A DNA stretch of 64,000 bases from Acidobacteria bacterium 28-9 (GTDB lineage Bacteria > Acidobacteriota > Blastocatellia > Pyrinomonadales > Pyrinomonadaceae), in the NCBI GenBank assembly GCA_002050355.1, contig MWYY01000063.1, positions 1 to 64,000 of the forward strand, read 5' to 3'. Position numbers and translations under genes: made by a program. Below the pieces are notes generated by a model. That model worked only from the letters and a program-made list of their open reading frames with translations, was not told the origin of the DNA and did no database searches. Numbering within the stretch: position 1 is the stretch's first letter; the number at the start of each line of letters is the position of its first letter. Positions 1 through 64,000 of this stretch are shown piece by piece.

Positions 1-156
1 TGTCTGCTTGTTTGTGCCATTCTTCTTGATGTTCAGGCTTGAACAAGCGGGACAAGTTATTGATTCAAATTGCACACTTGAATTTTAGCTTGTCCTTTCT
101 TTCAAACATCTTTTCTGTTACACGACCGGTTTTGTTTTCAAATAGCCTATCATTGC

Positions 157-185
157 TTGACGGAAAAATAATTTTCCGATATTCT
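157..185 (+). promoter_or_regulatory. Predicted sigma-70-type promoter of the rplM operon
   Basis: TTGACG at 157-162 and TATTCT at 180-185 are separated by exactly 17 nt. The spacer region contains a 7-bp inverted repeat (CGGAAAA at 161-167, TTTTCCG at 172-178) that could be an operator. The rplM start lies 45 nt downstream. This is pattern-based only. The preceding 156 bases hold no gene I can support. Confidence 0.55.
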
Positions 186-190
186 TATCG

Positions 191-206
191 TTCGCATTTT
201 TGCGAA
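191..206 (+). promoter_or_regulatory. Small hairpin in the rplM 5' leader
   Basis: TTCGCA (191-196) and TGCGAA (201-206) form a 6-bp stem with a 4-nt loop, at about the predicted transcription start and 24 nt before the rplM start codon. Ribosomal protein L13 represses its own mRNA in some bacteria, so a leader structure is plausible. No known L13 leader family was recognised. Confidence 0.3.
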
Positions 207-229
207 AATTCTATAAAAAGCGAGTATCT

Positions 230-673
230 ATGAGTACACATTTTCCCAGTGGAAAGGGTTTGGCAGAAAACCGTAAATGGTTTGTGGTTGACGCCGCAGG
301 CAAAACGGTCGGTCGTCTGGCGACGGAAGTGGCGCGAATTTTGTCGGGCAAAAACAATCCTGCTTGGACTCCGTTTCTGGATATGGGCGACCACGTCATC
401 ATCATCAACGCACGTCAGGTTATTTTTACAGGTTCAAAGAATGAACAAAAAATGTATCGGCATCATACGCTTTATCCGGGCGGTTTGCGTGAAAAATCCG
501 TCAAGGAAATGTATGAGCAGAAGCCGGAACGAATTATCGAACTTGCCGTCAAAGGTATGCTTCCGAAAACAAAACTCGGAAAAGCGATGGCAAAAAAATT
601 AAAAGTTTACGCCGACGGCGAACATCGTCATGCCGCTCAAATGCCGCAAACAATTGAAATCGAAACCAGGTAA
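230..673 (+). CDS. rplM: 50S ribosomal protein L13
   Basis: This 147-residue protein is a component of the large ribosomal subunit that binds 23S rRNA early in assembly. The L13 hallmarks are all present: a [14 protein letters not shown] segment near residues 18-31, GDHVIIINA near residue 52, and the RHHTLYPGG loop in the middle. Length matches the family (about 142-150). The ATG at 230 is chosen because the L13 fold begins only a few residues later; an upstream in-frame ATG at 200 would add ten residues encoded by the leader hairpin region. It is the first gene of an rplM-rpsI-rpsB-tsf-pyrH-frr run on the same strand. Confidence 0.97.
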
Positions 674-677
674 AACG

Positions 678-741
678 AGATGTCAGATGCTGGAAATTTG
701 ATGTCAGTAAGGCATTTTCTAACATCCAGCATCTGACATCT
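678..741. repeat. Heptamer-repeat hairpin between rplM and rpsI
   Basis: Bases 678-694 and 725-741 form a perfect 17-bp inverted repeat around a 30-nt loop. The arm has a 7-nt period (GATGTCA GATGCTG), and the loop carries another GATGTCAG. It sits fully between two co-directional ribosomal protein genes and has no T-run, so it is probably not a simple terminator. It belongs to the dispersed repeat family described in the findings. Confidence 0.8.
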
Positions 742-756
742 GAGATCAATAAAAAT

Positions 757-1149
757 ATGGCAGATATACAGTATTACGGAACAGGGCGCAGAAAAACTTC
801 GACCGCGCGCGTTTATCTTCGTCCGGGCAGCGGTGAAATAAAAGTGAATCGTCGCCCGTTTGAAGAGTATTTTCCAAACGAAGCATTGCGGATGATTATT
901 CATCAGCCGCTGCGTTTGACCGATACGGCTAATAAATTCGATATTTTGGTGAATGTTCTCGGCGGCGGAACAGCCGGTCAAGCCGGTGCTGTCAGGCACG
1001 GAATCACTCGCGCTTTGATGGAATACAATATAGATTTACGCCCGACTTTGAAAAAAGCCGGACTCGTTACGCGCGACCCGCGCCAGAAAGAACGTAAAAA
1101 ATACGGTCAAAAAGGCGCGCGCAAACGTTTCCAATTCTCGAAACGATAA
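757..1149 (+). CDS. rpsI: 30S ribosomal protein S9
   Basis: This 130-residue small-subunit protein has a C-terminal tail that reaches the P-site tRNA. The S9 signatures are visible: [19 protein letters not shown] at residues 6-24, [15 protein letters not shown] in the centre (about 69-83), and the basic tail ending KRFQFSKR. Length is normal for the family (about 130). It lies 83 nt after rplM, the usual L13-S9 pairing, with a repeat hairpin in the gap. No strong Shine-Dalgarno is seen before the ATG. Confidence 0.97.
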
Positions 1150-1153
1150 TCGT

Positions 1154-1234
1154 TTAATGGTGAATTATGAGTGGTTAATGATGAATGTAAGAAGGTTTTT
1201 CATTTGTCAATCATCATTCACAATTCACCATTAA
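1154..1234. repeat. Heptamer-repeat hairpin between rpsI and rpsB
   Basis: The outer arms TTAATGGTGAATT (1154-1166) and AATTCACCATTAA (1222-1234) pair over 13 bp, with weaker inner pairing. The left arm reads as a 7-nt series (TAATGGT GAATTAT GAGTGGT TAATGAT GAATGTA). A similar word recurs at 14317-14385. Confidence 0.8.
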
Positions 1235-1321
1235 TAAAATCCATTGTCGCAATTCGTTTTGGTTGAACCTGAGAAGTTGCGGCGAATACATTTAAACCAA
1301 ACAAATAAAGGAGATTTAATT

Positions 1322-2344
1322 TTGGCTACAGTTACAATGAAGGAACTTCTCGAAGCGGGAGTTCACTTTGGTCATCAGGTCAGACGTTGGAATCCGAAGA
1401 TGAAGGAATATATTTTCGGCGAGCGCAACGGCATTTATATTATTGACCTTCAAAAAACGCAGAAACTTTTCCGCGACGCGCTCAGCTATGTTACTGAAGC
1501 CTTGACGGAAAAGCCCAATTCAAAGGTATTGTTCGTCGGAACGAAACGGCAAGCATCAGACGCTATCAAGGAAGAAGCCGAACGCTGTGGGCAATATTAT
1601 GTCAACAATCGCTGGTTAGGCGGTTTGATGACGAACTTCCAAACAGTTCAAAAATCAATCAACAAATTAAAAGAAATCGAAGCGATGCGCGAAGACGGGC
1701 GGTTTGACATGTTGACGAAAAAAGAACGTCTGCAATTAGACCGGCAGCACGAAAGTTTGATGAAAAATTTGGCGGGCATCAAAGATATGAATGGTTTGCC
1801 CGATATGCTTTTTATTATTGACGTGCGAAAAGAAGATATTGCCGTCGCCGAAGCTAACCGCTTGAACATTCCGGTAGTTGCCGTAGTTGATACGAACTGC
1901 TCACCGGAAGGTATCGACCAAGTAATTCCGGGCAATGACGACGCGCTGCGAGCGATTCGACTGTTTGCCTCGCGGATTGCCGACGCGATTCTGGAAGGTA
2001 AAAACGTTGCTACCGAAGGTAACGCTGCAATCCAGGCAGATACGGATGAAGCCCAGGCAGAAACAAATGGTGAAGCCGAAGTAGCCGGAGAAGCGCTCGA
2101 ACCGACCGTGCAGGTTGCCGATAGAACTTGGGAAACCGCCGAGGCAACAAATCAAGCCGACGAAACCGTGTCCGAAGGTTCTTATGCCGATGACGTAGCT
2201 GGCGCGGGCGGAAAAGACGTGAGAGTTCGTTCGGGTTTTGAAATTGCAAGTTCCGAAGCTATAACGCAAGCGCAAGCGGAAAATTCAATTGAAGAGCATC
2301 CGGCGCAGCAGCAGGAAGTAACAAACGAAGCAGCCGCTCGCTAA
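1322..2344 (+). CDS. rpsB: 30S ribosomal protein S2 with a long C-terminal tail, TTG start
   Basis: This 340-residue S2 joins the small subunit late in assembly. The core (residues 1-227) has [30 protein letters not shown] and the PDMLFIID segment. The start is TTG at 1322, giving [13 protein letters not shown]. It is preceded by AAAGGAG at 1307-1313, with 8 nt spacing. The longer open frame from 1244 has no family similarity before this point. Residues 228-340 are an unusual tail of about 113 residues, rich in Ala, Glu and Thr, roughly half as long again as the usual S2. The tail has no domain I recognise and is probably disordered. The reading frame is clean and the tail is followed by a good terminator. 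Confidence 0.95.
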
Positions 2345-2364
2345 ACAATAAATTTTATCAAGAA

Positions 2365-2409
2365 AGCGTAGCTCATTTCCGTTTTGTATTAAGCGGGCTA
2401 CGCTTTTTT
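2365..2409 (+). terminator. Rho-independent terminator after rpsB
   Basis: AGCGTAGC (2365-2372) pairs with GCTACGCT (2397-2404), followed by a T-run to 2409. It lies 20 nt after the rpsB stop and would separate rpsB from tsf, or attenuate read-through. Confidence 0.8.
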
Positions 2410-2482
2410 CAAAATTAAAAATTAAGAATTAAAAATGCAAAGTTATCGTTTACAATTTTAATTTTTAATCTTTAATTTTGAA
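2410..2482. repeat. A+T-rich inverted repeat between rpsB and tsf
   Basis: AAAATTAAAAATTAAGAATT-type words on the left pair with ATTTTTAATCTTTAATTTTG-type words on the right. It belongs to the same class of degenerate 7-nt periodic hairpins as the other intergenic repeats. Confidence 0.65.
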
Positions 2483-2503
2483 TCGAAATCGGAGATTTTT
2501 TAT

Positions 2504-3166
2504 ATGGCAGAAATAACAGCAAGCGCGGTAAAATCGCTGCGCGAAAAAACCGGCGCCGGAATGATTGATTGTAAAAACGCGCTGGTCGAAGCAGAGGGAA
2601 ACGAAGAAAAAGCGGTCGAAATTCTTCGTAAAAAAGGTATGGCGACGGCGAGCAAAAAAGCCGGTCGAATAACGGCGGAAGGCGTCGTCGGCTCTTATAT
2701 TCATATGGGCGGAAAAGTCGGCGTGATGGTTGAAATCAACTGCGAAAGCGATTTCGTAGCGCGCGGAGAAGAATTTCAACAGCTCGTCAAAGACGTAGCG
2801 ATGCACATCGCTGCTATTGACCCGCGCTACGTCAAACGCGAAGATGTTCCGACTGACATTCTCGACAAAGAGCGCGAAATCGCTTTAGGAAAAATTCAAG
2901 CCGATGCCAAAAACGCCAACAAACCCCAAAACGTGGTTGATAAAATCGTCGAAGGCGGCATAAACAAATTTTACGAAGAAAATGTTTTGCTCGAACAGCC
3001 TTTCGTCAAAGACCCTAGCAAAACGGTCGGTGAACTCGTAACCGAAAAAATCTCTTCGATAAAGGAAAACATCTCGGTTCGCCGCTTTACGCGCTACAAA
3101 ATGGGTGAAGGCATCGAACGAAAAGCCGACGATTTTGCCAGTGAAGTAGCTTCGATGGTCGGGTAA
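2504..3166 (+). CDS. tsf: Translation elongation factor Ts
   Basis: This 220-residue protein is the guanine-nucleotide exchange factor that recycles EF-Tu. The N-terminal UBA-like segment (residues 4-40) carries [19 protein letters not shown]. It is followed by the [28 protein letters not shown] signature (residues 64-92, shown here as read). It is shorter than the E. coli protein (283), like the compact EF-Ts of several phyla. The ATG at 2504 follows GGAG about 10 nt upstream. It sits between rpsB and pyrH, the common bacterial order. Confidence 0.96.
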
Positions 3167-3171
3167 AACTA

Positions 3172-3240
3172 GTTCAAAGTTCCAGGTTTAATGTTCAAAA
3201 TAATAGCAACATTGAATTCTGAACTTTGAGCCTGGAACTT
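3172..3240. repeat. Heptamer-repeat hairpin between tsf and pyrH
   Basis: A left arm of the TTCAAAG TTCCAGG TTTAATG TTCAAAA type (period 7) faces a right arm ending GAACTTTGAGCCTGGAAC. The right arm runs up to 4 nt before the pyrH start codon, so the hairpin could occlude the pyrH ribosome binding site. Confidence 0.7.
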
Positions 3241-3243
3241 TTT

Positions 3244-3960
3244 ATGGGTTCTGCATTCAAACGTATTTTGCTGAAACTTTCTGGTGAAGCCTTAATGGGC
3301 GCGCAAAATTATGGCATTGATACGAACGTTGCAGAAGCGGTTGCCGGAGAAATAAAAGCCGTCCAAAAACTCGGCGTTGAAATCGCAATTGTCATCGGCG
3401 GCGGCAACATCTTTCGCGGTGTATCAAAAAGCGCGGGTAATATGGACAGGTCAAGCGCCGATTATATCGGAATGCTGGCAACCGTGATGAACGCCGTCGT
3501 TTTGCAGGACGCGCTGGAAAAGCTGAACGTTTTCACGCGCGTAATGTCGGCGATTGACATTCCGCAGCTTGCCGAGCCGTTTATCCGCCGCCGCGCTATT
3601 CGTCATCTGGAAAAAGGGCGAGTCGTGATTTTCGCCGCCGGAACGGGAAATCCGTTTTTTACGACAGATTCCGCCGCCTCCTTACGCGCGCTGGAGATTA
3701 AAGCGGAAATAATCTTAAAAGCGACAAAAGTTGACGGCATTTATTCGGCTGACCCGATGAAGGATTTCGAGGCGACACGCTTTGAAAAAATCACGTATCA
3801 AGAAGTTCTGGAAAAACAGTTGAAAGTGATGGACGCTTCATCCATTTCGCTTTGTATGGATAATAACTTACCGATTATGGTTTTCAATATGAAAGAGTCA
3901 GGGAATATTATCCGCGCCGTTTCCGGCGATTTATCAATCGGAACACTTGTTACGGTTTGA
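3244..3960 (+). CDS. pyrH: Uridylate kinase
   Basis: This 238-residue enzyme phosphorylates UMP to UDP in pyrimidine nucleotide synthesis in the cytoplasm. Amino-acid-kinase-fold motifs are present: [11 protein letters not shown] at residues 6-16, GGGNIFRG near residue 57, and [14 protein letters not shown] near residue 137. Length matches bacterial UMP kinases (about 235-245). I take the ATG at 3244; an upstream in-frame start at 3226 would be translated from the repeat hairpin. It is adjacent to tsf and frr, as in many bacteria. Confidence 0.96.
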
Positions 3961-4040
3961 AGCATTGAGGTTTTTGTTTGAAATCTATTAACAACGAACT
4001 TTGTAAAAGTTAAAAATTTTTATCTAAAATTGGAAGGAAT

Positions 4041-4601
4041 ATGAGTGTAGCTACTTTAACCAAAGATACAAAACCAAAAATGGAAGCAGTTATCGAAGAC
4101 TTTAAACGCAGATTGTCCAATGTTCGCACGGGACGCGCGACAATCGGTTTGCTCGACAGCGTGATGGTTGATTATTACGGCGTTCCAACGCCGCTCACAC
4201 AAATGGCTTCGGTCAATGTCCCCGAAGCGCAAATGCTTATGGTTCAGCCCTGGGATGCCACGCAAATCGGCGCAATCGAAAAGGCGATAAATGCGGCAAA
4301 TCTGGGGATGAACCCGTCAAACGACGGAAAAGTCATTCGTCTTTCCATTCCGCCGCTTACCGAAGAACGCCGCAAGCAAATGGCAAAACAGGTTTACGAA
4401 TTTGCCGAAGAACATCGTGTCGCGCTTAGAAACGTTCGCCACGCTGCAAACGACGCTTTGAAAAAAATGTTAAAAGAAAAGGAAATTTCCGAAGACGATG
4501 AACGCGGCGGTTTGGACGACGTTCAAAAGCTGACAAATACTTTTGTCAGCAAAATTGACGAACTCGCTAAAAATAAAGAACAAGAAATTATGAGCGTGTA
4601 G
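4041..4601 (+). CDS. frr: Ribosome recycling factor
   Basis: This 186-residue protein splits post-termination ribosomes together with EF-G. Family features are the N-terminal helix with FKRRLSNVRTGRAT (about residues 22-35), the VPEAQMLMVQPWD segment, IPPLTEERRKQMAKQ in the middle, and a C-terminal helix. Length is standard (185). The ATG at 4041 follows GGAAGGA at 4032-4038. It is the last gene of the translation cluster; the next gene is convergent. Confidence 0.97.
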   Translation: MSVATLTKDTKPKMEAVIEDFKRRLSNVRTGRATIGLLDSVMVDYYGVPTPLTQMASVNVPEAQMLMVQPWDATQIGAIEKAINAANLGMNPSNDGKVIRLSIPPLTEERRKQMAKQVYEFAEEHRVALRNVRHAANDALKKMLKEKEISEDDERGGLDDVQKLTNTFVSKIDELAKNKEQEIMSV

Positions 4602-4613
4602 TTTGGAAGTAGT

Positions 4614-4664
4614 AAATCGTAAATCGTGAATAGTTTATTCTTCTCTATTCACGATTTACGATTT
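4614..4664. repeat. Perfect 20-bp hairpin between convergent frr and a LolA-like gene
   Basis: Bases 4614-4633 and 4645-4664 are perfect reverse complements over 20 bp with an 11-nt loop. The arm is a heptamer series (GTAAATC GTAAATC GTGAATA). The right arm, CTATTCACGATTTACGATTT, occurs again at 52272-52291. It could act as a bidirectional transcription stop between the convergent genes, but it lacks a clean T-run. Confidence 0.85.
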
Positions 4665-4683
4665 ATGATTCACTATTTGCAAT

Positions 4684-5433
4684 CTATTTACTTATTGAAA
4701 AAACATCATCGGCAATCTGAGAATTGACCAAAATTTCTTTTGCCTTAAAGTCCGAATAAATAGTCAGTTGTCCTAAATCGAACCGTTGCGCGTAGCGTTC
4801 GGGAATTTTCACGCCGTCAACCTCGCGCAGTTTGTCAATATCAACCGAAGTCGTTACGCTTCTGCCGTTTATTTCATAACTCGCTTCGTAACTTTTCACC
4901 AATCCGGTTTTCTCGTCAATAAAAAAATCAGTGTAAAAACCTTCGGGCGACGTGATGCGAAAGCCAAATTTCTTTTTGTTTTTTTTCGACAACGCGGAAA
5001 CTGTAAAATCTTTTTCTCCGATTCGCTGCAAAAGCGGAAAGCCAAGGCGATTGAGCGGTGGAAGTTCTAAACCTGTGATGGACGACGAAGTTTGCTGTCC
5101 GTCGTAAGTTTGCTTGAACGGTTGAATCGGGTTTGAAACTTCAAGACGATATTTTTCGCCCGAATAAATTGTTGCGAAAGTTGCGGGAAAAGTCCCTAAT
5201 GGCGTGCCGGAAATATCCGCCGTGCCGCGAACAACCAAGGTTTTCATCATTCTAAACTTTTCGCCGCCGTGCGCCGTTGAAGTTGCTTTAGCGAGTTCCA
5301 AAGGCGAAACGGTTTTCGGAATGCTGTTCGCTGCTGGCTGCTTTTCCGTTTTCTTTGTTTTTTCATTGGTTTGGGAAAATGCATTGGTTGCGGCAAAAGC
5401 TAATACGATTGCCAAAATTGTAATTTTTTTCAT
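4684..5433 (-). CDS. Secreted LolA-like outer-membrane lipoprotein-sorting family protein
   Basis: This 249-residue protein has a clear Sec signal peptide (KKITILAIVLAFAATNAFS, cleavage near residue 20) and is therefore probably periplasmic. The body alternates short beta strands, for example LVVRGTADISG, RLEVSNPI and FFIDEKTGLVKSYEASYEINGRS. This resembles the open beta-barrel fold of LolA/LolB-type proteins and related acidobacterial proteins. It lacks enough signature to call LolA itself. The ATG at 5433 is preceded by GGAG. It may form a unit with the TonB-dependent receptor upstream on the same strand (117-nt gap). Function is unassigned beyond fold-level resemblance. Confidence 0.6.
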   Translation of the reverse strand: MKKITILAIVLAFAATNAFSQTNEKTKKTEKQPAANSIPKTVSPLELAKATSTAHGGEKFRMMKTLVVRGTADISGTPLGTFPATFATIYSGEKYRLEVSNPIQPFKQTYDGQQTSSSITGLELPPLNRLGFPLLQRIGEKDFTVSALSKKNKKKFGFRITSPEGFYTDFFIDEKTGLVKSYEASYEINGRSVTTSVDIDKLREVDGVKIPERYAQRFDLGQLTIYSDFKAKEILVNSQIADDVFSISK

Positions 5434-5550
5434 AACTCTCCTAAGAATGTGTTTTACTACGGGGAAAGCGAACCGTTCAAAATACGCAAAAAGAAGGACA
5501 AAAGTTTAACTTTTCATCCTTCCTTTTGGACATCTTGATTTGAATACGGT

Positions 5551-8500
5551 TTAGAAATTAAACCGCATAGATAATTCAACCCGACGATTAGCCGTGCCGT
5601 TTCCGCCAAATCCGCCAAATCCGCCGAATCCGCCGCTGACAATTGAAGTGTATTGACCAAATCGGCTTGAACTCAAATTCCCAACCGGCGCGTTGAAGTT
5701 TACACGATTGAAAAGATTGCTGATTTGCAGACCGAAAGTTAAGTTATAAGGCTTATCAGTGCCGCCGCCGAAACCGCCGCCTCCAAAACCGCCTCCGCCG
5801 CGACCTCCGCCACCGGGAAAACTGCCGCCAGCAGCGCCGCCGCCTACACCTCGTCGCGCGCCACGATTATTCCCACGATTTGCACCTTCACCCGCCGCGC
5901 TCGGCGCCTGACCGTCGGTATTTGCGGCAACCTGAGTTTTCGATTTGCCGAAGCCGATAGTTTTATTAAAGTTCAGATTAACCGCAAGAAAACCCGGACC
6001 TCTCCCGTAATTGCGCGGTATTATTGTCGTCGAAGGATTTGATATATCGCTGATGTCGCAGAAAGCATAAGATAATCCTCTTTGAACACATGCATTATTT
6101 AGCTGTGAGAAGGTCGGACGTTCATAAAATTGTGAATCGCGGTTTGTGTCTTGTCCGGTTACGATATTAAACGGTATGCCGGAGCGGGCAATAATAATCG
6201 GACTCATCCGAACTTTCCAAGGCAATTGGAAAGAACCAAACAGAAAAAAGTAGTGTCTGATGTCCTGCGACGATCTACCGTATTCACCGCTCAAATCATA
6301 GTTGTATGCCGGAAAAGTTCCCGCGCCGTCGCTATCGCTTTTAGCAAATCCAAGTCGGTAATTTGCGTTGAACGAAATTTTGGGACTTAACTGCGAACCC
6401 ACACTAAAACCCAACTGCTGCTGGTTTGAAACGCCGCTCGCTTCGTATTCGTAGATGTTGCCCTGCGACGGGTCGGGACGCAAAACCTGAACTTGCGCCG
6501 AAGTTGTCGAACACGGCGTAAAAGGCGGACAAACCGGCGCGTTGACGTTGCGCGTGCGAAGCTGGTTAACCGTCCGACTGCCGAAATAAAAAATCGAGCC
6601 GCGCAGTTTTAAAGGTAATTGCCGCTCAATCGATAAGGCATACTGATAAGTTCTGGGCGATTGTAAATCTTCAGCTATACGGCGTACTGTGAAAGTTCCG
6701 GGCGCAACGGCGGCAATCTGCTCGACGGTCGGTACATTTGTTACACCGTTTGATGAAAATACAGGCTGACCCAAAATTGTCGAATTAGAGGTAACAATAT
6801 ACTGAGCTTGATTTGTTCCGTTAAACCGCTCGGATTGTAAAGTAAAATTCTCGCCGAAACGTTCATAGAAAATTCCCGCGCCGCCGCGAAAAACCGTTTT
6901 CGGCAATCTTGCACCGCCCGCGCCCGGCGAATACGCAAAACTGAAACGCGGCGCAAAATCGAAGTTGTCGCTGATATTCGTTTGATTTTCGTAACGCAAG
7001 CCGAAGCTCAAAGTCAAATCCGGGCGCACTTTCCAATCGTCTGTAACAAATAAACCGACATCATACTGCGAAACATCGGCAAGCGGATTTCCCGATGTAA
7101 TGTTGAACTGATTCGGATTAAAAATCGGGTCAGGATTACCGAGAAGTTTTTGGCGATACTGCTCGATTGACGAGTAAAGCAGATCTCCCGTCAGCGGGTC
7201 GCGCACGCCCGTAAAAATAAACGTGCCGCCGAAATTCGATTGCGATTGGTCTTTGATGGTTACGCCGCGTAGCCTTCCGCCGAATTTTACGGCGTGCTGA
7301 TTATTTTTGCCAACGGAAGTAGTCGTGTAATTCTGTAATTCAAAATTATTATTATTGTTGAAATTCGTGCCGATTTGCGAGCCGCCGCCGACAAACGCGC
7401 CGGACACATTTACTGTCGGAATCGAATTATCGCCCTGCTGATTTCGCCGTTCGATACTGTATTCAAAGCGAGTTTCATTAACCGTCCTGGAATTCAAAAT
7501 CGCCGTTTCAGTCAGCCGAAATTCGTGTTCGGTGAATGAACTCGTCGAAGCCAGATCCGGCAGATTAAAATTACCGATGCCTTGGTTTTCAGCTTTAAGG
7601 CGCGTAAAACTGTAACGCGCAACCAAAGTATTATTAGAATTTAATTGATAATCCACGCGCGGGCTAATCGTAAAACGTCGCGTCGGAATCGTTATATCCT
7701 CTTGAAACGGAACGATGTTAAAAGCCGGGTCGAGAACGGTGGCGTTGACAACCGTATTGCTGTCTATGTCGCGTCGGCTGACATCTATAAAAAAGGAAGA
7801 TTTACCTTTTTGTATCGGACCGGAAAGATTTCCGCCGAAAGCGCGAAACTGGCTCGGCGCGCGGTTAAACGCAAACGGATTGCGCGAGTTAAGACTTTCA
7901 TCATTGAAATTAACGAATGCCGAACCGCGCAATTTATCCGAGCCGGGCTTGGTCAAAACTTCAATTCGTCCGTTACCGGGTCGTTCAAATTCCGCCGAAA
8001 ACGGATTTTGATTGATGCGGATTTCGCGTATTGATTCCTTCGGCGGAAGCCTGCCGCCGGTAAAACCATCAATGTAAATCTGCCCGCCGTTTGGTCCCGC
8101 CGAAGGTCCGGCTAAAGCCTGTAAAGCAGCTTCGAGTTCGTCCGGATCGTCCGGCAAAGCTTCAATATCCTTTTCTTTGAGAATGGTCGCGCTGGCATTG
8201 TTGTCCGGGTCAGTGCTGATTCCGTTTTCGGAAACTTCGACCTGCTCATTAACCGACTGGACGGATAATGCAACAGTCAATTCCTGTCGCCTGCCCGCCG
8301 TAATTGCAACTTCGGTGTTTTCATACAATCCGAAAGTTGGCGCCGTTACGCGGACAGTATAAGTTCCGGGCGCGAGTCCGTTGATTGTAAAAGTGCCTTG
8401 ATTGTTGGACACAACGGTTTTTTCCTTGTTGTTGGCATCAACCGCCGTGACGGTCGCCCCGACGACAACTGCGCCGTTGATGTCGAGAATCTGACCGCTC

Positions 8501-8586
8501 AAAGTTCCCGTCTGTTGCGCAAAAATGGTCGAATTTATAAATAATGTAAAAAGACTGATAAATATTAATGATTTTATTTGTTTCAT
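5551..8586 (-). CDS. TonB-dependent receptor with carboxypeptidase-regulatory N-terminus (Oar-like)
   Basis: This 1011-residue outer-membrane beta-barrel has a signal peptide ending near AQQ (about residue 24). A carboxypeptidase-regulatory-like domain follows at about 25-110 (GTLSGQILDINGAVVVGATVTAV). A plug region comes next (about 130-215, with GGQIYIDGFTGGRLPP and IREIRINQNPFSAEFERPG), then a long barrel ending in the C-terminal FNF typical of outer-membrane barrels. This layout is that of the expanded acidobacterial receptor family; the substrate cannot be read from sequence. Between about residues 880 and 990 there are glycine-rich stretches (repeated GGGGRGGGG and GGFGGFGGF) placed between the last barrel strands, which is unusual. 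It would be energised by a TonB-ExbB-ExbD complex such as that at 38.4-41.1 kb. Confidence 0.88.
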   Translation of the reverse strand: MKQIKSLIFISLFTLFINSTIFAQQTGTLSGQILDINGAVVVGATVTAVDANNKEKTVVSNNQGTFTINGLAPGTYTVRVTAPTFGLYENTEVAITAGRRQELTVALSVQSVNEQVEVSENGISTDPDNNASATILKEKDIEALPDDPDELEAALQALAGPSAGPNGGQIYIDGFTGGRLPPKESIREIRINQNPFSAEFERPGNGRIEVLTKPGSDKLRGSAFVNFNDESLNSRNPFAFNRAPSQFRAFGGNLSGPIQKGKSSFFIDVSRRDIDSNTVVNATVLDPAFNIVPFQEDITIPTRRFTISPRVDYQLNSNNTLVARYSFTRLKAENQGIGNFNLPDLASTSSFTEHEFRLTETAILNSRTVNETRFEYSIERRNQQGDNSIPTVNVSGAFVGGGSQIGTNFNNNNNFELQNYTTTSVGKNNQHAVKFGGRLRGVTIKDQSQSNFGGTFIFTGVRDPLTGDLLYSSIEQYRQKLLGNPDPIFNPNQFNITSGNPLADVSQYDVGLFVTDDWKVRPDLTLSFGLRYENQTNISDNFDFAPRFSFAYSPGAGGARLPKTVFRGGAGIFYERFGENFTLQSERFNGTNQAQYIVTSNSTILGQPVFSSNGVTNVPTVEQIAAVAPGTFTVRRIAEDLQSPRTYQYALSIERQLPLKLRGSIFYFGSRTVNQLRTRNVNAPVCPPFTPCSTTSAQVQVLRPDPSQGNIYEYEASGVSNQQQLGFSVGSQLSPKISFNANYRLGFAKSDSDGAGTFPAYNYDLSGEYGRSSQDIRHYFFLFGSFQLPWKVRMSPIIIARSGIPFNIVTGQDTNRDSQFYERPTFSQLNNACVQRGLSYAFCDISDISNPSTTIIPRNYGRGPGFLAVNLNFNKTIGFGKSKTQVAANTDGQAPSAAGEGANRGNNRGARRGVGGGAAGGSFPGGGGRGGGGFGGGGFGGGTDKPYNLTFGLQISNLFNRVNFNAPVGNLSSSRFGQYTSIVSGGFGGFGGFGGNGTANRRVELSMRFNF

Positions 8587-8611
8587 AATTTTAATTTCAA
8601 ATACAAAAGTC

Positions 8612-9803
8612 GGAAGCTCAACTTATAAAATAAAAAAATATAAATTGCGTATCGTTGAGCTACCAACCGTTGAACCGCTGCCTCATGACAATCGAATTTT
8701 ACGGAAGAATCGAGTTGTCTAGTCCCGGAATCTGCAAACCACCGTCCTGACCTCCGCGTTGTCTTCCAGTCGCTGTTTGCTGCTGCGCTTTGAGAAACGG
8801 CTCGACGCCGGAAAGCAGTTTTATCGCGTTAATACGTTCGGCAATGGCATTTTTCGTGCTGGAGACGGCAATCATATCACCGACTTTTAAATCGGCAATT
8901 GTAATGCTCGGAAAGCGTTCGAGCATATCGTCAATGTTTCCGCCGCCCACACGCATTCCTCCACCGCCTTGCCCTATTCTATTGGGATTTGTTCCCGATT
9001 CAGCGTTTGACTGACCTGCTTGTCGCGGCGGACGTGCCGCACCTTGTCGCGGCGGACGTGCCGCACCTTGTCGCGGCGGACGTGCCGCACCTTGTCCTCC
9101 GGGCGTCATTGTACCGGTGCCAGTTTGCATAGCCTGAAACTGCGCCATTCTTTGCGCCATTTCCGCCGGAAATCGTTTGAGAACAGCGTTTTTTCCGAGC
9201 GCAATGGGGAAGCTCAACTTATAAAATAAAAAAATATAAATTGCGTATCGTTGAGCTACCAACCGTTGAACCGCTGCCTCATGACAATCGAATTTTACGG
9301 AAGAATCGAGTTGTCTAGTCCCGGAATCTGCAAACCACCGTCCTGACCTCCGCGTTGTCTTCCAGTCGCTGTTTGCTGCTGCGCTTTGAGAAACGGCTCG
9401 ACGCCGGAAAGCAGTTTTATCGCGTTAATACGTTCGGCAATGGCATTTTTCGTGCTGGAGACGGCAATCATATCACCGACTTTTAAATCGGCAATTGTAA
9501 TGCTCGGAAAGCGTTCGAGCATATCGTCAATGTTTCCGCCGCCCACACGCATTCCTCCACCGCCTTGCCCTATTCTATTGGGATTTGTTCCCGATTCAGC
9601 GTTTGACTGACCTGCTTGTCGCGGCGGACGTGCCGCACCTTGTCGCGGCGGACGTGCCGCACCTTGTCGCGGCGGACGTGCCGCACCTTGTCCTCCGGGC
9701 GTCATTGTACCGGTGCCAGTTTGCATAGCCTGAAACTGCGCCATTCTTTGCGCCATTTCCGCCGGAAATCGTTTGAGAACAGCGTTTTTTCCGAGCGCAA
9801 TGG
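8612..9803. repeat. 596-bp direct tandem duplication (units 8612-9207 and 9208-9803)
   Basis: The two units appear identical where I compared them, including their translations in three frames. The bases flanking the unit differ on both sides (C at 8611 against G at 9207; T at 9804 against G at 9208), so the junction has no terminal homology. The unit contains the last third of the DUF5666-like gene and about 90 bp downstream of it. No transposase, target-site duplication or inverted terminal repeat is seen. It is either a recent illegitimate duplication or an assembly error. Confidence 0.9.
8699..9262 (-). pseudogene. Truncated second copy of the DUF5666-like gene
   Basis: From the junction at 9207 down to 8699 this reading frame repeats the C-terminal part (about 169 residues) of the gene at 9295-10569, including the three GAARPPRQ repeats and the terminal DNSILP. 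It has lost the signal peptide and N-terminal domains. The first 18 or so residues of the open frame come from non-coding sequence read through the junction. It is a by-product of the 596-bp duplication rather than a functional gene. Confidence 0.8.
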
Positions 9804-10569
9804 TTACGTCCTTTTTGGTTTGGATATTGTTAATGGTGATTTCGTTTCGCTCGGCGTTTACGGCTGTAATCGTGCCGCCGACGGTTTGAAACGAGCCGGT
9901 TACGATTTTTTCCGCCTTAATCGTCGCGCCGTCTTCACTTTTGTCGCCTAGAGCGCGAATCGAATCGCCGACTTTTATTTCACCAAACGAACTTGTCTTA
10001 ACTTCGTTATAATCCACCGAATCAGGCGCATAACGACGGAAATCTGCATTGTCTTTTAGAGTTAAGACAGTTTTCCTTTCGCCCATAATACTGCGCATCG
10101 ACACTGTGATTTCTTTCGTCTGCGGATTGACGGCGGCGACTTGTCCGGTAATTCCGCGCGTGCGCCATTCTTCGCGTTCCTTGTTTTGCTTTTGCGCGAT
10201 GTCGGATTTTGTCATCAGATAAACCGCTTTCGCCGGAACGCTTTTTTTATCGGCTGAAAATATTCCGGTTACAATCAGTTTGTCGCCCACGCCGATGTCG
10301 GTTAAATTTCCCGCCGTCGCCGTTTTGAGACTCGGGTTTTCGGGCGAGACACGTTTGTATTCGGTTTTGTCGGACAGAACAACGTCAATTGCACTATCCT
10401 TTGTCTGCAATACGATTTTGCCACTGTCGATTGAAGACACATCACCGGTTGCAAGGCTGAGTTTTACTTTTGTCTCCGAAGTGCTTGGCGCGGTCGTTTG
10501 TGCCGCGATTGTGCCAGAAAAACTTGCCAAAAATATAAAAAGACCAAATAAAATATATGTTTTACGCAT
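9295..10569 (-). CDS. Secreted protein with repeated DUF5666-like domains
   Basis: This 424-residue protein has a signal peptide (LFGLFIFLASFSGTIAAQ, cleavage near residue 24). Three or four similar beta-rich modules follow, each combining a GxVxxVdxxxxxItv-type strand pair with a VGDxI/L turn (IGVGDKLIVTG, IKVGDSIRALG, LKVGDMIAVSS). This is the pattern of DUF5666/OB-like repeat proteins. Residues near 280-310 hold three exact copies of an 8-residue unit, GAARPPRQ, encoded by a 24-bp tandem repeat. The protein is complete despite the duplication, because the duplicated unit includes its stop codon. The ATG at 10569 is preceded by an AAGG motif. Function is unknown; it is probably periplasmic or surface-located. 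Confidence 0.65.
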   Translation of the reverse strand: MRKTYILFGLFIFLASFSGTIAAQTTAPSTSETKVKLSLATGDVSSIDSGKIVLQTKDSAIDVVLSDKTEYKRVSPENPSLKTATAGNLTDIGVGDKLIVTGIFSADKKSVPAKAVYLMTKSDIAQKQNKEREEWRTRGITGQVAAVNPQTKEITVSMRSIMGERKTVLTLKDNADFRRYAPDSVDYNEVKTSSFGEIKVGDSIRALGDKSEDGATIKAEKIVTGSFQTVGGTITAVNAERNEITINNIQTKKDVTIALGKNAVLKRFPAEMAQRMAQFQAMQTGTGTMTPGGQGAARPPRQGAARPPRQGAARPPRQAGQSNAESGTNPNRIGQGGGGMRVGGGNIDDMLERFPSITIADLKVGDMIAVSSTKNAIAERINAIKLLSGVEPFLKAQQQTATGRQRGGQDGGLQIPGLDNSILP

Positions 10570-10749
10570 TTCTAACCTTCTTTCTTATTTTTTACCGAGC
10601 AGAATTATTTTCTTTAGTTTTATACGGAACAAACAGTGAAAAGTTGCGTTTTCGCCTTATAGTTAAAGACGTAGCTTTTGATAAAAAAGTTACATTTATT
10701 TTGTAAAGAATTGTAAATTTTTGATTTGTGGAAAAGAAGAGCTTAAATT

Positions 10750-11712
10750 TTACACCTTTTGCCAGTTATTGGTTGAGCGTGCGGTTAAAATAAGACCAAT
10801 GCTGGCGGAGAGCAACATCACTAAGACAAGCGTCCAGAGATAAGGAACAGAGAGAAGTATCGTCCAAAAAACAACGCCGATTAGAATCGCAAATGTTTCC
10901 GATTGCCGTGCTTCTGGCAGAAAACGCTTTTGTAATAGTTTGCCGACGCTGACCTGTAAGGCGACGCGCCCGAAAACATATCCCAAAATCAAAAAGACAA
11001 ACAACATCAAACTGACAATCGCGCTGACGTAATTCGGAAGAAATTTCAAACCGGCAACTACACCGACCGTCGTCGCCAGAAAACTCAAAAGACCGATGGT
11101 GACGACTTTCAAAGTCGAAAGCTGTATGCGCGCGACAGCGCGGCTGACCGCTCCGGGCGCAATCGTCGTAAAAGCAAAGGAAATAATAAACCAGAAAAGA
11201 ACCGACAGAAATCTCTGAGCCAGAAACGTCCAGGAAAAATTCGGCGCAAATAACTGACTCGGATTCTGCGTCAAATTTCGCATTTCCTCTTCGTAACCGG
11301 CATACATCACGGTTTCGGCGTCGGCGCCGCGAAGCGGTGTTTTGCTTTCCGGCTTGTAGTTGCCGCCGAAAGCCATCACCGCGCCGCCGATAAAAGCGCC
11401 TTCTTTCTGGATGATTGTGCCACCGATTGTGCCTACGTCACCCGAAACTTTGCCTTCGACAATCACGTCGCCGCCAAATGAAAAAACGCCTTTGGCTTCC
11501 TTTTTGACGATAACGGTTTTGCCGAAAGATAAAACTTCCATTTCGGGCGCATTTTCAACAATAACGATTTTTTCGTCGGGTTTCGTAGTAATTGTCGTTT
11601 GCGCGAAAATTGTCAGACAAGCCGTAAGAACAAAAACAAATCCGCCGAGCATCTGCCAGAGCGGAAAATTCCAATCAAAAAATATATATGTTCTTGCGCT
11701 GATATAAATCAC
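10750..11712 (-). CDS. Bactofilin-like repeat domain fused to a multi-pass membrane domain
   Basis: This 320-residue protein begins with one hydrophobic segment (about 19-38). Residues 50-115 form a short right-handed-helix-type repeat (VLSFGKTVIVKKEAKGVFS, DVIVEGKVSGDVGTIGG, FIGGAVMAFGG), like the polymer-forming domain of bactofilins. Four or more membrane helices follow between about 165 and 315. This combination is common in acidobacterial envelope proteins without a firm function. It is the last gene of the sigma-factor cluster on the same strand, only 24 nt after the anti-sigma gene, so it may belong to that regulon. Confidence 0.6.
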   Translation of the reverse strand: MIYISARTYIFFDWNFPLWQMLGGFVFVLTACLTIFAQTTITTKPDEKIVIVENAPEMEVLSFGKTVIVKKEAKGVFSFGGDVIVEGKVSGDVGTIGGTIIQKEGAFIGGAVMAFGGNYKPESKTPLRGADAETVMYAGYEEEMRNLTQNPSQLFAPNFSWTFLAQRFLSVLFWFIISFAFTTIAPGAVSRAVARIQLSTLKVVTIGLLSFLATTVGVVAGLKFLPNYVSAIVSLMLFVFLILGYVFGRVALQVSVGKLLQKRFLPEARQSETFAILIGVVFWTILLSVPYLWTLVLVMLLSASIGLILTARSTNNWQKV

Positions 11713-11736
11713 TTTTTCAGATTGAAACTAAGAAAT

Positions 11737-12312
11737 TTACGAATGATTGTAACGGCTGAAGAGACGTGAAAGAGCAAATAAAGATATGAAAAAGAACAAT
11801 GCTAAAAATAAAATAGAAAAAGCTGAATTATAAACAAATTGCGAACACACCGAGCGCAAAAGGATTGCCGTGCCAATGGCAACGTTGAAAACCAAATGCC
11901 AGGCGAAACTTCCGACCGCCAAAACCTGCTCGCCGAATTTCAAAAAAGCCGCAACAACCGTTTTTGTCGCGCCGCCGACTCCCAGAAGAAACAATAAAAA
12001 CAAACCCGCGATAACAAAAACCGCCTTCGTCCGCTCTTTCGGGCAGCGCAAACCGCTGACTGAGCTTTCAGCATTGGCGACGACGACTTTCGTAAAGTTT
12101 TTGGGAAGTTTAAACTCCTTTTCTGTTTCCAGTGCAAAATCCAGCGTAAACAACAATCTTTTTTGCTCGTTAAGTCCGAACGCGCAGATTTTGCACACGG
12201 CGAGGTGCATTTCCAACTCCAGTTCCTGGCGCGGCGTGAGTTCACCGTCAATGTATGCGGCAAGTTCTTCGCGCGGGCAATCGTTCTCGATGTTTGGATT
12301 TTGCAAATTCAT
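11737..12312 (-). CDS. Anti-sigma factor with zinc-finger N-terminus
   Basis: This 191-residue protein has at residues 8-50 the zinc-binding anti-sigma pattern: an upstream Cys, then HLAVCKIC (HxxxCxxC). This is the fold that grips ECF sigma factors in the cytoplasm. Two or three hydrophobic segments follow (about 95-190), placing the rest in the membrane. Its start codon directly abuts the stop of the DUF4870 gene, and the ECF sigma gene is 385 nt upstream on the same strand. It is therefore most likely the cognate regulator of that sigma factor. Confidence 0.75.
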   Translation of the reverse strand: MNLQNPNIENDCPREELAAYIDGELTPRQELELEMHLAVCKICAFGLNEQKRLLFTLDFALETEKEFKLPKNFTKVVVANAESSVSGLRCPKERTKAVFVIAGLFLLFLLGVGGATKTVVAAFLKFGEQVLAVGSFAWHLVFNVAIGTAILLRSVCSQFVYNSAFSILFLALFFFISLFALSRLFSRYNHS

Positions 12313-12687
12313 CTATTTCAAAAATTTAATCGTCAAAGGATATTCCCAAAACTCACCGTTGTTTGCCTTTATTCCGCCGATAATCGGAAAAACAAATCCC
12401 ATTATGGCGAGAGCTATAAAGCCTAAAATTCCGACTAAAACAAATAATAAAACAAAACTTATCGCCGCGTAGATGAGGCTTGAAATCATCCAATTGGTAA
12501 TCATTTTCCCGTGCGCGTCGAGCGCAGTCATTTCATCTTTTTTCACTTGCCAAAGCACAATCGGGACTATTATTCCGGCTGGCGGCAACACAAAATTCAA
12601 AAGCTGGGACAGATGCAAAAACAATCCCATCTGTTTTTGTTCCGGAGTTTGCAAAGACATTTGCGGCTGCGGCTGCATGTAATTCAT
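12313..12687 (-). CDS. DUF4870-family small membrane protein
   Basis: This 124-residue protein has a polar start followed by three hydrophobic helices. It includes LSQLLNFVLPPAGIIVPIVLWQVKKDE and a later VLLFVLVGILGFIALAIMGFVFP region, the typical DUF4870 pattern (HLSxLxxFxxPxxGxIxPLIxWxxKKDxxP). Function is not established. It sits between the ECF sigma factor (10-nt gap) and the anti-sigma factor (0-nt gap), indicating a single operon and perhaps a role in sensing or transducing the envelope signal. Confidence 0.8.
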   Translation of the reverse strand: MNYMQPQPQMSLQTPEQKQMGLFLHLSQLLNFVLPPAGIIVPIVLWQVKKDEMTALDAHGKMITNWMISSLIYAAISFVLLFVLVGILGFIALAIMGFVFPIIGGIKANNGEFWEYPLTIKFLK

Positions 12688-12696
12688 TGTTTTCTC

Positions 12697-13302
12697 CTAG
12701 ACGCCCTTAAAACCTCTATCGTTGAAAATTTCGCGCATCATCTCGCGCGCCCGAAACAAGCGGTTTTTGACAGTTCCAAGCGGCAAATTCGTGATTTCCG
12801 CTATTTCGTCGTAGCTCAAATCCTGCGCGTGTCTCAGAAGAATCAACTCGCGGTAAACCGTCGGCAGACATTTGACGACCGATTCGATTTCTTTGCGCCA
12901 TTCGCTGCGCTCGCGTTCCTGTTCGGGCGTCGGATTCGGGCTTTCAATCTGCAATTGAAAGCTGCCATCGGCATTTTCCGCTTCAAGGCTCTGCGGATTG
13001 ACCGAATTTTTCCGCATAAAATCAATCGCCGCGTTGTGTGCGATTCGATAAAGCCAGGTTGAAAATTTGTAATCGGAACTGTATCTTTCTAGTGAATTAT
13101 AGACCTTGATAAAAACTTCCTGCGTTACGTCGAGCGAAGCATCATAATTGTTCAACATTCGATAAACGTAAGCGGTTATCGGGCGCTGGTAACGACGGAC
13201 GAGTTCTTCAAAACCGTCTTCACGCCCGCCAATGGCTTTTGCAATCAACTCGCCGTCGGTTAAATTTCGGACATTCTCAAGTACAAATGCTTGTCTTATC
13301 AT
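12697..13302 (-). CDS. ECF-family RNA polymerase sigma factor
   Basis: This 201-residue protein has sigma region 2 at about residues 28-95 (FEELVRRYQRPITAYVYRML, DVTQEVFIKVY, FSTWLYRIAHNAAIDFMRK). Region 4 is at about 135-190 (CLPTVYRELILLRHAQDLSYDEIAEI, LGTVKNRLFRAREMMRE). There is no region 1.1 or 3, as expected of ECF factors. It is followed by a DUF4870 protein and a zinc-finger anti-sigma factor, the standard arrangement for envelope stress control. No autoregulated promoter could be identified with confidence. Confidence 0.9.
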   Translation of the reverse strand: MIRQAFVLENVRNLTDGELIAKAIGGREDGFEELVRRYQRPITAYVYRMLNNYDASLDVTQEVFIKVYNSLERYSSDYKFSTWLYRIAHNAAIDFMRKNSVNPQSLEAENADGSFQLQIESPNPTPEQERERSEWRKEIESVVKCLPTVYRELILLRHAQDLSYDEIAEITNLPLGTVKNRLFRAREMMREIFNDRGFKGV

Positions 13303-13370
13303 GATGCAAAGTCAATACGGTTTTTTTGTAACTTGGTTTCAAATAAATTCAAACTTTAAACCTTGAACTC

Positions 13371-14309
13371 TTATTTCCATCCGAGAGCAGCAAGTCCCGC
13401 GGGCGCGGCAACTTCGTCGAAATTTAACGCCTGATTTGGGATATTTAACCCGACATCTTCAGGTTGAAGAATATTAAGCGTTCTGCCGAGCGCTTCGGCG
13501 GCGATTTCATTTAATTTAGCCGGAGCCAAATCTTTTCCGACGACGAGAAGTTTTTCCAGAAAATTTTCGCTGGCGTCTCCGCCGCCCAAACGGTCTCGGT
13601 AGAACATCAACAGACGATAGATTTCGTCGTCTCTTTCGCTTTCGGTACAAGTAACCGAACGGACAACGGTCGGCTCTGCACCGCGCATAATCAGAGCGAC
13701 AAATCCGTCGGGCTGTGAACTGATAAGAAGTGAATCACCCGTTTTATTTTTATTAAAAAGCCAATTCGCTTCACTAACGGCACGCGGCAAAATCAAGCCT
13801 GCCTGCCAGCCGAGCATTTCAAATAAAGTTTCGTATTCGTCAATCACGCTGAGTTTGACGGCAGTTGCAAAATAGCGAGATTTACCGACGGTGTCCGATG
13901 TGATTTTTCGTCGCGTAATCCGCAATTCGCCAGCCGGAACTCCGAATGTATTTTCGGCTTTCCAATCCAGAACTTGTGATAATTCATCTTTTGAAGCCGG
14001 TTCGCTCTCGAGCGTCAAAATTGCCGTTCGCGCCGTGTTGCTCGGCAAGGATACAGACCACCGTTTCCGATTTCTCAAACCCGCGTTCGTTACCGCTTCT
14101 TCGAGAAAAACAATCATCTCAGCGGGACTTTTGATGTTTTGTTCGATAAAATTCGGCGTCAAAAGATGTTCGGGCAGATCGACCGTAGCTGCCTGCTTGA
14201 TACCGAAACGCCCTCTGCCCTCTCTTTGTAAAGCCAGAGCAGTTACGCTTTCCTGTTCCAAGCCGAGCGCGGCTTTCGGATAATTCGGTTGGATTATATT
14301 TTCTAACAT
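13371..14309 (-). CDS. PilM-like type IV pilus / type II secretion assembly protein
   Basis: This 312-residue actin-like ATPase-fold protein carries an early LGLEQESVTALALQ strand-turn-strand, the WSVSLPSNTARTAILTLE segment, and DELSQVLDWKAENTFGVPAGELRI. These are typical of PilM or the cytoplasmic half of GspL. It lacks the membrane helix of GspL. It is the last gene of the gspF-gspE-secretin-pseudopilin run on the same strand. Expected role: a cytoplasmic scaffold for the inner-membrane platform. No pilN/pilO-type gene follows in this operon. Confidence 0.65.
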   Translation of the reverse strand: MLENIIQPNYPKAALGLEQESVTALALQREGRGRFGIKQAATVDLPEHLLTPNFIEQNIKSPAEMIVFLEEAVTNAGLRNRKRWSVSLPSNTARTAILTLESEPASKDELSQVLDWKAENTFGVPAGELRITRRKITSDTVGKSRYFATAVKLSVIDEYETLFEMLGWQAGLILPRAVSEANWLFNKNKTGDSLLISSQPDGFVALIMRGAEPTVVRSVTCTESERDDEIYRLLMFYRDRLGGGDASENFLEKLLVVGKDLAPAKLNEIAAEALGRTLNILQPEDVGLNIPNQALNFDEVAAPAGLAALGWK

Positions 14310-14316
14310 TTTTTAT

Positions 14317-14385
14317 TAATGGTAAATGGTGCATCATAAATCAAGAGGATTTCTTACATTCACCATTAATCACTGACCATTCGTC
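14317..14385. repeat. Heptamer-repeat hairpin between pilM-like and pseudopilin genes
   Basis: TTAATGGTAAATG at the left pairs imperfectly with CATTCACCATTAA near 14360. The word TTAATGGT is shared with the hairpin at 1154-1234. It lies between two same-strand genes of an operon. Confidence 0.65.
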
Positions 14386-14390
14386 ATTAT

Positions 14391-14810
14391 TTAATAGTCT
14401 TCAAATTTTTTGCCGTCGCTATCCTCGCCTTCGTTTAGTGTCTTAACATCTTTCAAACCTTGTTCAGCGTCCGGTGAGGTCGTATCTTCGCCTTGAATTT
14501 CCTTCCATTCGGCTTTTCCCAAAACCGGGTCAATCGGTATTTCACTAAAATAACGTTCTGTGACTAAATCACTTACCGATTTGGGTAATTTTCCTTTATC
14601 GACTGTGTATTGTTGAATGGCACTGCGTATTTGCCGAAGATTTTCAGCAAGAACCGTTTCGCGCGCGTGTTGGACGGTTCTTTGATATGCCGGCAAACCT
14701 ATCGAGAGCAAAATAATTATGACGAACATCGAAATCATCAATTCCAGCAGGGAAAACCCGCTTTCGACTTTCGATTTCAAACTTTGAACTTTTAAGAATT
14801 TACCAATCAC
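14391..14810 (-). CDS. Type II secretion pseudopilin, GspG-like
   Basis: This 139-residue protein carries a prepilin signature at residues 18-30 (G followed by FSLLELMISM, with Glu at mature position 5) and a hydrophobic N-terminal helix. Peptidase cleavage after Gly18 would give a mature pseudopilin. The C-terminal GEDSDGKKFEDY resembles the GspG calcium-binding end, as does the DPVLGKAEW segment. The 18-residue leader is encoded by a heptamer series (TTCAAAG TTTGAAA TCGAAAG TCGAAAG). The gene overlaps the upstream pseudopilin by 11 nt. It could be the major or a minor pseudopilin. Confidence 0.78.
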   Translation of the reverse strand: MIGKFLKVQSLKSKVESGFSLLELMISMFVIIILLSIGLPAYQRTVQHARETVLAENLRQIRSAIQQYTVDKGKLPKSVSDLVTERYFSEIPIDPVLGKAEWKEIQGEDTTSPDAEQGLKDVKTLNEGEDSDGKKFEDY

Positions 14811-15504
14811 TGTATTTTTCTCCGTTTAACGCTTCCCCCTCAGAACTCGAACGTACGTCGAAAACATTAATTTCGTCCCAATCGCCGCTGTCTTTCGGTT
14901 GATAAGAAGAACGGAATTGCCAATCGGACTTCCCTGTCATCGGGTCATTTGGCAACTCACGCAAGTAAACTTTATTGAGTTCCTTTTCCTGATTTAAATC
15001 GGTCGCGTTTTTGTCGCCGAATATCTCATTTGTTTTCACATTTAAACCGCGCGGCTTAATTTTCACGCCTGAAACTAAAACGTCGAGAGTCGGCGGATAA
15101 CGGTCGAGATTTTCCGTGTCAAACATCTTGCAATCGTCAATGACAACGCGGCTCCGCGGGTCTGACTGATTACTTCCACCAAAGTTAGGCGGAAGGCTTC
15201 TGCCCGGGACTGCGCCTTGCGGACACGCGCCGATTGTATCTCTGTGAAATTCGTCAATCGCCGAACGAATCAATCGCAAATCTTCGCGCAAGCGTAATTC
15301 TTTTTCGCGTTTGACCGCATTTTGCATAAGAGGAATCGTTCCCATTACTAAAACTGCGAGAACGGTTAAGGTAACGATAAGTTCAAACAATGTAAAACCA
15401 GAGTTCACAAGTGAGGGACGAAGGACGAGGGATAAGTTTCCTTTACTCATCCCTCGTCCTTTATCTGTTCTACTTTGTCTCCGATTTTTTAACTTTAAAG
15501 TCAT
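14800..15504 (-). CDS. Type II secretion pseudopilin, GspG-like, larger paralogue
   Basis: This 234-residue protein has the prepilin motif G followed by FTLFELIVTLTVL near residue 36. DPMTGKSDW and the C-terminal SSSEGEALNGEKYSDW correspond to the GspG pattern, with an internal insertion of about 80 residues carrying two Cys. From the ATG at 15504 the leader is 35 residues long, unusually long. An internal ATG (Met19) would give a more usual leader of about 17. That internal start lies in the loop of a 13-bp hairpin. The gene begins 5 nt after the secretin stop. Confidence 0.75.
   Translation of the reverse strand: MTLKLKNRRQSRTDKGRGMSKGNLSLVLRPSLVNSGFTLFELIVTLTVLAVLVMGTIPLMQNAVKREKELRLREDLRLIRSAIDEFHRDTIGACPQGAVPGRSLPPNFGGSNQSDPRSRVVIDDCKMFDTENLDRYPPTLDVLVSGVKIKPRGLNVKTNEIFGDKNATDLNQEKELNKVYLRELPNDPMTGKSDWQFRSSYQPKDSGDWDEINVFDVRSSSEGEALNGEKYSDW
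15411..15461. repeat. Heptamer-repeat hairpin inside the pseudopilin leader
   Basis: AAGGACGAGGGAT (15421-15433) and ATCCCTCGTCCTT (15449-15461) are perfect 13-bp reverse complements with a 15-nt loop. The left part reads GAGGG ACGAAGG ACGAGGG (period 7). It is translated as part of the prepilin leader, and the candidate internal start codon lies in its loop. Confidence 0.85.
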
Positions 15505-15509
15505 CGTTC

Positions 15510-18041
15510 TTAGTATTTAATCGAAAAATTCTTGCCATCGGCGGTCAGAAAATTCAAGACATCACGATCAAGCGTGACGACGGGTTGACCGTCGGCTAAA
15601 GCTTCAACTTCGACGTAGGCAAGAATTCCCGAACTATTTTCGGCTGTATCTTTTGCCGAAGACAGCGCAACGAACATTTTTCCGTCTTGATTGAAAAACG
15701 GTTTTGCAGACGTTTGCGCCATTTGGGTGCCGAAAACTTCGCCGAACGAAACGCTGCGAACCGCCAATTTTTTCTGGTCAAACCTCATTCCTATAACCGC
15801 CGAGCGAAATGCCGTCGCGCTTTTTACCATAACGGCGATTTTTGTTCGCTCGCCTGCTTTCATTACAGGTAGAGTTTGCAGGAATTGAAGTTCAGCAACA
15901 GGTGCGAACGGATTCGTCGTCTCATTTTGCGGCTCTTCGTTTGATTTCAATGAAGTTTCCCGCATTGCCGGCTTGTTTTCCGAAGTATCCGCAGTCGGCG
16001 CTATTTGTAGAGTTTGTACGCTCGCGTCAATCGGGCGCAGATTACTCACCATCGTTTGATTTTTTTCAGGTCTCTGAATTACAGCGGTCGCTTGAGATTG
16101 CGCTGAACTTGACGACGACGCGGTTATTTTCGTATAAGTCGGCGCTTCCAGCTTTTGGTCAGGCAATTGAACTTGCGCCACTGTCGGGAGCCGTCGGGCG
16201 GCAGCGAGCTGCTCTTCGATTTCTTCTTTGATAATCATCGCTTCCAGTGACCCGCTGGTCGGCACGGCAAGGCTTCCCGTCGGTCGTTCGATTTCATCTT
16301 CCGGCAAAATTGCCGGCGCGCGAATTACTCTCGGTGTAATGGCGATAACGACATCAACTTGTTGATTGTCTTTTTTTGGCGCGCTAAAAAGCCTGCCCAG
16401 CACCGGGATTAATCCTAGAAGCGGTATACCTGTTCGTCCGTTACTTTCCTTGCCCTGCGCGACGCTTGCCAGCATCAGCGTTTTATTGTTCTGAATGCGC
16501 GCCGTTCCTTTAATCGTGCGCTCGGTAAAAATCGGATTTCCACTTGCTGTCGCGGTGGGTACTACATCTTTTGATTCAATTTCCATCGCTACTTGAACAT
16601 CCTGATTCGGAAAAACAATCGGCTTAAATTTTAGGGTCAGACCGGTTTGCTCATAATTGTAAACATCTCCGACAAAACCGCCGCTGTTATTATTAGGGGT
16701 AGTTCCGGCGTTGTTGAAACCGTTTGAAATGGTCGCGCTTCTAACCGGAACGCGCTGACCGATACGCGCCGAAGAATCTTCATTATTAAAGGCGTGAATT
16801 TGTGTCGAAGCGATAAGTTTCGAGTTGTCTTTATTTTGCAGAGCTTGAAAACTAATGGCAGGAATAACCAAACCCAATCCGAATGATGTTCTTCCGATAA
16901 TTCCATTATTTCCGGCTAAACCCACAACGCCACGATTTGTTCCGCCCAAATTTGAAAGCGTCGCGCTGTCACCTATTTGAGTGCCGAATTGCATCAATTC
17001 CGTTTTTGAAACTTCATAAATCTGAACGTCCATAACGACTTCGGCGCGGTCTTTGTCGAGCGAACTTATCAATTTGCCTATAAGACGAATATTTTCTTCC
17101 GTATCACGAATCGTCAGGCTGTTTGTCGCTTTGTCAATCAGTGCTATCGTAGGAGTTCTGCCCGGTTGCGCCGGAATCGCCGTTCTGATTAAATCGGCAA
17201 CTTCTTTCGGGTCGGCGTTTGCAAGATAAAATGTTCGCAAAACAAGCTGCTGGAAATTTTGGCGGCGATTTTGACTCGCTACCATAATCGTTCTCGGTCC
17301 GACTTTTTGGAAAAACAAATTCTCCTGCAAAAAGATGTAATCGAGCGCCTTTGCCGCCGTAACGTTTTTCAACTCGATGGAAATCTTGCGATTCTCACTG
17401 CCGCGAAACGAATCTGAATCAAACAGTACGTTTAAATCCAAATCTTTCGCTAGTTCCTTGATAAGAAACTTCAAATCGACTCCGCCCGGAAACGGCACGT
17501 CGCGTAGTCTTTCGAGTTTTTGCGGAACGACCGTGTCCGGCGTCGGCTGTTTTTGATAACCGGTCGGAACAAGCTGAACGCCGCCGTTGCTGCTGCCGAC
17601 GCCGTTGCTGTTTCCATTCGTTTTATTGTCGGGATTTTCGCCGTCTATAACAGCTTGCTGCAAGCGCAGCATCCGTTCCATTTCGGATTTCGCCAACTCA
17701 TTAACCGGATCGTAACCATAAGCCTTACGAAAAGCGAGATATGCACCCGCGTAATCTTTCTCGTTTGCTAAACTCGTTCCGCGCTTCATATACATCTGCG
17801 AAGCATTAAACAGAGCGCGCGTGTAATGCAGGCGATATTCGGGATTTTTCGGATTGTCGGCAACCGACAGTGCAAATTCCTCAACTGCTTTGTCCCATTG
17901 TTCGGCGACTTCTGCGTCCATTCCCAACTTAAAATGTTTTTTGCCGTCATTACCGCCAGCCGCCAAAACCGAGGTTGGCGAGAGTAATGAAATAAACAAA
18001 AGCAGACAAATCGAGAAACGAGTAAAAGTGGAGTTTTTCAT
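15510..18041 (-). CDS. Secretin (GspD/PilQ-like) with TPR N-terminus and cohesin-like C-terminus
   Basis: This 843-residue outer-membrane channel subunit has a signal peptide ending VLAAGG near residue 29. A TPR-like region follows at about 33-130. An STN/N0 domain (about 185-255, GVDLKFLIKELAKDLDLNVLF) and a secretin N1 repeat (about 262-340) come next. The secretin core is at about 345-590, with RIGQRVPVRSA, TGLTLKFKPIV and GIPLLGLIPVLGRLF. After a linker, residues about 715-843 form a beta-rich module starting LPVMKAGERTKIAVMV that matches the cohesin-like domain of some acidobacterial and deltaproteobacterial secretins. Secretins normally end soon after the core, so the tail is an added module, perhaps for surface or peptidoglycan contact. 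Confidence 0.85.
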   Translation of the reverse strand: MKNSTFTRFSICLLLFISLLSPTSVLAAGGNDGKKHFKLGMDAEVAEQWDKAVEEFALSVADNPKNPEYRLHYTRALFNASQMYMKRGTSLANEKDYAGAYLAFRKAYGYDPVNELAKSEMERMLRLQQAVIDGENPDNKTNGNSNGVGSSNGGVQLVPTGYQKQPTPDTVVPQKLERLRDVPFPGGVDLKFLIKELAKDLDLNVLFDSDSFRGSENRKISIELKNVTAAKALDYIFLQENLFFQKVGPRTIMVASQNRRQNFQQLVLRTFYLANADPKEVADLIRTAIPAQPGRTPTIALIDKATNSLTIRDTEENIRLIGKLISSLDKDRAEVVMDVQIYEVSKTELMQFGTQIGDSATLSNLGGTNRGVVGLAGNNGIIGRTSFGLGLVIPAISFQALQNKDNSKLIASTQIHAFNNEDSSARIGQRVPVRSATISNGFNNAGTTPNNNSGGFVGDVYNYEQTGLTLKFKPIVFPNQDVQVAMEIESKDVVPTATASGNPIFTERTIKGTARIQNNKTLMLASVAQGKESNGRTGIPLLGLIPVLGRLFSAPKKDNQQVDVVIAITPRVIRAPAILPEDEIERPTGSLAVPTSGSLEAMIIKEEIEEQLAAARRLPTVAQVQLPDQKLEAPTYTKITASSSSSAQSQATAVIQRPEKNQTMVSNLRPIDASVQTLQIAPTADTSENKPAMRETSLKSNEEPQNETTNPFAPVAELQFLQTLPVMKAGERTKIAVMVKSATAFRSAVIGMRFDQKKLAVRSVSFGEVFGTQMAQTSAKPFFNQDGKMFVALSSAKDTAENSSGILAYVEVEALADGQPVVTLDRDVLNFLTADGKNFSIKY

Positions 18042-18189
18042 AGTTTTAGTATTTGAAGTGAAATGGACTTCCCTATCTGCAAAAATAATCGGTGTCAGAT
18101 TTTACACGCGACGTTAAATGTTAAGTTTCAAAAAGATTCTATCGAGACAAGCCTATTTTGCTTTATTTAAGAAATTTCTTCAACATTTT

Positions 18190-19872
18190 TTAGCGAATTT
18201 CTTCAACAAAGGTTACGCGATTTATCTCGTATAAAGTAGTCGAGCCGTTAAAAACTTTTTTCACAGCCGACTCTCGCAAGCTCGACAAGCCTTCTTTTTC
18301 GGCTTGGCGGCGGATTTCCGAACCCGGACGGCGCTCGATAATCATCTCCCGAATTGCGTCAGACATATCGAGCAACTCGTGAATCGCCGTGCGCCCTCGG
18401 TAACCCGTGTGATTGCAAGCATCGCATCCGACATTCATATAGATGGTGCGCCCGCCAACTTCTTCGGGTCGAATGCCGGATTCAGTAATTTCTTCGCTCG
18501 TCGGCTGATACGCGCGCTTGCAGACCGGACACAAAAGCCGCACAAGTCGTTGAGCTAAGACGCAGTTGAGAGCCGATACAAAGTTATACGGTTCGACACC
18601 CATATTGATAAATCGCCCGATAACGTCAATCACGTTGTTGGCGTGAACGGTGGTAAACACAAGGTGTCCGGTTAGCGCAGATTGGATTGCAATTTGAGCC
18701 GTTTCGTTGTCGCGGATTTCTCCGACCATTATTTTATCCGGGTCGTGTCGCAAAATTGAACGCAGTCCGCGCGCAAAGGTAAGACCTTTTTTCTCGTTGA
18801 CCGGAATCTGCATAATGCCGTTAAGCTGATATTCCACGGGGTCTTCAATCGTGATAATTTTATCTTCGATGTTGCGAATTTCGTTGAGCGCGCCGTAAAG
18901 CGTCGTCGTTTTTCCCGAACCGGTCGGACCGGTTACCAGAACCATTCCGTATGGCTCTTTGATATACATCCGAAACCGCTTAACATCTTCGGGGTCAAAA
19001 CCGACGACATCGAGACTCAGGTTTTTAAATTCTTCCGAGATTTGCTCCTTATCCAGAATACGTATAACGCAGTTTTCGCCATAAGCCGAAGGCAAAATAG
19101 AAACGCGAAAATCGACCGTTCTTCCTTTGTAACGCACGCGAAATCTGCCGTCCTGCGGAATTCTGCGCTCGGCAATATCGAGTTCAGACATAACTTTGAT
19201 ACGTGAAATCAAAGTTTGGTGAAAAACGATGTCAATCGGGTCAACTTTTTGGTAAAGCGCGCCGTCAATGCGGAATTTCACGCTCACGTCGCGGTCGCCT
19301 GCTTCGATGTGGATGTCGGAGGCACGGCTTTCCATTGCGTTATAAATAATCGTGTCAACGAGTTTAATAATCGGCGACATTTCCGAATCGCTCGCCAACT
19401 TGTCCAAATCCAAAACTTCCTCGCCCTGGTCAGTTTCCTTGAGCAAGGAGATTTTGAATGTCGAAGCCGCTTCCTGCAAAACTCTCTGCGTCGCGTCGCC
19501 TTTTCTGAGAACAACGTCAATCGCACCCGCCGTCGCCACATACGGCATAATTCGCACGTTCAGAGCGTTTTCGAGTTCGTCCAACTGTTCAAGATTCGAC
19601 GGGTCAGCCATCGCTACGTGAAGATTTCTGCCTTCGCGGCGGAGAGGCACAAACATATTGCGCAGCATCAGCTCTACCGGAATTCCGGCAAGCTCTTCAT
19701 AGCTAATCGGCGATTCCTGATCCGGCGGAAGCAAATCAATGTACGGCAGGCGATAACGCGCCGCCAGCAATTTTGCTTCTCTGACTTCCGGCGGTTCGCT
19801 TTCCGCCAAACCCGTACCCTCTATTTTCGGCGGCTCAATCGTCGCCGTATTTCCGTTAGTTCGATTTTCCAT
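18190..19872 (-). CDS. Type II secretion / type IV pilus assembly ATPase (GspE/PilB)
   Basis: This 560-residue cytoplasmic hexameric ATPase drives pseudopilus assembly. An N-terminal MshEN-type domain (about 30-140) is followed by the linker domain. Walker A, GPTGSGKTTT, is near residue 310. The Asp box and Walker B region is near IMVGEIRDNETAQIA, followed by TTVHAN. A zinc-binding element has two CxxC pairs (CPVC near 446 and CDAC near 483). Length matches PilB/GspE (about 500-570). It lies between gspF and the secretin on the same strand. Assignment to pilus or secretion cannot be settled from this gene alone; the neighbours favour a type II-like system. Confidence 0.92.
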   Translation of the reverse strand: MENRTNGNTATIEPPKIEGTGLAESEPPEVREAKLLAARYRLPYIDLLPPDQESPISYEELAGIPVELMLRNMFVPLRREGRNLHVAMADPSNLEQLDELENALNVRIMPYVATAGAIDVVLRKGDATQRVLQEAASTFKISLLKETDQGEEVLDLDKLASDSEMSPIIKLVDTIIYNAMESRASDIHIEAGDRDVSVKFRIDGALYQKVDPIDIVFHQTLISRIKVMSELDIAERRIPQDGRFRVRYKGRTVDFRVSILPSAYGENCVIRILDKEQISEEFKNLSLDVVGFDPEDVKRFRMYIKEPYGMVLVTGPTGSGKTTTLYGALNEIRNIEDKIITIEDPVEYQLNGIMQIPVNEKKGLTFARGLRSILRHDPDKIMVGEIRDNETAQIAIQSALTGHLVFTTVHANNVIDVIGRFINMGVEPYNFVSALNCVLAQRLVRLLCPVCKRAYQPTSEEITESGIRPEEVGGRTIYMNVGCDACNHTGYRGRTAIHELLDMSDAIREMIIERRPGSEIRRQAEKEGLSSLRESAVKKVFNGSTTLYEINRVTFVEEIR

Positions 19873-19901
19873 TTTTGTATATCTTAAATTTTTACTCGAA
19901 T

Positions 19902-21137
19902 TTATTTTTTTCCGCTAAATGGACCTGACGAAATCGTTTGGATAATCGGCAGATAAATCGCCAGCAAAATAGTGATGACAATTCCCGCCATAAACACAAG
20001 AATAACCGGTTCGAGCAGAGACGTTAATTGTTCGAGACGCACTTCGGATTCGGCGTCGTAAAAATTTGCTACCTCATCGAGCATCTCGCGCAGGCTCCCC
20101 GATTTTTCGCCGATGCCAATCATATCGAGCGCAAGTTCCGGCATCCAATGCGCGTTTCCCAAAGAATCGGTGAACATTCGTCCTTCGCGTATCATCGGCA
20201 AAACCGATTGGCTGCGCCGCCGCAGTTCAAAATTTGTGATTGATTGAGAAGCGATGTCCCAGGAATCCGGCAAAGTAATTCCGCCGGATAAAAGCGTCGA
20301 GAGCGAGCGCGCAAGCTGTGCCGTCGTCATCTGCTTTATCAGAGAGCCGACAATCGGCAGACGAAGTAGAAAACCATGCAAAATCAATTTTCCGCCCGGC
20401 GTTCTAAGCCAGATGACCAGCGCGAAAATCAAAATCAAAACCATCGGCAAAAGCCACCAGATATTATTTGTTACACCGTTGGAAATTGCCAGAACGACAA
20501 TCGTTACAGTCGGCAAACCTTTGCTCGTACTCAAACCTTTAAACAAATCCGACATTCTCGGCACGATATACAAAGTTAAAAAACCGACCATAAACGTCGC
20601 CGCAGCCAGCAGAAATATCGGATAAGCCAGCGCGCCGCGGAGTTTTCGCGCCACGCCGACGCTGCGCTTTAAATAATCGACATATCTTGCCAAAACGTCG
20701 TCGAGCGCGCCGCTTTTTTCACCCGCCAAAAGCGATGCCGAATAAATTTTCGGGAAAATTTGTTGCGCTTCGAATGCTTCGGAAAGCGGAACGCCGCTTC
20801 TGATTTTATTTTCGACATCTATCAAAACGTCTCGCAGCGTCGAGGAAGCCGAACGATTTTTCAATAAATTGATTGATTGCAAAACCGGAATTCCCGCCCG
20901 CAAAAGCGCGGATAATTGTTGATTAAAAAGCAGAAAATCGTTTGGCTTGACGCGGTTTTTTCTCGACGTACCGAAAGGCATCATCGCCGACAGACCTTTT
21001 TCCGCCGAAGCTACATTGAAGACGCGAAAACCTTCGCCTTCGAGTCTGGTTTTCGCCTCGCCTGCCCCGCTCGCCTCGATAACGCGCGTCATAACTTCGC
21101 CCGAAGGCGTTCCTAATCTGCAAATAAATTCAGCCAT
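19902..21137 (-). CDS. Type II secretion inner-membrane platform protein (GspF/PilC)
   Basis: This 411-residue protein has two repeated GspF cytoplasmic domains, the first starting with NDFLLFNQQLSALLRAGIPVLQSINLL and the second with TAQLARSLSTLLSGGITLPDSWDIAS. Three membrane helices lie near residues 165-190, 215-240 and 375-400. An N-terminal ~65-residue extension precedes the first domain, as is common in PilC. It is the first gene of the operon, followed by gspE after 29 nt. It is divergent from the VWA genes. Confidence 0.9.
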   Translation of the reverse strand: MAEFICRLGTPSGEVMTRVIEASGAGEAKTRLEGEGFRVFNVASAEKGLSAMMPFGTSRKNRVKPNDFLLFNQQLSALLRAGIPVLQSINLLKNRSASSTLRDVLIDVENKIRSGVPLSEAFEAQQIFPKIYSASLLAGEKSGALDDVLARYVDYLKRSVGVARKLRGALAYPIFLLAAATFMVGFLTLYIVPRMSDLFKGLSTSKGLPTVTIVVLAISNGVTNNIWWLLPMVLILIFALVIWLRTPGGKLILHGFLLRLPIVGSLIKQMTTAQLARSLSTLLSGGITLPDSWDIASQSITNFELRRRSQSVLPMIREGRMFTDSLGNAHWMPELALDMIGIGEKSGSLREMLDEVANFYDAESEVRLEQLTSLLEPVILVFMAGIVITILLAIYLPIIQTISSGPFSGKK

Positions 21138-21146
21138 AAAACAGTA

Positions 21147-21316
21147 AATCAGTAGTCGTTGGTCAGTTGTTAGTAGTCAGTTAACAGTTGTCGTTGGTCA
21201 GTAGTTTCTTTATAAAATTGTGTATGTTGTTTCAAATTTGGGAGTTATTGAGTTTTAAAAACTATATCGGAAAATCAATCACCAACCGACAACTAACGAC
21301 CAACTACCGACAACTA
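21147..21316. repeat. Heptamer-repeat inverted pair in the gspF-VWA divergent region
   Basis: The left block (21147-21215) is the clearest heptamer series in the window: CAGTAGT CGTTGGT CAGTTGT TAGTAGT CAGTTAA CAGTTGT CGTTGGT CAGTAGT-type units. The right block (21282-21316) is its reverse complement in kind (CAACCGA CAACTAA CGACCAA CTACCGA CAACTAA). Together they take up half of the 341-bp gene-free region 21138-21478. The remainder holds the promoter at 21424-21452. Confidence 0.85.
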
Positions 21317-21423
21317 AAATTATATCACGCAAATTACCAATGAATGTTGCATTCTAATCGAAATTCTCAAACATTTTTGGGCAGGTGCATCGAATCAGAT
21401 TCTTTCTACATCATAAAAACATC

Positions 21424-21452
21424 TTGCACAAAGACGAGTCGTTACTTACAAT
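21424..21452 (+). promoter_or_regulatory. Predicted promoter of the first VWA gene
   Basis: TTGCAC (21424-21429) and TACAAT (21447-21452) are separated by 17 nt. The expected transcription start near 21459 gives a 5' leader of about 20 nt with GAAGGA at 21466-21471, and this supports the start codon at 21479. Confidence 0.6.
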
Positions 21453-21478
21453 ATATCTTAAGACCGAAGGAAATGTTT

Positions 21479-22471
21479 ATGGCTGTCAAAGATTTTTTGC
21501 GTTTCAGCCGCTTTTGCAGTATGCAGCGGTGGACTTTAATTTTTATAACTGTTTTGCTGACTACGATTGCTTCCTCAGCACAAACCCCGCGCTCGACGCC
21601 GCCCGACACTGACGACGACAAACCGATTAGCGTCAAGACTGATTTGGTAACGCTGACCGTTACCGTAACCGATTTATACGGGCGCTTTGTTTCGGGTCTG
21701 ACCAAAGACGCTTTTAAGGTTCTTGACAACAATCAAGAGCAGGAAATTACTTTTTTCAGCGATACGGACGCGCCGATTTCGGTCGGAATATTGTTTGACG
21801 TATCCGGCTCGATGAGCGGCGAAAAAATCGGTAAGGCGCGTAAGGCTCTGGAGCGTTTTATCGGCACCAGTCATCCGTCGGACGAATATTTCCTGATTGC
21901 CTTTAACAGCCGCGCACAACTTCTGCTCGACCGCACGCGAGACGGCGATTCGGTTTTGCGAAAATTGACGCTCGTTCAACCGAAAAACAATACCGCGCTT
22001 TACGATGCAGTTTATCTCGGCGTCGAGCGAGTAACGAGCGGAACACGCCAAAAGAAAGCGATGCTGATTATCAGCGACGGTCAGGATAATGCTTCACGCT
22101 ACAATTTCAACGAAGTTCGCCGTTTGCTAAAAGAATCGGACGTAACGGTTTATGCAGTCGGAATTTTGGACGGACGCGACGCGGGAAGCCAGATGGGAAT
22201 GCAGGGACAGGCATTTTTGGACGAACTGACATCGGTTACCGGCGGTAAATCTTTTTATCCGCAAGCCGATGTCGAAATGGATGAAATTTTCGAGCGCATC
22301 GCTTTGGAGCTTCGCCACCAATACTCAATCGGTTTCACACCGAAAGATTTCACGCCCGACGGAAAATGGCATAAAGTAAAAACAAAGGTCAACCCGCCGC
22401 GCGGTCTTCCGCGTCTAACGGTTCGCGGTCGTGAAGGTTATTACGCTACGCCGAACTCGAACATCCGCTAA
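21479..22471 (+). CDS. Secreted VWFA-related acidobacterial-domain protein
   Basis: This 330-residue protein has a signal-anchor or signal peptide (about 20-42, ending ASSAQ). A strand-rich segment VKTDLVTLTVTVTDLYGRFVSGLTK precedes a von Willebrand A domain with the metal-site motif DVSGSMS and a later ISDGQDN. This order (VxVxVxDxxGRxVxGLxxxDFxVxDdg then VWA) is that of the acidobacterial VWFA-related family. Ligand and role are unknown; an extracytoplasmic binding protein is likely. The ATG at 21479 is chosen for GAAGGA 7 nt upstream; the open frame extends further up to 21344. A paralogue follows after 28 nt. Confidence 0.8.
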   Translation: MAVKDFLRFSRFCSMQRWTLIFITVLLTTIASSAQTPRSTPPDTDDDKPISVKTDLVTLTVTVTDLYGRFVSGLTKDAFKVLDNNQEQEITFFSDTDAPISVGILFDVSGSMSGEKIGKARKALERFIGTSHPSDEYFLIAFNSRAQLLLDRTRDGDSVLRKLTLVQPKNNTALYDAVYLGVERVTSGTRQKKAMLIISDGQDNASRYNFNEVRRLLKESDVTVYAVGILDGRDAGSQMGMQGQAFLDELTSVTGGKSFYPQADVEMDEIFERIALELRHQYSIGFTPKDFTPDGKWHKVKTKVNPPRGLPRLTVRGREGYYATPNSNIR

Positions 22472-22499
22472 ATCGATTATTTTTGGATTCTAAGGAAAA

Positions 22500-23645
22500 A
22501 TGAAAAGAAAAACGTTTAATATCTTGTTGATTATTTTTTGTTTCGGTTTAATTTTTGCTTTTTACAATTTTTCTACTACAAACGCGCAAACCGTTCAAAC
22601 ACCGAACCGAACCGGCAATACAACGCCGACGCCAACACCGCAGAAAATCAATTTTCCAGCTGCAAAGCCAGCGCCTACCGTTTCACCGACACCGTATGTT
22701 GACGACCCGAATGAAATCATTCGGATTGAAACCGAAGAGGTAAATTTGAACGTTCGTGTCATCGATCGCAACAATCGCCCGATAAACAATCTCCGTCAAC
22801 AAGAGTTTAAGGTTTACGAAGACAACGTTTTGCAGCCGATTACGGCATTTTCGAAAGCCGAAGTTCCGACCAATTATTCGCTGGTGCTTGATAATTCCGG
22901 CTCGCTCCGCAACCAAATCGATAAAGTTATCGAAGCCAGCAAAATCATTGTCGCCACGAATAAACCCGAAGACGAAACCAGCGTTATCCGTTTTGTCAGT
23001 TCCGACAAAATCGAAATCGTGCAGGATTTTACGCCAACCAAAACCGATTTAAACGACGCGCTTGAAAGTCTTTATGTCGAAGGCGGACAGACAGCGATTA
23101 TCGATGCCGTTTATCTTGCAGCGCAAAAGGTTGACGAATACGAAAAAAGCCGCAATCCGAACGATAAAAAACGGCGCGCTTTAATACTTGTTTCCGACGG
23201 CGAAGACCGCGATAGTTTTTACAAGGAGCCGCAGCTTTTTGAATTGCTCCGTGAATCCGAAGTGCAGATTTTCACTGTCGGGTTTGTAACTGATTTGAGC
23301 AAGGAAGGTGGTTTTATCAGCAAAAGTCCGCAAGGCAAAGCAAAGGCTTTTCTCCAGCGACTAGCAACTGAAACGGGCGGTAAATCATATTTCCCGAGTT
23401 CCATCAACGAGTTAAACACTATCGCGCTGGACATCGCCAGTGAACTTAGAACTCAATATCTGGTCAGCTATGCGCCGACAAATGAAAAAAAAGACGGCTC
23501 GCTCAGAAACATCAAAGTTATTGTTGACGAAGGTCCGAACAAGCAAAAACGTATTGCTATTACTCGCACGGGAAGAAGTGCCGTAAGCGATAAACCCGGC
23601 ACGCCGACTTTGCAAAAAGCCAATCCGTCAATTAAAAGTCAATAA
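22500..23645 (+). CDS. Secreted VWFA-related acidobacterial-domain protein, paralogue
   Basis: This 381-residue protein has a signal peptide (NILLIIFCFGLIFAFYNF to about residue 29), a Pro/Thr-rich spacer, then LNVRVIDRNNRPINNLRQQEFKVYEDN and a VWA domain. Its metal site is DNSGSLR, with Asn at the second position where the neighbour has Val. VSDGEDRDS follows later. The two VWA genes are in tandem on the same strand and probably co-transcribed, ending at the terminator at 23671-23704. Confidence 0.8.
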   Translation: MKRKTFNILLIIFCFGLIFAFYNFSTTNAQTVQTPNRTGNTTPTPTPQKINFPAAKPAPTVSPTPYVDDPNEIIRIETEEVNLNVRVIDRNNRPINNLRQQEFKVYEDNVLQPITAFSKAEVPTNYSLVLDNSGSLRNQIDKVIEASKIIVATNKPEDETSVIRFVSSDKIEIVQDFTPTKTDLNDALESLYVEGGQTAIIDAVYLAAQKVDEYEKSRNPNDKKRRALILVSDGEDRDSFYKEPQLFELLRESEVQIFTVGFVTDLSKEGGFISKSPQGKAKAFLQRLATETGGKSYFPSSINELNTIALDIASELRTQYLVSYAPTNEKKDGSLRNIKVIVDEGPNKQKRIAITRTGRSAVSDKPGTPTLQKANPSIKSQ

Positions 23646-23670
23646 ATTATCCAAGATAAAATTTAAAACA

Positions 23671-23704
23671 AAAAAGGCAAGGAAATTAAATCACTTGCCT
23701 TTTT
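23671..23704. terminator. Bidirectional Rho-independent terminator
   Basis: AAAAAGGCAAG (23671-23681) and CTTGCCTTTTT (23694-23704) form an 11-bp stem with a 12-nt loop, flanked by A- and T-runs. It therefore works in both directions between the convergent VWA and microcompartment operons. Confidence 0.85.
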
Positions 23705-23756
23705 TGTTTTTCTGTTCCTGAAATTAAGGATCAAATTTTCCTTTATCTTTTTAGTT

Positions 23757-24086
23757 TTACCTTGAATCATTTCCCGGCACAGAACCGGAAATCTTTTTGC
23801 GCGTGGTTTCTCCGGTTTCGATTACCGGAATTCCTTCGGCGACTTCCCCGTGCGGGCGCGGAATAATGTGAACGGCTGTTACGGTTCCCACTCGCCGCGC
23901 CGCTGCTGCACCTGCGTCAACCGCCGCTCTGACTGCACCAACCTCGCCGCGCACAATTGCGGTAACGAGTCCGGCGTCGATTTTTTCGTAGCCGACCAAC
24001 CTCACATTGGCAGCTTTGACCATCGCGTCAGCCGCTTCAATCATCGCCACGAGTCCCATACATTCAACCATTCCAAGTGCTTCCAT
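23757..24086 (-). CDS. Bacterial microcompartment shell protein, hexamer-forming BMC domain
   Basis: This 109-residue protein has a single BMC domain over residues 1-88: [26 protein letters not shown], the [29 protein letters not shown] helix region, and the terminal [10 protein letters not shown]. These are the standard features of BMC-H tiles that form the protein shell of a metabolosome. The pore-loop region and tail differ from the paralogue at 27740, which could give a different pore or edge. It is the last gene of the microcompartment operon, 44 nt after the zinc-ribbon gene. Confidence 0.93.
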
Positions 24087-24130
24087 AATTTATTCGTATT
24101 TACAAAATTTTTTTTCAAACAAATTTTAAG

Positions 24131-24574
24131 TTATTTAAAATACATTGCCAAAAATAGAATTGCGACGGATAAAATCGTTAAGGCGACCGCCGCCGAAATA
24201 AACCAAACATTCGGCGCGTTTTCGTGCTCTTCCCAAATGACTTCGACGGTTTTCGGCTGCAAAGTTTTTGATTTTCTTCGCAAAGTAGCGGCGGATTTCA
24301 GTCTCGTTTTGTCTTGCAAATCCTGTTTTTCTAGATTTTCAGATTTTTTCCTAACGTGGATTTCTTCACCGATATTTTGTTTCTCATCGGCTAATTTGAT
24401 AATTGTTTCACCGTCGAGTTTTTGAGAGTTTACGCTTGTCGAAGAGCCGTTGTCGGATGAAGGGGATTTTTCGGCGGTAATCGCGCCGCCGCAGTAATAA
24501 CAAAAAAGTGCCTGCGGGCGAACCTCCGCGCTGCAAGCGTTGCAAATTTTATTTTCGACTGATGTTTGAGCCAT
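24131..24574 (-). CDS. Zinc-ribbon protein with C-terminal membrane anchor in the microcompartment locus
   Basis: This 147-residue protein starts with a four-cysteine zinc ribbon at residues 10-30 (CNAC then CYYC). A charged, probably disordered middle with many Lys, Glu and Ser follows. One hydrophobic helix closes the chain (about 124-145, ISAAVALTILSVAILFLAMYF). The layout suggests a tail-anchored protein with the ribbon in the cytoplasm. It lies between the aldehyde dehydrogenase and the second shell protein, all on one strand with short gaps, so it may serve the compartment, for example as a membrane tether. This is inference only; no named family was recognised. Confidence 0.6.
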   Translation of the reverse strand: MAQTSVENKICNACSAEVRPQALFCYYCGGAITAEKSPSSDNGSSTSVNSQKLDGETIIKLADEKQNIGEEIHVRKKSENLEKQDLQDKTRLKSAATLRRKSKTLQPKTVEVIWEEHENAPNVWFISAAVALTILSVAILFLAMYFK

Positions 24575-24637
24575 TTAACTGACAAATAATTTTTATAGAG
24601 TGAGTATTACTATTAAAAAATTTTAAACCGAAACTTC

Positions 24638-25900
24638 TTAACCTATAGCAAAAACCTCTCTTTCTTCGCCCAAGTCGCGCGCCGAGGGCGTGATAATAGA
24701 TTTTGCAGTGATAAAAATTTTCTCACCGTTTTCGATTGCCCGTTTCACATCTTCCTCGCTGACAAAATCAACCGTTTTCGGTTTCGCGCCGTTTCCGGAA
24801 TTTTCGGTTTTCAATTCGTGAATAATTGTTTTTACCGGATTTAGAGAATTTTGGATTTCTGTTTGTGATGATACGGGCGCAGAATCCGTCAGCATCGTAT
24901 TCACACCTGCATTAAAACTCGATGGCTCGTCTATTTTTGTTCTCAAAAACTTATCGACAATCGCGGCAATTTCCTCGCGCTTTATTTTTCTTTGGTCATT
25001 TGATTGCCGATTCCCGATTGCGAATTGTGCTTCTTCTTCGCCCACCGGCAAATTATAAATTTTCGCTCTTAAATTATTTTTTGCAGCGTTTGTCTGACTT
25101 GTAACTGGCTTTGTCTCGAAAGCAACGCGCTTGATGTCCATTAAATGAAGCGGCGAAACGTTGTCGCTTGTTACGTTTCCGCCCCACGAACCACAGCCGA
25201 GTGTCATCGAAGGAGCTAAATCGGTTGAAAAACCAATTGCCCCATGCGTCGTCGGCGAATTTATAACGATTCGAGAAGCCGGCATCTTCGCGCCGTATTG
25301 AATCGCCGCGTCACGACTTTCGGTGTGCATTCCGGCAGTGTGTCCCATTCCGCCGAACTGCAAAATTTCCAAACAACGCTGCGCGCCCTGCTCAATTCCG
25401 TCGGCGACGAAAAACGCCAGCGTCGGCGAAAGTTTTTCGATTGACCAAGGAAAATCGCGCCCGACGCCGCCGCAATCAGCCAGCAGACAGCGCGTTCCGT
25501 TTGGAACGGAAATTCCTGCGAGATTGGCGATAAATTCGGCGGATTTGCCCACTATTTTCGGGTTCAAAGTTCGCTGCTCGGTTAATAAAATACTGCCGAC
25601 GGCTTCGGCTTCGGTTTGATTTAAAAAATGTCCGCCTTGCAGTTTGAATTGCTCACGCACTTGCGCTTCTATTGGAGCGTCAACGACGACCGATTGCTCG
25701 GAGGCGCATATCGTGCCGTTGTCAAAACAAGTTCCGGTCAAAATATCCGAAACCGCTTTTTCGACATTCGCTGTTCTTTCGACAAAAACCGGAACGTTTC
25801 CCGGTCCGACACCGAATGCGGGTTTACCGGAAGAATATGCGGCGCGCACAAGACCGGTTCCGCCGGTTGCCAGAATAACCGCCGTTCGTTTGTGTTTCAT
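24638..25900 (-). pseudogene. Truncated downstream copy of the CoA-acylating aldehyde dehydrogenase
   Basis: This 420-residue open frame starts at the internal ATG 25900 and repeats the dehydrogenase from [14 protein letters not shown] onward. It then carries the native C-terminus ([19 protein letters not shown] to EREVFAIG), which the upstream copy has lost. The N-terminal part of the cofactor-binding domain (about 187 residues) is missing, so activity is unlikely. It keeps the [11 protein letters not shown] catalytic segment. It arose from the 1,211-bp tandem duplication. If the duplication is an assembly error, it is simply the 3' part of a single 603-residue gene. Confidence 0.8.
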
Positions 25901-27193
25901 CAAAGTTTCCGTGCCTTCGATGGTTGCGTGCGATAAACATCTAATCGCGTCGGGCGGCAGACCTTCTTTGATGCCGGCTTCGCCGTTTTCGGTTTCGCGC
26001 CGTTTCCGGAATTTTCGGTTTTCAATTCGTGAATAATTGTTTTTACCGGATTTAGAGAATTTTGGATTTCTGTTTGTGATGATACGGGCGCAGAATCCGT
26101 CAGCATCGTATTCACACCTGCATTAAAACTCGATGGCTCGTCTATTTTTGTTCTCAAAAACTTATCGACAATCGCGGCAATTTCCTCGCGCTTTATTTTT
26201 CTTTGGTCATTTGATTGCCGATTCCCGATTGCGAATTGTGCTTCTTCTTCGCCCACCGGCAAATTATAAATTTTCGCTCTTAAATTATTTTTTGCAGCGT
26301 TTGTCTGACTTGTAACTGGCTTTGTCTCGAAAGCAACGCGCTTGATGTCCATTAAATGAAGCGGCGAAACGTTGTCGCTTGTTACGTTTCCGCCCCACGA
26401 ACCACAGCCGAGTGTCATCGAAGGAGCTAAATCGGTTGAAAAACCAATTGCCCCATGCGTCGTCGGCGAATTTATAACGATTCGAGAAGCCGGCATCTTC
26501 GCGCCGTATTGAATCGCCGCGTCACGACTTTCGGTGTGCATTCCGGCAGTGTGTCCCATTCCGCCGAACTGCAAAATTTCCAAACAACGCTGCGCGCCCT
26601 GCTCAATTCCGTCGGCGACGAAAAACGCCAGCGTCGGCGAAAGTTTTTCGATTGACCAAGGAAAATCGCGCCCGACGCCGCCGCAATCAGCCAGCAGACA
26701 GCGCGTTCCGTTTGGAACGGAAATTCCTGCGAGATTGGCGATAAATTCGGCGGATTTGCCCACTATTTTCGGGTTCAAAGTTCGCTGCTCGGTTAATAAA
26801 ATACTGCCGACGGCTTCGGCTTCGGTTTGATTTAAAAAATGTCCGCCTTGCAGTTTGAATTGCTCACGCACTTGCGCTTCTATTGGAGCGTCAACGACGA
26901 CCGATTGCTCGGAGGCGCATATCGTGCCGTTGTCAAAACAAGTTCCGGTCAAAATATCCGAAACCGCTTTTTCGACATTCGCTGTTCTTTCGACAAAAAC
27001 CGGAACGTTTCCCGGTCCGACACCGAATGCGGGTTTACCGGAAGAATATGCGGCGCGCACAAGACCGGTTCCGCCGGTTGCCAGAATAACCGCCGTTCGT
27101 TTGTGTTTCATCAAAGTTTCCGTGCCTTCGATGGTTGCGTGCGATAAACATCTAATCGCGTCGGGCGGCAGACCTTCTTTGATGCCGGCTTCG
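24772..27193. repeat. 1,211-bp direct tandem duplication inside the aldehyde dehydrogenase gene
   Basis: The units are 24772-25982 and 25983-27193 (1-nt ambiguity, a single shared C). All six-frame translations I compared between the units are identical. Since 1,211 is not a multiple of 3, the junction shifts the frame. This ends the upstream copy at 25900 and leaves the downstream copy without its N-terminus. No mobile-element features are present at the ends. Confidence 0.92.
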
Positions 27194-27660
27194 CGCATCA
27201 CGCGTGCCGTTTCGGTAATCGAACGCGCGGCTGACGGATGTGGCGAAAGAACAATAGTATTACGTGATTTGATAGCGATAATGATTTTGAAAATCGTCGT
27301 CGAAGTTGGATTTGTTGAAGGAATAATCGCTGCGACAACGCCGCGCGGTGAAGTAATTTCTATAATGCTTTCGGTTTGACTTACGATGCCGACGGTTTTC
27401 AGTGTGCGAAAATAATTCCAAACGTCTTCTGCTGCAAAACGATTTTTTTCGCGCTTGTCTTCGGCGCATCCAAATCCGGTTTCCTCGTTTGCCATCTGAC
27501 CGAGACGCATTGATTCGGCGAGCGCGACTTGCGCCATCGCTTCGCAAATTCGGTCAATTTTTGTTTGGTCGAATTTCGCAACCGTCTGAAACGCCAGATA
27601 CGCCGACTCGACCGCATCGCGCGCTTCCTGTTGTGAAATTAAATCCTTATCTTCCGGCAT
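25900..27660 (-). CDS. CoA-acylating aldehyde dehydrogenase (EutE/PduP-type) with shifted C-terminus
   Basis: This 586-residue enzyme is expected to convert an aldehyde to acyl-CoA with NAD+ inside the microcompartment. N-terminal helices include [20 protein letters not shown]. The Rossmann region has [18 protein letters not shown] and [20 protein letters not shown]. The catalytic Cys is in [11 protein letters not shown] near residue 246. After the core (about 1-450), a linker of about 100 residues contains a heptamer-repeat segment. The last 27 residues after GAKPKT are read out of frame because of the tandem duplication. The undisrupted gene would be 603 residues and end with [19 protein letters not shown] then [10 protein letters not shown], which looks like an encapsulation or docking peptide. 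Upstream is a BMC shell gene. Confidence 0.88.
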
Positions 27661-27666
27661 CTTTTC

Positions 27667-27734
27667 AATTCAAAATTAAGGTCTCAAGATTATAAGATTC
27701 AGGATTTGGATTTCTGATTTTCCAATTTTGAATT
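27667..27734. repeat. Inverted repeat between the aldehyde dehydrogenase and first shell gene
   Basis: AATTCAAAATT (27667-27677) pairs with AATTTTGAATT (27724-27734). The loop contains AAGATTC AGGATTT GGATTTC words with a roughly 7-nt period. It lies between co-directional microcompartment genes. Confidence 0.7.
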
Positions 27735-27739
27735 TTTAA

Positions 27740-28135
27740 TTACTTGGTTTTCGTTCGCGCGCTGTCTTTAGACGCCGCGATTTCGCTATCTGCGCTGGCT
27801 GCGCTGAGCTGCCCGCGCGAGCCGCCGCCTTGAATCGCTTTCTCGTCAGGGCTGTAGCCGACGCCTTTCGGTAAAACTCGCTCGACTTCACCGTGCGGAC
27901 GCGGAATAACGTGAACGCTGATAAGCTCGCCGACACGACGCGCCGCCGCCGCGCCTGCATCGGTTGCCGCTTTGACCGCGCCGACATCACCGCGCACGAA
28001 AATCGTAACGTAACCCGCGCCGATATACTCTTTACCGATTAGTTGGACATTTGCGGATTTAACCATCGCATCTGCCGCTTCGACCGCGCCGACAAAACCT
28101 TTGGTTTCAACCATTCCGAGTGCTTCAAGAGACAT
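27740..28135 (-). CDS. Bacterial microcompartment shell protein, hexamer-forming BMC domain with C-terminal extension
   Basis: This 131-residue protein has its BMC domain at residues 1-90 ([70 protein letters not shown]). A 40-residue Ser/Ala/Lys-rich tail follows, with [15 protein letters not shown], absent from the paralogue. It is probably the major shell tile. It is the first gene of the operon, with a GAGGA motif about 10 nt before the ATG. No pentamer-forming (EutN/CcmL) vertex protein is in the window, so closure of the shell would need a gene elsewhere. Confidence 0.94.
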
Positions 28136-28262
28136 TGTTTAGTTCCTCGCTTTTTGTGTTTGTTTGTTAATTTTAATGCTTTTGATTGAATAAAGTCTTA
28201 ACGTATCACGCGCATCGGACAATAATCAAGCGCGCATTCATTTATAAACAGGTAAGAAACGA

Positions 28263-28292
28263 TTGACATTTTCGCTTTACAAAAGCTATATT
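28263..28292 (+). promoter_or_regulatory. Predicted promoter of the RodZ-like gene
   Basis: TTGACA (28263-28268) and TATATT (28287-28292) are separated by 18 nt, with an expected start near 28300. It is the strongest consensus match in the window. The microcompartment operon is divergent; no equally good promoter was found for it in 28136-28262. Confidence 0.65.
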
Positions 28293-28351
28293 TCATCTTG
28301 AAAACCGTTTCGAGTTTGCGAACCGCTAAAGGACTGTAAATTTCAAACCCA

Positions 28352-29188
28352 ATGTCAATAACTCTCGGCGAAAAACTGCGACAAGCACGTGAAGCGCGCG
28401 GCATCAGTATAAGTGAAGTTGCTGAACAAACGCGCATTTCACCGCTTTACATCAAATCCATTGATGAGGATGACTATCGAACGCTGCCGGGCGGAATTTT
28501 TAACAAAGGTTTCCTAAAGTCCTACGCAAAATACGTCGGGGTTGACGAACAGGAGGCTTTGCAGGATTACGCGGCTCTTATCGGCAACCAAAACAATCAA
28601 ATCGAAAGCGAGCCGAGAAATTATCGCCCGGAGGTTTTAACCGACAACCGCACTTCTTCATCTCTGCGGACGATTATTTTAGCCGCTTTGATTTTAGGCT
28701 TGGGAGCTTTTGGAGTTTTGTCGCTGGTCAGATACTTTCAAAATAATCAAAGCAATGCAGTTGTTAACAACTCAAACGCTTCGGTAAATGCGAATGGAAA
28801 TTTGTCGAGTTCTGCCAATGTCGCAAACACGAGCGGTTCAACCGTTTCCGCACTTTCGATGAATGAACTTAAGGCTGAATTCAAAGCGCTAAACGAACCG
28901 GTTTACGTAAGTTCCAACAGCGACGGCACAAAAACCAGCACGCTGTTGACGCCGGATAAACCGATGAGCTTTGAACCGAAAGAAAATCTAAAACTCGGCT
29001 ACGCTAAATCGCTCGCTTCAAACGTTCAATTAACGATTAACGGCAAGCAGATTGCTCTGCCGACAACTCCACTGAATCCAAGACGCAGCGTGATTGAATT
29101 TGAAATTACAAAAGACAATCTGGCGCAAATCTGGCAAAGCGGGAAAATTTCCTTCGACGAAGCTGCTAATCCAAACGCTCTGAGGTAA
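28352..29188 (+). CDS. RodZ-like helix-turn-helix membrane protein
   Basis: This 278-residue protein has an N-terminal helix-turn-helix of the RodZ type at residues 4-70 (LGEKLRQAREARGISISEVAEQTRI, YIKSIDEDDYRTLPGGIFNKGFLKSYAKYVG). A membrane helix is near 110-132 (TIILAALILGLGAFGVLSLVRYF). A Ser/Asn-rich periplasmic linker and a C-terminal beta domain (about 172-270) close the chain. RodZ links MreB filaments to the cell-wall machinery. Genes of this shape are widespread, and the cell-shape role is inferred. The gene ends at a compact terminator. Confidence 0.75.
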   Translation: MSITLGEKLRQAREARGISISEVAEQTRISPLYIKSIDEDDYRTLPGGIFNKGFLKSYAKYVGVDEQEALQDYAALIGNQNNQIESEPRNYRPEVLTDNRTSSSLRTIILAALILGLGAFGVLSLVRYFQNNQSNAVVNNSNASVNANGNLSSSANVANTSGSTVSALSMNELKAEFKALNEPVYVSSNSDGTKTSTLLTPDKPMSFEPKENLKLGYAKSLASNVQLTINGKQIALPTTPLNPRRSVIEFEITKDNLAQIWQSGKISFDEAANPNALR

Positions 29189-29258
29189 CAGATTTAATGC
29201 GGCTTTTTTACAAATTCAGAAAAAGAAGTTTTTGAAAATATAACTACCGTTGCGCCCG

Positions 29259-30776
<1,518 letters not shown>

Positions 30777-30793
30777 ACAGTATTTAGAAAAAT

Positions 30794-32728
30794 TTACTTT
30801 TCTAATAACTCTTCCCATTCTTTGTAGAGATTTTGAATTTTCTTTTCGGTTTCTTCAAACTTTATTGTTATTTCCTGGAGTTTTGCGTGGTTTGAGGCAA
30901 TTTTCGGCTCGCTCATTTGAAGTGAAAATTCGGCTGACAAATATTCTAATTTGGGAATCTCCTTTTCGATTTCCTTTATACGCCGTTCAATACGCTGAAG
31001 CTGATTTTTTGAAAGTTGGTCTTTGAATTTCGGCTCTCCGTTCTCAATTTTCGGTCTCTGGTCTTCGATTTTAGACTCCTTATTCCGCAACCCGAAATCC
31101 GCAATCGCCTGACTTTGAACTTTGAATCTTGAACCTTGAACCGCTTTCGCTTCGTGATATTCGCTGTAATTTCCGCTGAAAACTTCCGCCCGCCCGTTTT
31201 CTTCAAACGCCAAAATCTGCGTCGCCACGCGGTCTAAAAAATAGCGGTCGTGGCTGACCGTGATAATCGTTCCTTCGTAAGCGTCGAGCGCGCTTTCCAG
31301 AGCTTCACGCGAAGGAATATCTAAATGATTGGTCGGTTCGTCCATTATCAAAACGTTTTTGTTTGAGTAAATCAATTTTGCCAGCGCAAGTCTTCCCTTT
31401 TCGCCGCCAGATAAATCCGAAACTTTTTTAAAAACGTCTTCGCCTTGAAATAAAAATCTTGCCAGAAACGAACGCAGCGCGCCGTTATCGGCGAGAGGAG
31501 CAACACGGCGAAGTTCCTGGATAATTTCGTTGCGATTGTCCAAATCTTCGAGTTGCTGCGAATAGTAACCGATGTCGGTCTTCGTTCCCCACATAATTTT
31601 TCCCGCCAACTCGCGTATACTTCCCAAAACAGTTTTCAAAAATGTAGTTTTGCCGCTGCCGTTTGAGCCGATAACACCGAGCGCTTCACCCCGCAGAAGA
31701 CTGAAATTTATATGGTTTGCCAGCACTTTTTCGCCGTAGCCGACTGCTAAATTCTCGACGGTCAAAACCTGATTTCCGGCGCGTTCGACCTTTTTCAAAA
31801 CAAAATTTCCCTGCGAACGGTCGGCGGCAACGGCTTCGACGCGCTCGATTCTTTCGAGCATATTACGCCGTGATTTCGCTAGTTTCGTTTTTTGTCCGGC
31901 AAGGTTGCGACGTATAAAATCCTCGTTTTTGGCAATGAAAGACTGTTGATTTTCAAATGCGCGCCGTTGAATCTCGCGCTGTTCCTCGCGTTCGACTAAA
32001 AAATGCGAGTAATTTCCTTTATAGACAATCGCCTTACCGTTTTCAATTTCGATAATTTTACGGCACGTTCGGTCGAGAAAATAGCGGTCGTGGCTGATAA
32101 TGACAAAAGTTTTTTCATAAGTTTGCAGAAAATCTTCGAGCCATTCGACAGCCGCCACGTCCAAATGATTCGTCGGTTCGTCAAGCAGCAGAACATCCGG
32201 GTTCGACAGAAGAAGACGCGCTAAACCAAGACGATTTTTCTGTCCGCCGGAAAGGATTCTCGTCTCCGCATTCCAAGTTTCCTTCGTAAAACCCAAACCG
32301 AGAAGAATCGCTTCGGCACGCGCCGTGTATGTAAATCCGTCTTCGTGTTCAAATTCGGTTTGCAGTTCGGCGTATTGATTTAAGATTTCGTCTGAAATGT
32401 TTTCCGCCATCAGATGTTCCAGACGACGCATTTCGGCTTCGATGTCGTGCAGTTTCTGAAATGCCGAAAGCGCGGCGGTGTGAACCGTTTCGTTGTCGGT
32501 AAAATCAACGTGCTGCTGGAGCATTCCTATCTTCAGGTTGTTCATTTTAACGACTTCACCGTCGTCCGGCGTTTCTTCATCGGTAATGATGCGAAAAACC
32601 GTTGTTTTGCCCGCGCCGTTTCGCCCGACCAATCCAATTTTTTCGTTCGGATTTACTTGAAACGAAACGCCGCGCAAAATTTCGCGCGCGCTGTATGATT
32701 TATAAATTTCGGACAATCTGAACAACAT
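30794..32728 (-). CDS. ABC-F family ATPase (EttA/Uup/YdiF-type translation factor)
   Basis: This 644-residue cytoplasmic protein has two ABC domains and no membrane part. The first has Walker A GRNGAGKTT (about 36-44) and signature LSGGQKNR. The second has GSNGSGKTT and signature LSGGEKGR. Each Walker B is followed by DEPTNHLD. A linker of charged helices lies between the domains. The C-terminus is a coiled coil (about 580-644). Such proteins act on ribosomes, some giving antibiotic protection. Just before the coiled coil, residues about 530-570 are a heptamer-repeat insertion. The gene is convergent with guaB (17-nt gap). Confidence 0.92.
   Translation of the reverse strand: MLFRLSEIYKSYSAREILRGVSFQVNPNEKIGLVGRNGAGKTTVFRIITDEETPDDGEVVKMNNLKIGMLQQHVDFTDNETVHTAALSAFQKLHDIEAEMRRLEHLMAENISDEILNQYAELQTEFEHEDGFTYTARAEAILLGLGFTKETWNAETRILSGGQKNRLGLARLLLSNPDVLLLDEPTNHLDVAAVEWLEDFLQTYEKTFVIISHDRYFLDRTCRKIIEIENGKAIVYKGNYSHFLVEREEQREIQRRAFENQQSFIAKNEDFIRRNLAGQKTKLAKSRRNMLERIERVEAVAADRSQGNFVLKKVERAGNQVLTVENLAVGYGEKVLANHINFSLLRGEALGVIGSNGSGKTTFLKTVLGSIRELAGKIMWGTKTDIGYYSQQLEDLDNRNEIIQELRRVAPLADNGALRSFLARFLFQGEDVFKKVSDLSGGEKGRLALAKLIYSNKNVLIMDEPTNHLDIPSREALESALDAYEGTIITVSHDRYFLDRVATQILAFEENGRAEVFSGNYSEYHEAKAVQGSRFKVQSQAIADFGLRNKESKIEDQRPKIENGEPKFKDQLSKNQLQRIERRIKEIEKEIPKLEYLSAEFSLQMSEPKIASNHAKLQEITIKFEETEKKIQNLYKEWEELLEK
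31018..31140 (-). repeat. In-frame heptamer-repeat insertion in the ABC-F gene
   Basis: Read on the minus strand, the DNA runs TTCAAGG TTCAAGA TTCAAAG TTCAAAG. Later it runs AAAATCG AAGACCA GAGACCG AAAATTG AGAACGG AGAGCCG AAATTCA AAGACCA. The unit is 7 nt; since 21 nt make 7 codons, the peptide also repeats every 7 residues (KIEDQRP, KIENGEP, KFKDQ). About 41 residues are added without breaking the frame. Confidence 0.85.
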
Positions 32729-32735
32729 AAAAAAT

Positions 32736-32809
32736 AATAGTCAGCAATCAGTCGGCGGCATTCAGCAAATAAATTTTACTGAAAACTCTTGAACTGTTTA
32801 CTGACTATT
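32736..32809. repeat. Heptamer-repeat inverted pair between the ABC-F and PpiC-like genes
   Basis: AATAGTCAGCAATCAGT (32736-32752) pairs with ACTGTTTACTGACTATT (near 32793-32809) with two mismatches. Same family as the 21147-21316 block. Confidence 0.7.
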
Positions 32810-32832
32810 GTCGAGTTTTTTTTACTTCAAAA

Positions 32833-34059
32833 CTACTTTCCCGTCGAATTTACTTTTGCGCCGTCGTTCGGCGTCTGCGAAACACCCGCGGCAGGTTTTG
32901 CATTCACATTTCCGGCGCTTGTATTTGCATTAACAGCCGAATTTGTATTCGTGTTCGTATTTTCGTCTTGCGCGCTTGCCGGGCGAGCGCCGCTCAATTC
33001 ATTTGGATTGCTGACGACTTTTTGCGCCAGAAAGTTTTCAATCTTCGCTTCGTTCATCGCAATCGCAGCGTAAGATTGGCTCAAAAGCTGCTTGCGCGCG
33101 CCGATAAGCTGTTCGATAACTTTTTCACGGACGCCGGGACTTTCGAGCGTCAAATTTTCGTCATTCAATTTTCGCTCTTGCAGTTTAAGAATAAAAAACT
33201 TGCCCTGCATCGGAACAGGCAAGACATTTCCGATCGGAAATTTTTCGTTCATCAAAGTTGTCGCAACTTGAGGCGAGAAGTTTTGTTTGAGTTCATCTTC
33301 GGTAACGTAACCCAAATCTCCGCCTTGCAGTCTGCTCTGGTCTTCACTTTTTTCGCGGGCAATATCGGCGAAATTTTGACCTTGTTGAAGCTGTTTGATG
33401 ATTTCGTTTCCTCTGATAACGGCTTCCTGTTCAGTCGTGGTCGTGTCGCCTTCGCCATTATTTGCCGGGTCGATAACGATTGCCGCCAGTTTGACGCCGC
33501 GTTTATTGACAAACGCTGCTTTATTACCGTTGTAAAAAGCATCTATTTCGCTGTCTTTCGGCGGTTCGATTTTGCCCGTGATTTTGTCGATTAAATTTTT
33601 AACCGCCAGCACTTTTTTGATATTTTCGCGGTAAGAAGTTTCATCCAGTCCTGCCTGTTTCATCTGTTCGTCAAACTTCTCGGCGGATAGCCCGCTGGTC
33701 GTCTTTGATCTATTGATTTCTGCCGTTACATCGTCGTCTTTCGGAACCGTTCCCTCTTTTTCGGCTTTTTGATATAAAACTTCGTTTTGAATCAAACCTC
33801 CCAAAACCTGGAGACGCGCGCCCGCTAATTCCAAAGGCGATAATTTGCTTTCCTGTCCCTGCGCCTGTTGTTTGATGCCGCGCTCGACTTCTTCCATTTT
33901 GATTGCCTTTCCGTTAACGGTTGCTGCTGCACCATTTGGGTCAACGTTGCTGCCCGTTGCAGTCGTATCGGTTGAACCGATGCTTTTGCAGCCGATTAAA
34001 GCTATTGAAATGAGCGCTAAAAAGGTAACGTTCAAAAACTTATTTCTGGTATTTTGCAC
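32833..34059 (-). CDS. PpiC/SurA-type peptidyl-prolyl isomerase lipoprotein
   Basis: This 408-residue protein is probably an envelope foldase. Starting at GTG 34059, the chain reads as a lipoprotein signal peptide with lipobox LIGC, modified Cys at residue 24. The GTG is preceded by GAAGGAG at 34071-34077; an in-frame ATG at 34098 would add 13 residues and has a weaker binding site. A SurA_N-like helical segment (about 60-190) is followed by a rotamase domain (about 195-300) with VKLAAIVIDPA, REKSEDQSRLQGGDLGYVTEDELKQNFSPQV and PVPMQGKFFILKLQER. The C-terminal 70 residues are Asn/Thr/Ala-rich low complexity. Confidence 0.85.
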   Translation of the reverse strand: MQNTRNKFLNVTFLALISIALIGCKSIGSTDTTATGSNVDPNGAAATVNGKAIKMEEVERGIKQQAQGQESKLSPLELAGARLQVLGGLIQNEVLYQKAEKEGTVPKDDDVTAEINRSKTTSGLSAEKFDEQMKQAGLDETSYRENIKKVLAVKNLIDKITGKIEPPKDSEIDAFYNGNKAAFVNKRGVKLAAIVIDPANNGEGDTTTTEQEAVIRGNEIIKQLQQGQNFADIAREKSEDQSRLQGGDLGYVTEDELKQNFSPQVATTLMNEKFPIGNVLPVPMQGKFFILKLQERKLNDENLTLESPGVREKVIEQLIGARKQLLSQSYAAIAMNEAKIENFLAQKVVSNPNELSGARPASAQDENTNTNTNSAVNANTSAGNVNAKPAAGVSQTPNDGAKVNSTGK

Positions 34060-34208
34060 TGTGGCTTTTACTCCTTCAAAATTAACAATCTCGTTCATTG
34101 CTTGATTTTATCAACTAATTTTGTTATAAACTTTATTTTTGAGTACGACGCCAAAAGCGCCCGACTCGATTCTTTATACCTCGTTATTATTTTTGGAGGC
34201 TAATTATT

Positions 34209-34403
34209 ATGGCAAAACGATGCGATGTGTGCGGAAAAGGTCCGCAATTCGGTAACAATGTTTCACACGCCAACAACAAAACGCGCCGTCGCTTTAATCC
34301 GAATCTGCAATCAATTCGAGTTCAACAGCCGAAAGGCGGAAACTCGCGTATGAAAGTTTGTACTCGCTGTATTAAAGGCGGCAAAGTTATCAAAGCGGCG
34401 TAA
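34209..34403 (+). CDS. rpmB: 50S ribosomal protein L28, zinc-binding form
   Basis: This 64-residue L28 has family motifs [20 protein letters not shown] (residues 6-25) and the RRFNPNLQ segment. Two CxxC pairs (Cys6/Cys9 and Cys51/Cys54) show it to be the zinc-binding C+ form. GGAGGC about 8 nt before the ATG supports the start. It is a single-gene unit, flanked by a divergent gene and closed by a strong terminator. Confidence 0.96.
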
Positions 34404-34427
34404 AAATTTTCAGTTTCAGTTTCAACT

Positions 34428-34462
34428 GCCAGACGTTTGATTTACCAGGCGTCTGGCTTTTT
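34428..34462 (+). terminator. Rho-independent terminator after rpmB
   Basis: GCCAGACG (34428-34435) pairs perfectly with CGTCTGGC (34450-34457), followed by TTTTT. Confidence 0.9.
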
Positions 34463-34498
34463 CCATTTAACATTTACAAAATCACAATTTGATAAATA

Positions 34499-34882
34499 TT
34501 AAACGACAGCGATGCATTCGATTTCGACCTTCGCATCGCGCGGCAGACGCGCCGCTTGTACTGTCGCCCGCGCCGGTTTATTATCGTTGAAAAAACGGGC
34601 GTAAACTTCATTCATCGCCGCAAAATCATTCATATCCGCCAGGAATACAGTTGTTTTGATAACATTGTTCAAATCGGTTTGCGCCGCTTTCAAAACCGCA
34701 CTTAGATTTTTCAAAACCTGCTCGGTTTGTTCCGCAACATTCTCGGATACAAAATTACCCGTCTGCGGGTCAATCGGTATTTGTCCCGAACAAAAAACTA
34801 AATCGCCGACCCGGACAGCTTGCGAATAAGGTCCGATTGCGCCCGGTGCATTTTCGGTTGAAATTGTTTCTCTCATTGACAC
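34499..34882 (-). CDS. ridA: RidA family reactive intermediate/imine deaminase
   Basis: This 127-residue protein hydrolyses reactive enamines and imines released by PLP enzymes; it is cytoplasmic and trimeric. Hallmarks are APGAIGPYSQAVRVGDLVFCSGQIP near the N-terminus and the terminal RATVQAARLPRDAKVEIECIAV, with the substrate-binding Arg in the ATVQAARLP region. Length is standard (about 125-130). It is convergent with rpmB and sits downstream of the RelA/SpoT gene on the same strand. Confidence 0.93.
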   Translation of the reverse strand: MSMRETISTENAPGAIGPYSQAVRVGDLVFCSGQIPIDPQTGNFVSENVAEQTEQVLKNLSAVLKAAQTDLNNVIKTTVFLADMNDFAAMNEVYARFFNDNKPARATVQAARLPRDAKVEIECIAVV

Positions 34883-34949
34883 AGATGAAATTTTTATTAT
34901 TCGAGCAAAAGGCGAATTTTAACAGATTAAAGAAAAAAAGCAAAGTTTA

Positions 34950-35035
34950 AGTACGACAATTTCAAACTGTAAATTCAGGATTCTGAATTTTAATTCTTTA
35001 ACTTTTAATTTTGAATCAGAAATCTGGAATTCTCA
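34950..35035. repeat. A+T-rich heptamer-type inverted repeat between ridA and the RelA/SpoT gene
   Basis: AATTCAGGATTCTGAATTTTAA-like words face TTTTGAATCAGAAATCTGGAATT-like words in imperfect dyad symmetry. It reaches the stop codon of the RelA/SpoT gene. Confidence 0.55.
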
Positions 35036-37240
35036 AGAATTTACTCGCTCGACGGCAATCACTCCCGGAACTTGCTCAATTGAGCCGACTACCCTATCGA
35101 GATGTTTTTTATCAAAGACTTCAACCGTTACTTCGATTATGCCGCGATTTTCTTTTGATACGCGCGCGCTGGCGTCGCGAATGCCGGTTTTTATTTCGGC
35201 AATCGCGTTAGTAATTCCGGCAAGCATTCCGGTTCGGTTTTCCGTCGTTGCCAGAATTCGCACCGATTGAATTTCCTCCTTTTCGCTTTTCGCCCATTCG
35301 ACTTCAACCACGCGGTCTTTATTAATCATCAATTGCTGCACGTTTTTGCAGCGCTTATTGTGAACGACGACACCTTTGCCGAGCGAGATATAACCGACAA
35401 TTTCTTCGCCGCGAAGCGGATTGCAGCAACGCGCGCGCGCCGTCAAAAGATTATCAATTCCCTTGACGAGAATTGCATCTTCGCCCAAGCCAATAAATTT
35501 TTTGACTGCCTTTGTTGCCGTTTGCAGGCGCGTTTCCTTTCTTTTATCGGGGTCGAGTTCGGCGAATTTTTCCGCGCCCAAGAACTTACCTAAAATGTTT
35601 CTAGGCAATGTTTTACCGTAACCAATTGAAGCCAGTAAGTCCTCGGCTCTGCCCAAGCCGTATTCATTGGCGATGCGCTTCATCTCGTTTTCATTGTTGA
35701 GCAGTTTTTTCGGCGAGAGGCGAAATTTGTCGGCTTCTTTTTCTAACAATTTTCGTCCCATTTCGATTGAATCGGCTCTTTGCTGCTCGGCAATCCAATG
35801 ACGAATTCTGTTGCGCGCGCGCGAAGTCGTCGCGTAATTGAGCCAGTCGCGTGAAGGTTTTGAATTTGGTGTCGTTAATATTTCTATAACGTCGCCGTTT
35901 TGCAGCTCATTTCTGAGCGGAACGATACGACTGTTTATTTTCGCTCCGGTGCAGTTATCGCCGACTTCAGAGTGGATTGCGTAAGCAAAATCAATCAGCG
36001 TCGCGCCCCGCGGAAGCTGAATGATTTTGCCCATCGGCGTAAAAGCATAAACGTCTTTTGGGTACAAATCGAGTTTCAGAGACTCGATAAATTCTTCCGA
36101 ATCCTGATTCTCGCTAGTGTTTTCGACTAACGGCAAAAGTAATTTTTCAACCGTTTTGCGAAGCTCGTCAAGGCTCTTGTCTTCTTCGCGCTTGCCCAGT
36201 TTGCTTTCCTTATACTTCCAATGCGCGGCGACGCCTTCTTCAGCAATTTGGTGCATTTCTTCTGTGCGAATTTGAACTTCAAACGACTGTCCGTTATCGC
36301 CGATAACCGACGTATGGAGCGATTGGTACAAATTATCACGCGGAATTGCAATCCAGTCCTTAAAGCGTTCCGGCACCGGCGTCCAAACGTCGTGAATGAC
36401 GCTTAATGTCAGGTAGCAATATTTTTTGTCGTTTTGCGTGATGATTCTGGCAGCTATTAAATCATAAACCTGTTCGATTGAGAGTTTTCGCTTTTTCAAC
36501 TTTTTCCAAAGCGAAAACAGACGTTTTACTCGACCTTGAATTTCAACGAACGGAACGTCGTTTTCGGATAAATGTTCGCGTATTGTATTTGTTATTTTCT
36601 CAAGCGCGGCTTCCAGTTCGGGGCGGCGGGCTTCAACTTCATGCGAGATTTTTTTGTAGTCCTGCGGATAGAGATTTTTGAAAGACAAATCTTCCAACTC
36701 GCCACGCAGTTTACCCATACCTAAACGATGCGCAATCGGCGCGTAGATGTCGAGTGTTTCTTGAGAAATACGGGTGCGTTTTTCCGGCTTTAGAAACTGC
36801 ATTGTCCGCATATTGTGAAGCCGGTCAGCGAGTTTTATCAGCACGACGCGAACATCGGTAGTCATTGCCAAAACCATCTTACGAACGTTTTCAGCCTGTT
36901 GTTTTTCTTTTGAAAGATTACTGATATGAGCGATTTTGGTTAAACCGTCAACAAGGCGTGTTATTTCGTCGCCAAAATATTCGCGGATAGTTTCAAGGTC
37001 AACCAAAGTATCTTCTACTACGTCGTGAAGCAGTCCGGTCGAAACGCTCGTTTCATCAAGCCGCATTTCCGCCAAAATATCTGCGACCTCCAGAGGATGA
37101 ACAAGATATGGTTCACCCGAAGCACGTTTTTGCCCTTTGTGATGCAAAGCCGAAAAAAGGTACGCGCGCCGAATCAATTCGATATTCGATTCGGGACGAT
37201 TTTTCTCAACCTTACTAATTACGTCTTCGATGCGAATCAT
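35033..37240 (-). CDS. Bifunctional (p)ppGpp synthetase/hydrolase, RelA/SpoT family
   Basis: This 735-residue protein makes and/or degrades the stringent-response alarmone. The HD hydrolase domain (about 20-185) has HPLEVADILAEM, HDVVEDT and KLADRLHNMRTM. The synthetase domain (about 230-350) has GRVKRLFSLWKKLKKRKLS and YQSLHTSVIG. A TGS domain (about 400-465, VYAFTPMGKIIQLPRGATLIDFAY), a zinc-finger-like stretch with ARCCNPL and a C-terminal ACT domain (about 660-735) follow. The intact HD residues favour a bifunctional Rel enzyme. The ATG at 37240 is preferred over one two codons earlier. The upstream region is a CATTTAT heptamer run that overlaps the start. Confidence 0.94.
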   Translation of the reverse strand: MIRIEDVISKVEKNRPESNIELIRRAYLFSALHHKGQKRASGEPYLVHPLEVADILAEMRLDETSVSTGLLHDVVEDTLVDLETIREYFGDEITRLVDGLTKIAHISNLSKEKQQAENVRKMVLAMTTDVRVVLIKLADRLHNMRTMQFLKPEKRTRISQETLDIYAPIAHRLGMGKLRGELEDLSFKNLYPQDYKKISHEVEARRPELEAALEKITNTIREHLSENDVPFVEIQGRVKRLFSLWKKLKKRKLSIEQVYDLIAARIITQNDKKYCYLTLSVIHDVWTPVPERFKDWIAIPRDNLYQSLHTSVIGDNGQSFEVQIRTEEMHQIAEEGVAAHWKYKESKLGKREEDKSLDELRKTVEKLLLPLVENTSENQDSEEFIESLKLDLYPKDVYAFTPMGKIIQLPRGATLIDFAYAIHSEVGDNCTGAKINSRIVPLRNELQNGDVIEILTTPNSKPSRDWLNYATTSRARNRIRHWIAEQQRADSIEMGRKLLEKEADKFRLSPKKLLNNENEMKRIANEYGLGRAEDLLASIGYGKTLPRNILGKFLGAEKFAELDPDKRKETRLQTATKAVKKFIGLGEDAILVKGIDNLLTARARCCNPLRGEEIVGYISLGKGVVVHNKRCKNVQQLMINKDRVVEVEWAKSEKEEIQSVRILATTENRTGMLAGITNAIAEIKTGIRDASARVSKENRGIIEVTVEVFDKKHLDRVVGSIEQVPGVIAVERVNS

Positions 37241-37243
37241 AAA

Positions 37244-37271
37244 CATTTATCATTCATCATTTATCATCCAC
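37244..37271. repeat. Short heptamer run at the RelA/SpoT start
   Basis: CATTTAT CATTCAT CATTTAT CATCCAC: four units of 7 nt directly at the start codon. The same unit recurs upstream of tgt at 46035-46083. Confidence 0.75.
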
Positions 37272-37423
37272 CAAATTTCACCGATTGAAAAACCATTAAA
37301 CAAGTTAGATGTAAAATCGAGGAATTCTGATAAATTCTAAATGTGAAACGGTAAATGAAAAGGTGATACCCAATATTTATTGTAATTGAGCATCACCCTA
37401 TCTTAAAGCTTAATTTGAAAAAT

Positions 37424-38287
37424 TTATTTTTTCTTATTTGCTGCTGCTTCTTCAACTTTCTTGCGTTCCTCTTCGGCTTCCTGCTTTTGTTTTTTTATGT
37501 TGGCAAGCTCGGTAAATCTATCCTTTGCTTGCTCGGCTTGAGCCTTGAAGTTTTCTCTCTGGTCGTTTTTGCCTTCCATTTCAGCCTGGCGCATTTGCTG
37601 GACTAACATATTGGCTTTATACGACCAAGCCGAATCGCTGTTTGGGTCGAGTTTTACGGCTCTGTCGGTCAACTCCGTCCCGGTTGCGACGCATCTGTTA
37701 AACTCTTCATACGCTTGCGGATTCGAAGGCTTGGTAAATTGATACACACGCTCGCCGCCTTTGGTAACTTCTTTTTTTATCGGCTCAACATCCGAAATGT
37801 TATTTGCGCAAGAATACTGTTTAGCTGCAAGCGACGTTATAGCTTCGGAACGTTGTTCGGGTGGAACTAGTTCGTTGTTTATACGGTCTTCAACCCATTT
37901 TTGCCATTCATCCTGCCGGTTGAGGTTTTCCAACAGATTAGCAACCGCTTTGAACGAACTTTGGTCTTTTATATTATCAGTTAAAACTTTTTTATATTCG
38001 CTGATTGCTTCTTCGGCTTTTTCAGTGTTTGAGCGATTACCGATATATTCTGAATGAAGCGTGCGGGCTAAGAACAATTGAGCTATTTTAGCCTCTTTCG
38101 AATCGGGATTGCGCGCGACCGCATCGCGGAAACGTTGTTCGGCTTCTTCAAATTTCCTATTCTTGTAGGCTTCTCCGCCGTCGACCAAATTTTTCTGGGC
38201 AATAACTCGATTGTAATACGAGCAGTTTGACCCAATTGAAACGGTTAATAAAATTAATAAAAATATCCCTAAACGAGAAAATCTCAT
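37424..38287 (-). CDS. TPR-containing lipoprotein-like envelope protein
   Basis: This 287-residue protein has an N-terminal hydrophobic segment (LGIFLLILLTVSIG) ending in SNC, a possible but non-classical lipobox with Cys22. Several TPR-like helical pairs follow (for example GGEAYKNRKFEEAEQRFRDAVARNPDSKEAKIAQ). The C-terminus is a lysine/glutamate-rich coiled coil (about 250-287). It is the last gene of the tonB-exbB-exbD-exbD operon (79-nt gap), so it may be a periplasmic accessory of that energy-transducing complex. The role is inferred from context only. Confidence 0.65.
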   Translation of the reverse strand: MRFSRLGIFLLILLTVSIGSNCSYYNRVIAQKNLVDGGEAYKNRKFEEAEQRFRDAVARNPDSKEAKIAQLFLARTLHSEYIGNRSNTEKAEEAISEYKKVLTDNIKDQSSFKAVANLLENLNRQDEWQKWVEDRINNELVPPEQRSEAITSLAAKQYSCANNISDVEPIKKEVTKGGERVYQFTKPSNPQAYEEFNRCVATGTELTDRAVKLDPNSDSAWSYKANMLVQQMRQAEMEGKNDQRENFKAQAEQAKDRFTELANIKKQKQEAEEERKKVEEAAANKKK

Positions 38288-38366
38288 TTTTCGACTCCAT
38301 TTTATGTCGCTTTGTTACAAAAATTGAAGATTTTATTCTTTAGTTTTTGTTACAAAACGAACAAAT

Positions 38367-38843
38367 TTATTCTTGTAAATCATCAATCTGCAAACCGATT
38401 GGCTGCGCACCAGCAAACTTCACGGCATCGATTATTTTTACGACATCACCATATTTGACGGAACGTGGCGATTTGATAAAAATAGTTTTCTCAACTTCAT
38501 TTGTTCCTTCTCGAAATACGCCGTTCGCTTCTCTGCTTTGAAATGTTTCCTTCAATTGAGTAGTTAGAGCCTCCGAATTTGTAACATCTCCAACATCTTG
38601 ATTATTAAGAGTCAGCTTTAAGTCACTTTTATTAACAGCTACTACCAGCGTCAGCGGATTTGGTTTTGCTACTGTCGTATCGTCCGGTTTCGGTTCTGCC
38701 GGAACCTTTGCTTCAAATCGACTGGGTTTTAAGGGTGATATAACCATAAAAATGATTAACAGCACCAGCAAAACGTCAATTAACGGTGTAACATTGATAT
38801 TAGGCGTCGCTTCACCGGAAGAGCCGCCTGTTGACATTGACAT
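38367..38843 (-). CDS. ExbD/TolR-family biopolymer transport protein (second copy)
   Basis: This 158-residue protein has one membrane helix near residues 18-40, with the family pattern INVTPLIDVLLVLLIIFMVI. The Asp in this helix (LIDVLL) is the proton-path residue. A periplasmic domain follows, ending VKYGDVVKIIDAVKFAGAQPIGLQ. Together with ExbB and TonB it harnesses the proton motive force for outer-membrane receptors. It is a tandem paralogue of the gene at 38893 with 49 nt between them. Confidence 0.9.
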   Translation of the reverse strand: MSMSTGGSSGEATPNINVTPLIDVLLVLLIIFMVISPLKPSRFEAKVPAEPKPDDTTVAKPNPLTLVVAVNKSDLKLTLNNQDVGDVTNSEALTTQLKETFQSREANGVFREGTNEVEKTIFIKSPRSVKYGDVVKIIDAVKFAGAQPIGLQIDDLQE

Positions 38844-38892
38844 TGTTTTCTACTCCAAATGTTGAAATCCACACTCAATTCTTCAAGCTAAC

Positions 38893-39339
38893 CTACTGTT
38901 GTGCAGGGGTGTCGCCTTTCTTTTTATCGGCAACCAAACCGATTTTGTCTATATCCTGTTTGCGTATGACATCAATTGCTTCAACCACTTTTCCATAATC
39001 GACATCGACACCACTTTTTATGTAGACAATTCGCTTATCGGGAGTTTTATTTTCCATCAATTTACTGATTTTTTCTCCCAGGGCTGGTAGCGGATACTGG
39101 TCTTTTCCGATATAGAAATTACTGTTATCGGGAATTGCAACAATGACCGAAGTATCTTTTGCAATTTCATCATCCTGGTCAGGGCTTCTCATATCCCGTG
39201 GGAGATTAACGGAAACTCCTTGTTGAAGCAATGGTGTTACAATCATAAAAATAATCAATAACACCAACATCACATCAACCATCGGAGTTACATTGATTTC
39301 CGAATTATATTCATCAGCACCACCAATTTTCATTGACAT
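38893..39339 (-). CDS. ExbD/TolR-family biopolymer transport protein (first copy)
   Basis: This 148-residue protein has INVTPMVDVMLVLLIIFMIV at residues 15-34 with the conserved Asp, followed by a periplasmic domain ending VDYGKVVEAIDVIRKQDIDKIGLV. Two non-identical ExbD subunits in one operon are common in TonB systems of Acidobacteriota and Bacteroidota. It lies 37 nt after exbB. Confidence 0.92.
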   Translation of the reverse strand: MSMKIGGADEYNSEINVTPMVDVMLVLLIIFMIVTPLLQQGVSVNLPRDMRSPDQDDEIAKDTSVIVAIPDNSNFYIGKDQYPLPALGEKISKLMENKTPDKRIVYIKSGVDVDYGKVVEAIDVIRKQDIDKIGLVADKKKGDTPAQQ

Positions 39340-39376
39340 AACAAACTCTCCCTACCGTAAATTACTTGAACTAAAT

Positions 39377-40132
39377 TTAGCTATTTAATCGTTTTGTGCG
39401 TTGTTTGATGAAATAATCAATCAATTCAGATGCCGAGTTTTCCATCTCGACGCCAAAACTTGTAACTTTATTAGTGAAATAATTAAACAACCAAACGGCT
39501 GGAACAGCAACCGCAATACCGAAAGCAGTCGCAATCAACGCTTCGGAAATTGAGCCGCCGACCGCGCCGATACCGGCTGACTCGTTATTTTTCAAGGCTT
39601 GGAAAGCACCGATAATACCGACGACGGTTCCGAACAAACCCACAAACGGAGCAGTCGAACCGACCGTCGCCAAACCGGCAAGCCCGCGTTTGAGTTCAGC
39701 TGTTTTGACCGCAATCGCGCGATCCAAAGCACGTTTCGAAGCTTCCATTTCTTCGCCGGAGATGTCGGTGTTGCCCTGGTGTGCACTGAATTCCTTCAAG
39801 CCCGACGAAACAACCATCGCTAAGTGCGAGTCTTTGTGTTTGTCACTGATATTGATGGCTTCGTCAATATTACTGTTCTTGAGAGCTTGGGCAACTTTTG
39901 GTGCATATTGCCGCGATTGCGCTTTGGCTTTGTTATAAGTCAAATATCGTTCAATACCGACGGCAATCAAGTAAATTGATTGAAGCAGAAGAATGATGAT
40001 AACAACCCAGCCTGGAATTGTTAAACTTCTGACAATATCATAAAAACCAAAGGAAACTCCCGCTCCCTCACTTGCAAACATTAAGAATAAGCCTGAAACG
40101 TATGTTCCTAAAAGGCTAACTAAAAAGGTCAT
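39377..40132 (-). CDS. exbB: ExbB/TolQ/MotA-family proton channel protein
   Basis: This 251-residue inner-membrane protein has three main hydrophobic helices (about 41-63, 150-178 and 193-218). Conserved segments are ALDRAIAVKTAELKRGLAGLATVGSTAPFVGLFGTVVGII and EALIATAFGIAVAVPAVWLFNYF. These line the channel with the ExbD helices. An additional N-terminal hydrophobic stretch is present. GGAGGA precedes the ATG. It lies between tonB and two exbD genes. Confidence 0.92.
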   Translation of the reverse strand: MTFLVSLLGTYVSGLFLMFASEGAGVSFGFYDIVRSLTIPGWVVIIILLLQSIYLIAVGIERYLTYNKAKAQSRQYAPKVAQALKNSNIDEAINISDKHKDSHLAMVVSSGLKEFSAHQGNTDISGEEMEASKRALDRAIAVKTAELKRGLAGLATVGSTAPFVGLFGTVVGIIGAFQALKNNESAGIGAVGGSISEALIATAFGIAVAVPAVWLFNYFTNKVTSFGVEMENSASELIDYFIKQRTKRLNS

Positions 40133-40214
40133 GATTTTTCCTCCAAAGAAATCAAAATTTTATTATTGCGGATTGTGGGAGAAGCATTTACTTCTCCCGA
40201 TATTAAGTCCCCTT

Positions 40215-41072
40215 TTATGGAACAAAGTTATAGACGATAACTCCCGTAACCTTAACGGGTTGACCTGAAAGCAGAGTCGGCGCAAATTTCGCACTGCGGG
40301 CTGCCTGCGCTGCTGCCGGACGAAGTAGCGGATGCCCGCTAACCGCGCTGGCTGAAATAACACTGCCGCTCTCACTAATTGTTACCTGAACGTTAACCGC
40401 GCCGCTTGCTCGAACCGCTCGCGCGGCTGGCGGATAAGGCGGCTTCGGTAGACTAATCGCACTGCCGTTGATAACACCTTTTGAAACTGATTTCGGAACT
40501 GGTGGCTTCTCCGGCGGCGGCGGCGGCTCTTTCTTAGCTGGCGGCGGCGGCGGCGGCGGCGGCGTTCCTGCTTCGGTGCCTCTGCTTTCACCATTAGGAA
40601 CACCGCCAGCACCTGCAATGCCTTTGCCGTTTGTGCTTACGGGACCTGCGTAGGTCGAAGGTGCAGAATCTGCATAACTAGCATTCCTGTCGCCTAAAAC
40701 CGTTTTCTTATTAACATCCCGCGGCGGTATATTTTGTTTTACTTCGCTAATTTTATCGGGTGGCTTTGGAGATTCCTCCATTGCCTGAATAATCTCCGTT
40801 CGCACATCGGCATTCGGCGCTGCTTTCTCCTGTTTTACTTCAGGTTGTTTTTCCGGCGGCGGGGGCGGTTCTTCTTCAGGCACGGGAACTGGGGCAACCA
40901 AAGCCGAGAGCTCTAAATCTCCCGCATTCATTGCATAATCTTTTGCAAAAAGACTATATAGTAGTGTGCTTAACAAGAGACCAAGGACTACGACAGTAGT
41001 TGTAAAAAGAAAACCACTGCGTCGGGTATTTTCTCTAGTACTATTTTTTGATTCAATTAATTGATCTAACAT
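40215..41072 (-). CDS. tonB: TonB family energy transducer
   Basis: This 285-residue protein has a cytoplasmic N-terminus, a single membrane helix (about 20-43, FLFTTTVVVLGLLLSTLLYSLF), and a proline-rich periplasmic spacer with runs of Pro and Glu/Lys (EEEPPPPPEKQP and PPPPPPPPAKKE). The C-terminal TonB domain is at about 195-285 (PPYPPAARAVRASGAVNVQVTISESGSV). The ATG at 41072 follows GGAGG 10 nt upstream; the open frame from 41111 lacks such a site. It is the first gene of the exb operon, with a predicted promoter at 41368-41396. Confidence 0.9.
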   Translation of the reverse strand: MLDQLIESKNSTRENTRRSGFLFTTTVVVLGLLLSTLLYSLFAKDYAMNAGDLELSALVAPVPVPEEEPPPPPEKQPEVKQEKAAPNADVRTEIIQAMEESPKPPDKISEVKQNIPPRDVNKKTVLGDRNASYADSAPSTYAGPVSTNGKGIAGAGGVPNGESRGTEAGTPPPPPPPPAKKEPPPPPEKPPVPKSVSKGVINGSAISLPKPPYPPAARAVRASGAVNVQVTISESGSVISASAVSGHPLLRPAAAQAARSAKFAPTLLSGQPVKVTGVIVYNFVP

Positions 41073-41367
41073 CTTATTTTCCTCCCTGTTTTCCGGTGCC
41101 AACTGGGTCAAGGGTTATGAAACAAAACCACTACTCAAACGAGGATACACTTCAATCTTAAAGTTGTAATCATGGAAAATATTTTTTCCTTAAGATTTCA
41201 CCTTGAAAAACTTAGCTTTTTCCGTTTTGAAATTAAATTCATCTAGTGGGAACATCTGGACTTTTGCGGGTCTTACAAACAAAAGTTCTACAAATTCCAC
41301 CGTCGCTATTTCAACGAAACGGAAAAAAAGCAGATACGAAATATTTAATTGACCAGCAACGATTTGA

Positions 41368-41396
41368 AGTCTAAATTGTCATTGCCATAAAGTCAA
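41368..41396 (-). promoter_or_regulatory. Predicted promoter of the tonB-exb operon
   Basis: On the minus strand, TTGACT (41396-41391) and TAGACT (41373-41368) are 17 nt apart. The expected 5' leader is about 290 nt, long for one operon, so a regulatory leader is possible. Apart from this the 390-bp stretch 41112-41501 is A+T-rich and holds no gene or recognised RNA that I can support. Confidence 0.45.
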
Positions 41397-41501
41397 GATA
41401 AATTTTCTATTTTTGGTAAATTTTCAAACTATATTAGTTAAATTTCTTAAAAACGCAAAATCCAAGAATTAAATCAAGCCGAGTTGTTGCTTCCAGCAAA
41501 T

Positions 41502-42626
41502 TTATCTGGCAATTGGACGGCGCGTTACCGGACGTCGCGATGCCGAGGCGATTCTTTCTGTTCGCGCGGTTTGAACCGATTGTTTGGCTTTCGCTGCGCC
41601 GAGTTTTTGTTGCCACCAAATTGCAATCGGGCTAGCAATCGCTACGGTCGAATAAGTTCCCGTCATTATACCGACCAGAAGCGCAAGCGAAAACCCGCGT
41701 AAAACTTCGCCGCCGAAAATCACCAGCGCAATGACGGACAAAAGAACCAAACCGCCAGTGATAACGGTTCTCGAAAGCGTCTGATTGATTGAATCGTTTG
41801 TAATTTTATAAAGCGAATCGACCCGGTTTGCAGTCAGATTTTCGCGGATACGATCAAAAATAACAATTGAGTCATTAACCGAAAAACCGATAATCGTTAA
41901 AATCGCCGCGATAACTGTCAGACCAATTTCCCATTGAAACACGGAAAAGAAAGCCAAAACCATCAAAACATCGTGGAAGACGGCTATAACCGCGCCAGCC
42001 GCATAAGTCCAATCGTAACGAAAAGCAATAAAGAGCAAGATGCCGAGAAGACCGAGCAGCGTCGCGGTTACGGCTTGCGTTCTTAGTTGCGCACCGGCAA
42101 CCGGTCCGACCGAATCGGTTCCGACAATTTTATAAGCAGCGGCTTCATCCTCGTTTAAGGCTTTTGTCGGATCGGCTTCCGGTCCTAAAGAATCCAATGC
42201 TTTTTTTACAAAAGCTCGTCCAGTGCTAACTTGATTTTGCTCTACCGGAAGATTTTGTGTTTCAGCCGTTTGAATGTCGGCAGAAACAGGGTTATCCGTT
42301 GTCGTCGCTAAATTTTCGAGAATCGGAACTTTTATTAAAACTTCGTCGGGTTTATCTGTCGAAGCCTGTATCACAGCGTCGTTGATTCCGGCGTTTTGCA
42401 GTGCGCTCCGAATTTCGTCGTCGTTGGGTTTTTGTTTAAATTTGGCGGTAATGAGTGTTCCGCCCTTAAAATCGACGCCGAGATTAAATGCGTTTGTCCC
42501 GCCGGGCGTCAACTCTCGCATAGCGGTCGAAACCAAACCCGCTAACATTACAAAGATGGACAGAGCGATAAAAAATTTACGCTTTCCCATCCAATCAAAC
42601 TTTACGTCTCTAAAAAACTCTGTCAT
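41502..42626 (-). CDS. secF: Protein translocase subunit SecF
   Basis: This 374-residue inner-membrane protein helps SecYEG export proteins using the proton motive force. A first helix (about 16-34) is followed by the NLGVDFKGGTLITAKF motif and a periplasmic domain enlarged by about 80 residues (residues 95-180, rich in Thr, Asn and Glu). Five clustered helices follow, with VFHDVLMVLAFFS, IIGFSVNDSIVIFDRIREN and LSRTVITGGLVLLSV. The insertion makes it longer than E. coli SecF (323). It lies 41 nt after secD. Confidence 0.95.
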   Translation of the reverse strand: MTEFFRDVKFDWMGKRKFFIALSIFVMLAGLVSTAMRELTPGGTNAFNLGVDFKGGTLITAKFKQKPNDDEIRSALQNAGINDAVIQASTDKPDEVLIKVPILENLATTTDNPVSADIQTAETQNLPVEQNQVSTGRAFVKKALDSLGPEADPTKALNEDEAAAYKIVGTDSVGPVAGAQLRTQAVTATLLGLLGILLFIAFRYDWTYAAGAVIAVFHDVLMVLAFFSVFQWEIGLTVIAAILTIIGFSVNDSIVIFDRIRENLTANRVDSLYKITNDSINQTLSRTVITGGLVLLSVIALVIFGGEVLRGFSLALLVGIMTGTYSTVAIASPIAIWWQQKLGAAKAKQSVQTARTERIASASRRPVTRRPIAR

Positions 42627-42667
42627 TACTTTTTTACAACCTAAATATTAAAATAAATCGGAAAAAG

Positions 42668-44371
42668 CTAAATGCTTAATTTTTCCATTCTCTGTTTGCG
42701 GCTCAAAAGCCACATAAAAATTGTGCGCGATACAAAAACCGCCGAAAACAGATTTATTAACAAACCTAAAATCAATGTAACGGCAAAGCCTTTAATCGGA
42801 CCCGAACCGTACATATACAAAATGACGGACGAAATAATGGTCGTAATATGCGTGTCAATAATTGTGATAAACGCACGGTCAAAACCTAAATCAATCGCTT
42901 TCGGCACGTCGAAACCGTGCCGCAGTTCCTCGCGGATACGTTCAAAAATAAGCACGTTCGAATCGACTGCCATACCGATACCTAAAATCAAACCGGCGAT
43001 TCCTGGAAGCGTTAGAGCCGAGCCGAGCATAACCATCGCCGCCATCGTCAGAATCAAATTCAAAAGCAACGCAATAACGGCGTTAACACCGGAACCCCGA
43101 TAATAAAACAGCATAAACAAAACGACGAGTGCCAAACCACCGATTGAAGCGGCAACGCCCGAGCGAATCGAATCCGCACCCAAACTTGGTCCGACAGTTC
43201 GTTCTTCCTGATACTCGATAGCGGCGGGAAGCGCGCCGGATTTTAAGGTTAAAGCCAAATCATCGGCGGTAGATTTTGAAAATCTGCCGTCAATCTGACC
43301 TTGGTCAAAAATCTGCGATTTGATATACGCTGTTGACTTTACTTCGTCGTTTAGTACGACCGCCATATAATTGCCGATGTTTTTCCCTGTCCATTCGCCG
43401 AATTTTTGCGCGCCGTTCGGTTTGAACGAAAACGAAATTTGGTAATCGCTGTTACCGCCCGTGCGAGAGATAGCATTGGCATCGCGCAAGTCACTTCCGT
43501 CAACAACCGCCGGAGATTCAATTACCACCCATTGTTTTGTTTTTTGGTCTGGTGGAGTTTGGTTTGCGTTCAAAGAGTCGTCGCGCTCGGTCAAAGCCAT
43601 TACTCTCCGATTAGGCGGAATCGTTCCGCCCAGAGATTGAACCGCGGCTTCTTTAGTCGGGAAAGTTTCAACCGGCGCAGGATTTGGCGGGCTGACGAGT
43701 TTTGCCAATTCGAGTCGAGATTCAGCACCAATTAATTGTTTGACGCGCTCGGGGTCGTCAACGCCTGGCATTTGCAGCAGAATTTGTCCCGAACCCGAAC
43801 GACCTTGTCTTTGCAAAGTCGGTTCTTTAACACCAAAAGCATTTATACGGCTTTCAATAATTTTCTCGGCTTGGTCGGTTGCCTGCTCTTTCAACAACGT
43901 CTGCATCTGCATGGGTAAAGACCAGTTAATTGTGTTGCCGTTTGCACTTTCAGTCCAATTTCCAAAATCAACCTTCTTTTTAACTGCATCAACAATTGCT
44001 TGATTATTTGAAGAATCGGCAACGTTCAGCGTAACTTGATAATTGTTGTTTTCAGTAACTGAAGAGGCGTCTATAACCGGGAGCGGATTTCCGTTTTCGT
44101 CTTTTGTTTCTTTAGCTGCATTCAACGCGGCTTCGCGATTGCTTTCCGTCAGGATTTTCAAATAATCTTCGGTTTTGACGCGCATCACAAGGTGCGAGCC
44201 GCCTTTCAAATCCAAACCGAGATTGATATTCCGGGCGAGATTATTCTTGATACCTTCGACCGTAAAGTCCTTTGCCGAAACCGAACCGCGCGGTCCGAAA
44301 ACGAGATAAACTCCAATCAAGGTAATGATTGCGATGACAATTGTTCTAATCAACAAACTATTATTTCTCAT
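42668..44371 (-). CDS. secD: Protein translocase subunit SecD
   Basis: This 567-residue partner of SecF has an N-terminal helix, then NLGLDLKGGSHLVMRV (about 51-66) and the P1 periplasmic domain (about 70-390). The six-helix membrane part has GLILGIGMAVDSNVLIFERIREELR, GFDRAFITIIDTHITTIISSVILY and GPIKGFAVTLILGLLINLFSAVFVSR. Length is close to that of typical SecD. The order yajC-secD-secF, with tgt next to it, is the classical gene order. Confidence 0.96.
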   Translation of the reverse strand: MRNNSLLIRTIVIAIITLIGVYLVFGPRGSVSAKDFTVEGIKNNLARNINLGLDLKGGSHLVMRVKTEDYLKILTESNREAALNAAKETKDENGNPLPVIDASSVTENNNYQVTLNVADSSNNQAIVDAVKKKVDFGNWTESANGNTINWSLPMQMQTLLKEQATDQAEKIIESRINAFGVKEPTLQRQGRSGSGQILLQMPGVDDPERVKQLIGAESRLELAKLVSPPNPAPVETFPTKEAAVQSLGGTIPPNRRVMALTERDDSLNANQTPPDQKTKQWVVIESPAVVDGSDLRDANAISRTGGNSDYQISFSFKPNGAQKFGEWTGKNIGNYMAVVLNDEVKSTAYIKSQIFDQGQIDGRFSKSTADDLALTLKSGALPAAIEYQEERTVGPSLGADSIRSGVAASIGGLALVVLFMLFYYRGSGVNAVIALLLNLILTMAAMVMLGSALTLPGIAGLILGIGMAVDSNVLIFERIREELRHGFDVPKAIDLGFDRAFITIIDTHITTIISSVILYMYGSGPIKGFAVTLILGLLINLFSAVFVSRTIFMWLLSRKQRMEKLSI

Positions 44372-44426
44372 TGTTTAATGCTAATTTTCGATGACCAACC
44401 TTATAAAAAGATAACCCTGCTAATTA

Positions 44427-44729
44427 CTATTCATCTGCCGCAGGCTTTCTGCCGACGACTGCGGTTTTTGCAATCTCTAAAAATGATTTTTCTGCGCTTT
44501 GCACGATAAAACTCGTATCTCTTATTTCTTTTATTTTGCCGATTATTCCGCCGTTCGTTACTATTTCATCATTGATTTTTAATTCGGTTATCATTGTTTT
44601 TATTTCCTGCTGCTGCTTTTTCTGCGGCATTATAACTAGAAAATAAAAAATTCCGAAAATAATCAGAAACATCGGAAGCAGTGAAAGTAAACTTCCGCCG
44701 TCCTGGAAAAGTAAAAAAAAGATATTCAT
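44427..44729 (-). CDS. yajC: Preprotein translocase subunit YajC
   Basis: This 100-residue protein has one membrane helix (about 12-34, LLSLLPMFLIIFGIFYFLVIMPQ) followed by the KKQQQEIKTMITELKINDEIVTNGGIIGKI cytoplasmic segment that defines YajC. The ATG at 44729 is preferred; the open frame has an earlier start at 44759. It lies 55 nt upstream of secD. Confidence 0.94.
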   Translation of the reverse strand: MNIFFLLFQDGGSLLSLLPMFLIIFGIFYFLVIMPQKKQQQEIKTMITELKINDEIVTNGGIIGKIKEIRDTSFIVQSAEKSFLEIAKTAVVGRKPAADE

Positions 44730-44863
44730 TTTATTTTGCAGAAGACTGAAAAAAAGCAATTATAGATTATGAACGGCAAATTATAAAACCGCCAGAGAAG
44801 TTTTTACCGTCGAGACGCGGAAAAATGCAAAAAGGAGAGTTTGAAATCGAATTTCAGCCGTTT

Positions 44864-46051
44864 TCAATTTTCAAATTTCGTTTGCTTCTCGCTTTCACTA
44901 ATTTTGTTTATAAAATCACGCCGAAAGTTGCCAAAGCTGCCAAGCCTGATAGCTTCTCTTACCTTTCTCATCGTGTCAAGAAAGAACGCGAGATTGTGGT
45001 GCGAAATTAAAATCGCCGCGAGCATTTCGCCGGTTTGATACAAATGCCGTATGTACGCTTTTGAATATCTTTTGCATACCGAACATGGGCAATCAAAATC
45101 GAGCGGCTCGGTGTCTTTGGCAAATTTGGCGTTGCGGATATTTAATTTTCCGCTTGAAACAAAAGCGCTTCCCGTGCGCCCGTTGCGCGTCGGCAATACG
45201 CAGTCGAACATATCTATGCCGCGATAAACGGCTTCGATTAAATCTTCCGGCGTTCCGACGCCCATCAAATATCGGGGCGAATTTTCCGGCATTTGCGGCG
45301 CAATGTTTTCAATAACGTCATACATCACGCTCTTTTCTTCACCGACACTCAAACCGCCGATTGCGTAACCGTCAAAACCGATTTCAATTGTCTTTTCTAA
45401 ACTTTCTCTTCTTAACTCCAAATGACTCGCGCCTTGTACAATCCCAAACAATGCTTGCCGCCCGCTTAAATTTTCAGCTTCCAGGAATCCTGTGTCTAAA
45501 CCCTGGTTTTGCAGTTCGTCAAAACGCTTCTTCGACCGTTGCGCCCAACGCGCCGTCAGTTCCAAACTTTTTCGGGTCGTTTCAAAATCGGCTTTTCCGG
45601 GCGCGCATTCATCGAAAACCATAACCACTTCCGAACCTAAAGCTGCCTGCACTTCCATCGAAACCTCCGGCGAGAGAAATTTTTTATCGCCGTTTATGTG
45701 CGAGCGAAACTCGACGCCTTCTTCGGAAAGTTTTCGCAAATCAGTCAGAGAAAAGACTTGAAAGCCGCCAGAATCAGTCAGCAACGAGCGATTCCAGGTC
45801 GAAAATTTATGCAAACCGCCGATCGAGCGAATAATCTCCGCACCCGGACGCAAAAATAAATGATATGTGTTTCCAAGAATTATGCGCGCATCTAATTCGT
45901 CTTCCAACCATTCAAAACGCACGCCTTTAACCGTACCTTGCGTTCCTACTGGCATAAAAACAGGCGTTTCAATCGTTGAACGCCTCGTTCGCAAAATTCC
46001 GGTTCGCGCATTTCCCTCCTGCGCCGTAACTGTCCATTCAACATTTATCAT
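44864..46051 (-). CDS. tgt: Queuine tRNA-ribosyltransferase
   Basis: This 395-residue enzyme exchanges guanine 34 for the queuine precursor in GU(N) anticodons. Motifs are TPVFMPVGTQGTVKG (about 30-44), LLTDSGGFQVFSL, the active-site stretch RYLMGVGTPEDLIEAVYRGIDMFDCVLPTRNGR, and the zinc ligands in CPCSVCKRYSKAY with a later His. Length is slightly above the usual 370-380. The start lies within a CATTTAT heptamer run, so the first residues may be repeat-derived, and the start codon is less certain. Confidence 0.95.
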   Translation of the reverse strand: MINVEWTVTAQEGNARTGILRTRRSTIETPVFMPVGTQGTVKGVRFEWLEDELDARIILGNTYHLFLRPGAEIIRSIGGLHKFSTWNRSLLTDSGGFQVFSLTDLRKLSEEGVEFRSHINGDKKFLSPEVSMEVQAALGSEVVMVFDECAPGKADFETTRKSLELTARWAQRSKKRFDELQNQGLDTGFLEAENLSGRQALFGIVQGASHLELRRESLEKTIEIGFDGYAIGGLSVGEEKSVMYDVIENIAPQMPENSPRYLMGVGTPEDLIEAVYRGIDMFDCVLPTRNGRTGSAFVSSGKLNIRNAKFAKDTEPLDFDCPCSVCKRYSKAYIRHLYQTGEMLAAILISHHNLAFFLDTMRKVREAIRLGSFGNFRRDFINKISESEKQTKFEN

Positions 46052-46083
46052 TTATCATTTATCATATACCTTTTTGTTGAATG
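46035..46083. repeat. Heptamer run and hairpin at the tgt start
   Basis: ACATTTAT CATTTAT CATTTAT CAT units run through the tgt start codon. CATTCAAC (46035-46042) pairs with GTTGAATG (46076-46083). Confidence 0.7.
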
Positions 46084-46099
46084 TTTAATGATAAATGTC

Positions 46100-47584
46100 T
46101 TATTTTTTCTTTCCCAGTAAAGCCCAAATCTGCGCTGCACCGAGAGCCGTCTCGGAAACGATTTTTCCGTCTTCGTTAATTAAAACCGCCGACGGAGTTC
46201 CGCTCATTCCGATTTCATTGGAAATTTTGCGCTCTTTGTCTAAAATCACCGGAGACTGCAAATTCAGCGAGCGATTAGCTTCGACTTCGCCATCCGAAAG
46301 CACGAGCAAATCCGGCTCGTCAGCGCCTTTGAATTGTTCCCAATCGCGCAAATCATCCAGCATACTAATGCAGTGCGAGCAGGTCGTACTCCAAAAAGTA
46401 ATCAGAGTTTTTTTGCCGAGTAAATCCTTTGAAGCGATTGTTTTATCGAAAAGGTCTGTTTGTGAAAATTCACGTAGTATTGTGCCTAATTTGGTTGCGG
46501 CGCCGTTTCCGTTGTGGATAAACAGAAAATCTGAGTCAAAATTTTCCGCTTTGATTTTCTCTACTAGTTCGCGGATAGCTTTATCGCCCGCTGCCAAATG
46601 ACTGGCAATCGTGCCGTCAGAATTGACGAACAAAGCCGTCGGCGTCCACTGCGCTCCGAAAAGTTCGGAAACTTCTCTGTCTTTTTGTAAAAGAATTTGT
46701 TTCAAATTTGCGCCCGCTAATTTGTCGAGGTTTTCCTTTGCATTGCCGCTGCTGATAAAAACGAAATTTACCTTGTCTTTGAGTTCCCTTTGCCAGGCGT
46801 CAATTTCCGGCAGCAGCGCGGCACACGGAACGCAAGTCGGGCTAACGAAAAAAAATAATATCGGTTTTGCCTGCATTAAGAGTTGTTCGAAAGCGACGCT
46901 TTTACCATTCACATCCGGCAAAATAAAATCCGGTGCAGGCGCACCTATCGGCAAGCCGTCGTGCGGATTCGACAAATTTTCACGTTCTGTTTCCGTTCGT
47001 CCTTCGTGTGATACGAGTTCCAAAATCTCAATCCGGCGCATAATCTGTGTTTGCTGCTCGGAAATCAATTTAAGAAAATAGACTGCGGCGGCAAGAAGCC
47101 CGACTGTTGCAACACTTAAAATAAAAGACATAACGTTTCCTTCCGTCGCGTCGTTTGATGAATCTAAAATGCTCGCGCCTTGATTTTCGCGTCCCTGAAG
47201 AATGAGAAAAAACGAAAGTATGGCAAAAATTCCATTGCGAATCAAACTCTTCGCGCCGACCGGTTCGGAGTGAATTTGCCCGAAGCAATGACAATCCGGC
47301 GCGTTGCCCTGCGCCATTTGGTAAAGCATTCCGCCTATAAACACTAGCAATAACAAAAAACCAAGAATTGCACCGAACCAGGCAGTCGTCGCCGGAAGCA
47401 GCAAAACTGCAATAACAATTTCCGCAAATGGCAGCAGAACCGATAACGGTTTCGCCAGATTTCCCGGCACGCCGAAGTCCTTGATCGCCTTTTCCGAGCC
47501 TTCAAGGTCGAGAAATTTCCCAATTCCCGCAACAACAAAAATCGCGGCGAGAATCAATCTGATAAAAAGTAAAAAATCATCCAT
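46100..47584 (-). CDS. MauE/DoxX-like membrane domain fused to two thioredoxin-like domains
   Basis: This 494-residue envelope protein is probably involved in thiol-disulfide exchange. Residues 1-140 form a four-helix MauE-type domain with an FLDLEGSEKAIKDFGVP loop and a DCHCFG cysteine pair. A further helix is near 160. A first redoxin/TlpA-like domain starts near 215 (GAPAPDFILPDVNG), with active site CVPC near residue 252. A second redoxin-like domain has active site CSHC near residue 400. MauE-TlpA fusions are known; a third module is less usual. It is probably co-transcribed with der upstream (17-nt gap). Confidence 0.8.
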   Translation of the reverse strand: MDDFLLFIRLILAAIFVVAGIGKFLDLEGSEKAIKDFGVPGNLAKPLSVLLPFAEIVIAVLLLPATTAWFGAILGFLLLLVFIGGMLYQMAQGNAPDCHCFGQIHSEPVGAKSLIRNGIFAILSFFLILQGRENQGASILDSSNDATEGNVMSFILSVATVGLLAAAVYFLKLISEQQTQIMRRIEILELVSHEGRTETERENLSNPHDGLPIGAPAPDFILPDVNGKSVAFEQLLMQAKPILFFFVSPTCVPCAALLPEIDAWQRELKDKVNFVFISSGNAKENLDKLAGANLKQILLQKDREVSELFGAQWTPTALFVNSDGTIASHLAAGDKAIRELVEKIKAENFDSDFLFIHNGNGAATKLGTILREFSQTDLFDKTIASKDLLGKKTLITFWSTTCSHCISMLDDLRDWEQFKGADEPDLLVLSDGEVEANRSLNLQSPVILDKERKISNEIGMSGTPSAVLINEDGKIVSETALGAAQIWALLGKKK

Positions 47585-47601
47585 TTGTTTTAATTTACCA
47601 T

Positions 47602-48957
47602 TTACCGTTTAGCACTAATTTTATGCTTTTCCTTTAACCGAATCGGCGTGGCAAAAAAATCGAACTGTTCGCGCAGACGATTTTCAATATACCGCATATA
47701 CGAAAAATGCAGTTCGGATTTTCCGCCGCCTGACGTAAAAAGAATAAACATCGGCGGACGCAGTCCGGCTTGTGTTATGTATTGAATTTTCAGACGCGAA
47801 ACTCCGCCTTTGACCGGCGCGGGCGCACCGCCGCCTTTCGGCTGCGTGATGTTGTCTTTGAAAAATTCGTTGAGTTTTGAAGTCGAAACGCGCAAATTTC
47901 TGGCTTCGTTTGCACGAGCGACGAGCGGTAGAATTTTGTCTACTCTCTGACCGTTCAGCGCCGAAATTGTAATCATCGGCGACCAATCCAAGAATTTCAT
48001 TTTTTGACGCAAATCGTCTTCAAATTCGTAGATTGTATTCGTCTCTTTTTCTTCGAGCGCATCCCATTTATTGACCGCCAATATTACAGAGCAGCCGGAT
48101 TCGACGGCGTAACCGGCGATATTGGCGTCCAGACTCGTTACGCCTTCGGTTGCGTCGATAATCATAATTGCAACATCGGCGCGCTCCAGGGCTTTTCGCG
48201 CCATAATGACGGAAAGTTTTTCCGCCATTTCGGTTGTTTTGCCTTTGCGCCTGATTCCGGCTGTGTCAATCAGCAGAAATTTCTGCTCGCCGACCGTCAA
48301 ATGCGTGTCTATCGCGTCGCGTGTGGTTCCGGCAATCGGAGAGACGATAACTCTTTCTTCACCAAGAATTTTGTTGAGCAGAGAAGATTTTCCGACGTTC
48401 GGTCGTCCGATGATGGCAAGTTTTATTTCTTCCGGCTTCTCTTCTTCGATTTCTTCTTCGCCAAAATCCAAAACTTCGAAAACTTCGTCCAGTAAATCGC
48501 CGACGCCAATTCCGTGTTCGGCAGAAACAGGTGAAAGCCCGAAACCGAATTTATAAAATTCCGCTGCTTCTTCTTCTACTTTGCGCGTTTCGGCTTTGTT
48601 TGCAGCAATAAACACCGGCTTGTCCGTGTTTCGCAAAAAAACGCCGATTTCTTCATCAAGCGGAATCGCGCCCGCGCGCGCATCAACAACCCAGATTATC
48701 GCCTGCGCTTTTTCGATGGCAAAGCCGGCTTGTTTGAAGATATTCGACGCAATTATCGCTTCGTCGTCCGGCACGATTCCGCCTGTATCGACGAGTTCAA
48801 AAGTTTTCGCTCGCCATTCCACTTCGCCGAAAATCCGGTCGCGCGTAATGCCCGGCTCGTCGCCGACAATCGATTTACGGCTTCCCGTCAAACGATTAAA
48901 AAGCGTTGATTTCCCGACATTCGGGCGCCCAATTATTGCAACCAGAGGATAATTCAT
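47602..48957 (-). CDS. der: Ribosome-assembly GTPase Der (EngA)
   Basis: This 451-residue protein has two tandem GTPase domains, needed for 50S subunit assembly. Domain 1 has GRPNVGKSTLFN at 10-21, DTGG near 57 and NKAE near 119. Domain 2 has GRPNVGKSSLLN near 187, DTAG near 234 and NKWD near 300. The KH-like C-terminal domain covers about 355-451. Length matches the family (435-490). Confidence 0.96.
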   Translation of the reverse strand: MNYPLVAIIGRPNVGKSTLFNRLTGSRKSIVGDEPGITRDRIFGEVEWRAKTFELVDTGGIVPDDEAIIASNIFKQAGFAIEKAQAIIWVVDARAGAIPLDEEIGVFLRNTDKPVFIAANKAETRKVEEEAAEFYKFGFGLSPVSAEHGIGVGDLLDEVFEVLDFGEEEIEEEKPEEIKLAIIGRPNVGKSSLLNKILGEERVIVSPIAGTTRDAIDTHLTVGEQKFLLIDTAGIRRKGKTTEMAEKLSVIMARKALERADVAIMIIDATEGVTSLDANIAGYAVESGCSVILAVNKWDALEEKETNTIYEFEDDLRQKMKFLDWSPMITISALNGQRVDKILPLVARANEARNLRVSTSKLNEFFKDNITQPKGGGAPAPVKGGVSRLKIQYITQAGLRPPMFILFTSGGGKSELHFSYMRYIENRLREQFDFFATPIRLKEKHKISAKR

Positions 48958-49076
48958 TACTTCAAAGAATAGACAAGAAACACGTTTTGTTACAAGTCGG
49001 CTAGAAATTCTTTGACTTTGAAGATTAAAATTTTTATCGTCTTAAATTAAAGTAATTTGAATGTTTGGAGAAGATT

Positions 49077-50042
49077 ATGGTGAAAAAAACTACAGAAAAC
49101 GAAATGATTTATCGGGAATTAGGCAGCACGGGAGAACGGGTTTCCGCAATCGGAGTCGGTGGTCATCATCTCGGATTAAAATCGGTGAGCGAAAAAACCG
49201 CCATTCGCATCGTTCACGAAGCGATTGAGCGCGGCATCATTTTTTTTGACAATTGTTGGGATTACAACGAAGGCAAAAGCGAAAAACGTCTAGGCAAAGC
49301 GTTGAAAAACGGGCGGCGCGAAAAAGTTTTTCTGATGACAAAAATCGACGGTCGAACGAAAAAGGTCGCTGCCAAACAAATCGACGAATCTTTGAAACGC
49401 CTAAAAACAGACTGCATCGACCTCGTTCAGCATCACGAAATCTTACGCTTTGAAGACCCGAATCGAATTTTCGACGAAAACGAAGGAGCGAATCTGGCGA
49501 TGCTCGAAGCGCAAAAAGCCGGAAAGCTCCGTTTCATCGGTTTTACCGGACACAAAGACCCGCACATTCATCTTTATATGCTCGATGTCGCACGCGAAAA
49601 ACCCTTCAGATTCGACGCTGTGCAAATGCCCGTCAATTTAATGGACGCGCATTTTCGCAGTTTTACAAATTTAGTTTTGCCTGAACTCGTCAAACAAAAA
49701 ATCGGCGTCCTCGCAATGAAAACAATGGCAAACGGAATTATTCTGAAATCAACAACCGTTACGCCGATTGAATGCCTGCATTATGCTTTGAACCAGCCGA
49801 CATCGGTCGTCATCACTGGAATCGACAGCCCGAAAATTCTCAACCAAGCCTTTGAAGCCGTCAAAACCTTTAAACCTTTAACTCAAAAAGAAACCACCGC
49901 GCTTCTGGCAAAAACCAAAGACGCGGCGATGCAGGGAAAATTTGAACCGTTCAAAACCTCTTCAATTTTCGACAGCACGGTAAAAAATCCGGCGTGGCTC
50001 GGCGACGAACCGAAACGAATTCAAAATCTGATGCAACAATAG
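49077..50042 (+). CDS. Aldo/keto reductase family oxidoreductase
   Basis: This 321-residue NAD(P)H-dependent barrel enzyme has an N-terminal YRELGSTGERVSAIGVGGHHLG. The catalytic set is consistent with the family: Asp and Tyr in NCWDYNEGKSEKRLGKAL, Lys in LMTKIDGR and His in VQHHE. The substrate is unknown. The start is ATG 49077, with TTGGAGAAG before it; a TTG four codons earlier overlaps that site. It stands alone, divergent from der and convergent with metG. Confidence 0.85.
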   Translation: MVKKTTENEMIYRELGSTGERVSAIGVGGHHLGLKSVSEKTAIRIVHEAIERGIIFFDNCWDYNEGKSEKRLGKALKNGRREKVFLMTKIDGRTKKVAAKQIDESLKRLKTDCIDLVQHHEILRFEDPNRIFDENEGANLAMLEAQKAGKLRFIGFTGHKDPHIHLYMLDVAREKPFRFDAVQMPVNLMDAHFRSFTNLVLPELVKQKIGVLAMKTMANGIILKSTTVTPIECLHYALNQPTSVVITGIDSPKILNQAFEAVKTFKPLTQKETTALLAKTKDAAMQGKFEPFKTSSIFDSTVKNPAWLGDEPKRIQNLMQQ

Positions 50043-50112
50043 TTATTAACTTTAATAAGAAGAGAATTTAACCAAATTTCAGATGATTCTTTTCATTTTA
50101 AAACCTATATGA

Positions 50113-52224
50113 TTATTTCAATCTCGCGCCGATTTTCACGTCTTCCAAAAACGTCGCAATTGCCGGTTTGTCGTCGCTGTTTTCCAAACTCGCGGCGCAA
50201 ATCATTCCGTTTGATTCCAACCCGCGCATCATTCGCGGTTTCAAATTCGCCACCACGACGACTTTGCGCCCGACGAGCGTTTCCGGCTCGTAATATTCGG
50301 CAAGTCCGGCTAAGATTTGGCGCGGTTTTTCTTCGCCCAAATCAATCTCGAAACGCAGAAGTTTATCGGCTTTCGGGATGCGTTCGGCAACTTTTATTTC
50401 GCCGACGCGCAGTTCTACTTTTAGAAAATCGTCAATGTTTATGAAGTTGTCGGTTGCCAGTTGCCCGTTATCGGATTCTTCTACCCCGGTTTTTACATTT
50501 TCAACTTTCGTTTCACTTTTTTCAGACGCCTTTGCTTCTTTACCGCCGACTGACAACTGACTGCCGATTACTGTTTTTTCAATTTCGTTCATAACTTTTA
50601 TTTTATCAATTCGCGGAAAAACGGCTTCTGTTGCGCCGATTTTCGTTTCTGCTTTTAGTTCTCCCCAAATTAGATTTTTCGGGTTTATTTTTGAAACGTC
50701 TTCGTCCAAGCCGATTTGATTGTAAATTTTCTGCGCTGCTTGCGGCATTACCGGATAAAGCAGAATCGAAAGCCAGCGCAGCGTTTCAGTCGCGCGGTAT
50801 AAGACGGCGTTTAATGTTTCCGGTTGATTTTCGTCTTTCACCAGTTCCCAGGGCTTCGCGTCGGAAATCATTTTATCAATTCGCGCAATTACGTTCCACA
50901 AAATTTCCAGCGCCTGACTAAATTCAAAACTATCAAATCGCCGAAGAAATTCATCTCGTGCATGCGTCAAAAAAGAAACCAAATCCTGCTCGTCAGCGTT
51001 TATTCCGGCGCGCTTGGCAAAAATATAATTTTCTTCTTTTATCTTGCCGTCGGGAATCGCGCCCTCTCGATATTTATTAATCATCGAAAGCGTTCGACTC
51101 GAAAGATTTCCCAAACCGCTCGCCAAATCCGCGTTCGCGCGGTCAATCAGATTTTCGTAACCGAATTTTCCGTCCTGTCCGAAAACCATTTCGCGCAAAA
51201 GAAAATATCGAAGCGCATCAATCGAAAAATGTTCGTGCAAAACTTTCGGTTCAATCACGTTGCCAAGCGTTTTCCCCATTTTGCGCCCGTCTGCGTCGAG
51301 TAACATTCCGTGCGCGAAAACGGTTTTCGGCAAATTTATCTCAGCCGCGAGCAGAAACGAAAACCAATAAATCGTATGCTGCCGCAAAATATCTTTTCCG
51401 ACAAGATGCGTCGCGCTCTGCCAGTATTTTTCAAAACCCGATTTTTCCGTGTTCTCGTAACCCAAAGCTGTAATATAATTTGAAAGTGCGTCAAGCCAGA
51501 CATACATCACGTGATTCGTGTCGTCCGGCACGGGAACACCCCAAGCCACAGATTTTTTTTCGCGCGAAATCGAAAGGTCTTGCAAACCACCTTTTATAAA
51601 AGAAACAACTTCATTTCGTCTGGCTTCGGGACGAATTAAATTGAGATTTTTTTCGATTGTTTCCAATAAAATATCAGCGTAATCGGAAAGCCGGAAAAAG
51701 TAGCTTTCTTCGGAAACTTTATCCAAAATCGTTTCGTGAATTAGACATCGCGGCGCATCTTCGCCGTCGCGCAATTCATATTCTTTTTCGGTTTTAAATT
51801 CAGCGCACGCGGCGCAAAACCATGCGTCGTAAAAACCTTTGTAAATCGTCGAATTCCCTTTCGGCGTTTTATTCTCCGATATTTTCCGCCACAAATTCTG
51901 CACGCCTTCGTAGTGAAATTTTTCGGTCGTCCGCATAAAAATATCGTAGCCGCCGTTTCCTGCATCCAACCCGAAATCAGCGAATAATCGTTTCATCTCG
52001 CCTGAAACAAAATCAACTTGTTCCTGCGGCATTCGATTATTTTTTTCCGCCGCGCGCTGAATGTTTATGCCGTGTTCGTCCGTTCCAGTGAGGAAGAATG
52101 TTTCAAAACCGCGCTGTTTTTTATAGCGATTTATTACGTCGGCAACAGTCGTCGTGTATAGATGACCGAGATGCGGCAAGCTGTTAGCGTAATAAATCGG
52201 CGTTGTGATGTAAAAAGTTTTCAT
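50113..52224 (-). CDS. metG: Methionyl-tRNA synthetase with C-terminal tRNA-binding domain
   Basis: This 703-residue class I synthetase charges tRNA-Met. The HIGH-type motif HLGHLYTTT is near residues 18-26. Zinc-site cysteines lie in CAAC (about 138-141) with a later Cys. The KMSKS-type motif is RKMGKTLGN near 315. The C-terminal EMAPII/Trbp111-like domain is at about 595-703 (VELRVGEIKVAERIPKADKL). Between the catalytic and tRNA-binding parts, about 60 residues are low-complexity and include two heptamer-repeat insertions. Confidence 0.96.
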   Translation of the reverse strand: MKTFYITTPIYYANSLPHLGHLYTTTVADVINRYKKQRGFETFFLTGTDEHGINIQRAAEKNNRMPQEQVDFVSGEMKRLFADFGLDAGNGGYDIFMRTTEKFHYEGVQNLWRKISENKTPKGNSTIYKGFYDAWFCAACAEFKTEKEYELRDGEDAPRCLIHETILDKVSEESYFFRLSDYADILLETIEKNLNLIRPEARRNEVVSFIKGGLQDLSISREKKSVAWGVPVPDDTNHVMYVWLDALSNYITALGYENTEKSGFEKYWQSATHLVGKDILRQHTIYWFSFLLAAEINLPKTVFAHGMLLDADGRKMGKTLGNVIEPKVLHEHFSIDALRYFLLREMVFGQDGKFGYENLIDRANADLASGLGNLSSRTLSMINKYREGAIPDGKIKEENYIFAKRAGINADEQDLVSFLTHARDEFLRRFDSFEFSQALEILWNVIARIDKMISDAKPWELVKDENQPETLNAVLYRATETLRWLSILLYPVMPQAAQKIYNQIGLDEDVSKINPKNLIWGELKAETKIGATEAVFPRIDKIKVMNEIEKTVIGSQLSVGGKEAKASEKSETKVENVKTGVEESDNGQLATDNFINIDDFLKVELRVGEIKVAERIPKADKLLRFEIDLGEEKPRQILAGLAEYYEPETLVGRKVVVVANLKPRMMRGLESNGMICAASLENSDDKPAIATFLEDVKIGARLK
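50446..50574 (-). repeat. Two heptamer-repeat insertions in the metG linker
   Basis: On the minus strand, 50545-50574 reads GCAGTCA GTTGTCA GTCGGCG and 50446-50477 contains GCAACTG GCAACCG ACAACTT. Both are in frame (peptides around IGSQLSVGG and NGQLATDNF) and of the same word type as the intergenic block at 21147-21316. Confidence 0.75.
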
Positions 52225-52243
52225 AAATTGTGAATCGTAAATA

Positions 52244-52293
52244 GTAAATCGTAAACCGCAAATAGTAAATTCTATTCACGATTTACGATTTAC
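52244..52293. repeat. Heptamer-repeat hairpin between metG and the M28 peptidase gene
   Basis: The 22-nt arm at 52244-52265 pairs with 52272-52293 with three mismatches. The right arm contains the same CTATTCACGATTTACGATTT word found at 4645-4664, about 47.6 kb away. Confidence 0.85.
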
Positions 52294-52307
52294 AGGTTGA
52301 CGAAAAA

Positions 52308-53957
52308 CTATTTTCGATTCGGCTGTGCCCGCGCAAACTCGTCCGCTTGTTTATAAGCGGGCAATTGTGGCACGTTTGAGGCGCGCAAACCGATTGCCAG
52401 ACTGATGTCCAACACCTGCGCCATTCCGTCAAACCGCCAATCGTCGCTGAACTCGTCCGACGGCTGATGATAATGCAGACGATTAAAATCGTTGAATAAT
52501 TTTTCGCTGAAATCTTTTGTTTTCCCGACGTAATCGTCGCCGTTTCTGATGCTCAAAGCCGGAACGCCCGTTTTTGCAAACGGAAAATGGTCGGAACGGA
52601 AAAACGAACCTTGTTCCGGGTGCGCGTCCGGCAGAAAAGTCATCGAACGCTCGCGCAAAACTTCGTTAACGAACGGCTGAAGATTCGAACGCTCTGCGCC
52701 GAGCGCGCCGTAATTGGTCGTCAAACCGTAAAAATTCCCGCCGTCAATGTTGATATTTGCCGCCGTTTTCGCAAGCGGAAAAACCGGATTATTCGCATAC
52801 CATTCCGCGCCTAAAAGACCCTGTTCTTCGGCGGTCGTGAACAGAAAAACCTGCGAGCGTTTCGGTTGCTGGTCGGCGGGGAGTTTTGTAATCGCTTCGG
52901 CAAGCGCTAAAATCTGCGCGACACCAGAAGCGTTGTCCAAAGCGCCGTTGTAAATCATGTCGCCTTTATCATTCGGGGCGCCGATCCCTAAATGGTCCCA
53001 ATGTGCTGTATAAACGACGTATTCGTCTTTCAATTTAGCGTCGCTTCCCTGCCAAACGCCGACAACGTTGTTGGAATCGAGCCGTTTGACTTCGCTGTTT
53101 ATATCAATTTTCGCGTTCAAAACTAATTTTACCGGCTTAAAATTTCTCGATTTAGCCTGCTCGCGCAACTCGTCAAGATTTTTTCCGGCTTGCGTAAAAA
53201 TTCGCCGTGCTGCATCTTCCGTCATCCACGAACGCATCTGCAAAAAAGGCGTTTTCGATTCGGGTGTTCGGGCAATATCAAACCGCCAGCTTCCGTTTGA
53301 CGTTCGCACGACGTTCCAGCCGTAACCGGCGCTTTCGGTCGTGTGAATCAGAATCACGCCCGCCGCGCCGCGTCTTGCCGCTTCTTCAAATTTATAAGTC
53401 CAGCGTCCGTAATAAGTTAAAGCCTTCGCCCCGAAAAGGTTTGGCTCGCCAGCGGTTGCCGGCGGGTCGTTGACCATCATTACTAGAATTTTGCCGCGAT
53501 AATCTCCCGCGCCGCCTTTATAATCGTTCCATTTTTGTTCGGGCGCATCAATTCCGTAACCGACATAAACAAGCTCACTATCAATGTTAATCTTTTCAGT
53601 TTGCGCGCCGGTAAAAGCAACGAAATCATCGGCAAATTTATAAGAAACCGCTCCGACATTTAGAGTCGTTTTCGGGTCGGCTTTGACGGCTACCAGCGAA
53701 ACCGGTTGAAAATACGAGCCGTTATTTCCGGGCTTAACATTAATCAATTCCAACTGGTTGGCAATATATTTCGCCGCCAGCTCGCCGCCGCGACTGCCCG
53801 GCGCACGCCCTTCAAAACCGTCGTCCGACAAAAACTTGACGGTTGATTTTAATTTCTCCTCGCTGAACAGATTCGTATATTTACCTTTCGTCTGCGCCAA
53901 AACGCTAATAGAAAAGGCGCAAATTAACGACGATATCAAGAGTATTTTCTTTTTCAT
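52308..53957 (-). CDS. Secreted M28-family zinc aminopeptidase
   Basis: This 549-residue protein has a signal peptide (LLISSLICAFSISVLAQ). A PA-type insertion domain lies at about 110-260. The M28 catalytic part follows: AHWDHLG (His and Asp ligand region, near 325), GALDNASGVAQ, TTAEEQGLLGAEWYA (the catalytic Glu pair), and a C-terminal metal His in the HYHQPSDEF region. It probably removes N-terminal residues from peptides in the periplasm or outside the cell. Confidence 0.9.
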   Translation of the reverse strand: MKKKILLISSLICAFSISVLAQTKGKYTNLFSEEKLKSTVKFLSDDGFEGRAPGSRGGELAAKYIANQLELINVKPGNNGSYFQPVSLVAVKADPKTTLNVGAVSYKFADDFVAFTGAQTEKINIDSELVYVGYGIDAPEQKWNDYKGGAGDYRGKILVMMVNDPPATAGEPNLFGAKALTYYGRWTYKFEEAARRGAAGVILIHTTESAGYGWNVVRTSNGSWRFDIARTPESKTPFLQMRSWMTEDAARRIFTQAGKNLDELREQAKSRNFKPVKLVLNAKIDINSEVKRLDSNNVVGVWQGSDAKLKDEYVVYTAHWDHLGIGAPNDKGDMIYNGALDNASGVAQILALAEAITKLPADQQPKRSQVFLFTTAEEQGLLGAEWYANNPVFPLAKTAANINIDGGNFYGLTTNYGALGAERSNLQPFVNEVLRERSMTFLPDAHPEQGSFFRSDHFPFAKTGVPALSIRNGDDYVGKTKDFSEKLFNDFNRLHYHQPSDEFSDDWRFDGMAQVLDISLAIGLRASNVPQLPAYKQADEFARAQPNRK

Positions 53958-53992
53958 AATTCATCCTTCATCCTTCATTTTTCATCCTTTAA
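53957..53992. repeat. Heptamer run between the M28 peptidase and folE
   Basis: TTCATCC TTCATCC TTCATTT TTCATCC units. The run overlaps the end of folE and supplies its stop codon. Confidence 0.75.
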
Positions 53993-54569
53993 TTAAGCTC
54001 ATTGCCTCAGCCCGCGTGCGCGCATCAGTGCGAAATCCGCCGAGAACACTTGAAGTAACCGTTTTAGCGCCCGGCTTTTTCACGCCGCGCAAGGTCATAC
54101 AAGTATGTTCGGCCTCCATCACGACCATTACGCCGAGCGGGTCAATGCCGTCGAAAAGCGTCTGCGCAATTTGCTGTGTCAGGCGTTCTTGTACTTGAAG
54201 ACGGCGCGCGAAAATTTCCGCAATCCGTGCAAGTTTTGAAAGTCCGACGATTCGCCCGTTTTTCGGAATATACGCGATATGAACTCGTCCGACAAACGGC
54301 GCGAGATGATGTTCGCATACAGATGCAATCGAAATATCTTTGACGATAACCATTTCGTCGTGCGAATCGCCCGGCAGCGCGACGATATGTTCCGCCGCAT
54401 TTTCCCACATTCCTTCCGTTAATTCCGCATAAAAATCCGCCACTCGTTCCGGAGTTTTTTGCAACCCGTCGCGGTCTGCGTCTTCACCGATGCCTTCTAA
54501 AATTAGGCGCACGCCGCGCGCGATTTTTTCCAAATCAACTTCTTTCTTTTTTCGTATCGTTTTAGCCAA
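53982..54569 (-). CDS. folE: GTP cyclohydrolase I
   Basis: This 195-residue enzyme converts GTP to 7,8-dihydroneopterin triphosphate for folate synthesis (and queuosine, given tgt nearby). Signature segments are DRDGLQKTPERVADFYAELTEG, the zinc site CEHHLAPFVGRVHIAYIP (Cys near 85 with a later Cys in EHTCMTLRG), and GLSKLARIAEIFARRLQVQE. Length matches bacterial FolE. It lies 21 nt after larC on the same strand. Confidence 0.96.
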   Translation of the reverse strand: MAKTIRKKKEVDLEKIARGVRLILEGIGEDADRDGLQKTPERVADFYAELTEGMWENAAEHIVALPGDSHDEMVIVKDISIASVCEHHLAPFVGRVHIAYIPKNGRIVGLSKLARIAEIFARRLQVQERLTQQIAQTLFDGIDPLGVMVVMEAEHTCMTLRGVKKPGAKTVTSSVLGGFRTDARTRAEAMSLIKG

Positions 54570-54590
54570 TGTTAGTTTTCCTTATAAAAT

Positions 54591-55829
54591 TTACGATTGA
54601 ATGAGTTTCGTAAAACTTATTTGCTTCAAAATTTTGCTTTCAATCTCCAGAAAAGTTTTATTCGATTTTAACGCAATTTCACGAATTTGTTCATATTCTA
54701 GTTTAGCATTCACAACTTTTCCGTTAAATTTGGCAATTTTCACATCAACGGTGCCAAATTCGGTTTCGATTTTAATCATCTCGCGCGGCAAGCAATTTCG
54801 TAAGACTTCCTGAATCCTAACGCCGAGCGTTGTCGTTTCGGTGTAAAGCATCTCGGTTAAAATTTCTCTTTTTTCCGGCGCGCATAAAATTGAAATCGTC
54901 GTCGCCGGACGATTCTTCTTCATTTGAATCGGTGTAAACCAGCAATCCAAACAACCCGACTCAAACGCACGTTCCATTACAAAACCCAAAATCTGCGGCG
55001 ACAAATCGTCAATATTGGTTTCAAGCAAATACAAAGTTTGATTTTCGGATTTCAGATTTTCTTCGTTTCGTAATTCGTAGTTCGCAACCGGTAATTCGCT
55101 TTTCTCCCGCGATTCGGTTTCACCAATCATCAAACGCAAAACATTCGGAAAATTCTTATACTCTCGCGTTCCCGCGCCGTAAGCAGTTCGATAAATTTTC
55201 ATCTCGGGAATCGCGCCAAATTCTTTGCAAACAGTAGAAATAATCGCTGCGCCGGTCGGTGTTATCAGCTCGCCTTCAATTTCGGTCGAGTAAACCGGAA
55301 TGTTTTGTAAAAGCTCGGCAACGGCGGGCGGCGGCACGGGAAATTTGCCGTGCGCCATATTGACGAAACCCGAACCGACGTGGATTTTTGAACACGCGAA
55401 TTTTTCGATTTCTAATAACTCAAAACCAATACACGCACCGACGACATCAACGATTGCGTCAATCGCGCCGACTTCGTGAAAGTGAACTTTTCCGACGGGA
55501 ATGCCGTGAACTTTCGCTTCGGCTTCGGCAAGCCGCGTAAAAATTTTCACCGCACGACTTTTTACCGTTTCAGACAAACGCGAATCGTTGATAATTTTTT
55601 CAATGTCATTCAAATTTCGATGCGCGTGTCCGTGCGGAACTTTTACGTCGGCATGAACTGCGGCGACTCCCGATTTATCAATTGTCTTAAATTCGATTTC
55701 AAAATCGGAAACGCCGAGCAGTTTTATGTTCTCGACCAATTCCTTTTCGACGACGCCGAGCGCAACCAGCGCGCCCAAAATCATATTGCCGCTCGCCCCC
55801 GCGAAACAATCGAAATACAAAGTTTTCAT
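54591..55829 (-). CDS. larC: LarC-type nickel insertion protein (nickel-pincer cofactor synthesis)
   Basis: This 412-residue protein is a homologue of LarC, which inserts nickel into the pyridinium-thiocarboxylate cofactor of lactate racemase-type enzymes. It begins YFDCFAGASGNMILGALVALG. The His-rich segment VPHGHAHRNLNDIEKII (about 68-84) and KVHFHEVGAIDAIVDVVG follow. The C-terminal half has LLETNIDDLSPQILGFVMERAF. In Lactiplantibacillus larC is split by a programmed frameshift; here it is one open frame. A short linker between the halves (about 245-265) is heptamer-repeat-derived. No larA, larB or larE lies in the window. Confidence 0.88.
   Translation of the reverse strand: MKTLYFDCFAGASGNMILGALVALGVVEKELVENIKLLGVSDFEIEFKTIDKSGVAAVHADVKVPHGHAHRNLNDIEKIINDSRLSETVKSRAVKIFTRLAEAEAKVHGIPVGKVHFHEVGAIDAIVDVVGACIGFELLEIEKFACSKIHVGSGFVNMAHGKFPVPPPAVAELLQNIPVYSTEIEGELITPTGAAIISTVCKEFGAIPEMKIYRTAYGAGTREYKNFPNVLRLMIGETESREKSELPVANYELRNEENLKSENQTLYLLETNIDDLSPQILGFVMERAFESGCLDCWFTPIQMKKNRPATTISILCAPEKREILTEMLYTETTTLGVRIQEVLRNCLPREMIKIETEFGTVDVKIAKFNGKVVNAKLEYEQIREIALKSNKTFLEIESKILKQISFTKLIQS
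55041..55098 (-). repeat. In-frame heptamer repeat in the larC linker
   Basis: On the minus strand, CGAACTA CGAATTA CGAAACG is followed by GAAAATC TGAAATC CGAAAATC-type words. The segment lies in the linker between the two LarC halves, where an insertion is likely to be tolerated. Confidence 0.7.
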
Positions 55830-55989
55830 AAAAATAAAAGTCTAACGCGCAAATCGCTTTTGTGCCAAGTTTGATTTCCAGCCGTTCGCCGAAAATGATT
55901 TCCAATTCGCTGATTTAAATAACAAGTTCCGGTTTGCTATACTTGCTTTTTTGTTTTACCGAAAAGTTTTTCACTGAGGTTGAAAGTGT

Positions 55990-57999
55990 GTGAATATATC
56001 GCAGTTACAAAAGGTTTTGCGCGAAAAGGTCGTCCAAACCGCGAAAGAAAAGTTTAATGTCGAATTAGGCACGGCGGTCGCCGGCGAAGTTCCGCCGAAA
56101 ACCGAATTGGGCGATTTGGCGTTTCCCGTCGCCTTTGAATTAGCGAAACGAATAAAGCAGCAAACCGGCAAGAAAAAAAATCCGCGCGAGATAGCCGAAA
56201 CTTTACGCGCCGCGCTGGAAACTCAGGATTTTGTCGAGCGCGTTGAAGTCGCGGGCGCGGGCTATTTGAATGTTTTTTACAACCGCGCGAAATTTCTATC
56301 GGAAAGCGTTAGCGCAAACGCATCAGCCGAACAAAATTCTTCGGGAAACGAAACGATTTCAAAAGTTTGCGTCGAACATACATCGGTCAATCCTAACAAA
56401 GCCGCGCATATCGGGCATGTTCGCAATTCGGTTTTGGGCGATACGTTTGTGAGAATTCTGCGCGCTTCGGGCAAGCGTGTCGAAGTCCAAAATTATATTG
56501 ACAACACAGGCGTGCAGGTTGCAGATGTCGTCGTCGGCTTCGTTTATCTTGAAAAAAAGAATCTCGACGATATTAAACAGCTTGACGAAAACTTAAAGGC
56601 TGGAGGAAAAAGTTTTGATTATTACTGTTGGGATTTATACGCGAAGGTCGGCGTTGCATATCAGCAAAACGAAGGATTAAAAACCAAACGCGCTGCAGTT
56701 CTTCATTCGATTGAAGAAGGAAACAACGAAACGGCAATGCTCGCCGATTTTGTCGCCACCCGCAACGTTGAATGTATTTTGAAAACGATGGAACGCCTTT
56801 CGATTCGCTATGATTTATTGCCGAGAGAATCGGAAATTCTGCATCTGCATTTTTGGCAAAAAGCATTTGAAGAAATGAAACGGCGCGACGTTATCAAATA
56901 CGAAATCGAAGGAAAAGCCTCCGGTTGCTGGGTGATGCCGTTTGAATCTCATGCCGGAAACGACGAACACGACGCCGACAAAATCCTCGTCCGCTCAAAT
57001 GGAACGGTTACATACACGGGCAAAGATATCGCCTATCAAATGTGGAAACTCGGACTTTTAGGTTTAGATTTTTATTATAAACTTTTTCGCGAATACGCCG
57101 ACGGCAAAGCGGTTTGGATAACAACGGCGGAAGATTTGCGAAGCGAAAAAGTTCCCGTATTTGGCAGTAACGAAACGGTTTATAACGTGATTGACTCGCG
57201 CCAATCGTATCCGCAGGAAGTTGTCAAAAAAGGCGTCGCCACCATTTTTCCCGAACGAGGCGAAGCAGCGAGCGTTCATCTGAGTTATGAAATGGTTGCG
57301 CTTTCACCAAATGCTGCTGAACAATTGGGTTTCACTCTGAGCGAAGAAGACAAGCAAAAATCTTTTATCGAGATGAGCGGGCGTAAAGGTTTGGGCGTCA
57401 AAGCCGACGATTTGATTGACCGTTTGGAAGCTAACGCGCTCAGGGAAGTCGAAACCAGACACGCCGATTTGTCTATGGAGGAAAAGAAAAAAACTGCGCA
57501 CACGATTGCAATTGGCGCGCTTCGTTATTTTTTATTAAAATTTACACTTACAACCGTTATCGTTTTCGACTTCAAAGAAGCGCTTTCATTTGAAGGCGAA
57601 ACCGGCTGTTTTTGCCAGTATTCGGCGGTTCGCGCCAATTCGATTTTTCGTAAATTAGAAGAAAATGCTTTAGAAAACGCGACTGAAACAATTTCAAATT
57701 CGCAGACGGAAATTCAGGAGCTATTCGCCACTGAAAATGAAGTTTGGTCGCTAATTACGCTGGCTTCACGCCTGGGAGAAACAATTGCACAAGCCGTTAC
57801 CGCAACCGAACCCGCAATTTTAGCGAAATATACTTTCGGTTTGGCAAAGGCGTTCAATCTTTTTTACCACAACCACAAAATCATAACCGAAGAAAATCCG
57901 GTAAAACGCGCGTTGCTGATTGCGACAGCAGATTTAGCGCGCAAAAGTTTAACAAATGCTTTAATGACGCTTGGCATCGAAGTTCCCGAAAGAATGTAG
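55990..57999 (+). CDS. argS: Arginyl-tRNA synthetase
   Basis: This 669-residue class I synthetase charges tRNA-Arg. An N-terminal Add-1 type domain (about 1-105) is followed by the HIGH motif in HTSVNPNKAAHIGHVRNSVLG (read around residues 136-156). The KMSKS position reads EMSGRKGLGVKADDLID near 457, a degenerate form accepted in this enzyme class. The C-terminal anticodon-binding DALR domain has CFCQYSAVRANSIFRKL. It is longer than usual (about 550-580), with extra segments between the motifs. The start is GTG at 55990, with GAGG 10 nt upstream. Confidence 0.94.
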   Translation: MNISQLQKVLREKVVQTAKEKFNVELGTAVAGEVPPKTELGDLAFPVAFELAKRIKQQTGKKKNPREIAETLRAALETQDFVERVEVAGAGYLNVFYNRAKFLSESVSANASAEQNSSGNETISKVCVEHTSVNPNKAAHIGHVRNSVLGDTFVRILRASGKRVEVQNYIDNTGVQVADVVVGFVYLEKKNLDDIKQLDENLKAGGKSFDYYCWDLYAKVGVAYQQNEGLKTKRAAVLHSIEEGNNETAMLADFVATRNVECILKTMERLSIRYDLLPRESEILHLHFWQKAFEEMKRRDVIKYEIEGKASGCWVMPFESHAGNDEHDADKILVRSNGTVTYTGKDIAYQMWKLGLLGLDFYYKLFREYADGKAVWITTAEDLRSEKVPVFGSNETVYNVIDSRQSYPQEVVKKGVATIFPERGEAASVHLSYEMVALSPNAAEQLGFTLSEEDKQKSFIEMSGRKGLGVKADDLIDRLEANALREVETRHADLSMEEKKKTAHTIAIGALRYFLLKFTLTTVIVFDFKEALSFEGETGCFCQYSAVRANSIFRKLEENALENATETISNSQTEIQELFATENEVWSLITLASRLGETIAQAVTATEPAILAKYTFGLAKAFNLFYHNHKIITEENPVKRALLIATADLARKSLTNALMTLGIEVPERM

Positions 58000-58050
58000 A
58001 AACGGATGTTTGATTCTTTTTGTTTGTTCTGTTAAAAATTTGTTTTTGAT

Positions 58051-58134
58051 ATGAGAATTTTAGCGAGAAATTTTACAACCGATTTTCGTTGGCGGCGTTT
58101 AAATAAATCGGCGGCATTAAATTTTTTTAGCTAA
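58051..58134 (+). CDS. Candidate trp leader peptide
   Basis: This 27-codon open frame lies between argS and trpE. It contains one Trp codon (58090-58092) in an RWRR context and five Phe codons. The nine bases 58089-58097 (TTGGCGGCG), which span the Trp codon, can pair with CGCTGCCAA at 58162-58170 (one G-U), the left arm of the hairpin before trpE. A second GGCGGC lies at 58109-58114. A single Trp codon is weak evidence and no clear Shine-Dalgarno precedes the ATG, so this remains a candidate. Confidence 0.35.
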   Translation: MRILARNFTTDFRWRRLNKSAALNFFS

Positions 58135-58163
58135 TTTTTCTTTTATTATTTTCTAACGATTCG

Positions 58164-58200
58164 CTGCCAAATTTGTAGATGATTTGGCAGTTTTCTTTTT
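58164..58200 (+). terminator. Rho-independent terminator directly before trpE (possible attenuator)
   Basis: CTGCCAAAT (58164-58172) pairs perfectly with ATTTGGCAG (58182-58190) around a 9-nt loop, followed by TTTTCTTTTT ending at base 58200. The trpE ATG starts at 58201. It is either the argS terminator or a trp attenuator. Confidence 0.75.
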
Positions 58201-59694
58201 ATGCAAACGATTCAGCCGGAAAATTTTTCCGCCTTCCAACTTCAAGTCGAACGAGGAAACGTCATTCCTGTAACGACAACCATTGCGTCTGATTTGCAGA
58301 CGCCTTTCGGAATTTATCTGCTTTTACGCCAAAATGCGCGTTATGCCTTCTTACTCGAATCAATCGAAGGCGGTGCAAGTCTCGCCCGTTATTCATTTCT
58401 CGGCGCGAACCCGCAAAAAATTATGCGCGGGCGCGGAGGCGAAACTTTTATCGAAGAAAACGGCAAACAAACAATTTCTAAAAAAAATCTGTTGGAAAAT
58501 TTGCGCACTCATTTCGCGGATAAAATTTTTTCCGCCGGTATTGAAAATACTCCACTTTCAGGCGGCGCGGTTGGTTATTTTAATTTTTCGGCAGTCGGAC
58601 TTTTTGAACCGACACTGCAAACCGAAAAGTCAGACGACGGTTTATGGTTATTTTTTCGCACTTTGATCGCCTTTGACCACGCCCGTCAGCAAATTAAAAT
58701 TACAACTCTGGTTTTTACCGTTGATGCCGATAGAGCAGAAGAAACCTATTTAGATGTTGAAAGATTAGAAAGCTTTTATTTGCAAGCTGTTGAAGAAAAT
58801 GAAAAAATGGCGCGCCTTTTTCAAACTACGCCAACCTTTCCTGCTTCACCTCAAAGTAAAAAAACTTCACAAATTACAACCAATTGGGAACGCGAAAATT
58901 TTCTATCTGCCGTCAAGAAAATCAAAAAATATATTCTCGCTGGAGATTGCTATCAAGCGGTTCTTTCGCAGCGTTTTAGTAAGGAAACGACGGCTTCGGC
59001 GGTGGCGATTTATCGCGCGCTTCGCTCGCTCAACCCTTCGCCGTATATGTTTTTATTTGAATTTGAGGAAAAATCAATTATTGGTGCGTCGCCTGAAATG
59101 CTTGTTCGTTGTCGCGGGCAAAAAGTAGAATATCGCCCGATTGCGGGAACGCGGCGGCGCGGAGCAAGCGAAATTGAAGACGATGAACTGGGTGAAGAAA
59201 TGAAACGCGACGAAAAGGAAGTTGCCGAACATCTGATGCTGGTTGATTTAGGGCGCAACGATTTGGGTAAAATCGCTCGCTATGGCTCGGTTAAAGTCGA
59301 GAAATTAATGTCGGTCGAAAAATATTCGCACGTTCAGCATCTCGTGAGCTATTTGTCGGCTGATTTAAAACCCGACAAAGATTGTTTTGACGCGCTGGCG
59401 GCGTGTTTTCCGGCAGGAACGGTTTCCGGCGCGCCGAAAGTTAGGGCAATTCAGATTATCCGCGAACTTGAGCCTGAGACCCGCGGAATTTATGCCGGTG
59501 CGGTTGGTTATGCTGATTACGCCGGAAATCTGGATACTTGTATTACTATTAGAACAATCGTTTTAGAAGACGGTGTGGCATCGGTTCAAGCCGGCGCGGG
59601 TATTGTTGCCGATTCAGTACCGGAAAAAGAATTTCAAGAATCGGTTGATAAAGCCAAAGCCTTATTACGCGCGATTGAAATTGCCGAAAGTTAA
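58201..59694 (+). CDS. trpE: Anthranilate synthase component I
   Basis: This 497-residue enzyme, with a TrpG subunit, converts chorismate to anthranilate, the first step of tryptophan synthesis. The N-terminal part carries LLESIEGGASLARYSFLG, the feedback-site region. The chorismate-binding C-terminal half has QAVLSQRF, YRPIAGTRRRG, LVDLGRNDLGK and CFPAGTVSGAPKVRAIQII. Length is normal (about 490-520). The start at 58201 directly abuts a terminator T-run and has no Shine-Dalgarno. No later Met fits the family, so either initiation is unusual or regulated. The DAHP synthase gene follows. Confidence 0.95.
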   Translation: MQTIQPENFSAFQLQVERGNVIPVTTTIASDLQTPFGIYLLLRQNARYAFLLESIEGGASLARYSFLGANPQKIMRGRGGETFIEENGKQTISKKNLLENLRTHFADKIFSAGIENTPLSGGAVGYFNFSAVGLFEPTLQTEKSDDGLWLFFRTLIAFDHARQQIKITTLVFTVDADRAEETYLDVERLESFYLQAVEENEKMARLFQTTPTFPASPQSKKTSQITTNWERENFLSAVKKIKKYILAGDCYQAVLSQRFSKETTASAVAIYRALRSLNPSPYMFLFEFEEKSIIGASPEMLVRCRGQKVEYRPIAGTRRRGASEIEDDELGEEMKRDEKEVAEHLMLVDLGRNDLGKIARYGSVKVEKLMSVEKYSHVQHLVSYLSADLKPDKDCFDALAACFPAGTVSGAPKVRAIQIIRELEPETRGIYAGAVGYADYAGNLDTCITIRTIVLEDGVASVQAGAGIVADSVPEKEFQESVDKAKALLRAIEIAES

Positions 59695-59853
59695 TTTTAA
59701 GGCAATAAATTTGCTATAGTTTCTGTCGGATATTTTATGATTAAGTATTCCAGCGAGTTTTAACAAAAACCATTTGCATAATGCTTTAAATTCGGCAAAT
59801 TGCCAAAATACTATATTTATACAAAATAATTTTTCAGGTCTTTATAAACAAAT

Positions 59854-60909
59854 ATGTTAATTGTAATGAAAGCAGGCGCGACACAAAAAGATGTCGAGCG
59901 CGTTATTGAAACGATTGAATCTCTGGGGTTTCGTCCGCATTCGATGCCGGGCGCCGGTCGCACCGCAATCGGAATTACCGGAAATCAAGGCTCTGTTGAC
60001 CCGGCGCATTTTGAAAATCTGCCGAGTGTCGCCGACGCGATTCGCGTTACAAAGCCTTACAAACTTATTTCCAAAGATTTGCGTCCCGAAAAATCGATTG
60101 TCAAAGTCGGAAATGCGACAATAGGCGGAGCAGAACTCGCCATTATTGCCGGACCGTGCGCGGTTGAAAACGCCGAACAGGTTTTCTCCGTCGCCAAAGC
60201 GGTTTCAAAAAGCGGTGCAAAATTCTTTCGCGGCGGCGCGTTTAAGCCCAGAACTTCGCCTTATGCTTTTCAGGGAATGGGCGAAGACGGTTTGAAAATT
60301 CTGGCGGACGTGCGCGAACAATTCGGTTTAAATATTGTAACCGAAGCGATGGATGAAGCGGGCGTTGATTTGGTCGAAAAATACGGCGACTGTATTCAAA
60401 TCGGCGCGCGTAATATGCAGAATTTTTCGCTTTTGAAATATGTCGGACAAACCAGAAAACCCGTTTTGCTCAAACGCGGGCTTTCGGCAACGTTAGATGA
60501 ATTTCTGCTTGCCGCCGAATATATTATGGCGGAAGGAAATTACGAAGTGATTTTGTGCGAACGCGGCATTCGCACATTTGCCGCACACGCTCGCAACACA
60601 ATGGATTTATCTATTGTTCCAGCCGTCCAAAGAATGTCGCATTTGCCGATAATCGTTGACCCGTCGCACGGAACCGGAAGAAATTATATGGTTAAACCGA
60701 TGGCTCGCGCCGGTGTTGCCGTGGGCGCCGACGGTCTGATTATTGAAGTCCACCCGCAACCGGAAGAAGCTCTGTGCGACGGCGCGCAAGCCTTAACGCC
60801 AATCCAATATCTGGAACTTGTCAGACAGGTAACAGCGATTTACGAGGCTTTGTCGCTTGCCGAAGAAAATCAAATAGAATTTAACACAAAAGAAGCAATT
60901 GTCGCGTGA
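59854..60909 (+). CDS. aroF: 3-deoxy-7-phosphoheptulonate synthase (type I-beta, ferredoxin-like domain)
   Basis: This 351-residue enzyme condenses phosphoenolpyruvate and erythrose 4-phosphate in the first shikimate-pathway step. The N-terminal ferredoxin-like domain (about 1-70, [19 protein letters not shown]) is the regulatory element of the Thermotoga-type enzyme. The barrel has [44 protein letters not shown], the metal His/Cys positions in CERGIRTF and the VDPSHGTGR segment. It lies 159 nt after trpE on the same strand, linking the entry and the Trp branch of aromatic amino acid synthesis. No confident promoter was found in the gap. Confidence 0.94.
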
Positions 60910-61040
60910 TAAAAGATTCCGATAAAACTTTGTGTTAATAAACCGACTGAATTCCGAATTTTTTCCGTGACTTTTCTATTAACCTTCAGACATTTTTGAA
61001 AGACAAACGAGTAAATTCGTTAAAGAAATTGTCAGAAATA

Positions 61041-61085
61041 AAAAAGCCCGTGCCTGTTTGCCCGAAACACGCGCGGACTTTTTTA
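61041..61085. terminator. Terminator after the DAHP synthase gene
   Basis: An imperfect stem runs from AAAAAGCCCGTGCCTGTTT (61041-61059) to AAACACGCGCGGACTTTTT (61065-61083), around a short loop. It is flanked by A- and T-runs, so it may serve both convergent genes. Confidence 0.75.
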
Positions 61086-61108
61086 TTCACTTCGTCGACG
61101 CCTTTTGC

Positions 61109-61516
61109 CTATCTTGCCAAACGAAGTTTTAGAAAACCGTAAAATTGGATGTAGCAGCTAATCATTGCTGTTGCAATAAGCAGCGTCATCGGCAGAAATC
61201 GAAACGTTTCCGGCAAAACAATGCCTAAAGTTTGCTTGAACATCATGCCAAGCAGAACGGCAAAGGCGATAATTAAACTTCTGCCTAAAAGCCAGTTTGC
61301 GAAATTCGGTTTTTCATTTCCAGAATACTGAAAAAACGGCAAAACCGTAACCATTACTAAAGTTAAACTCAGAAACAAACTATCTAAAGCAAAGAAACTG
61401 AAAGATTGTCCCAACTCGACCGCCAGGAAAAACAAAACAAATGTAGTTTCGACAACAAAGCCCTTGTTGCCAGCAAATTCAGTCTGCGTTTGTTCGATGT
61501 ATGTTATTGATTTCAT
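61109..61516 (-). CDS. Small four-helix membrane protein
   Basis: This 135-residue protein has four hydrophobic segments (about 20-38, 43-62, 78-98 and 105-128). There is an FFQYSGNEKPNF loop in the middle and a short basic end. I recognise no family. It begins 16 nt after the XRE regulator stop on the same strand and is very likely co-transcribed with it. Confidence 0.5.
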   Translation of the reverse strand: MKSITYIEQTQTEFAGNKGFVVETTFVLFFLAVELGQSFSFFALDSLFLSLTLVMVTVLPFFQYSGNEKPNFANWLLGRSLIIAFAVLLGMMFKQTLGIVLPETFRFLPMTLLIATAMISCYIQFYGFLKLRLAR

Positions 61517-61532
61517 AAAATTTGGCGAAAAT

Positions 61533-61934
61533 TTATTTCTCGTTCGGACGGCTGAACTGCGTGTAAGCTACGCGGAAAAGTTCCGACAAAGCCTTTGCCG
61601 TCTCCGGCGTTAAGTTTTTGTCGGCTCGAAGATGCGCTTCGACGATTTCCGGCGTCGCTTCATGCGGGTAATAAACAACCGCTTCGACAATTTCGTTTTT
61701 ATCCTGATGTTTGTTCATCACCCGGTCAATCGGCATATCGAGCCAGCCGGTCAGACGCGCGATATTGTCGGCATCCGGTTTGCCCGTTCCGTTTTCGATG
61801 CGCGAAAGCGTCGAAGCTGAAACCGCGGTCGCGTCCGCCACGTCGCGCAGGCTCATTCCCAGTTCTTCACGACGTCGCTTGATAGCGCGTCCGAGTTCCG
61901 TCGTATTTATCAGACTTTCATTTTTGTAACCCAT
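61533..61934 (-). CDS. XRE-family helix-turn-helix regulator
   Basis: This 133-residue protein has a Cro/C1-type helix-turn-helix at residues 12-70 (LGRAIKRRREELGMSLRDVADATAVSASTLSRIENGTGKP). A C-terminal helical segment follows (about 95-133, LTPETAKALSELFRVAYTQF), possibly for dimerisation. The ATG at 61934 is supported by GGAGGA 7 nt upstream; an earlier in-frame ATG at 61985 has none. It is divergent from the SWIM/Rad52 gene, whose predicted start of transcription overlaps a perfect palindrome. Local control of the Rad52 gene is a reasonable inference, similar in layout to DdrO-type regulators. Confidence 0.82.
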   Translation of the reverse strand: MGYKNESLINTTELGRAIKRRREELGMSLRDVADATAVSASTLSRIENGTGKPDADNIARLTGWLDMPIDRVMNKHQDKNEIVEAVVYYPHEATPEIVEAHLRADKNLTPETAKALSELFRVAYTQFSRPNEK

Positions 61935-62056
61935 AATTTTTCCTCCAATTCCAAAAGTCTCTGCAAGCCTCCGAAGCGTGTACAACGCTTCCCACTCGTC
62001 ATTGCTAAAAAGAAATTAACACAAAAAAATTTTAGTTGCAACACTACGTTTCACAC

Positions 62057-62085
62057 TTGCAACAAATAAATTACTCTGATACAAT
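62057..62085 (+). promoter_or_regulatory. Predicted promoter of the SWIM/Rad52 gene
   Basis: TTGCAA (62057-62062) and TACAAT (62080-62085) are separated by exactly 17 nt. The -35 region also forms an inverted repeat with GTTGCAA at 62035-62041 (TTGCAAC at 62057-62063). Confidence 0.6.
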
Positions 62086-62101
62086 GTTTCATAGATGAAA
62101 C
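62086..62101. promoter_or_regulatory. Candidate operator palindrome at the SWIM/Rad52 transcription start
   Basis: GTTTCAT-AG-ATGAAAC is a perfect 7+2+7 palindrome directly after the -10 box. A related half-site, GTTTCA, is at 62048-62053. This is a typical footprint for an XRE dimer and would block transcription when bound. Confidence 0.5.
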
Positions 62102-62169
62102 GAGTAATACTTTTCATCCGGCAAATGATTGAAATTAGAACAATTTGCACGTCGAGAAAGGAGATAAAA

Positions 62170-63471
62170 ATGACAGCATTAGCAGTAGAAAAAAATATAA
62201 CGGAAAAGCGTGATAAACGAGCCAAATCAATTGCGGCGATGGGTTTAGTCAACCGCGAGGGCGAAAAGTTTCGCGTTTCGACGCCTTCTCTGCGCGGCAA
62301 ACAAACTTCATATGAAGTCTGGCGCAATGAAGCAGGTAAGATTCGTTGTAATTGTTTGGAGTTCGAGGAATCGGCTGTCAACGATTTGGCATTTCGCTGC
62401 GAGCATATTTTGGCGGTTAAATACGCTTTGGTTGCAAAGAATACCGAATCAGCTGCGAAAGAACCGGTAAAGGTTGAAACTCAAGTTGAGGCTAAACCAA
62501 AACAGGTTGTTTCAGAAGACAAAAACGCAACTGAGCCGCGCGTCGATTTGGAAAAAACGAATACGGAAAATGGATTTGAAAACAAATCCAAAATCCAGAA
62601 TCCAAAATCCAAATTCGAAACGTCCAAGCGCGACGAACAGAAGTCAGAAGAAGTTCAGATGGAGGCTTCAGCCAAAGGACAGGCTGAACAAAAACATTCC
62701 GCCGAACCGATTCAACTTGCGAACACACAAGGAGATAAGAAAATGAAACCAGAAAACTTGAAAGAAATTCCGTTTGTGGCTGCACAAAAAGCGAACGGGA
62801 ACGAAACTGTAAATAATGTATTAAATTTTACTACGACGCTGCGCGAGCTTCGTAAAAACGTCGACCCTGAACTCGTAAAACAACGCGAAGGCTGGCGCGA
62901 TAGAAACGGCAACACGCATTACGTCGATTATGTCGAATGGCACACGGTTGCCGATATTTTAGACGAAAACGCGCCGAACTGGTCGCACGCGGTCAAAGAC
63001 ATTCGTCAAATCGGCGATATTTTCACCGTAACGGTTGCAATCACGATTGACGGCGTTACACGCGAAGGCATTGGAACGGGAACGGCGGAAAGTGAACTCG
63101 GTATTAAAAAAGCCGAACACGACGCGCTCAAACGCGCCGCAGTTAAATTCGGCATCGCGCGTGATTTGTATAAAAAGGAATCTGACACAATCGAGCGCGA
63201 AGGCGCATTGCCGACACCGACAAACGACGGTTTTCCGGCAAATCCGGTTGCAAAATCACTTTCGGATTTAGTTACGGCGAAACAACTCGGAATGATTCGC
63301 GCTCTAGCACGCGAGACTGGAATTGATGCCGACGAAGAATGTCAGAACGTTATGCAATGCAAAACCGACGAGCTTTCAAAACGTGCGGCTTCCGGCTTTA
63401 TCCAACATGTTCAGGATATGCAAAAACAGCAAACTGTTGAAGTTCAACAACCGATGCGCCGCGCAGGATAA
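62170..63471 (+). CDS. SWIM zinc finger - Rad52/DdrA-like single-strand annealing protein fusion
   Basis: This 433-residue protein is probably involved in DNA repair. A SWIM zinc finger of exact pattern CxCx14CxH (Cys60, Cys62, Cys77, His79) lies near the N-terminus. A low-complexity linker (about 95-205) contains a heptamer-repeat segment. A Rad52/Rad22-type annealing domain follows (about 222-338: LVKQREGWRDRNG, YVEWHTVADILDENAP, GTGTAESELGIKKAEHDALKRAAVKFGIARDLY). The C-terminal helical domain (about 365-425) has TAKQLGMIRALARETGI. The start is ATG 62170 after AAAGGAG; an earlier ATG at 62095 lies inside the palindrome. Confidence 0.82.
   Translation: MTALAVEKNITEKRDKRAKSIAAMGLVNREGEKFRVSTPSLRGKQTSYEVWRNEAGKIRCNCLEFEESAVNDLAFRCEHILAVKYALVAKNTESAAKEPVKVETQVEAKPKQVVSEDKNATEPRVDLEKTNTENGFENKSKIQNPKSKFETSKRDEQKSEEVQMEASAKGQAEQKHSAEPIQLANTQGDKKMKPENLKEIPFVAAQKANGNETVNNVLNFTTTLRELRKNVDPELVKQREGWRDRNGNTHYVDYVEWHTVADILDENAPNWSHAVKDIRQIGDIFTVTVAITIDGVTREGIGTGTAESELGIKKAEHDALKRAAVKFGIARDLYKKESDTIEREGALPTPTNDGFPANPVAKSLSDLVTAKQLGMIRALARETGIDADEECQNVMQCKTDELSKRAASGFIQHVQDMQKQQTVEVQQPMRRAG
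62582..62616 (+). repeat. In-frame heptamer repeat in the SWIM/Rad52 linker
   Basis: AAATCCA AAATCCA GAATCCA AAATCCA AATTCGA: five consecutive units of 7 nt, nearly perfect, encoding NKSKIQNPKSKFE. This is the cleanest coding example in the window. Confidence 0.9.
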
Positions 63472-63487
63472 AATTAATTATCGGTTA

Positions 63488-63534
63488 CCAATTACGAATT
63501 AAAAAAGACGTCTGTAATTTGAAGTTCGTAATTG
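63488..63534. repeat. Inverted repeat after the SWIM/Rad52 gene
   Basis: CAATTACGAATT (63489-63500) faces TTCGTAATTG (63525-63534); same word class as the larC linker repeat. Confidence 0.65.
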
Positions 63535-63613
63535 AAAAAGTATTGAGTAGTGAAAAACCGTCAGCTTTCTCCAAAAGCCGAAAACACCTCACTCGCAACT
63601 CAATACTTTTTTT
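63535..63613 (+). terminator. Long terminator-like hairpin after the SWIM/Rad52 gene
   Basis: AAAAAGTATTGAGT (63535-63548) pairs with ACTCAATACTTTTT (63598-63611), followed by more T. The 49-nt interior may fold into a second small hairpin. The stem is perfect over 14 bp. Confidence 0.7.
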
Positions 63614-63719
63614 ACTTTAAAATCTTTTTTTTCCACAAAAAAATTTTGCTTTTACAAATCCCGTGTTATTCTTTCGACTGATTAAATATTTCAATTCAAA
63701 TAATTAGGAGTGAAGAAAA

Positions 63720-64000
63720 ATGGCAGGAAAATTTGAAATTCTAAAATCAGCGAACGGCGGTTTTCGCTTTAACTTAAAAGCCGGAAACGGTGAAATCATT
63801 TTTTCGAGCGAATCTTACGAAAGCCAAGCCAAAGCAAGACAAGGCGCGGAATCGGTCATAAGCAACGCTTCGGACGAAAATCGTTTCGAGCGAAAAACCG
63901 ACAAAAACGGCGCCTCGTATTTTGTTTTGAAAGCTGCGAACGGCGAGCAAATCGGCAAAAGCGAAACTTATTCGTCAGGAGCGGCAATGGAAAACGGTAT
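63720..64000 (+). CDS. YegP-family (DUF1508) protein, cut by the window end
   Basis: The first 93 residues are visible. Two tandem YegP-type repeats are recognisable: FEILKSANGGFRFNLKAGNG followed by GEIIFSSESYESQAKARQGAESV, then the second FVLKAANGEQIGKSETYSS. The family is small, stress-linked in some bacteria, and of unknown function. AGGAG lies 9 nt before the ATG at 63720. The 3' end is missing. Confidence 0.85.
   Translation, partial: MAGKFEILKSANGGFRFNLKAGNGEIIFSSESYESQAKARQGAESVISNASDENRFERKTDKNGASYFVLKAANGEQIGKSETYSSGAAMENG

Follow-up and report, generated by a model that had tools for sequence, protein, structure and literature searches.

The window analysed here, a stretch of 64,000 nucleotides free of N bases, comprises bases 1-64000 of contig C51 in a draft genome (G000) whose relatives place it in the family Pyrinomonadaceae. 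The draft measures 3.65 Mb over 117 contigs, with a completeness of 86.6% and a contamination of 2.6%. Between 23757 and 28135, BMC-H-type shell genes flank an aldehyde dehydrogenase gene, with a small zinc-ribbon membrane protein in between. The aldehyde dehydrogenase matches PF00171, sits between two BMC shell genes and is presumably of the CoA-acylating type. The locus is possibly of the ACI type, a kind of microcompartment known from Acidobacteria. As written, the gene is interrupted by a direct repeat of part of itself, with the following features:

24772-25982, unstranded: first copy of a 1,211-bp unit, an exact match to 25983-27193
25983-27193, unstranded: second copy of the unit; base 27194 also continues the match
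25982/25983, unstranded: junction between the two copies, located by self-match
25900-27660, minus strand: open reading frame of 586 residues, made of residues 1-559 of the aldehyde dehydrogenase and a 27-residue foreign tail (PF00171, E 5.3e-27)
24638-25903, minus strand: open reading frame of 421 residues, a 5'-truncated second aldehyde dehydrogenase copy that keeps the native C-terminus (PF00171, E 7.9e-7)

Comparison of the window with itself yields a maximal exact match of 1,212 bases at an offset of 1,211 (24772-25983 against 25983-27194), that is, two copies without any mismatch and with exactly one base common to both ends. A preceding sequence-only reading had described an exact tandem duplication of this unit at 24772-27193, with at most one base shared by its ends; both statements hold, the coordinates being correct to within the one shared base. 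Its account of the coding consequences is likewise borne out. The unit is not a multiple of three (1,211 = 2 mod 3) and shifts the frame, such that the frame as written diverges from the one-copy reading at residue 560, where the junction creates the 27-residue tail. A whole gene of 603 residues in the one-copy reading is converted into a 586-residue protein with a new end and a truncated fragment of 421 residues downstream.

All 99 loci of relatives match the aldehyde dehydrogenase, and in 96 of them the match to the one-copy reading reaches at least residue 598 (E <= 1e-5). At the same threshold, the frame as written is matched to residue 575 or beyond in 0 of the 99 loci, leaving the foreign tail unmatched; for one locus (L066), one listing gives a match over residues 1-586, the end of which is gone at E <= 1e-5. 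Wherever the best match in a genome is a full relative, as in 26 genomes, a single open copy is present; among the 29 relatives searched, G001, G012, G027 and G028 gave weak or partial matches only. With few exceptions, the named relatives of the enzyme come from draft genomes under the labels Pyrinomonadaceae, Blastocatellia or Acidobacteria, and plasmid records gave no match to the gene.

The window contains another exact tandem duplication, which the sequence-only reading had missed. Its two copies share no base at their ends:

8612-9207, unstranded: first copy of a 596-bp unit, 596 identical bases at offset 596
9208-9803, unstranded: second copy of the unit, located by self-match

Here a DUF5666-like frame of 424 residues (9295-10569, minus strand) is intact, and the first copy of the unit bears a spare 3' fragment of it. 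The DUF5666-like gene also carries short in-frame 24-bp repeats (PRQGAARP) at 9019-9096 and 9615-9692.

We surveyed the window and 80 further stretches of the same genome for abutting direct repeats of at least 150 bp. The 81 stretches hold 1,433,852 bases without N, of which 4,000 were counted twice, or about 39% of the genome; cases that lie across stretch borders are missed, so that the counts are lower bounds. The survey returned 26 tandem duplications, 23 of them letter-perfect, or about 16 exact cases per Mb; by extrapolation, the whole genome would hold near 60 exact cases. The units measure 150, 235, 520, 528, 534, 566, 566, 571, 589, 596, 641, 643, 668, 672, 714, 725, 772, 801, 828, 858, 888, 924, 1088, 1211, 1228 and 1581 bp, most of them in the range 520-1228 bp. 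By contrast, the same kind of scan, applied to relatives (119 loci or stretches with 1,261,083 bases and 1,165,157 distinct 31-mers, the latter count given because some of these loci overlap one another), found 0 tandem duplications. At an offset of 3,725, the control locus L194 carries a short direct repeat that is not tandem. Short tandem duplications with units of 30-500 bp number two in G000 (235 and 150) and two in the controls (35 and 46): the excess in G000 is confined to long units. The literature searched, judged from titles and abstract openings, contained no report of such a pattern in Pyrinomonadaceae.

Three of the 26 pairs are inexact, with 1, 4 and 39 differences (units 566, 1228 and 1581). 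In the 1,228-bp pair (L147, G000:C23:1-20000, 12517-14972), the four differences are clustered within 89 bases. The 1,581-bp pair (L009, G000:C20:1-20000, 14954-18115) lies partly in the gene of a trypsin-like TPR protein, and 33 of the 35 differences inside the gene are synonymous despite the truncation of one copy. Such a synonymous ratio would not persist in a dead fragment; the copies perhaps are alleles of two strains placed side by side, or an older pair in which the truncation is very recent.

The sequence-only reading had offered three explanations for the 1,211-bp repeat, namely a mutation of very recent date, a phase-variation state that can revert and an assembly artefact. In the phase-variation explanation, RecA-type recombination between the copies would restore the gene, and any exact 1.2-kb tandem duplication can indeed collapse in this way to return the whole 603-residue frame. 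A phase-variable gene would, however, be expected to show both states among relatives or reads and a route in both directions. The duplicated tail occurs in 0 of 99 loci of relatives and a tandem duplication in 0 of 119 control loci, the ends share one base and offer no repeat from which the duplicated state could be regenerated, and the same structure recurs at 25 other, unrelated places in the genome. Phase variation is therefore very unlikely, and nothing marks the aldehyde dehydrogenase out as a switch.

The junctions and positions of the duplications are those expected by chance. Among the 23 exact junctions, the two ends share 0 bases in 14, 1 in 5, 2 in 3 and 3 in 1, against 12.9, 6.0, 2.5 and 1.0 in 20,000 random placements of units of the same lengths. 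Likewise, 9 of the 26 units lie inside a single frame, where random placement gives 9.35 (s.d. 2.34), which leaves no sign of selection; of these nine, six cause a frameshift and the other three duplicate sequence in frame. The junctions are thus indifferent to sequence, and the positions to genes. In a Salmonella sequencing study (PMC3411829), microhomology was present at the junctions of the verified rearrangements, the cut-offs deduced being 8-12 bp, and simulated chimeric reads gave the shorter overlaps. Direct repeats of about 8-12 bp or more, as expected at the endpoints of a spontaneous duplication, are missing here, with 1 base at the aldehyde dehydrogenase and 0-3 in the 23 exact cases.

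Bacteria do undergo tandem duplication, and gene conversion could preserve the identity of the copies. The repeat could be a genuine tandem duplication of very recent origin, either fixed in the sampled population or common there, which arose without homology by replication slippage or end joining and knocked out the aldehyde dehydrogenase. The identical copies and the clean reading frames around them favor this explanation. Against it, 39% of the genome would have to hold 23 such duplications, this one included, with no trace of selection, and the junctions share 0-3 bp, as random joins do, where the Salmonella study gives cut-offs of 8-12 bp (PMC3411829). With 23 exact cases, no sign of selection and random-like junctions, a very recent mutation is possible but unlikely.

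This explanation would also have to include the loss of the only thymidylate synthase found. At 4310-5452 of another stretch (L152, G000:C29:1-20000), an exact 571-bp tandem duplication splits a thymidylate synthase gene. Its one-copy reading matches PF00303 with E 1.8e-106; as written, it falls into two incomplete pieces that cover positions 1-235 and 38-266 of the 266 in the profile. No ThyX and no other ThyA were found in G000, although at 86.6% completeness the draft could lack a thymidylate synthase gene that the organism has. Among 19 relatives, 12 have a PF00303 match, one each, that in G005 being a fragment at a contig edge. Since no thymidylate synthase was found other than the one broken by the 571-bp unit, it is implausible that a population of cells is fixed for this state.

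In a different biological reading, the organism would belong to a natural 'tandem duplicator' lineage. Replication or repair would here make homology-free tandem duplications of about 0.5-1.2 kb chromosome-wide, dozens at once and at high frequency. Were this true, many genes, including those for aldehyde dehydrogenase and thymidylate synthase, would be disrupted in some of the cells, and recombination would repair them. We consider such a lineage highly doubtful.

The contig ends provide insight into how the genome was put together. Exact matches elsewhere in the sampled stretches were found for 12 of 58 contig ends, five by 127 bases, two by 128, two by 133 and three by 62-80. One of these ends lies in the window itself:

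1-127, unstranded: start of contig C51, which recurs inverted at the far end of C51 (end of L026, G000:C51:154714)

The far end of C51 also matches the start of contig C29 (L152), the shared sequence being a repeat at contig ends that the assembly left unresolved. Shared ends of constant length are a trace of a de Bruijn graph, here with k = 127, and 127 is a usual top k value for SPAdes-type assemblers. The overlaps thus appear to be the mark of an assembly of G000 as a de Bruijn graph with k = 127. In addition, at four of 47 contig starts the sequence opens with a unit's tail (127, 127, 80 and 62 bases), and the whole unit (396, 480, 387 and 153 bases) then follows. These four starts look like loops left open, which indicates that a back link existed in the graph. 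As the 1,211-bp unit far exceeds the contig-end overlap of 127, an exact repeat of this length could not be placed by k-mers; a loop could only be walked twice.

Two further candidates were considered and set aside. Inverted repeats of at least 40 bases within 4 kb, a companion sign of in-vitro inverted chimeras, are few both in G000 (4) and in the controls (6 rows, 5 of which are one place in L114) and give no help either way. The long contigs C29, C40 and C51 were first suspected to be contigs joined after assembly because they are far longer than their neighbours. This idea was dropped: the neighbours run in falling length, with the long contigs 11 places apart, a spacing that presumably reflects the names 3, 4 and 5 in alphabetical order, and duplications also occur on the ordinary contigs C31, C32, C37, C38, C42, C44, C45, C46, C54 and C56.

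Contigs could, in another way, have been joined end to end with their overlap left unmerged, through a scaffolding or gap-filling error that doubles the overlap and creates an artefact without spurious reads. Such an error would yield exact copies and chance-like junctions, and scaffolding can leave duplicate sequence beside Ns (PMC7111523, in the portion available). In G000, however, the stretches read contain no Ns, and masking affects only five short contigs, each over its whole length; the contig-end overlaps seen are 127-133 bases long, not 500-1,200, and the contig starts that bear a unit's tail indicate a link in the graph. We therefore assign this explanation a small share of the probability.

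Taken together, the data favor a graph-loop artefact: with a probability of roughly 0.9, the 1,211-bp duplication would have arisen when a metagenome-type draft genome was assembled from short reads with a de Bruijn graph (k = 127). In such a graph, a 1,211-base exact repeat would form a single edge and the tandem pair a loop, the number of times it is written being the assembler's choice. In the proposed sequence of events, a spurious link joined the end of the 1,211-bp stretch to its own start and closed a loop; the assembler then walked this loop once too often and would have written the stretch twice. The link itself probably came from chimeric molecules or reads rather than from cells, for example when library fragments of about 0.5-1.2 kb were joined bluntly or circularised, because the units cluster at 0.5-1.2 kb as library fragments do and the joins are blunt. 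In line with this mechanism, metagenome graphs are described as riddled with spurious cycles (PMC9104695, in the excerpt available). Of the three explanations first offered, the artefact has much the strongest support, because exact cases are many (23 in 1.43 Mb against 0 in 1.26 Mb of relatives), junctions and positions are chance-like, the sole thymidylate synthase found is broken and contig ends overlap by 127 bases. Several points argue against it. Published errors of this kind are called seemingly rare and are frequent in G000; 3 of the 26 pairs are non-identical, and a loop walked twice gives none unless strain variants are present; and a minority of real duplications could be present in part of the cells of a population.

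A single, intact aldehyde dehydrogenase gene is the most likely state in the organism. As biology, the duplication is most likely without importance; as a warning, it is important. Claims of gene loss, pseudogenes or phase variation drawn from this draft genome would be wrong, with genes cut or doubled in the single-frame cases (9 of 26). A repeat finder run on draft genomes ahead of annotation would catch such doublings at once.

The aldehyde dehydrogenase resembles the metabolosome PF00171 enzyme of acidobacterial ACI-type BMC loci in lying between two BMC shell genes of an acidobacterium; the comparison with those loci (PMC8217296) covers the aldehyde dehydrogenase and the shell genes. With spontaneous chromosomal duplications of bacteria, the repeats share the direct arrangement that is able to collapse again, but the verified duplications in the excerpt of PMC3411829 had direct repeats at their endpoints (cut-off at least 11 bp), whereas those in G000 have 0-3 bases, like random joins. 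They also resemble the published false exact head-to-tail duplications in assemblies, whose copies of hundreds of bases were detected with a repeat finder and had no biological cause; those were called seemingly rare, with large phage records mentioned, whereas the single bacterial draft G000 has about 16 exact cases per Mb. In vertebrate assemblies, false gene duplications reportedly arise from haplotypes and long-read assembly, whereas a short-read de Bruijn loop would be the source in G000. Common to both, as far as the excerpt of PMC9516828 describes it, is that assembly makes gene copies which the organism lacks.

Follow-up and report, generated by a model that had tools for sequence, protein, structure and literature searches.

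In this study, a window of 64 kb (the whole stretch of DNA analyzed, part of a 3.65-Mb draft genome) was compared with the genomes of its relatives, and the results suggested that the region in front of trpE is very probably a classical ribosome-mediated transcription attenuator of this gene. Judging from the sequences, all elements of such a switch are in place and conserved in 32 genomes, the leader frames carry an excess of Trp codons, and the pairing of regions 2 and 3 (2:3) has survived in lineages where its sequence changed. The proposal of an earlier note, that a leader-peptide attenuator lies upstream of trpE, was right in kind on account of this conservation, this codon excess and the turnover of the 2:3 pairing.

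We searched 119 related genomes of one family, presumably Pyrinomonadaceae, and compared the sequence in front of trpE from 60 family members besides the window and then from 40 more places of the family and its class. A promoter, a short frame with one to four Trp codons, and a GC hairpin followed by a T-run were found before trpE in 32 genomes of the family, the window included; these genomes are related to each other, so the z-scores given below are not independent. The earlier note had named relatives that keep the terminator without the Trp frame or the alternative pairing as a result that would speak against it, and the opposite was seen: all 32 keep both the Trp frame and the terminator, and 2:3 survives turnover in some lineages. 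The upstream neighbor argS (arginine–tRNA ligase, 55990–57999, + strand, above the NCBIfam argS cut-off) adjoins trpE directly in 31 of the family genomes, window counted, and is considered to lie outside the switch. The 32nd unit belongs to the nearest relative, G011, whose TrpE is 76% identical. In its locus (L003, about 3801–3201, - strand of the locus), an extra gene, apparently for a Uma2-type nuclease, has come between argS and the promoter, leader, and terminator, which remain attached to trpE. When the window was compared with G011, the best-kept blocks included the terminator, the second GGCGGC, and a stretch of 15 bases surrounding the Trp codon. In addition, six further genomes of the largest genus (G054, G056, G057, G066, G068, and G082) showed a Trp-rich frame upstream of trpE, and a match to argS was not found there.

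In a TrpE tree of 32 sequences, the nine sampled carriers formed one clade with support of 100/99, which corresponds to one change on the tree, and the window and G011 were sister to the other seven carriers. Among the genomes sampled, neither the family's genera other than g1, g3, and g22 nor the other families of the class had such a unit upstream of trpE. Within the window's own genus, G013 (L111) encodes a TrpE that is 54% identical to that of the window, with neither the leader nor argS found upstream; this is possibly a replaced or different trpE.

The gene predicted to be controlled, trpE (anthranilate synthase component I, 58201–59694, + strand), scored 505 bits with NCBIfam trpE_most, just below the cut-off of 518 bits, and its product is about 50% identical to the TrpE of named Acidobacteria records, being related to them yet distinct. 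The ATG start codon at 58201 stands directly 3′ of the T-run and is backed by the alignment with G011. No clear Shine-Dalgarno sequence precedes it, which the earlier note had found odd; such a lack is ordinary here, with a 4-base motif at just 11 of 41 long ATG ORFs of the window and a 5-base motif at 3 of the 41. Between trpE and the gene for DAHP synthase, which follows at 59854, lies a tiny frame, MIKYSSEF (59737–59763, + strand), with promoter-like sequence upstream; no T-run terminator was seen, and the frame is probably due to chance.

The predicted trpL-like leader peptide, MRILARNFTTDFRWRRLNKSAALNFFS, is encoded at 58051–58134 (+ strand) by 27 codons plus a stop, and short Trp-containing frames occupy the same place in 31 other genomes. 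Its predicted regulatory Trp codon, present at 58090–58092 (+ strand) just as had been claimed, is the single one in the window and aligns with the lone Trp codon of G011. Taken alone, a frame with one Trp codon lies within chance both in the window (p 0.14 for a gap of that size) and in G011 (p 0.40), and the significance of the window's frame therefore comes from the relatives rather than from the window itself. Altogether 76 Trp codons were counted over the 32 units, vs. 13.1 ± 3.4 when these gaps were dinucleotide-shuffled (the highest of 300 shuffles reached 24) and 2 on the reverse strand. The frames span 22–38 codons, and 29 of the 32 leaders have 2–4 Trp codons: two in 15 leaders, three in 13, and four in one, with examples such as WHWAWSW (G052), WWW (G070 and G073), and WGWW (G045). 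The remaining three have one, the window and the otherwise regular unit of G053 among them, so that the weak point conceded in the earlier note, a single Trp codon, is a real one and the window copy is the weakest kind in the series of 32.

Differences between the leaders of the window and G011 numbered 11, 8, and 9 of 27 at the three codon positions, without position bias; such equal divergence indicates that the frame and the Trp codon were held while the peptide was not conserved. In 28 of the 32 leaders, the base directly after the last Trp codon is a C. We considered sensing of arginine as well, given the RWRR beside argS, and rejected it: the residue after the last Trp is Arg in 14 of 32 leaders but Gln or His, whose codons also start with C, in 15. 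The constraint after the last UGG thus looks like one on a C, that is, on RNA pairing, rather than on Arg.

Over the 32 genomes, a predicted promoter was found upstream of the short Trp-codon frame before trpE, and translation of the leader is predicted. In the window the predicted leader promoter covers 58010–58038 (+ strand), with TTGATT at 58010–58015 as -35, a 17-nt spacer and TAAAAA at 58033–58038 as -10; it was recognized by a consensus search and by its position, conserved in 32 genomes. This promoter-like pair is located at the argS end, and an exact TTGACA stands at the -35 place in 27 of 32 genomes. The distance from the end of the -10 to the leader start codon is 7–8 nt in 24 of the 32 genomes and 12 nt in the window, where transcription would be expected to start at about 58045, giving a 5′ UTR of only about 5 nt. 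The leader would be leaderless or nearly so if transcription begins at the usual distance. Leaderless genes have been predicted at 10–19% in three acidobacterial genomes (PMC3160421).

Downstream of the start codon, a hairpin over the regulatory codon was recovered by minimum-energy folding. In the window, this 1:2 hairpin (58079–58111, + strand) joins CCGATTT (58079–58085) with AAATCGG (58105–58111) and holds the Trp codon in its loop; it is weak in the window itself (z -0.7), and over the 32 units the leader folds had a mean z of -2.2 relative to shuffles, with the Trp codons inside the 1:2 hairpin in most. Region 2, the predicted antiterminator strand CGGCGGC (58109–58115, + strand), starts 19 nt downstream of the first base of the Trp codon and can pair with 58163–58168 at -12.5 kcal/mol. 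Its partner, region 3 (58163–58172, + strand), is the left arm of the terminator and is common to the antiterminator and the terminator. The search for region 2 began at +11, the assumed edge of a stalled ribosome, and in 30 of 32 units region 2 starts at most 22 nt from the start of the last Trp codon, just past that edge. The earlier note had offered a second GGCGGC copy at 58109–58114 as an alternative partner of the left arm; the copy lies one base later, at 58110–58115, and its role needs upgrading, as region 2 is the conserved antiterminator.

Complementarity of region 2 to the left arm had a mean z of -1.6 vs. shuffled spacers. A GGCGGC-like segment pairs with a GCCGCC-like one in most genomes, and the sequences have changed in two: G003 has GATGGTGT paired with ACACCATC, and G007 has GCATTGGTG paired with CACCGATG. 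For the arms of G003, G007, and G081, no spacer from another genome matched as well as the genome's own; over all arms, the own spacer ranked at 0.33 vs. 0.5 if unrelated, a comparison of little power as many arms are alike. An antiterminator that is incompatible with the terminator and begins right past the stalled ribosome was found in the window and in these three genomes, and the turnover of the 2:3 sequence with the pairing kept is the best evidence that 2:3 is selected. Among the 32 units, the 2:3 antiterminator was unconvincing in G011, G046, G050, G059, and G070.

The intrinsic terminator of the window (58164–58200, + strand) lies between the leader and the structural gene, as do equivalent terminators in the relatives. 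It consists of CTGCCAAAT (58164–58172), a 9-nt loop, ATTTGGCAG (58182–58190) and then TTTTCTTTTT (58191–58200); the description in the earlier note, a perfect 9-bp hairpin with a T-run up to the trpE ATG, was borne out, the T-run ending at 58200. A scan of both strands for at least nine perfect pairs and at least seven T in the next 10 found it to be the sole site of its strength in the 64 kb, and none at the same threshold was found in eight shuffles of the + strand; the terminator is beyond chance. By this strict scan, strong intrinsic terminators are almost absent from the window as a whole, with one in 64 kb. For the 32 units, 31 terminators came from the scan and that of G049 (L119) was assigned by hand; its hairpin upstream of trpE is followed by TTATTATTTTTT instead of a pure T-run, which is why the automatic scan missed it. 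From the stem end to the trpE start codon there are 5–20 nt in 18 of 29 scorable genomes, 9 nt by that count in the window, and 30–49 nt in the rest. A terminator right at the start codon, emphasized earlier, is hence common in the clade and is not required.

Taken together, these elements would work as follows. Transcription from the promoter just past argS would begin at the leader start codon or a few bases upstream of it, and a ribosome would start the 27-codon leader as the RNA emerges. With charged tRNA-Trp in short supply, the ribosome would stall at the Trp codon and cover region 1, and 1:2 would stay open; region 2 could then pair with 58163–58168 before the right arm is made, resulting in read-through into trpE. 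With ample Trp, the ribosome would reach the stop codon, 1:2 would close, the terminator would form and transcription would stop just before the trpE start. The transcription start, the stalling of the ribosome, the coupled timing and the response to tryptophan are steps that we infer. For a window transcript that still lacks the right arm, the calculated probability of upstream pairing of the left arm was 0.78 with the ribosome stalled vs. 0.08 with the ribosome at the stop codon, the latter value being low in part from less free RNA, so that the difference is partly trivial. Equilibrium folding of stalled vs. released states did not separate them: the terminator won in nearly all cases, and in every state in the window, and the truncated transcript alone distinguished the states. 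Antitermination must therefore be kinetic.

The hairpin might instead be merely the transcription terminator of argS, the small frame a chance ORF and the trpE promoter located elsewhere, a possibility that the earlier note had allowed. In favor of this, argS precedes the hairpin in 31 genomes, and a lone Trp codon would be unremarkable in a single genome. However, the unit of G011 stays beside trpE though the inserted gene separates it from argS, and the six further genomes have their Trp-rich frame before trpE with argS not found upstream; the strong enrichment of Trp codons across the whole set and the mere 10 or so bases from stem to trpE, no space for a downstream promoter, make this explanation extremely improbable. 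It is less far-fetched, yet still unlikely, that the window copy is a decayed attenuator, with too few Trp codons in the G000/G011 lineage for useful sensing and a terminator that sets a constant level of trpE. The single Trp codon in both the window and G011 agrees with such decay, as does the weak 2:3 pairing of G011 (-6.3 kcal/mol, z 0.2), but the good 2:3 pairing of the window, the placement of the Trp-codon region, second GGCGGC and terminator among the best-conserved blocks of the two, and the regular unit around the equally lone Trp codon of G053 argue against it.

A different antiterminator had also been proposed, in which the stretch across the Trp codon binds the terminator's left arm and keeps the terminator from forming. 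The pairing exists in the window, where TTGGCGGCG (58089–58097) can pair with CGCTGCCAA (58162–58170) in 9 pairs including one G-U (-15.9 kcal/mol, z -2.6); z is about -3 in the G061 group too, and the C after the last Trp codon in most leaders is consistent with it. It does not hold as the conserved antiterminator: a stalled ribosome would block the pairing, not release it, which gives the wrong regulatory sign, and it is weak (-6 kcal/mol) in G007 and G003, where region 2 still pairs. We consider it very unlikely as the antiterminator, and it could matter for untranslated leaders. The attenuator based on 2:3 is thus the reading adopted here, and one extension of it may be mentioned, although it is quite unlikely: the hairpin might control trpE twice, by ending transcription and, in read-through transcripts, by blocking the ribosome about 10 nt before a start codon that lacks a Shine-Dalgarno sequence. 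If so, the T-run would be the whole free 5′ region of trpE, the leader would be translated as a leaderless mRNA, and one tRNA-Trp signal would gate both transcription and translation.

Comparison with known systems showed no match in the window at the gathering score for any family of Rfam 15, Trp_leader and T-box included, and nothing meaningful in the window and six relatives at loose thresholds. Our literature searches found no published example of leader-peptide (trp) attenuation in Acidobacteriota; a whole clade of one acidobacterial family would carry a complete trp attenuator with a leader frame predicted to be leaderless, and the series from one to four Trp codons provides natural variants in which to ask how many control codons are needed for a working switch. 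In the trp attenuators of Corynebacterium and Streptomyces, UGG codons likewise occur in the leader peptides, and the antiterminator and terminator contain a three-way complementary GC motif (PMC1262725), comparable to GGCGGC-GCYGCC-GGCRGC here, but these attenuators belong to another phylum, differ in sequence and have double or triple UGG codons where the window has one. The E. coli trp leader combines a short frame containing regulatory Trp codons with alternative hairpins 1:2, 2:3, and 3:4 and an intrinsic terminator before trpE (PMC1183508). The window unit is like E. coli trpL (Rfam Trp_leader) in its leader frame with Trp, its three alternative hairpins and its terminator before trpE, and unlike it in that the leader start codon is predicted at or near the transcript 5′ end, about 10 nt separate the terminator from the start codon of trpE, and the leader is longer (27 codons) with only one Trp codon. 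In Sinorhizobium meliloti, trpL/rnTrpL precedes trpE(G), the leader ATG is the transcript 5′ end, and the peptide has 14 residues (PMC7298713). The peptides here are longer (22–38), and the 5′ end, about 5 nt before the ATG in the window, is predicted from the promoter only; both systems nevertheless appear to place a single trp gene under attenuation by a leader whose ATG lies at the 5′ end of the transcript.
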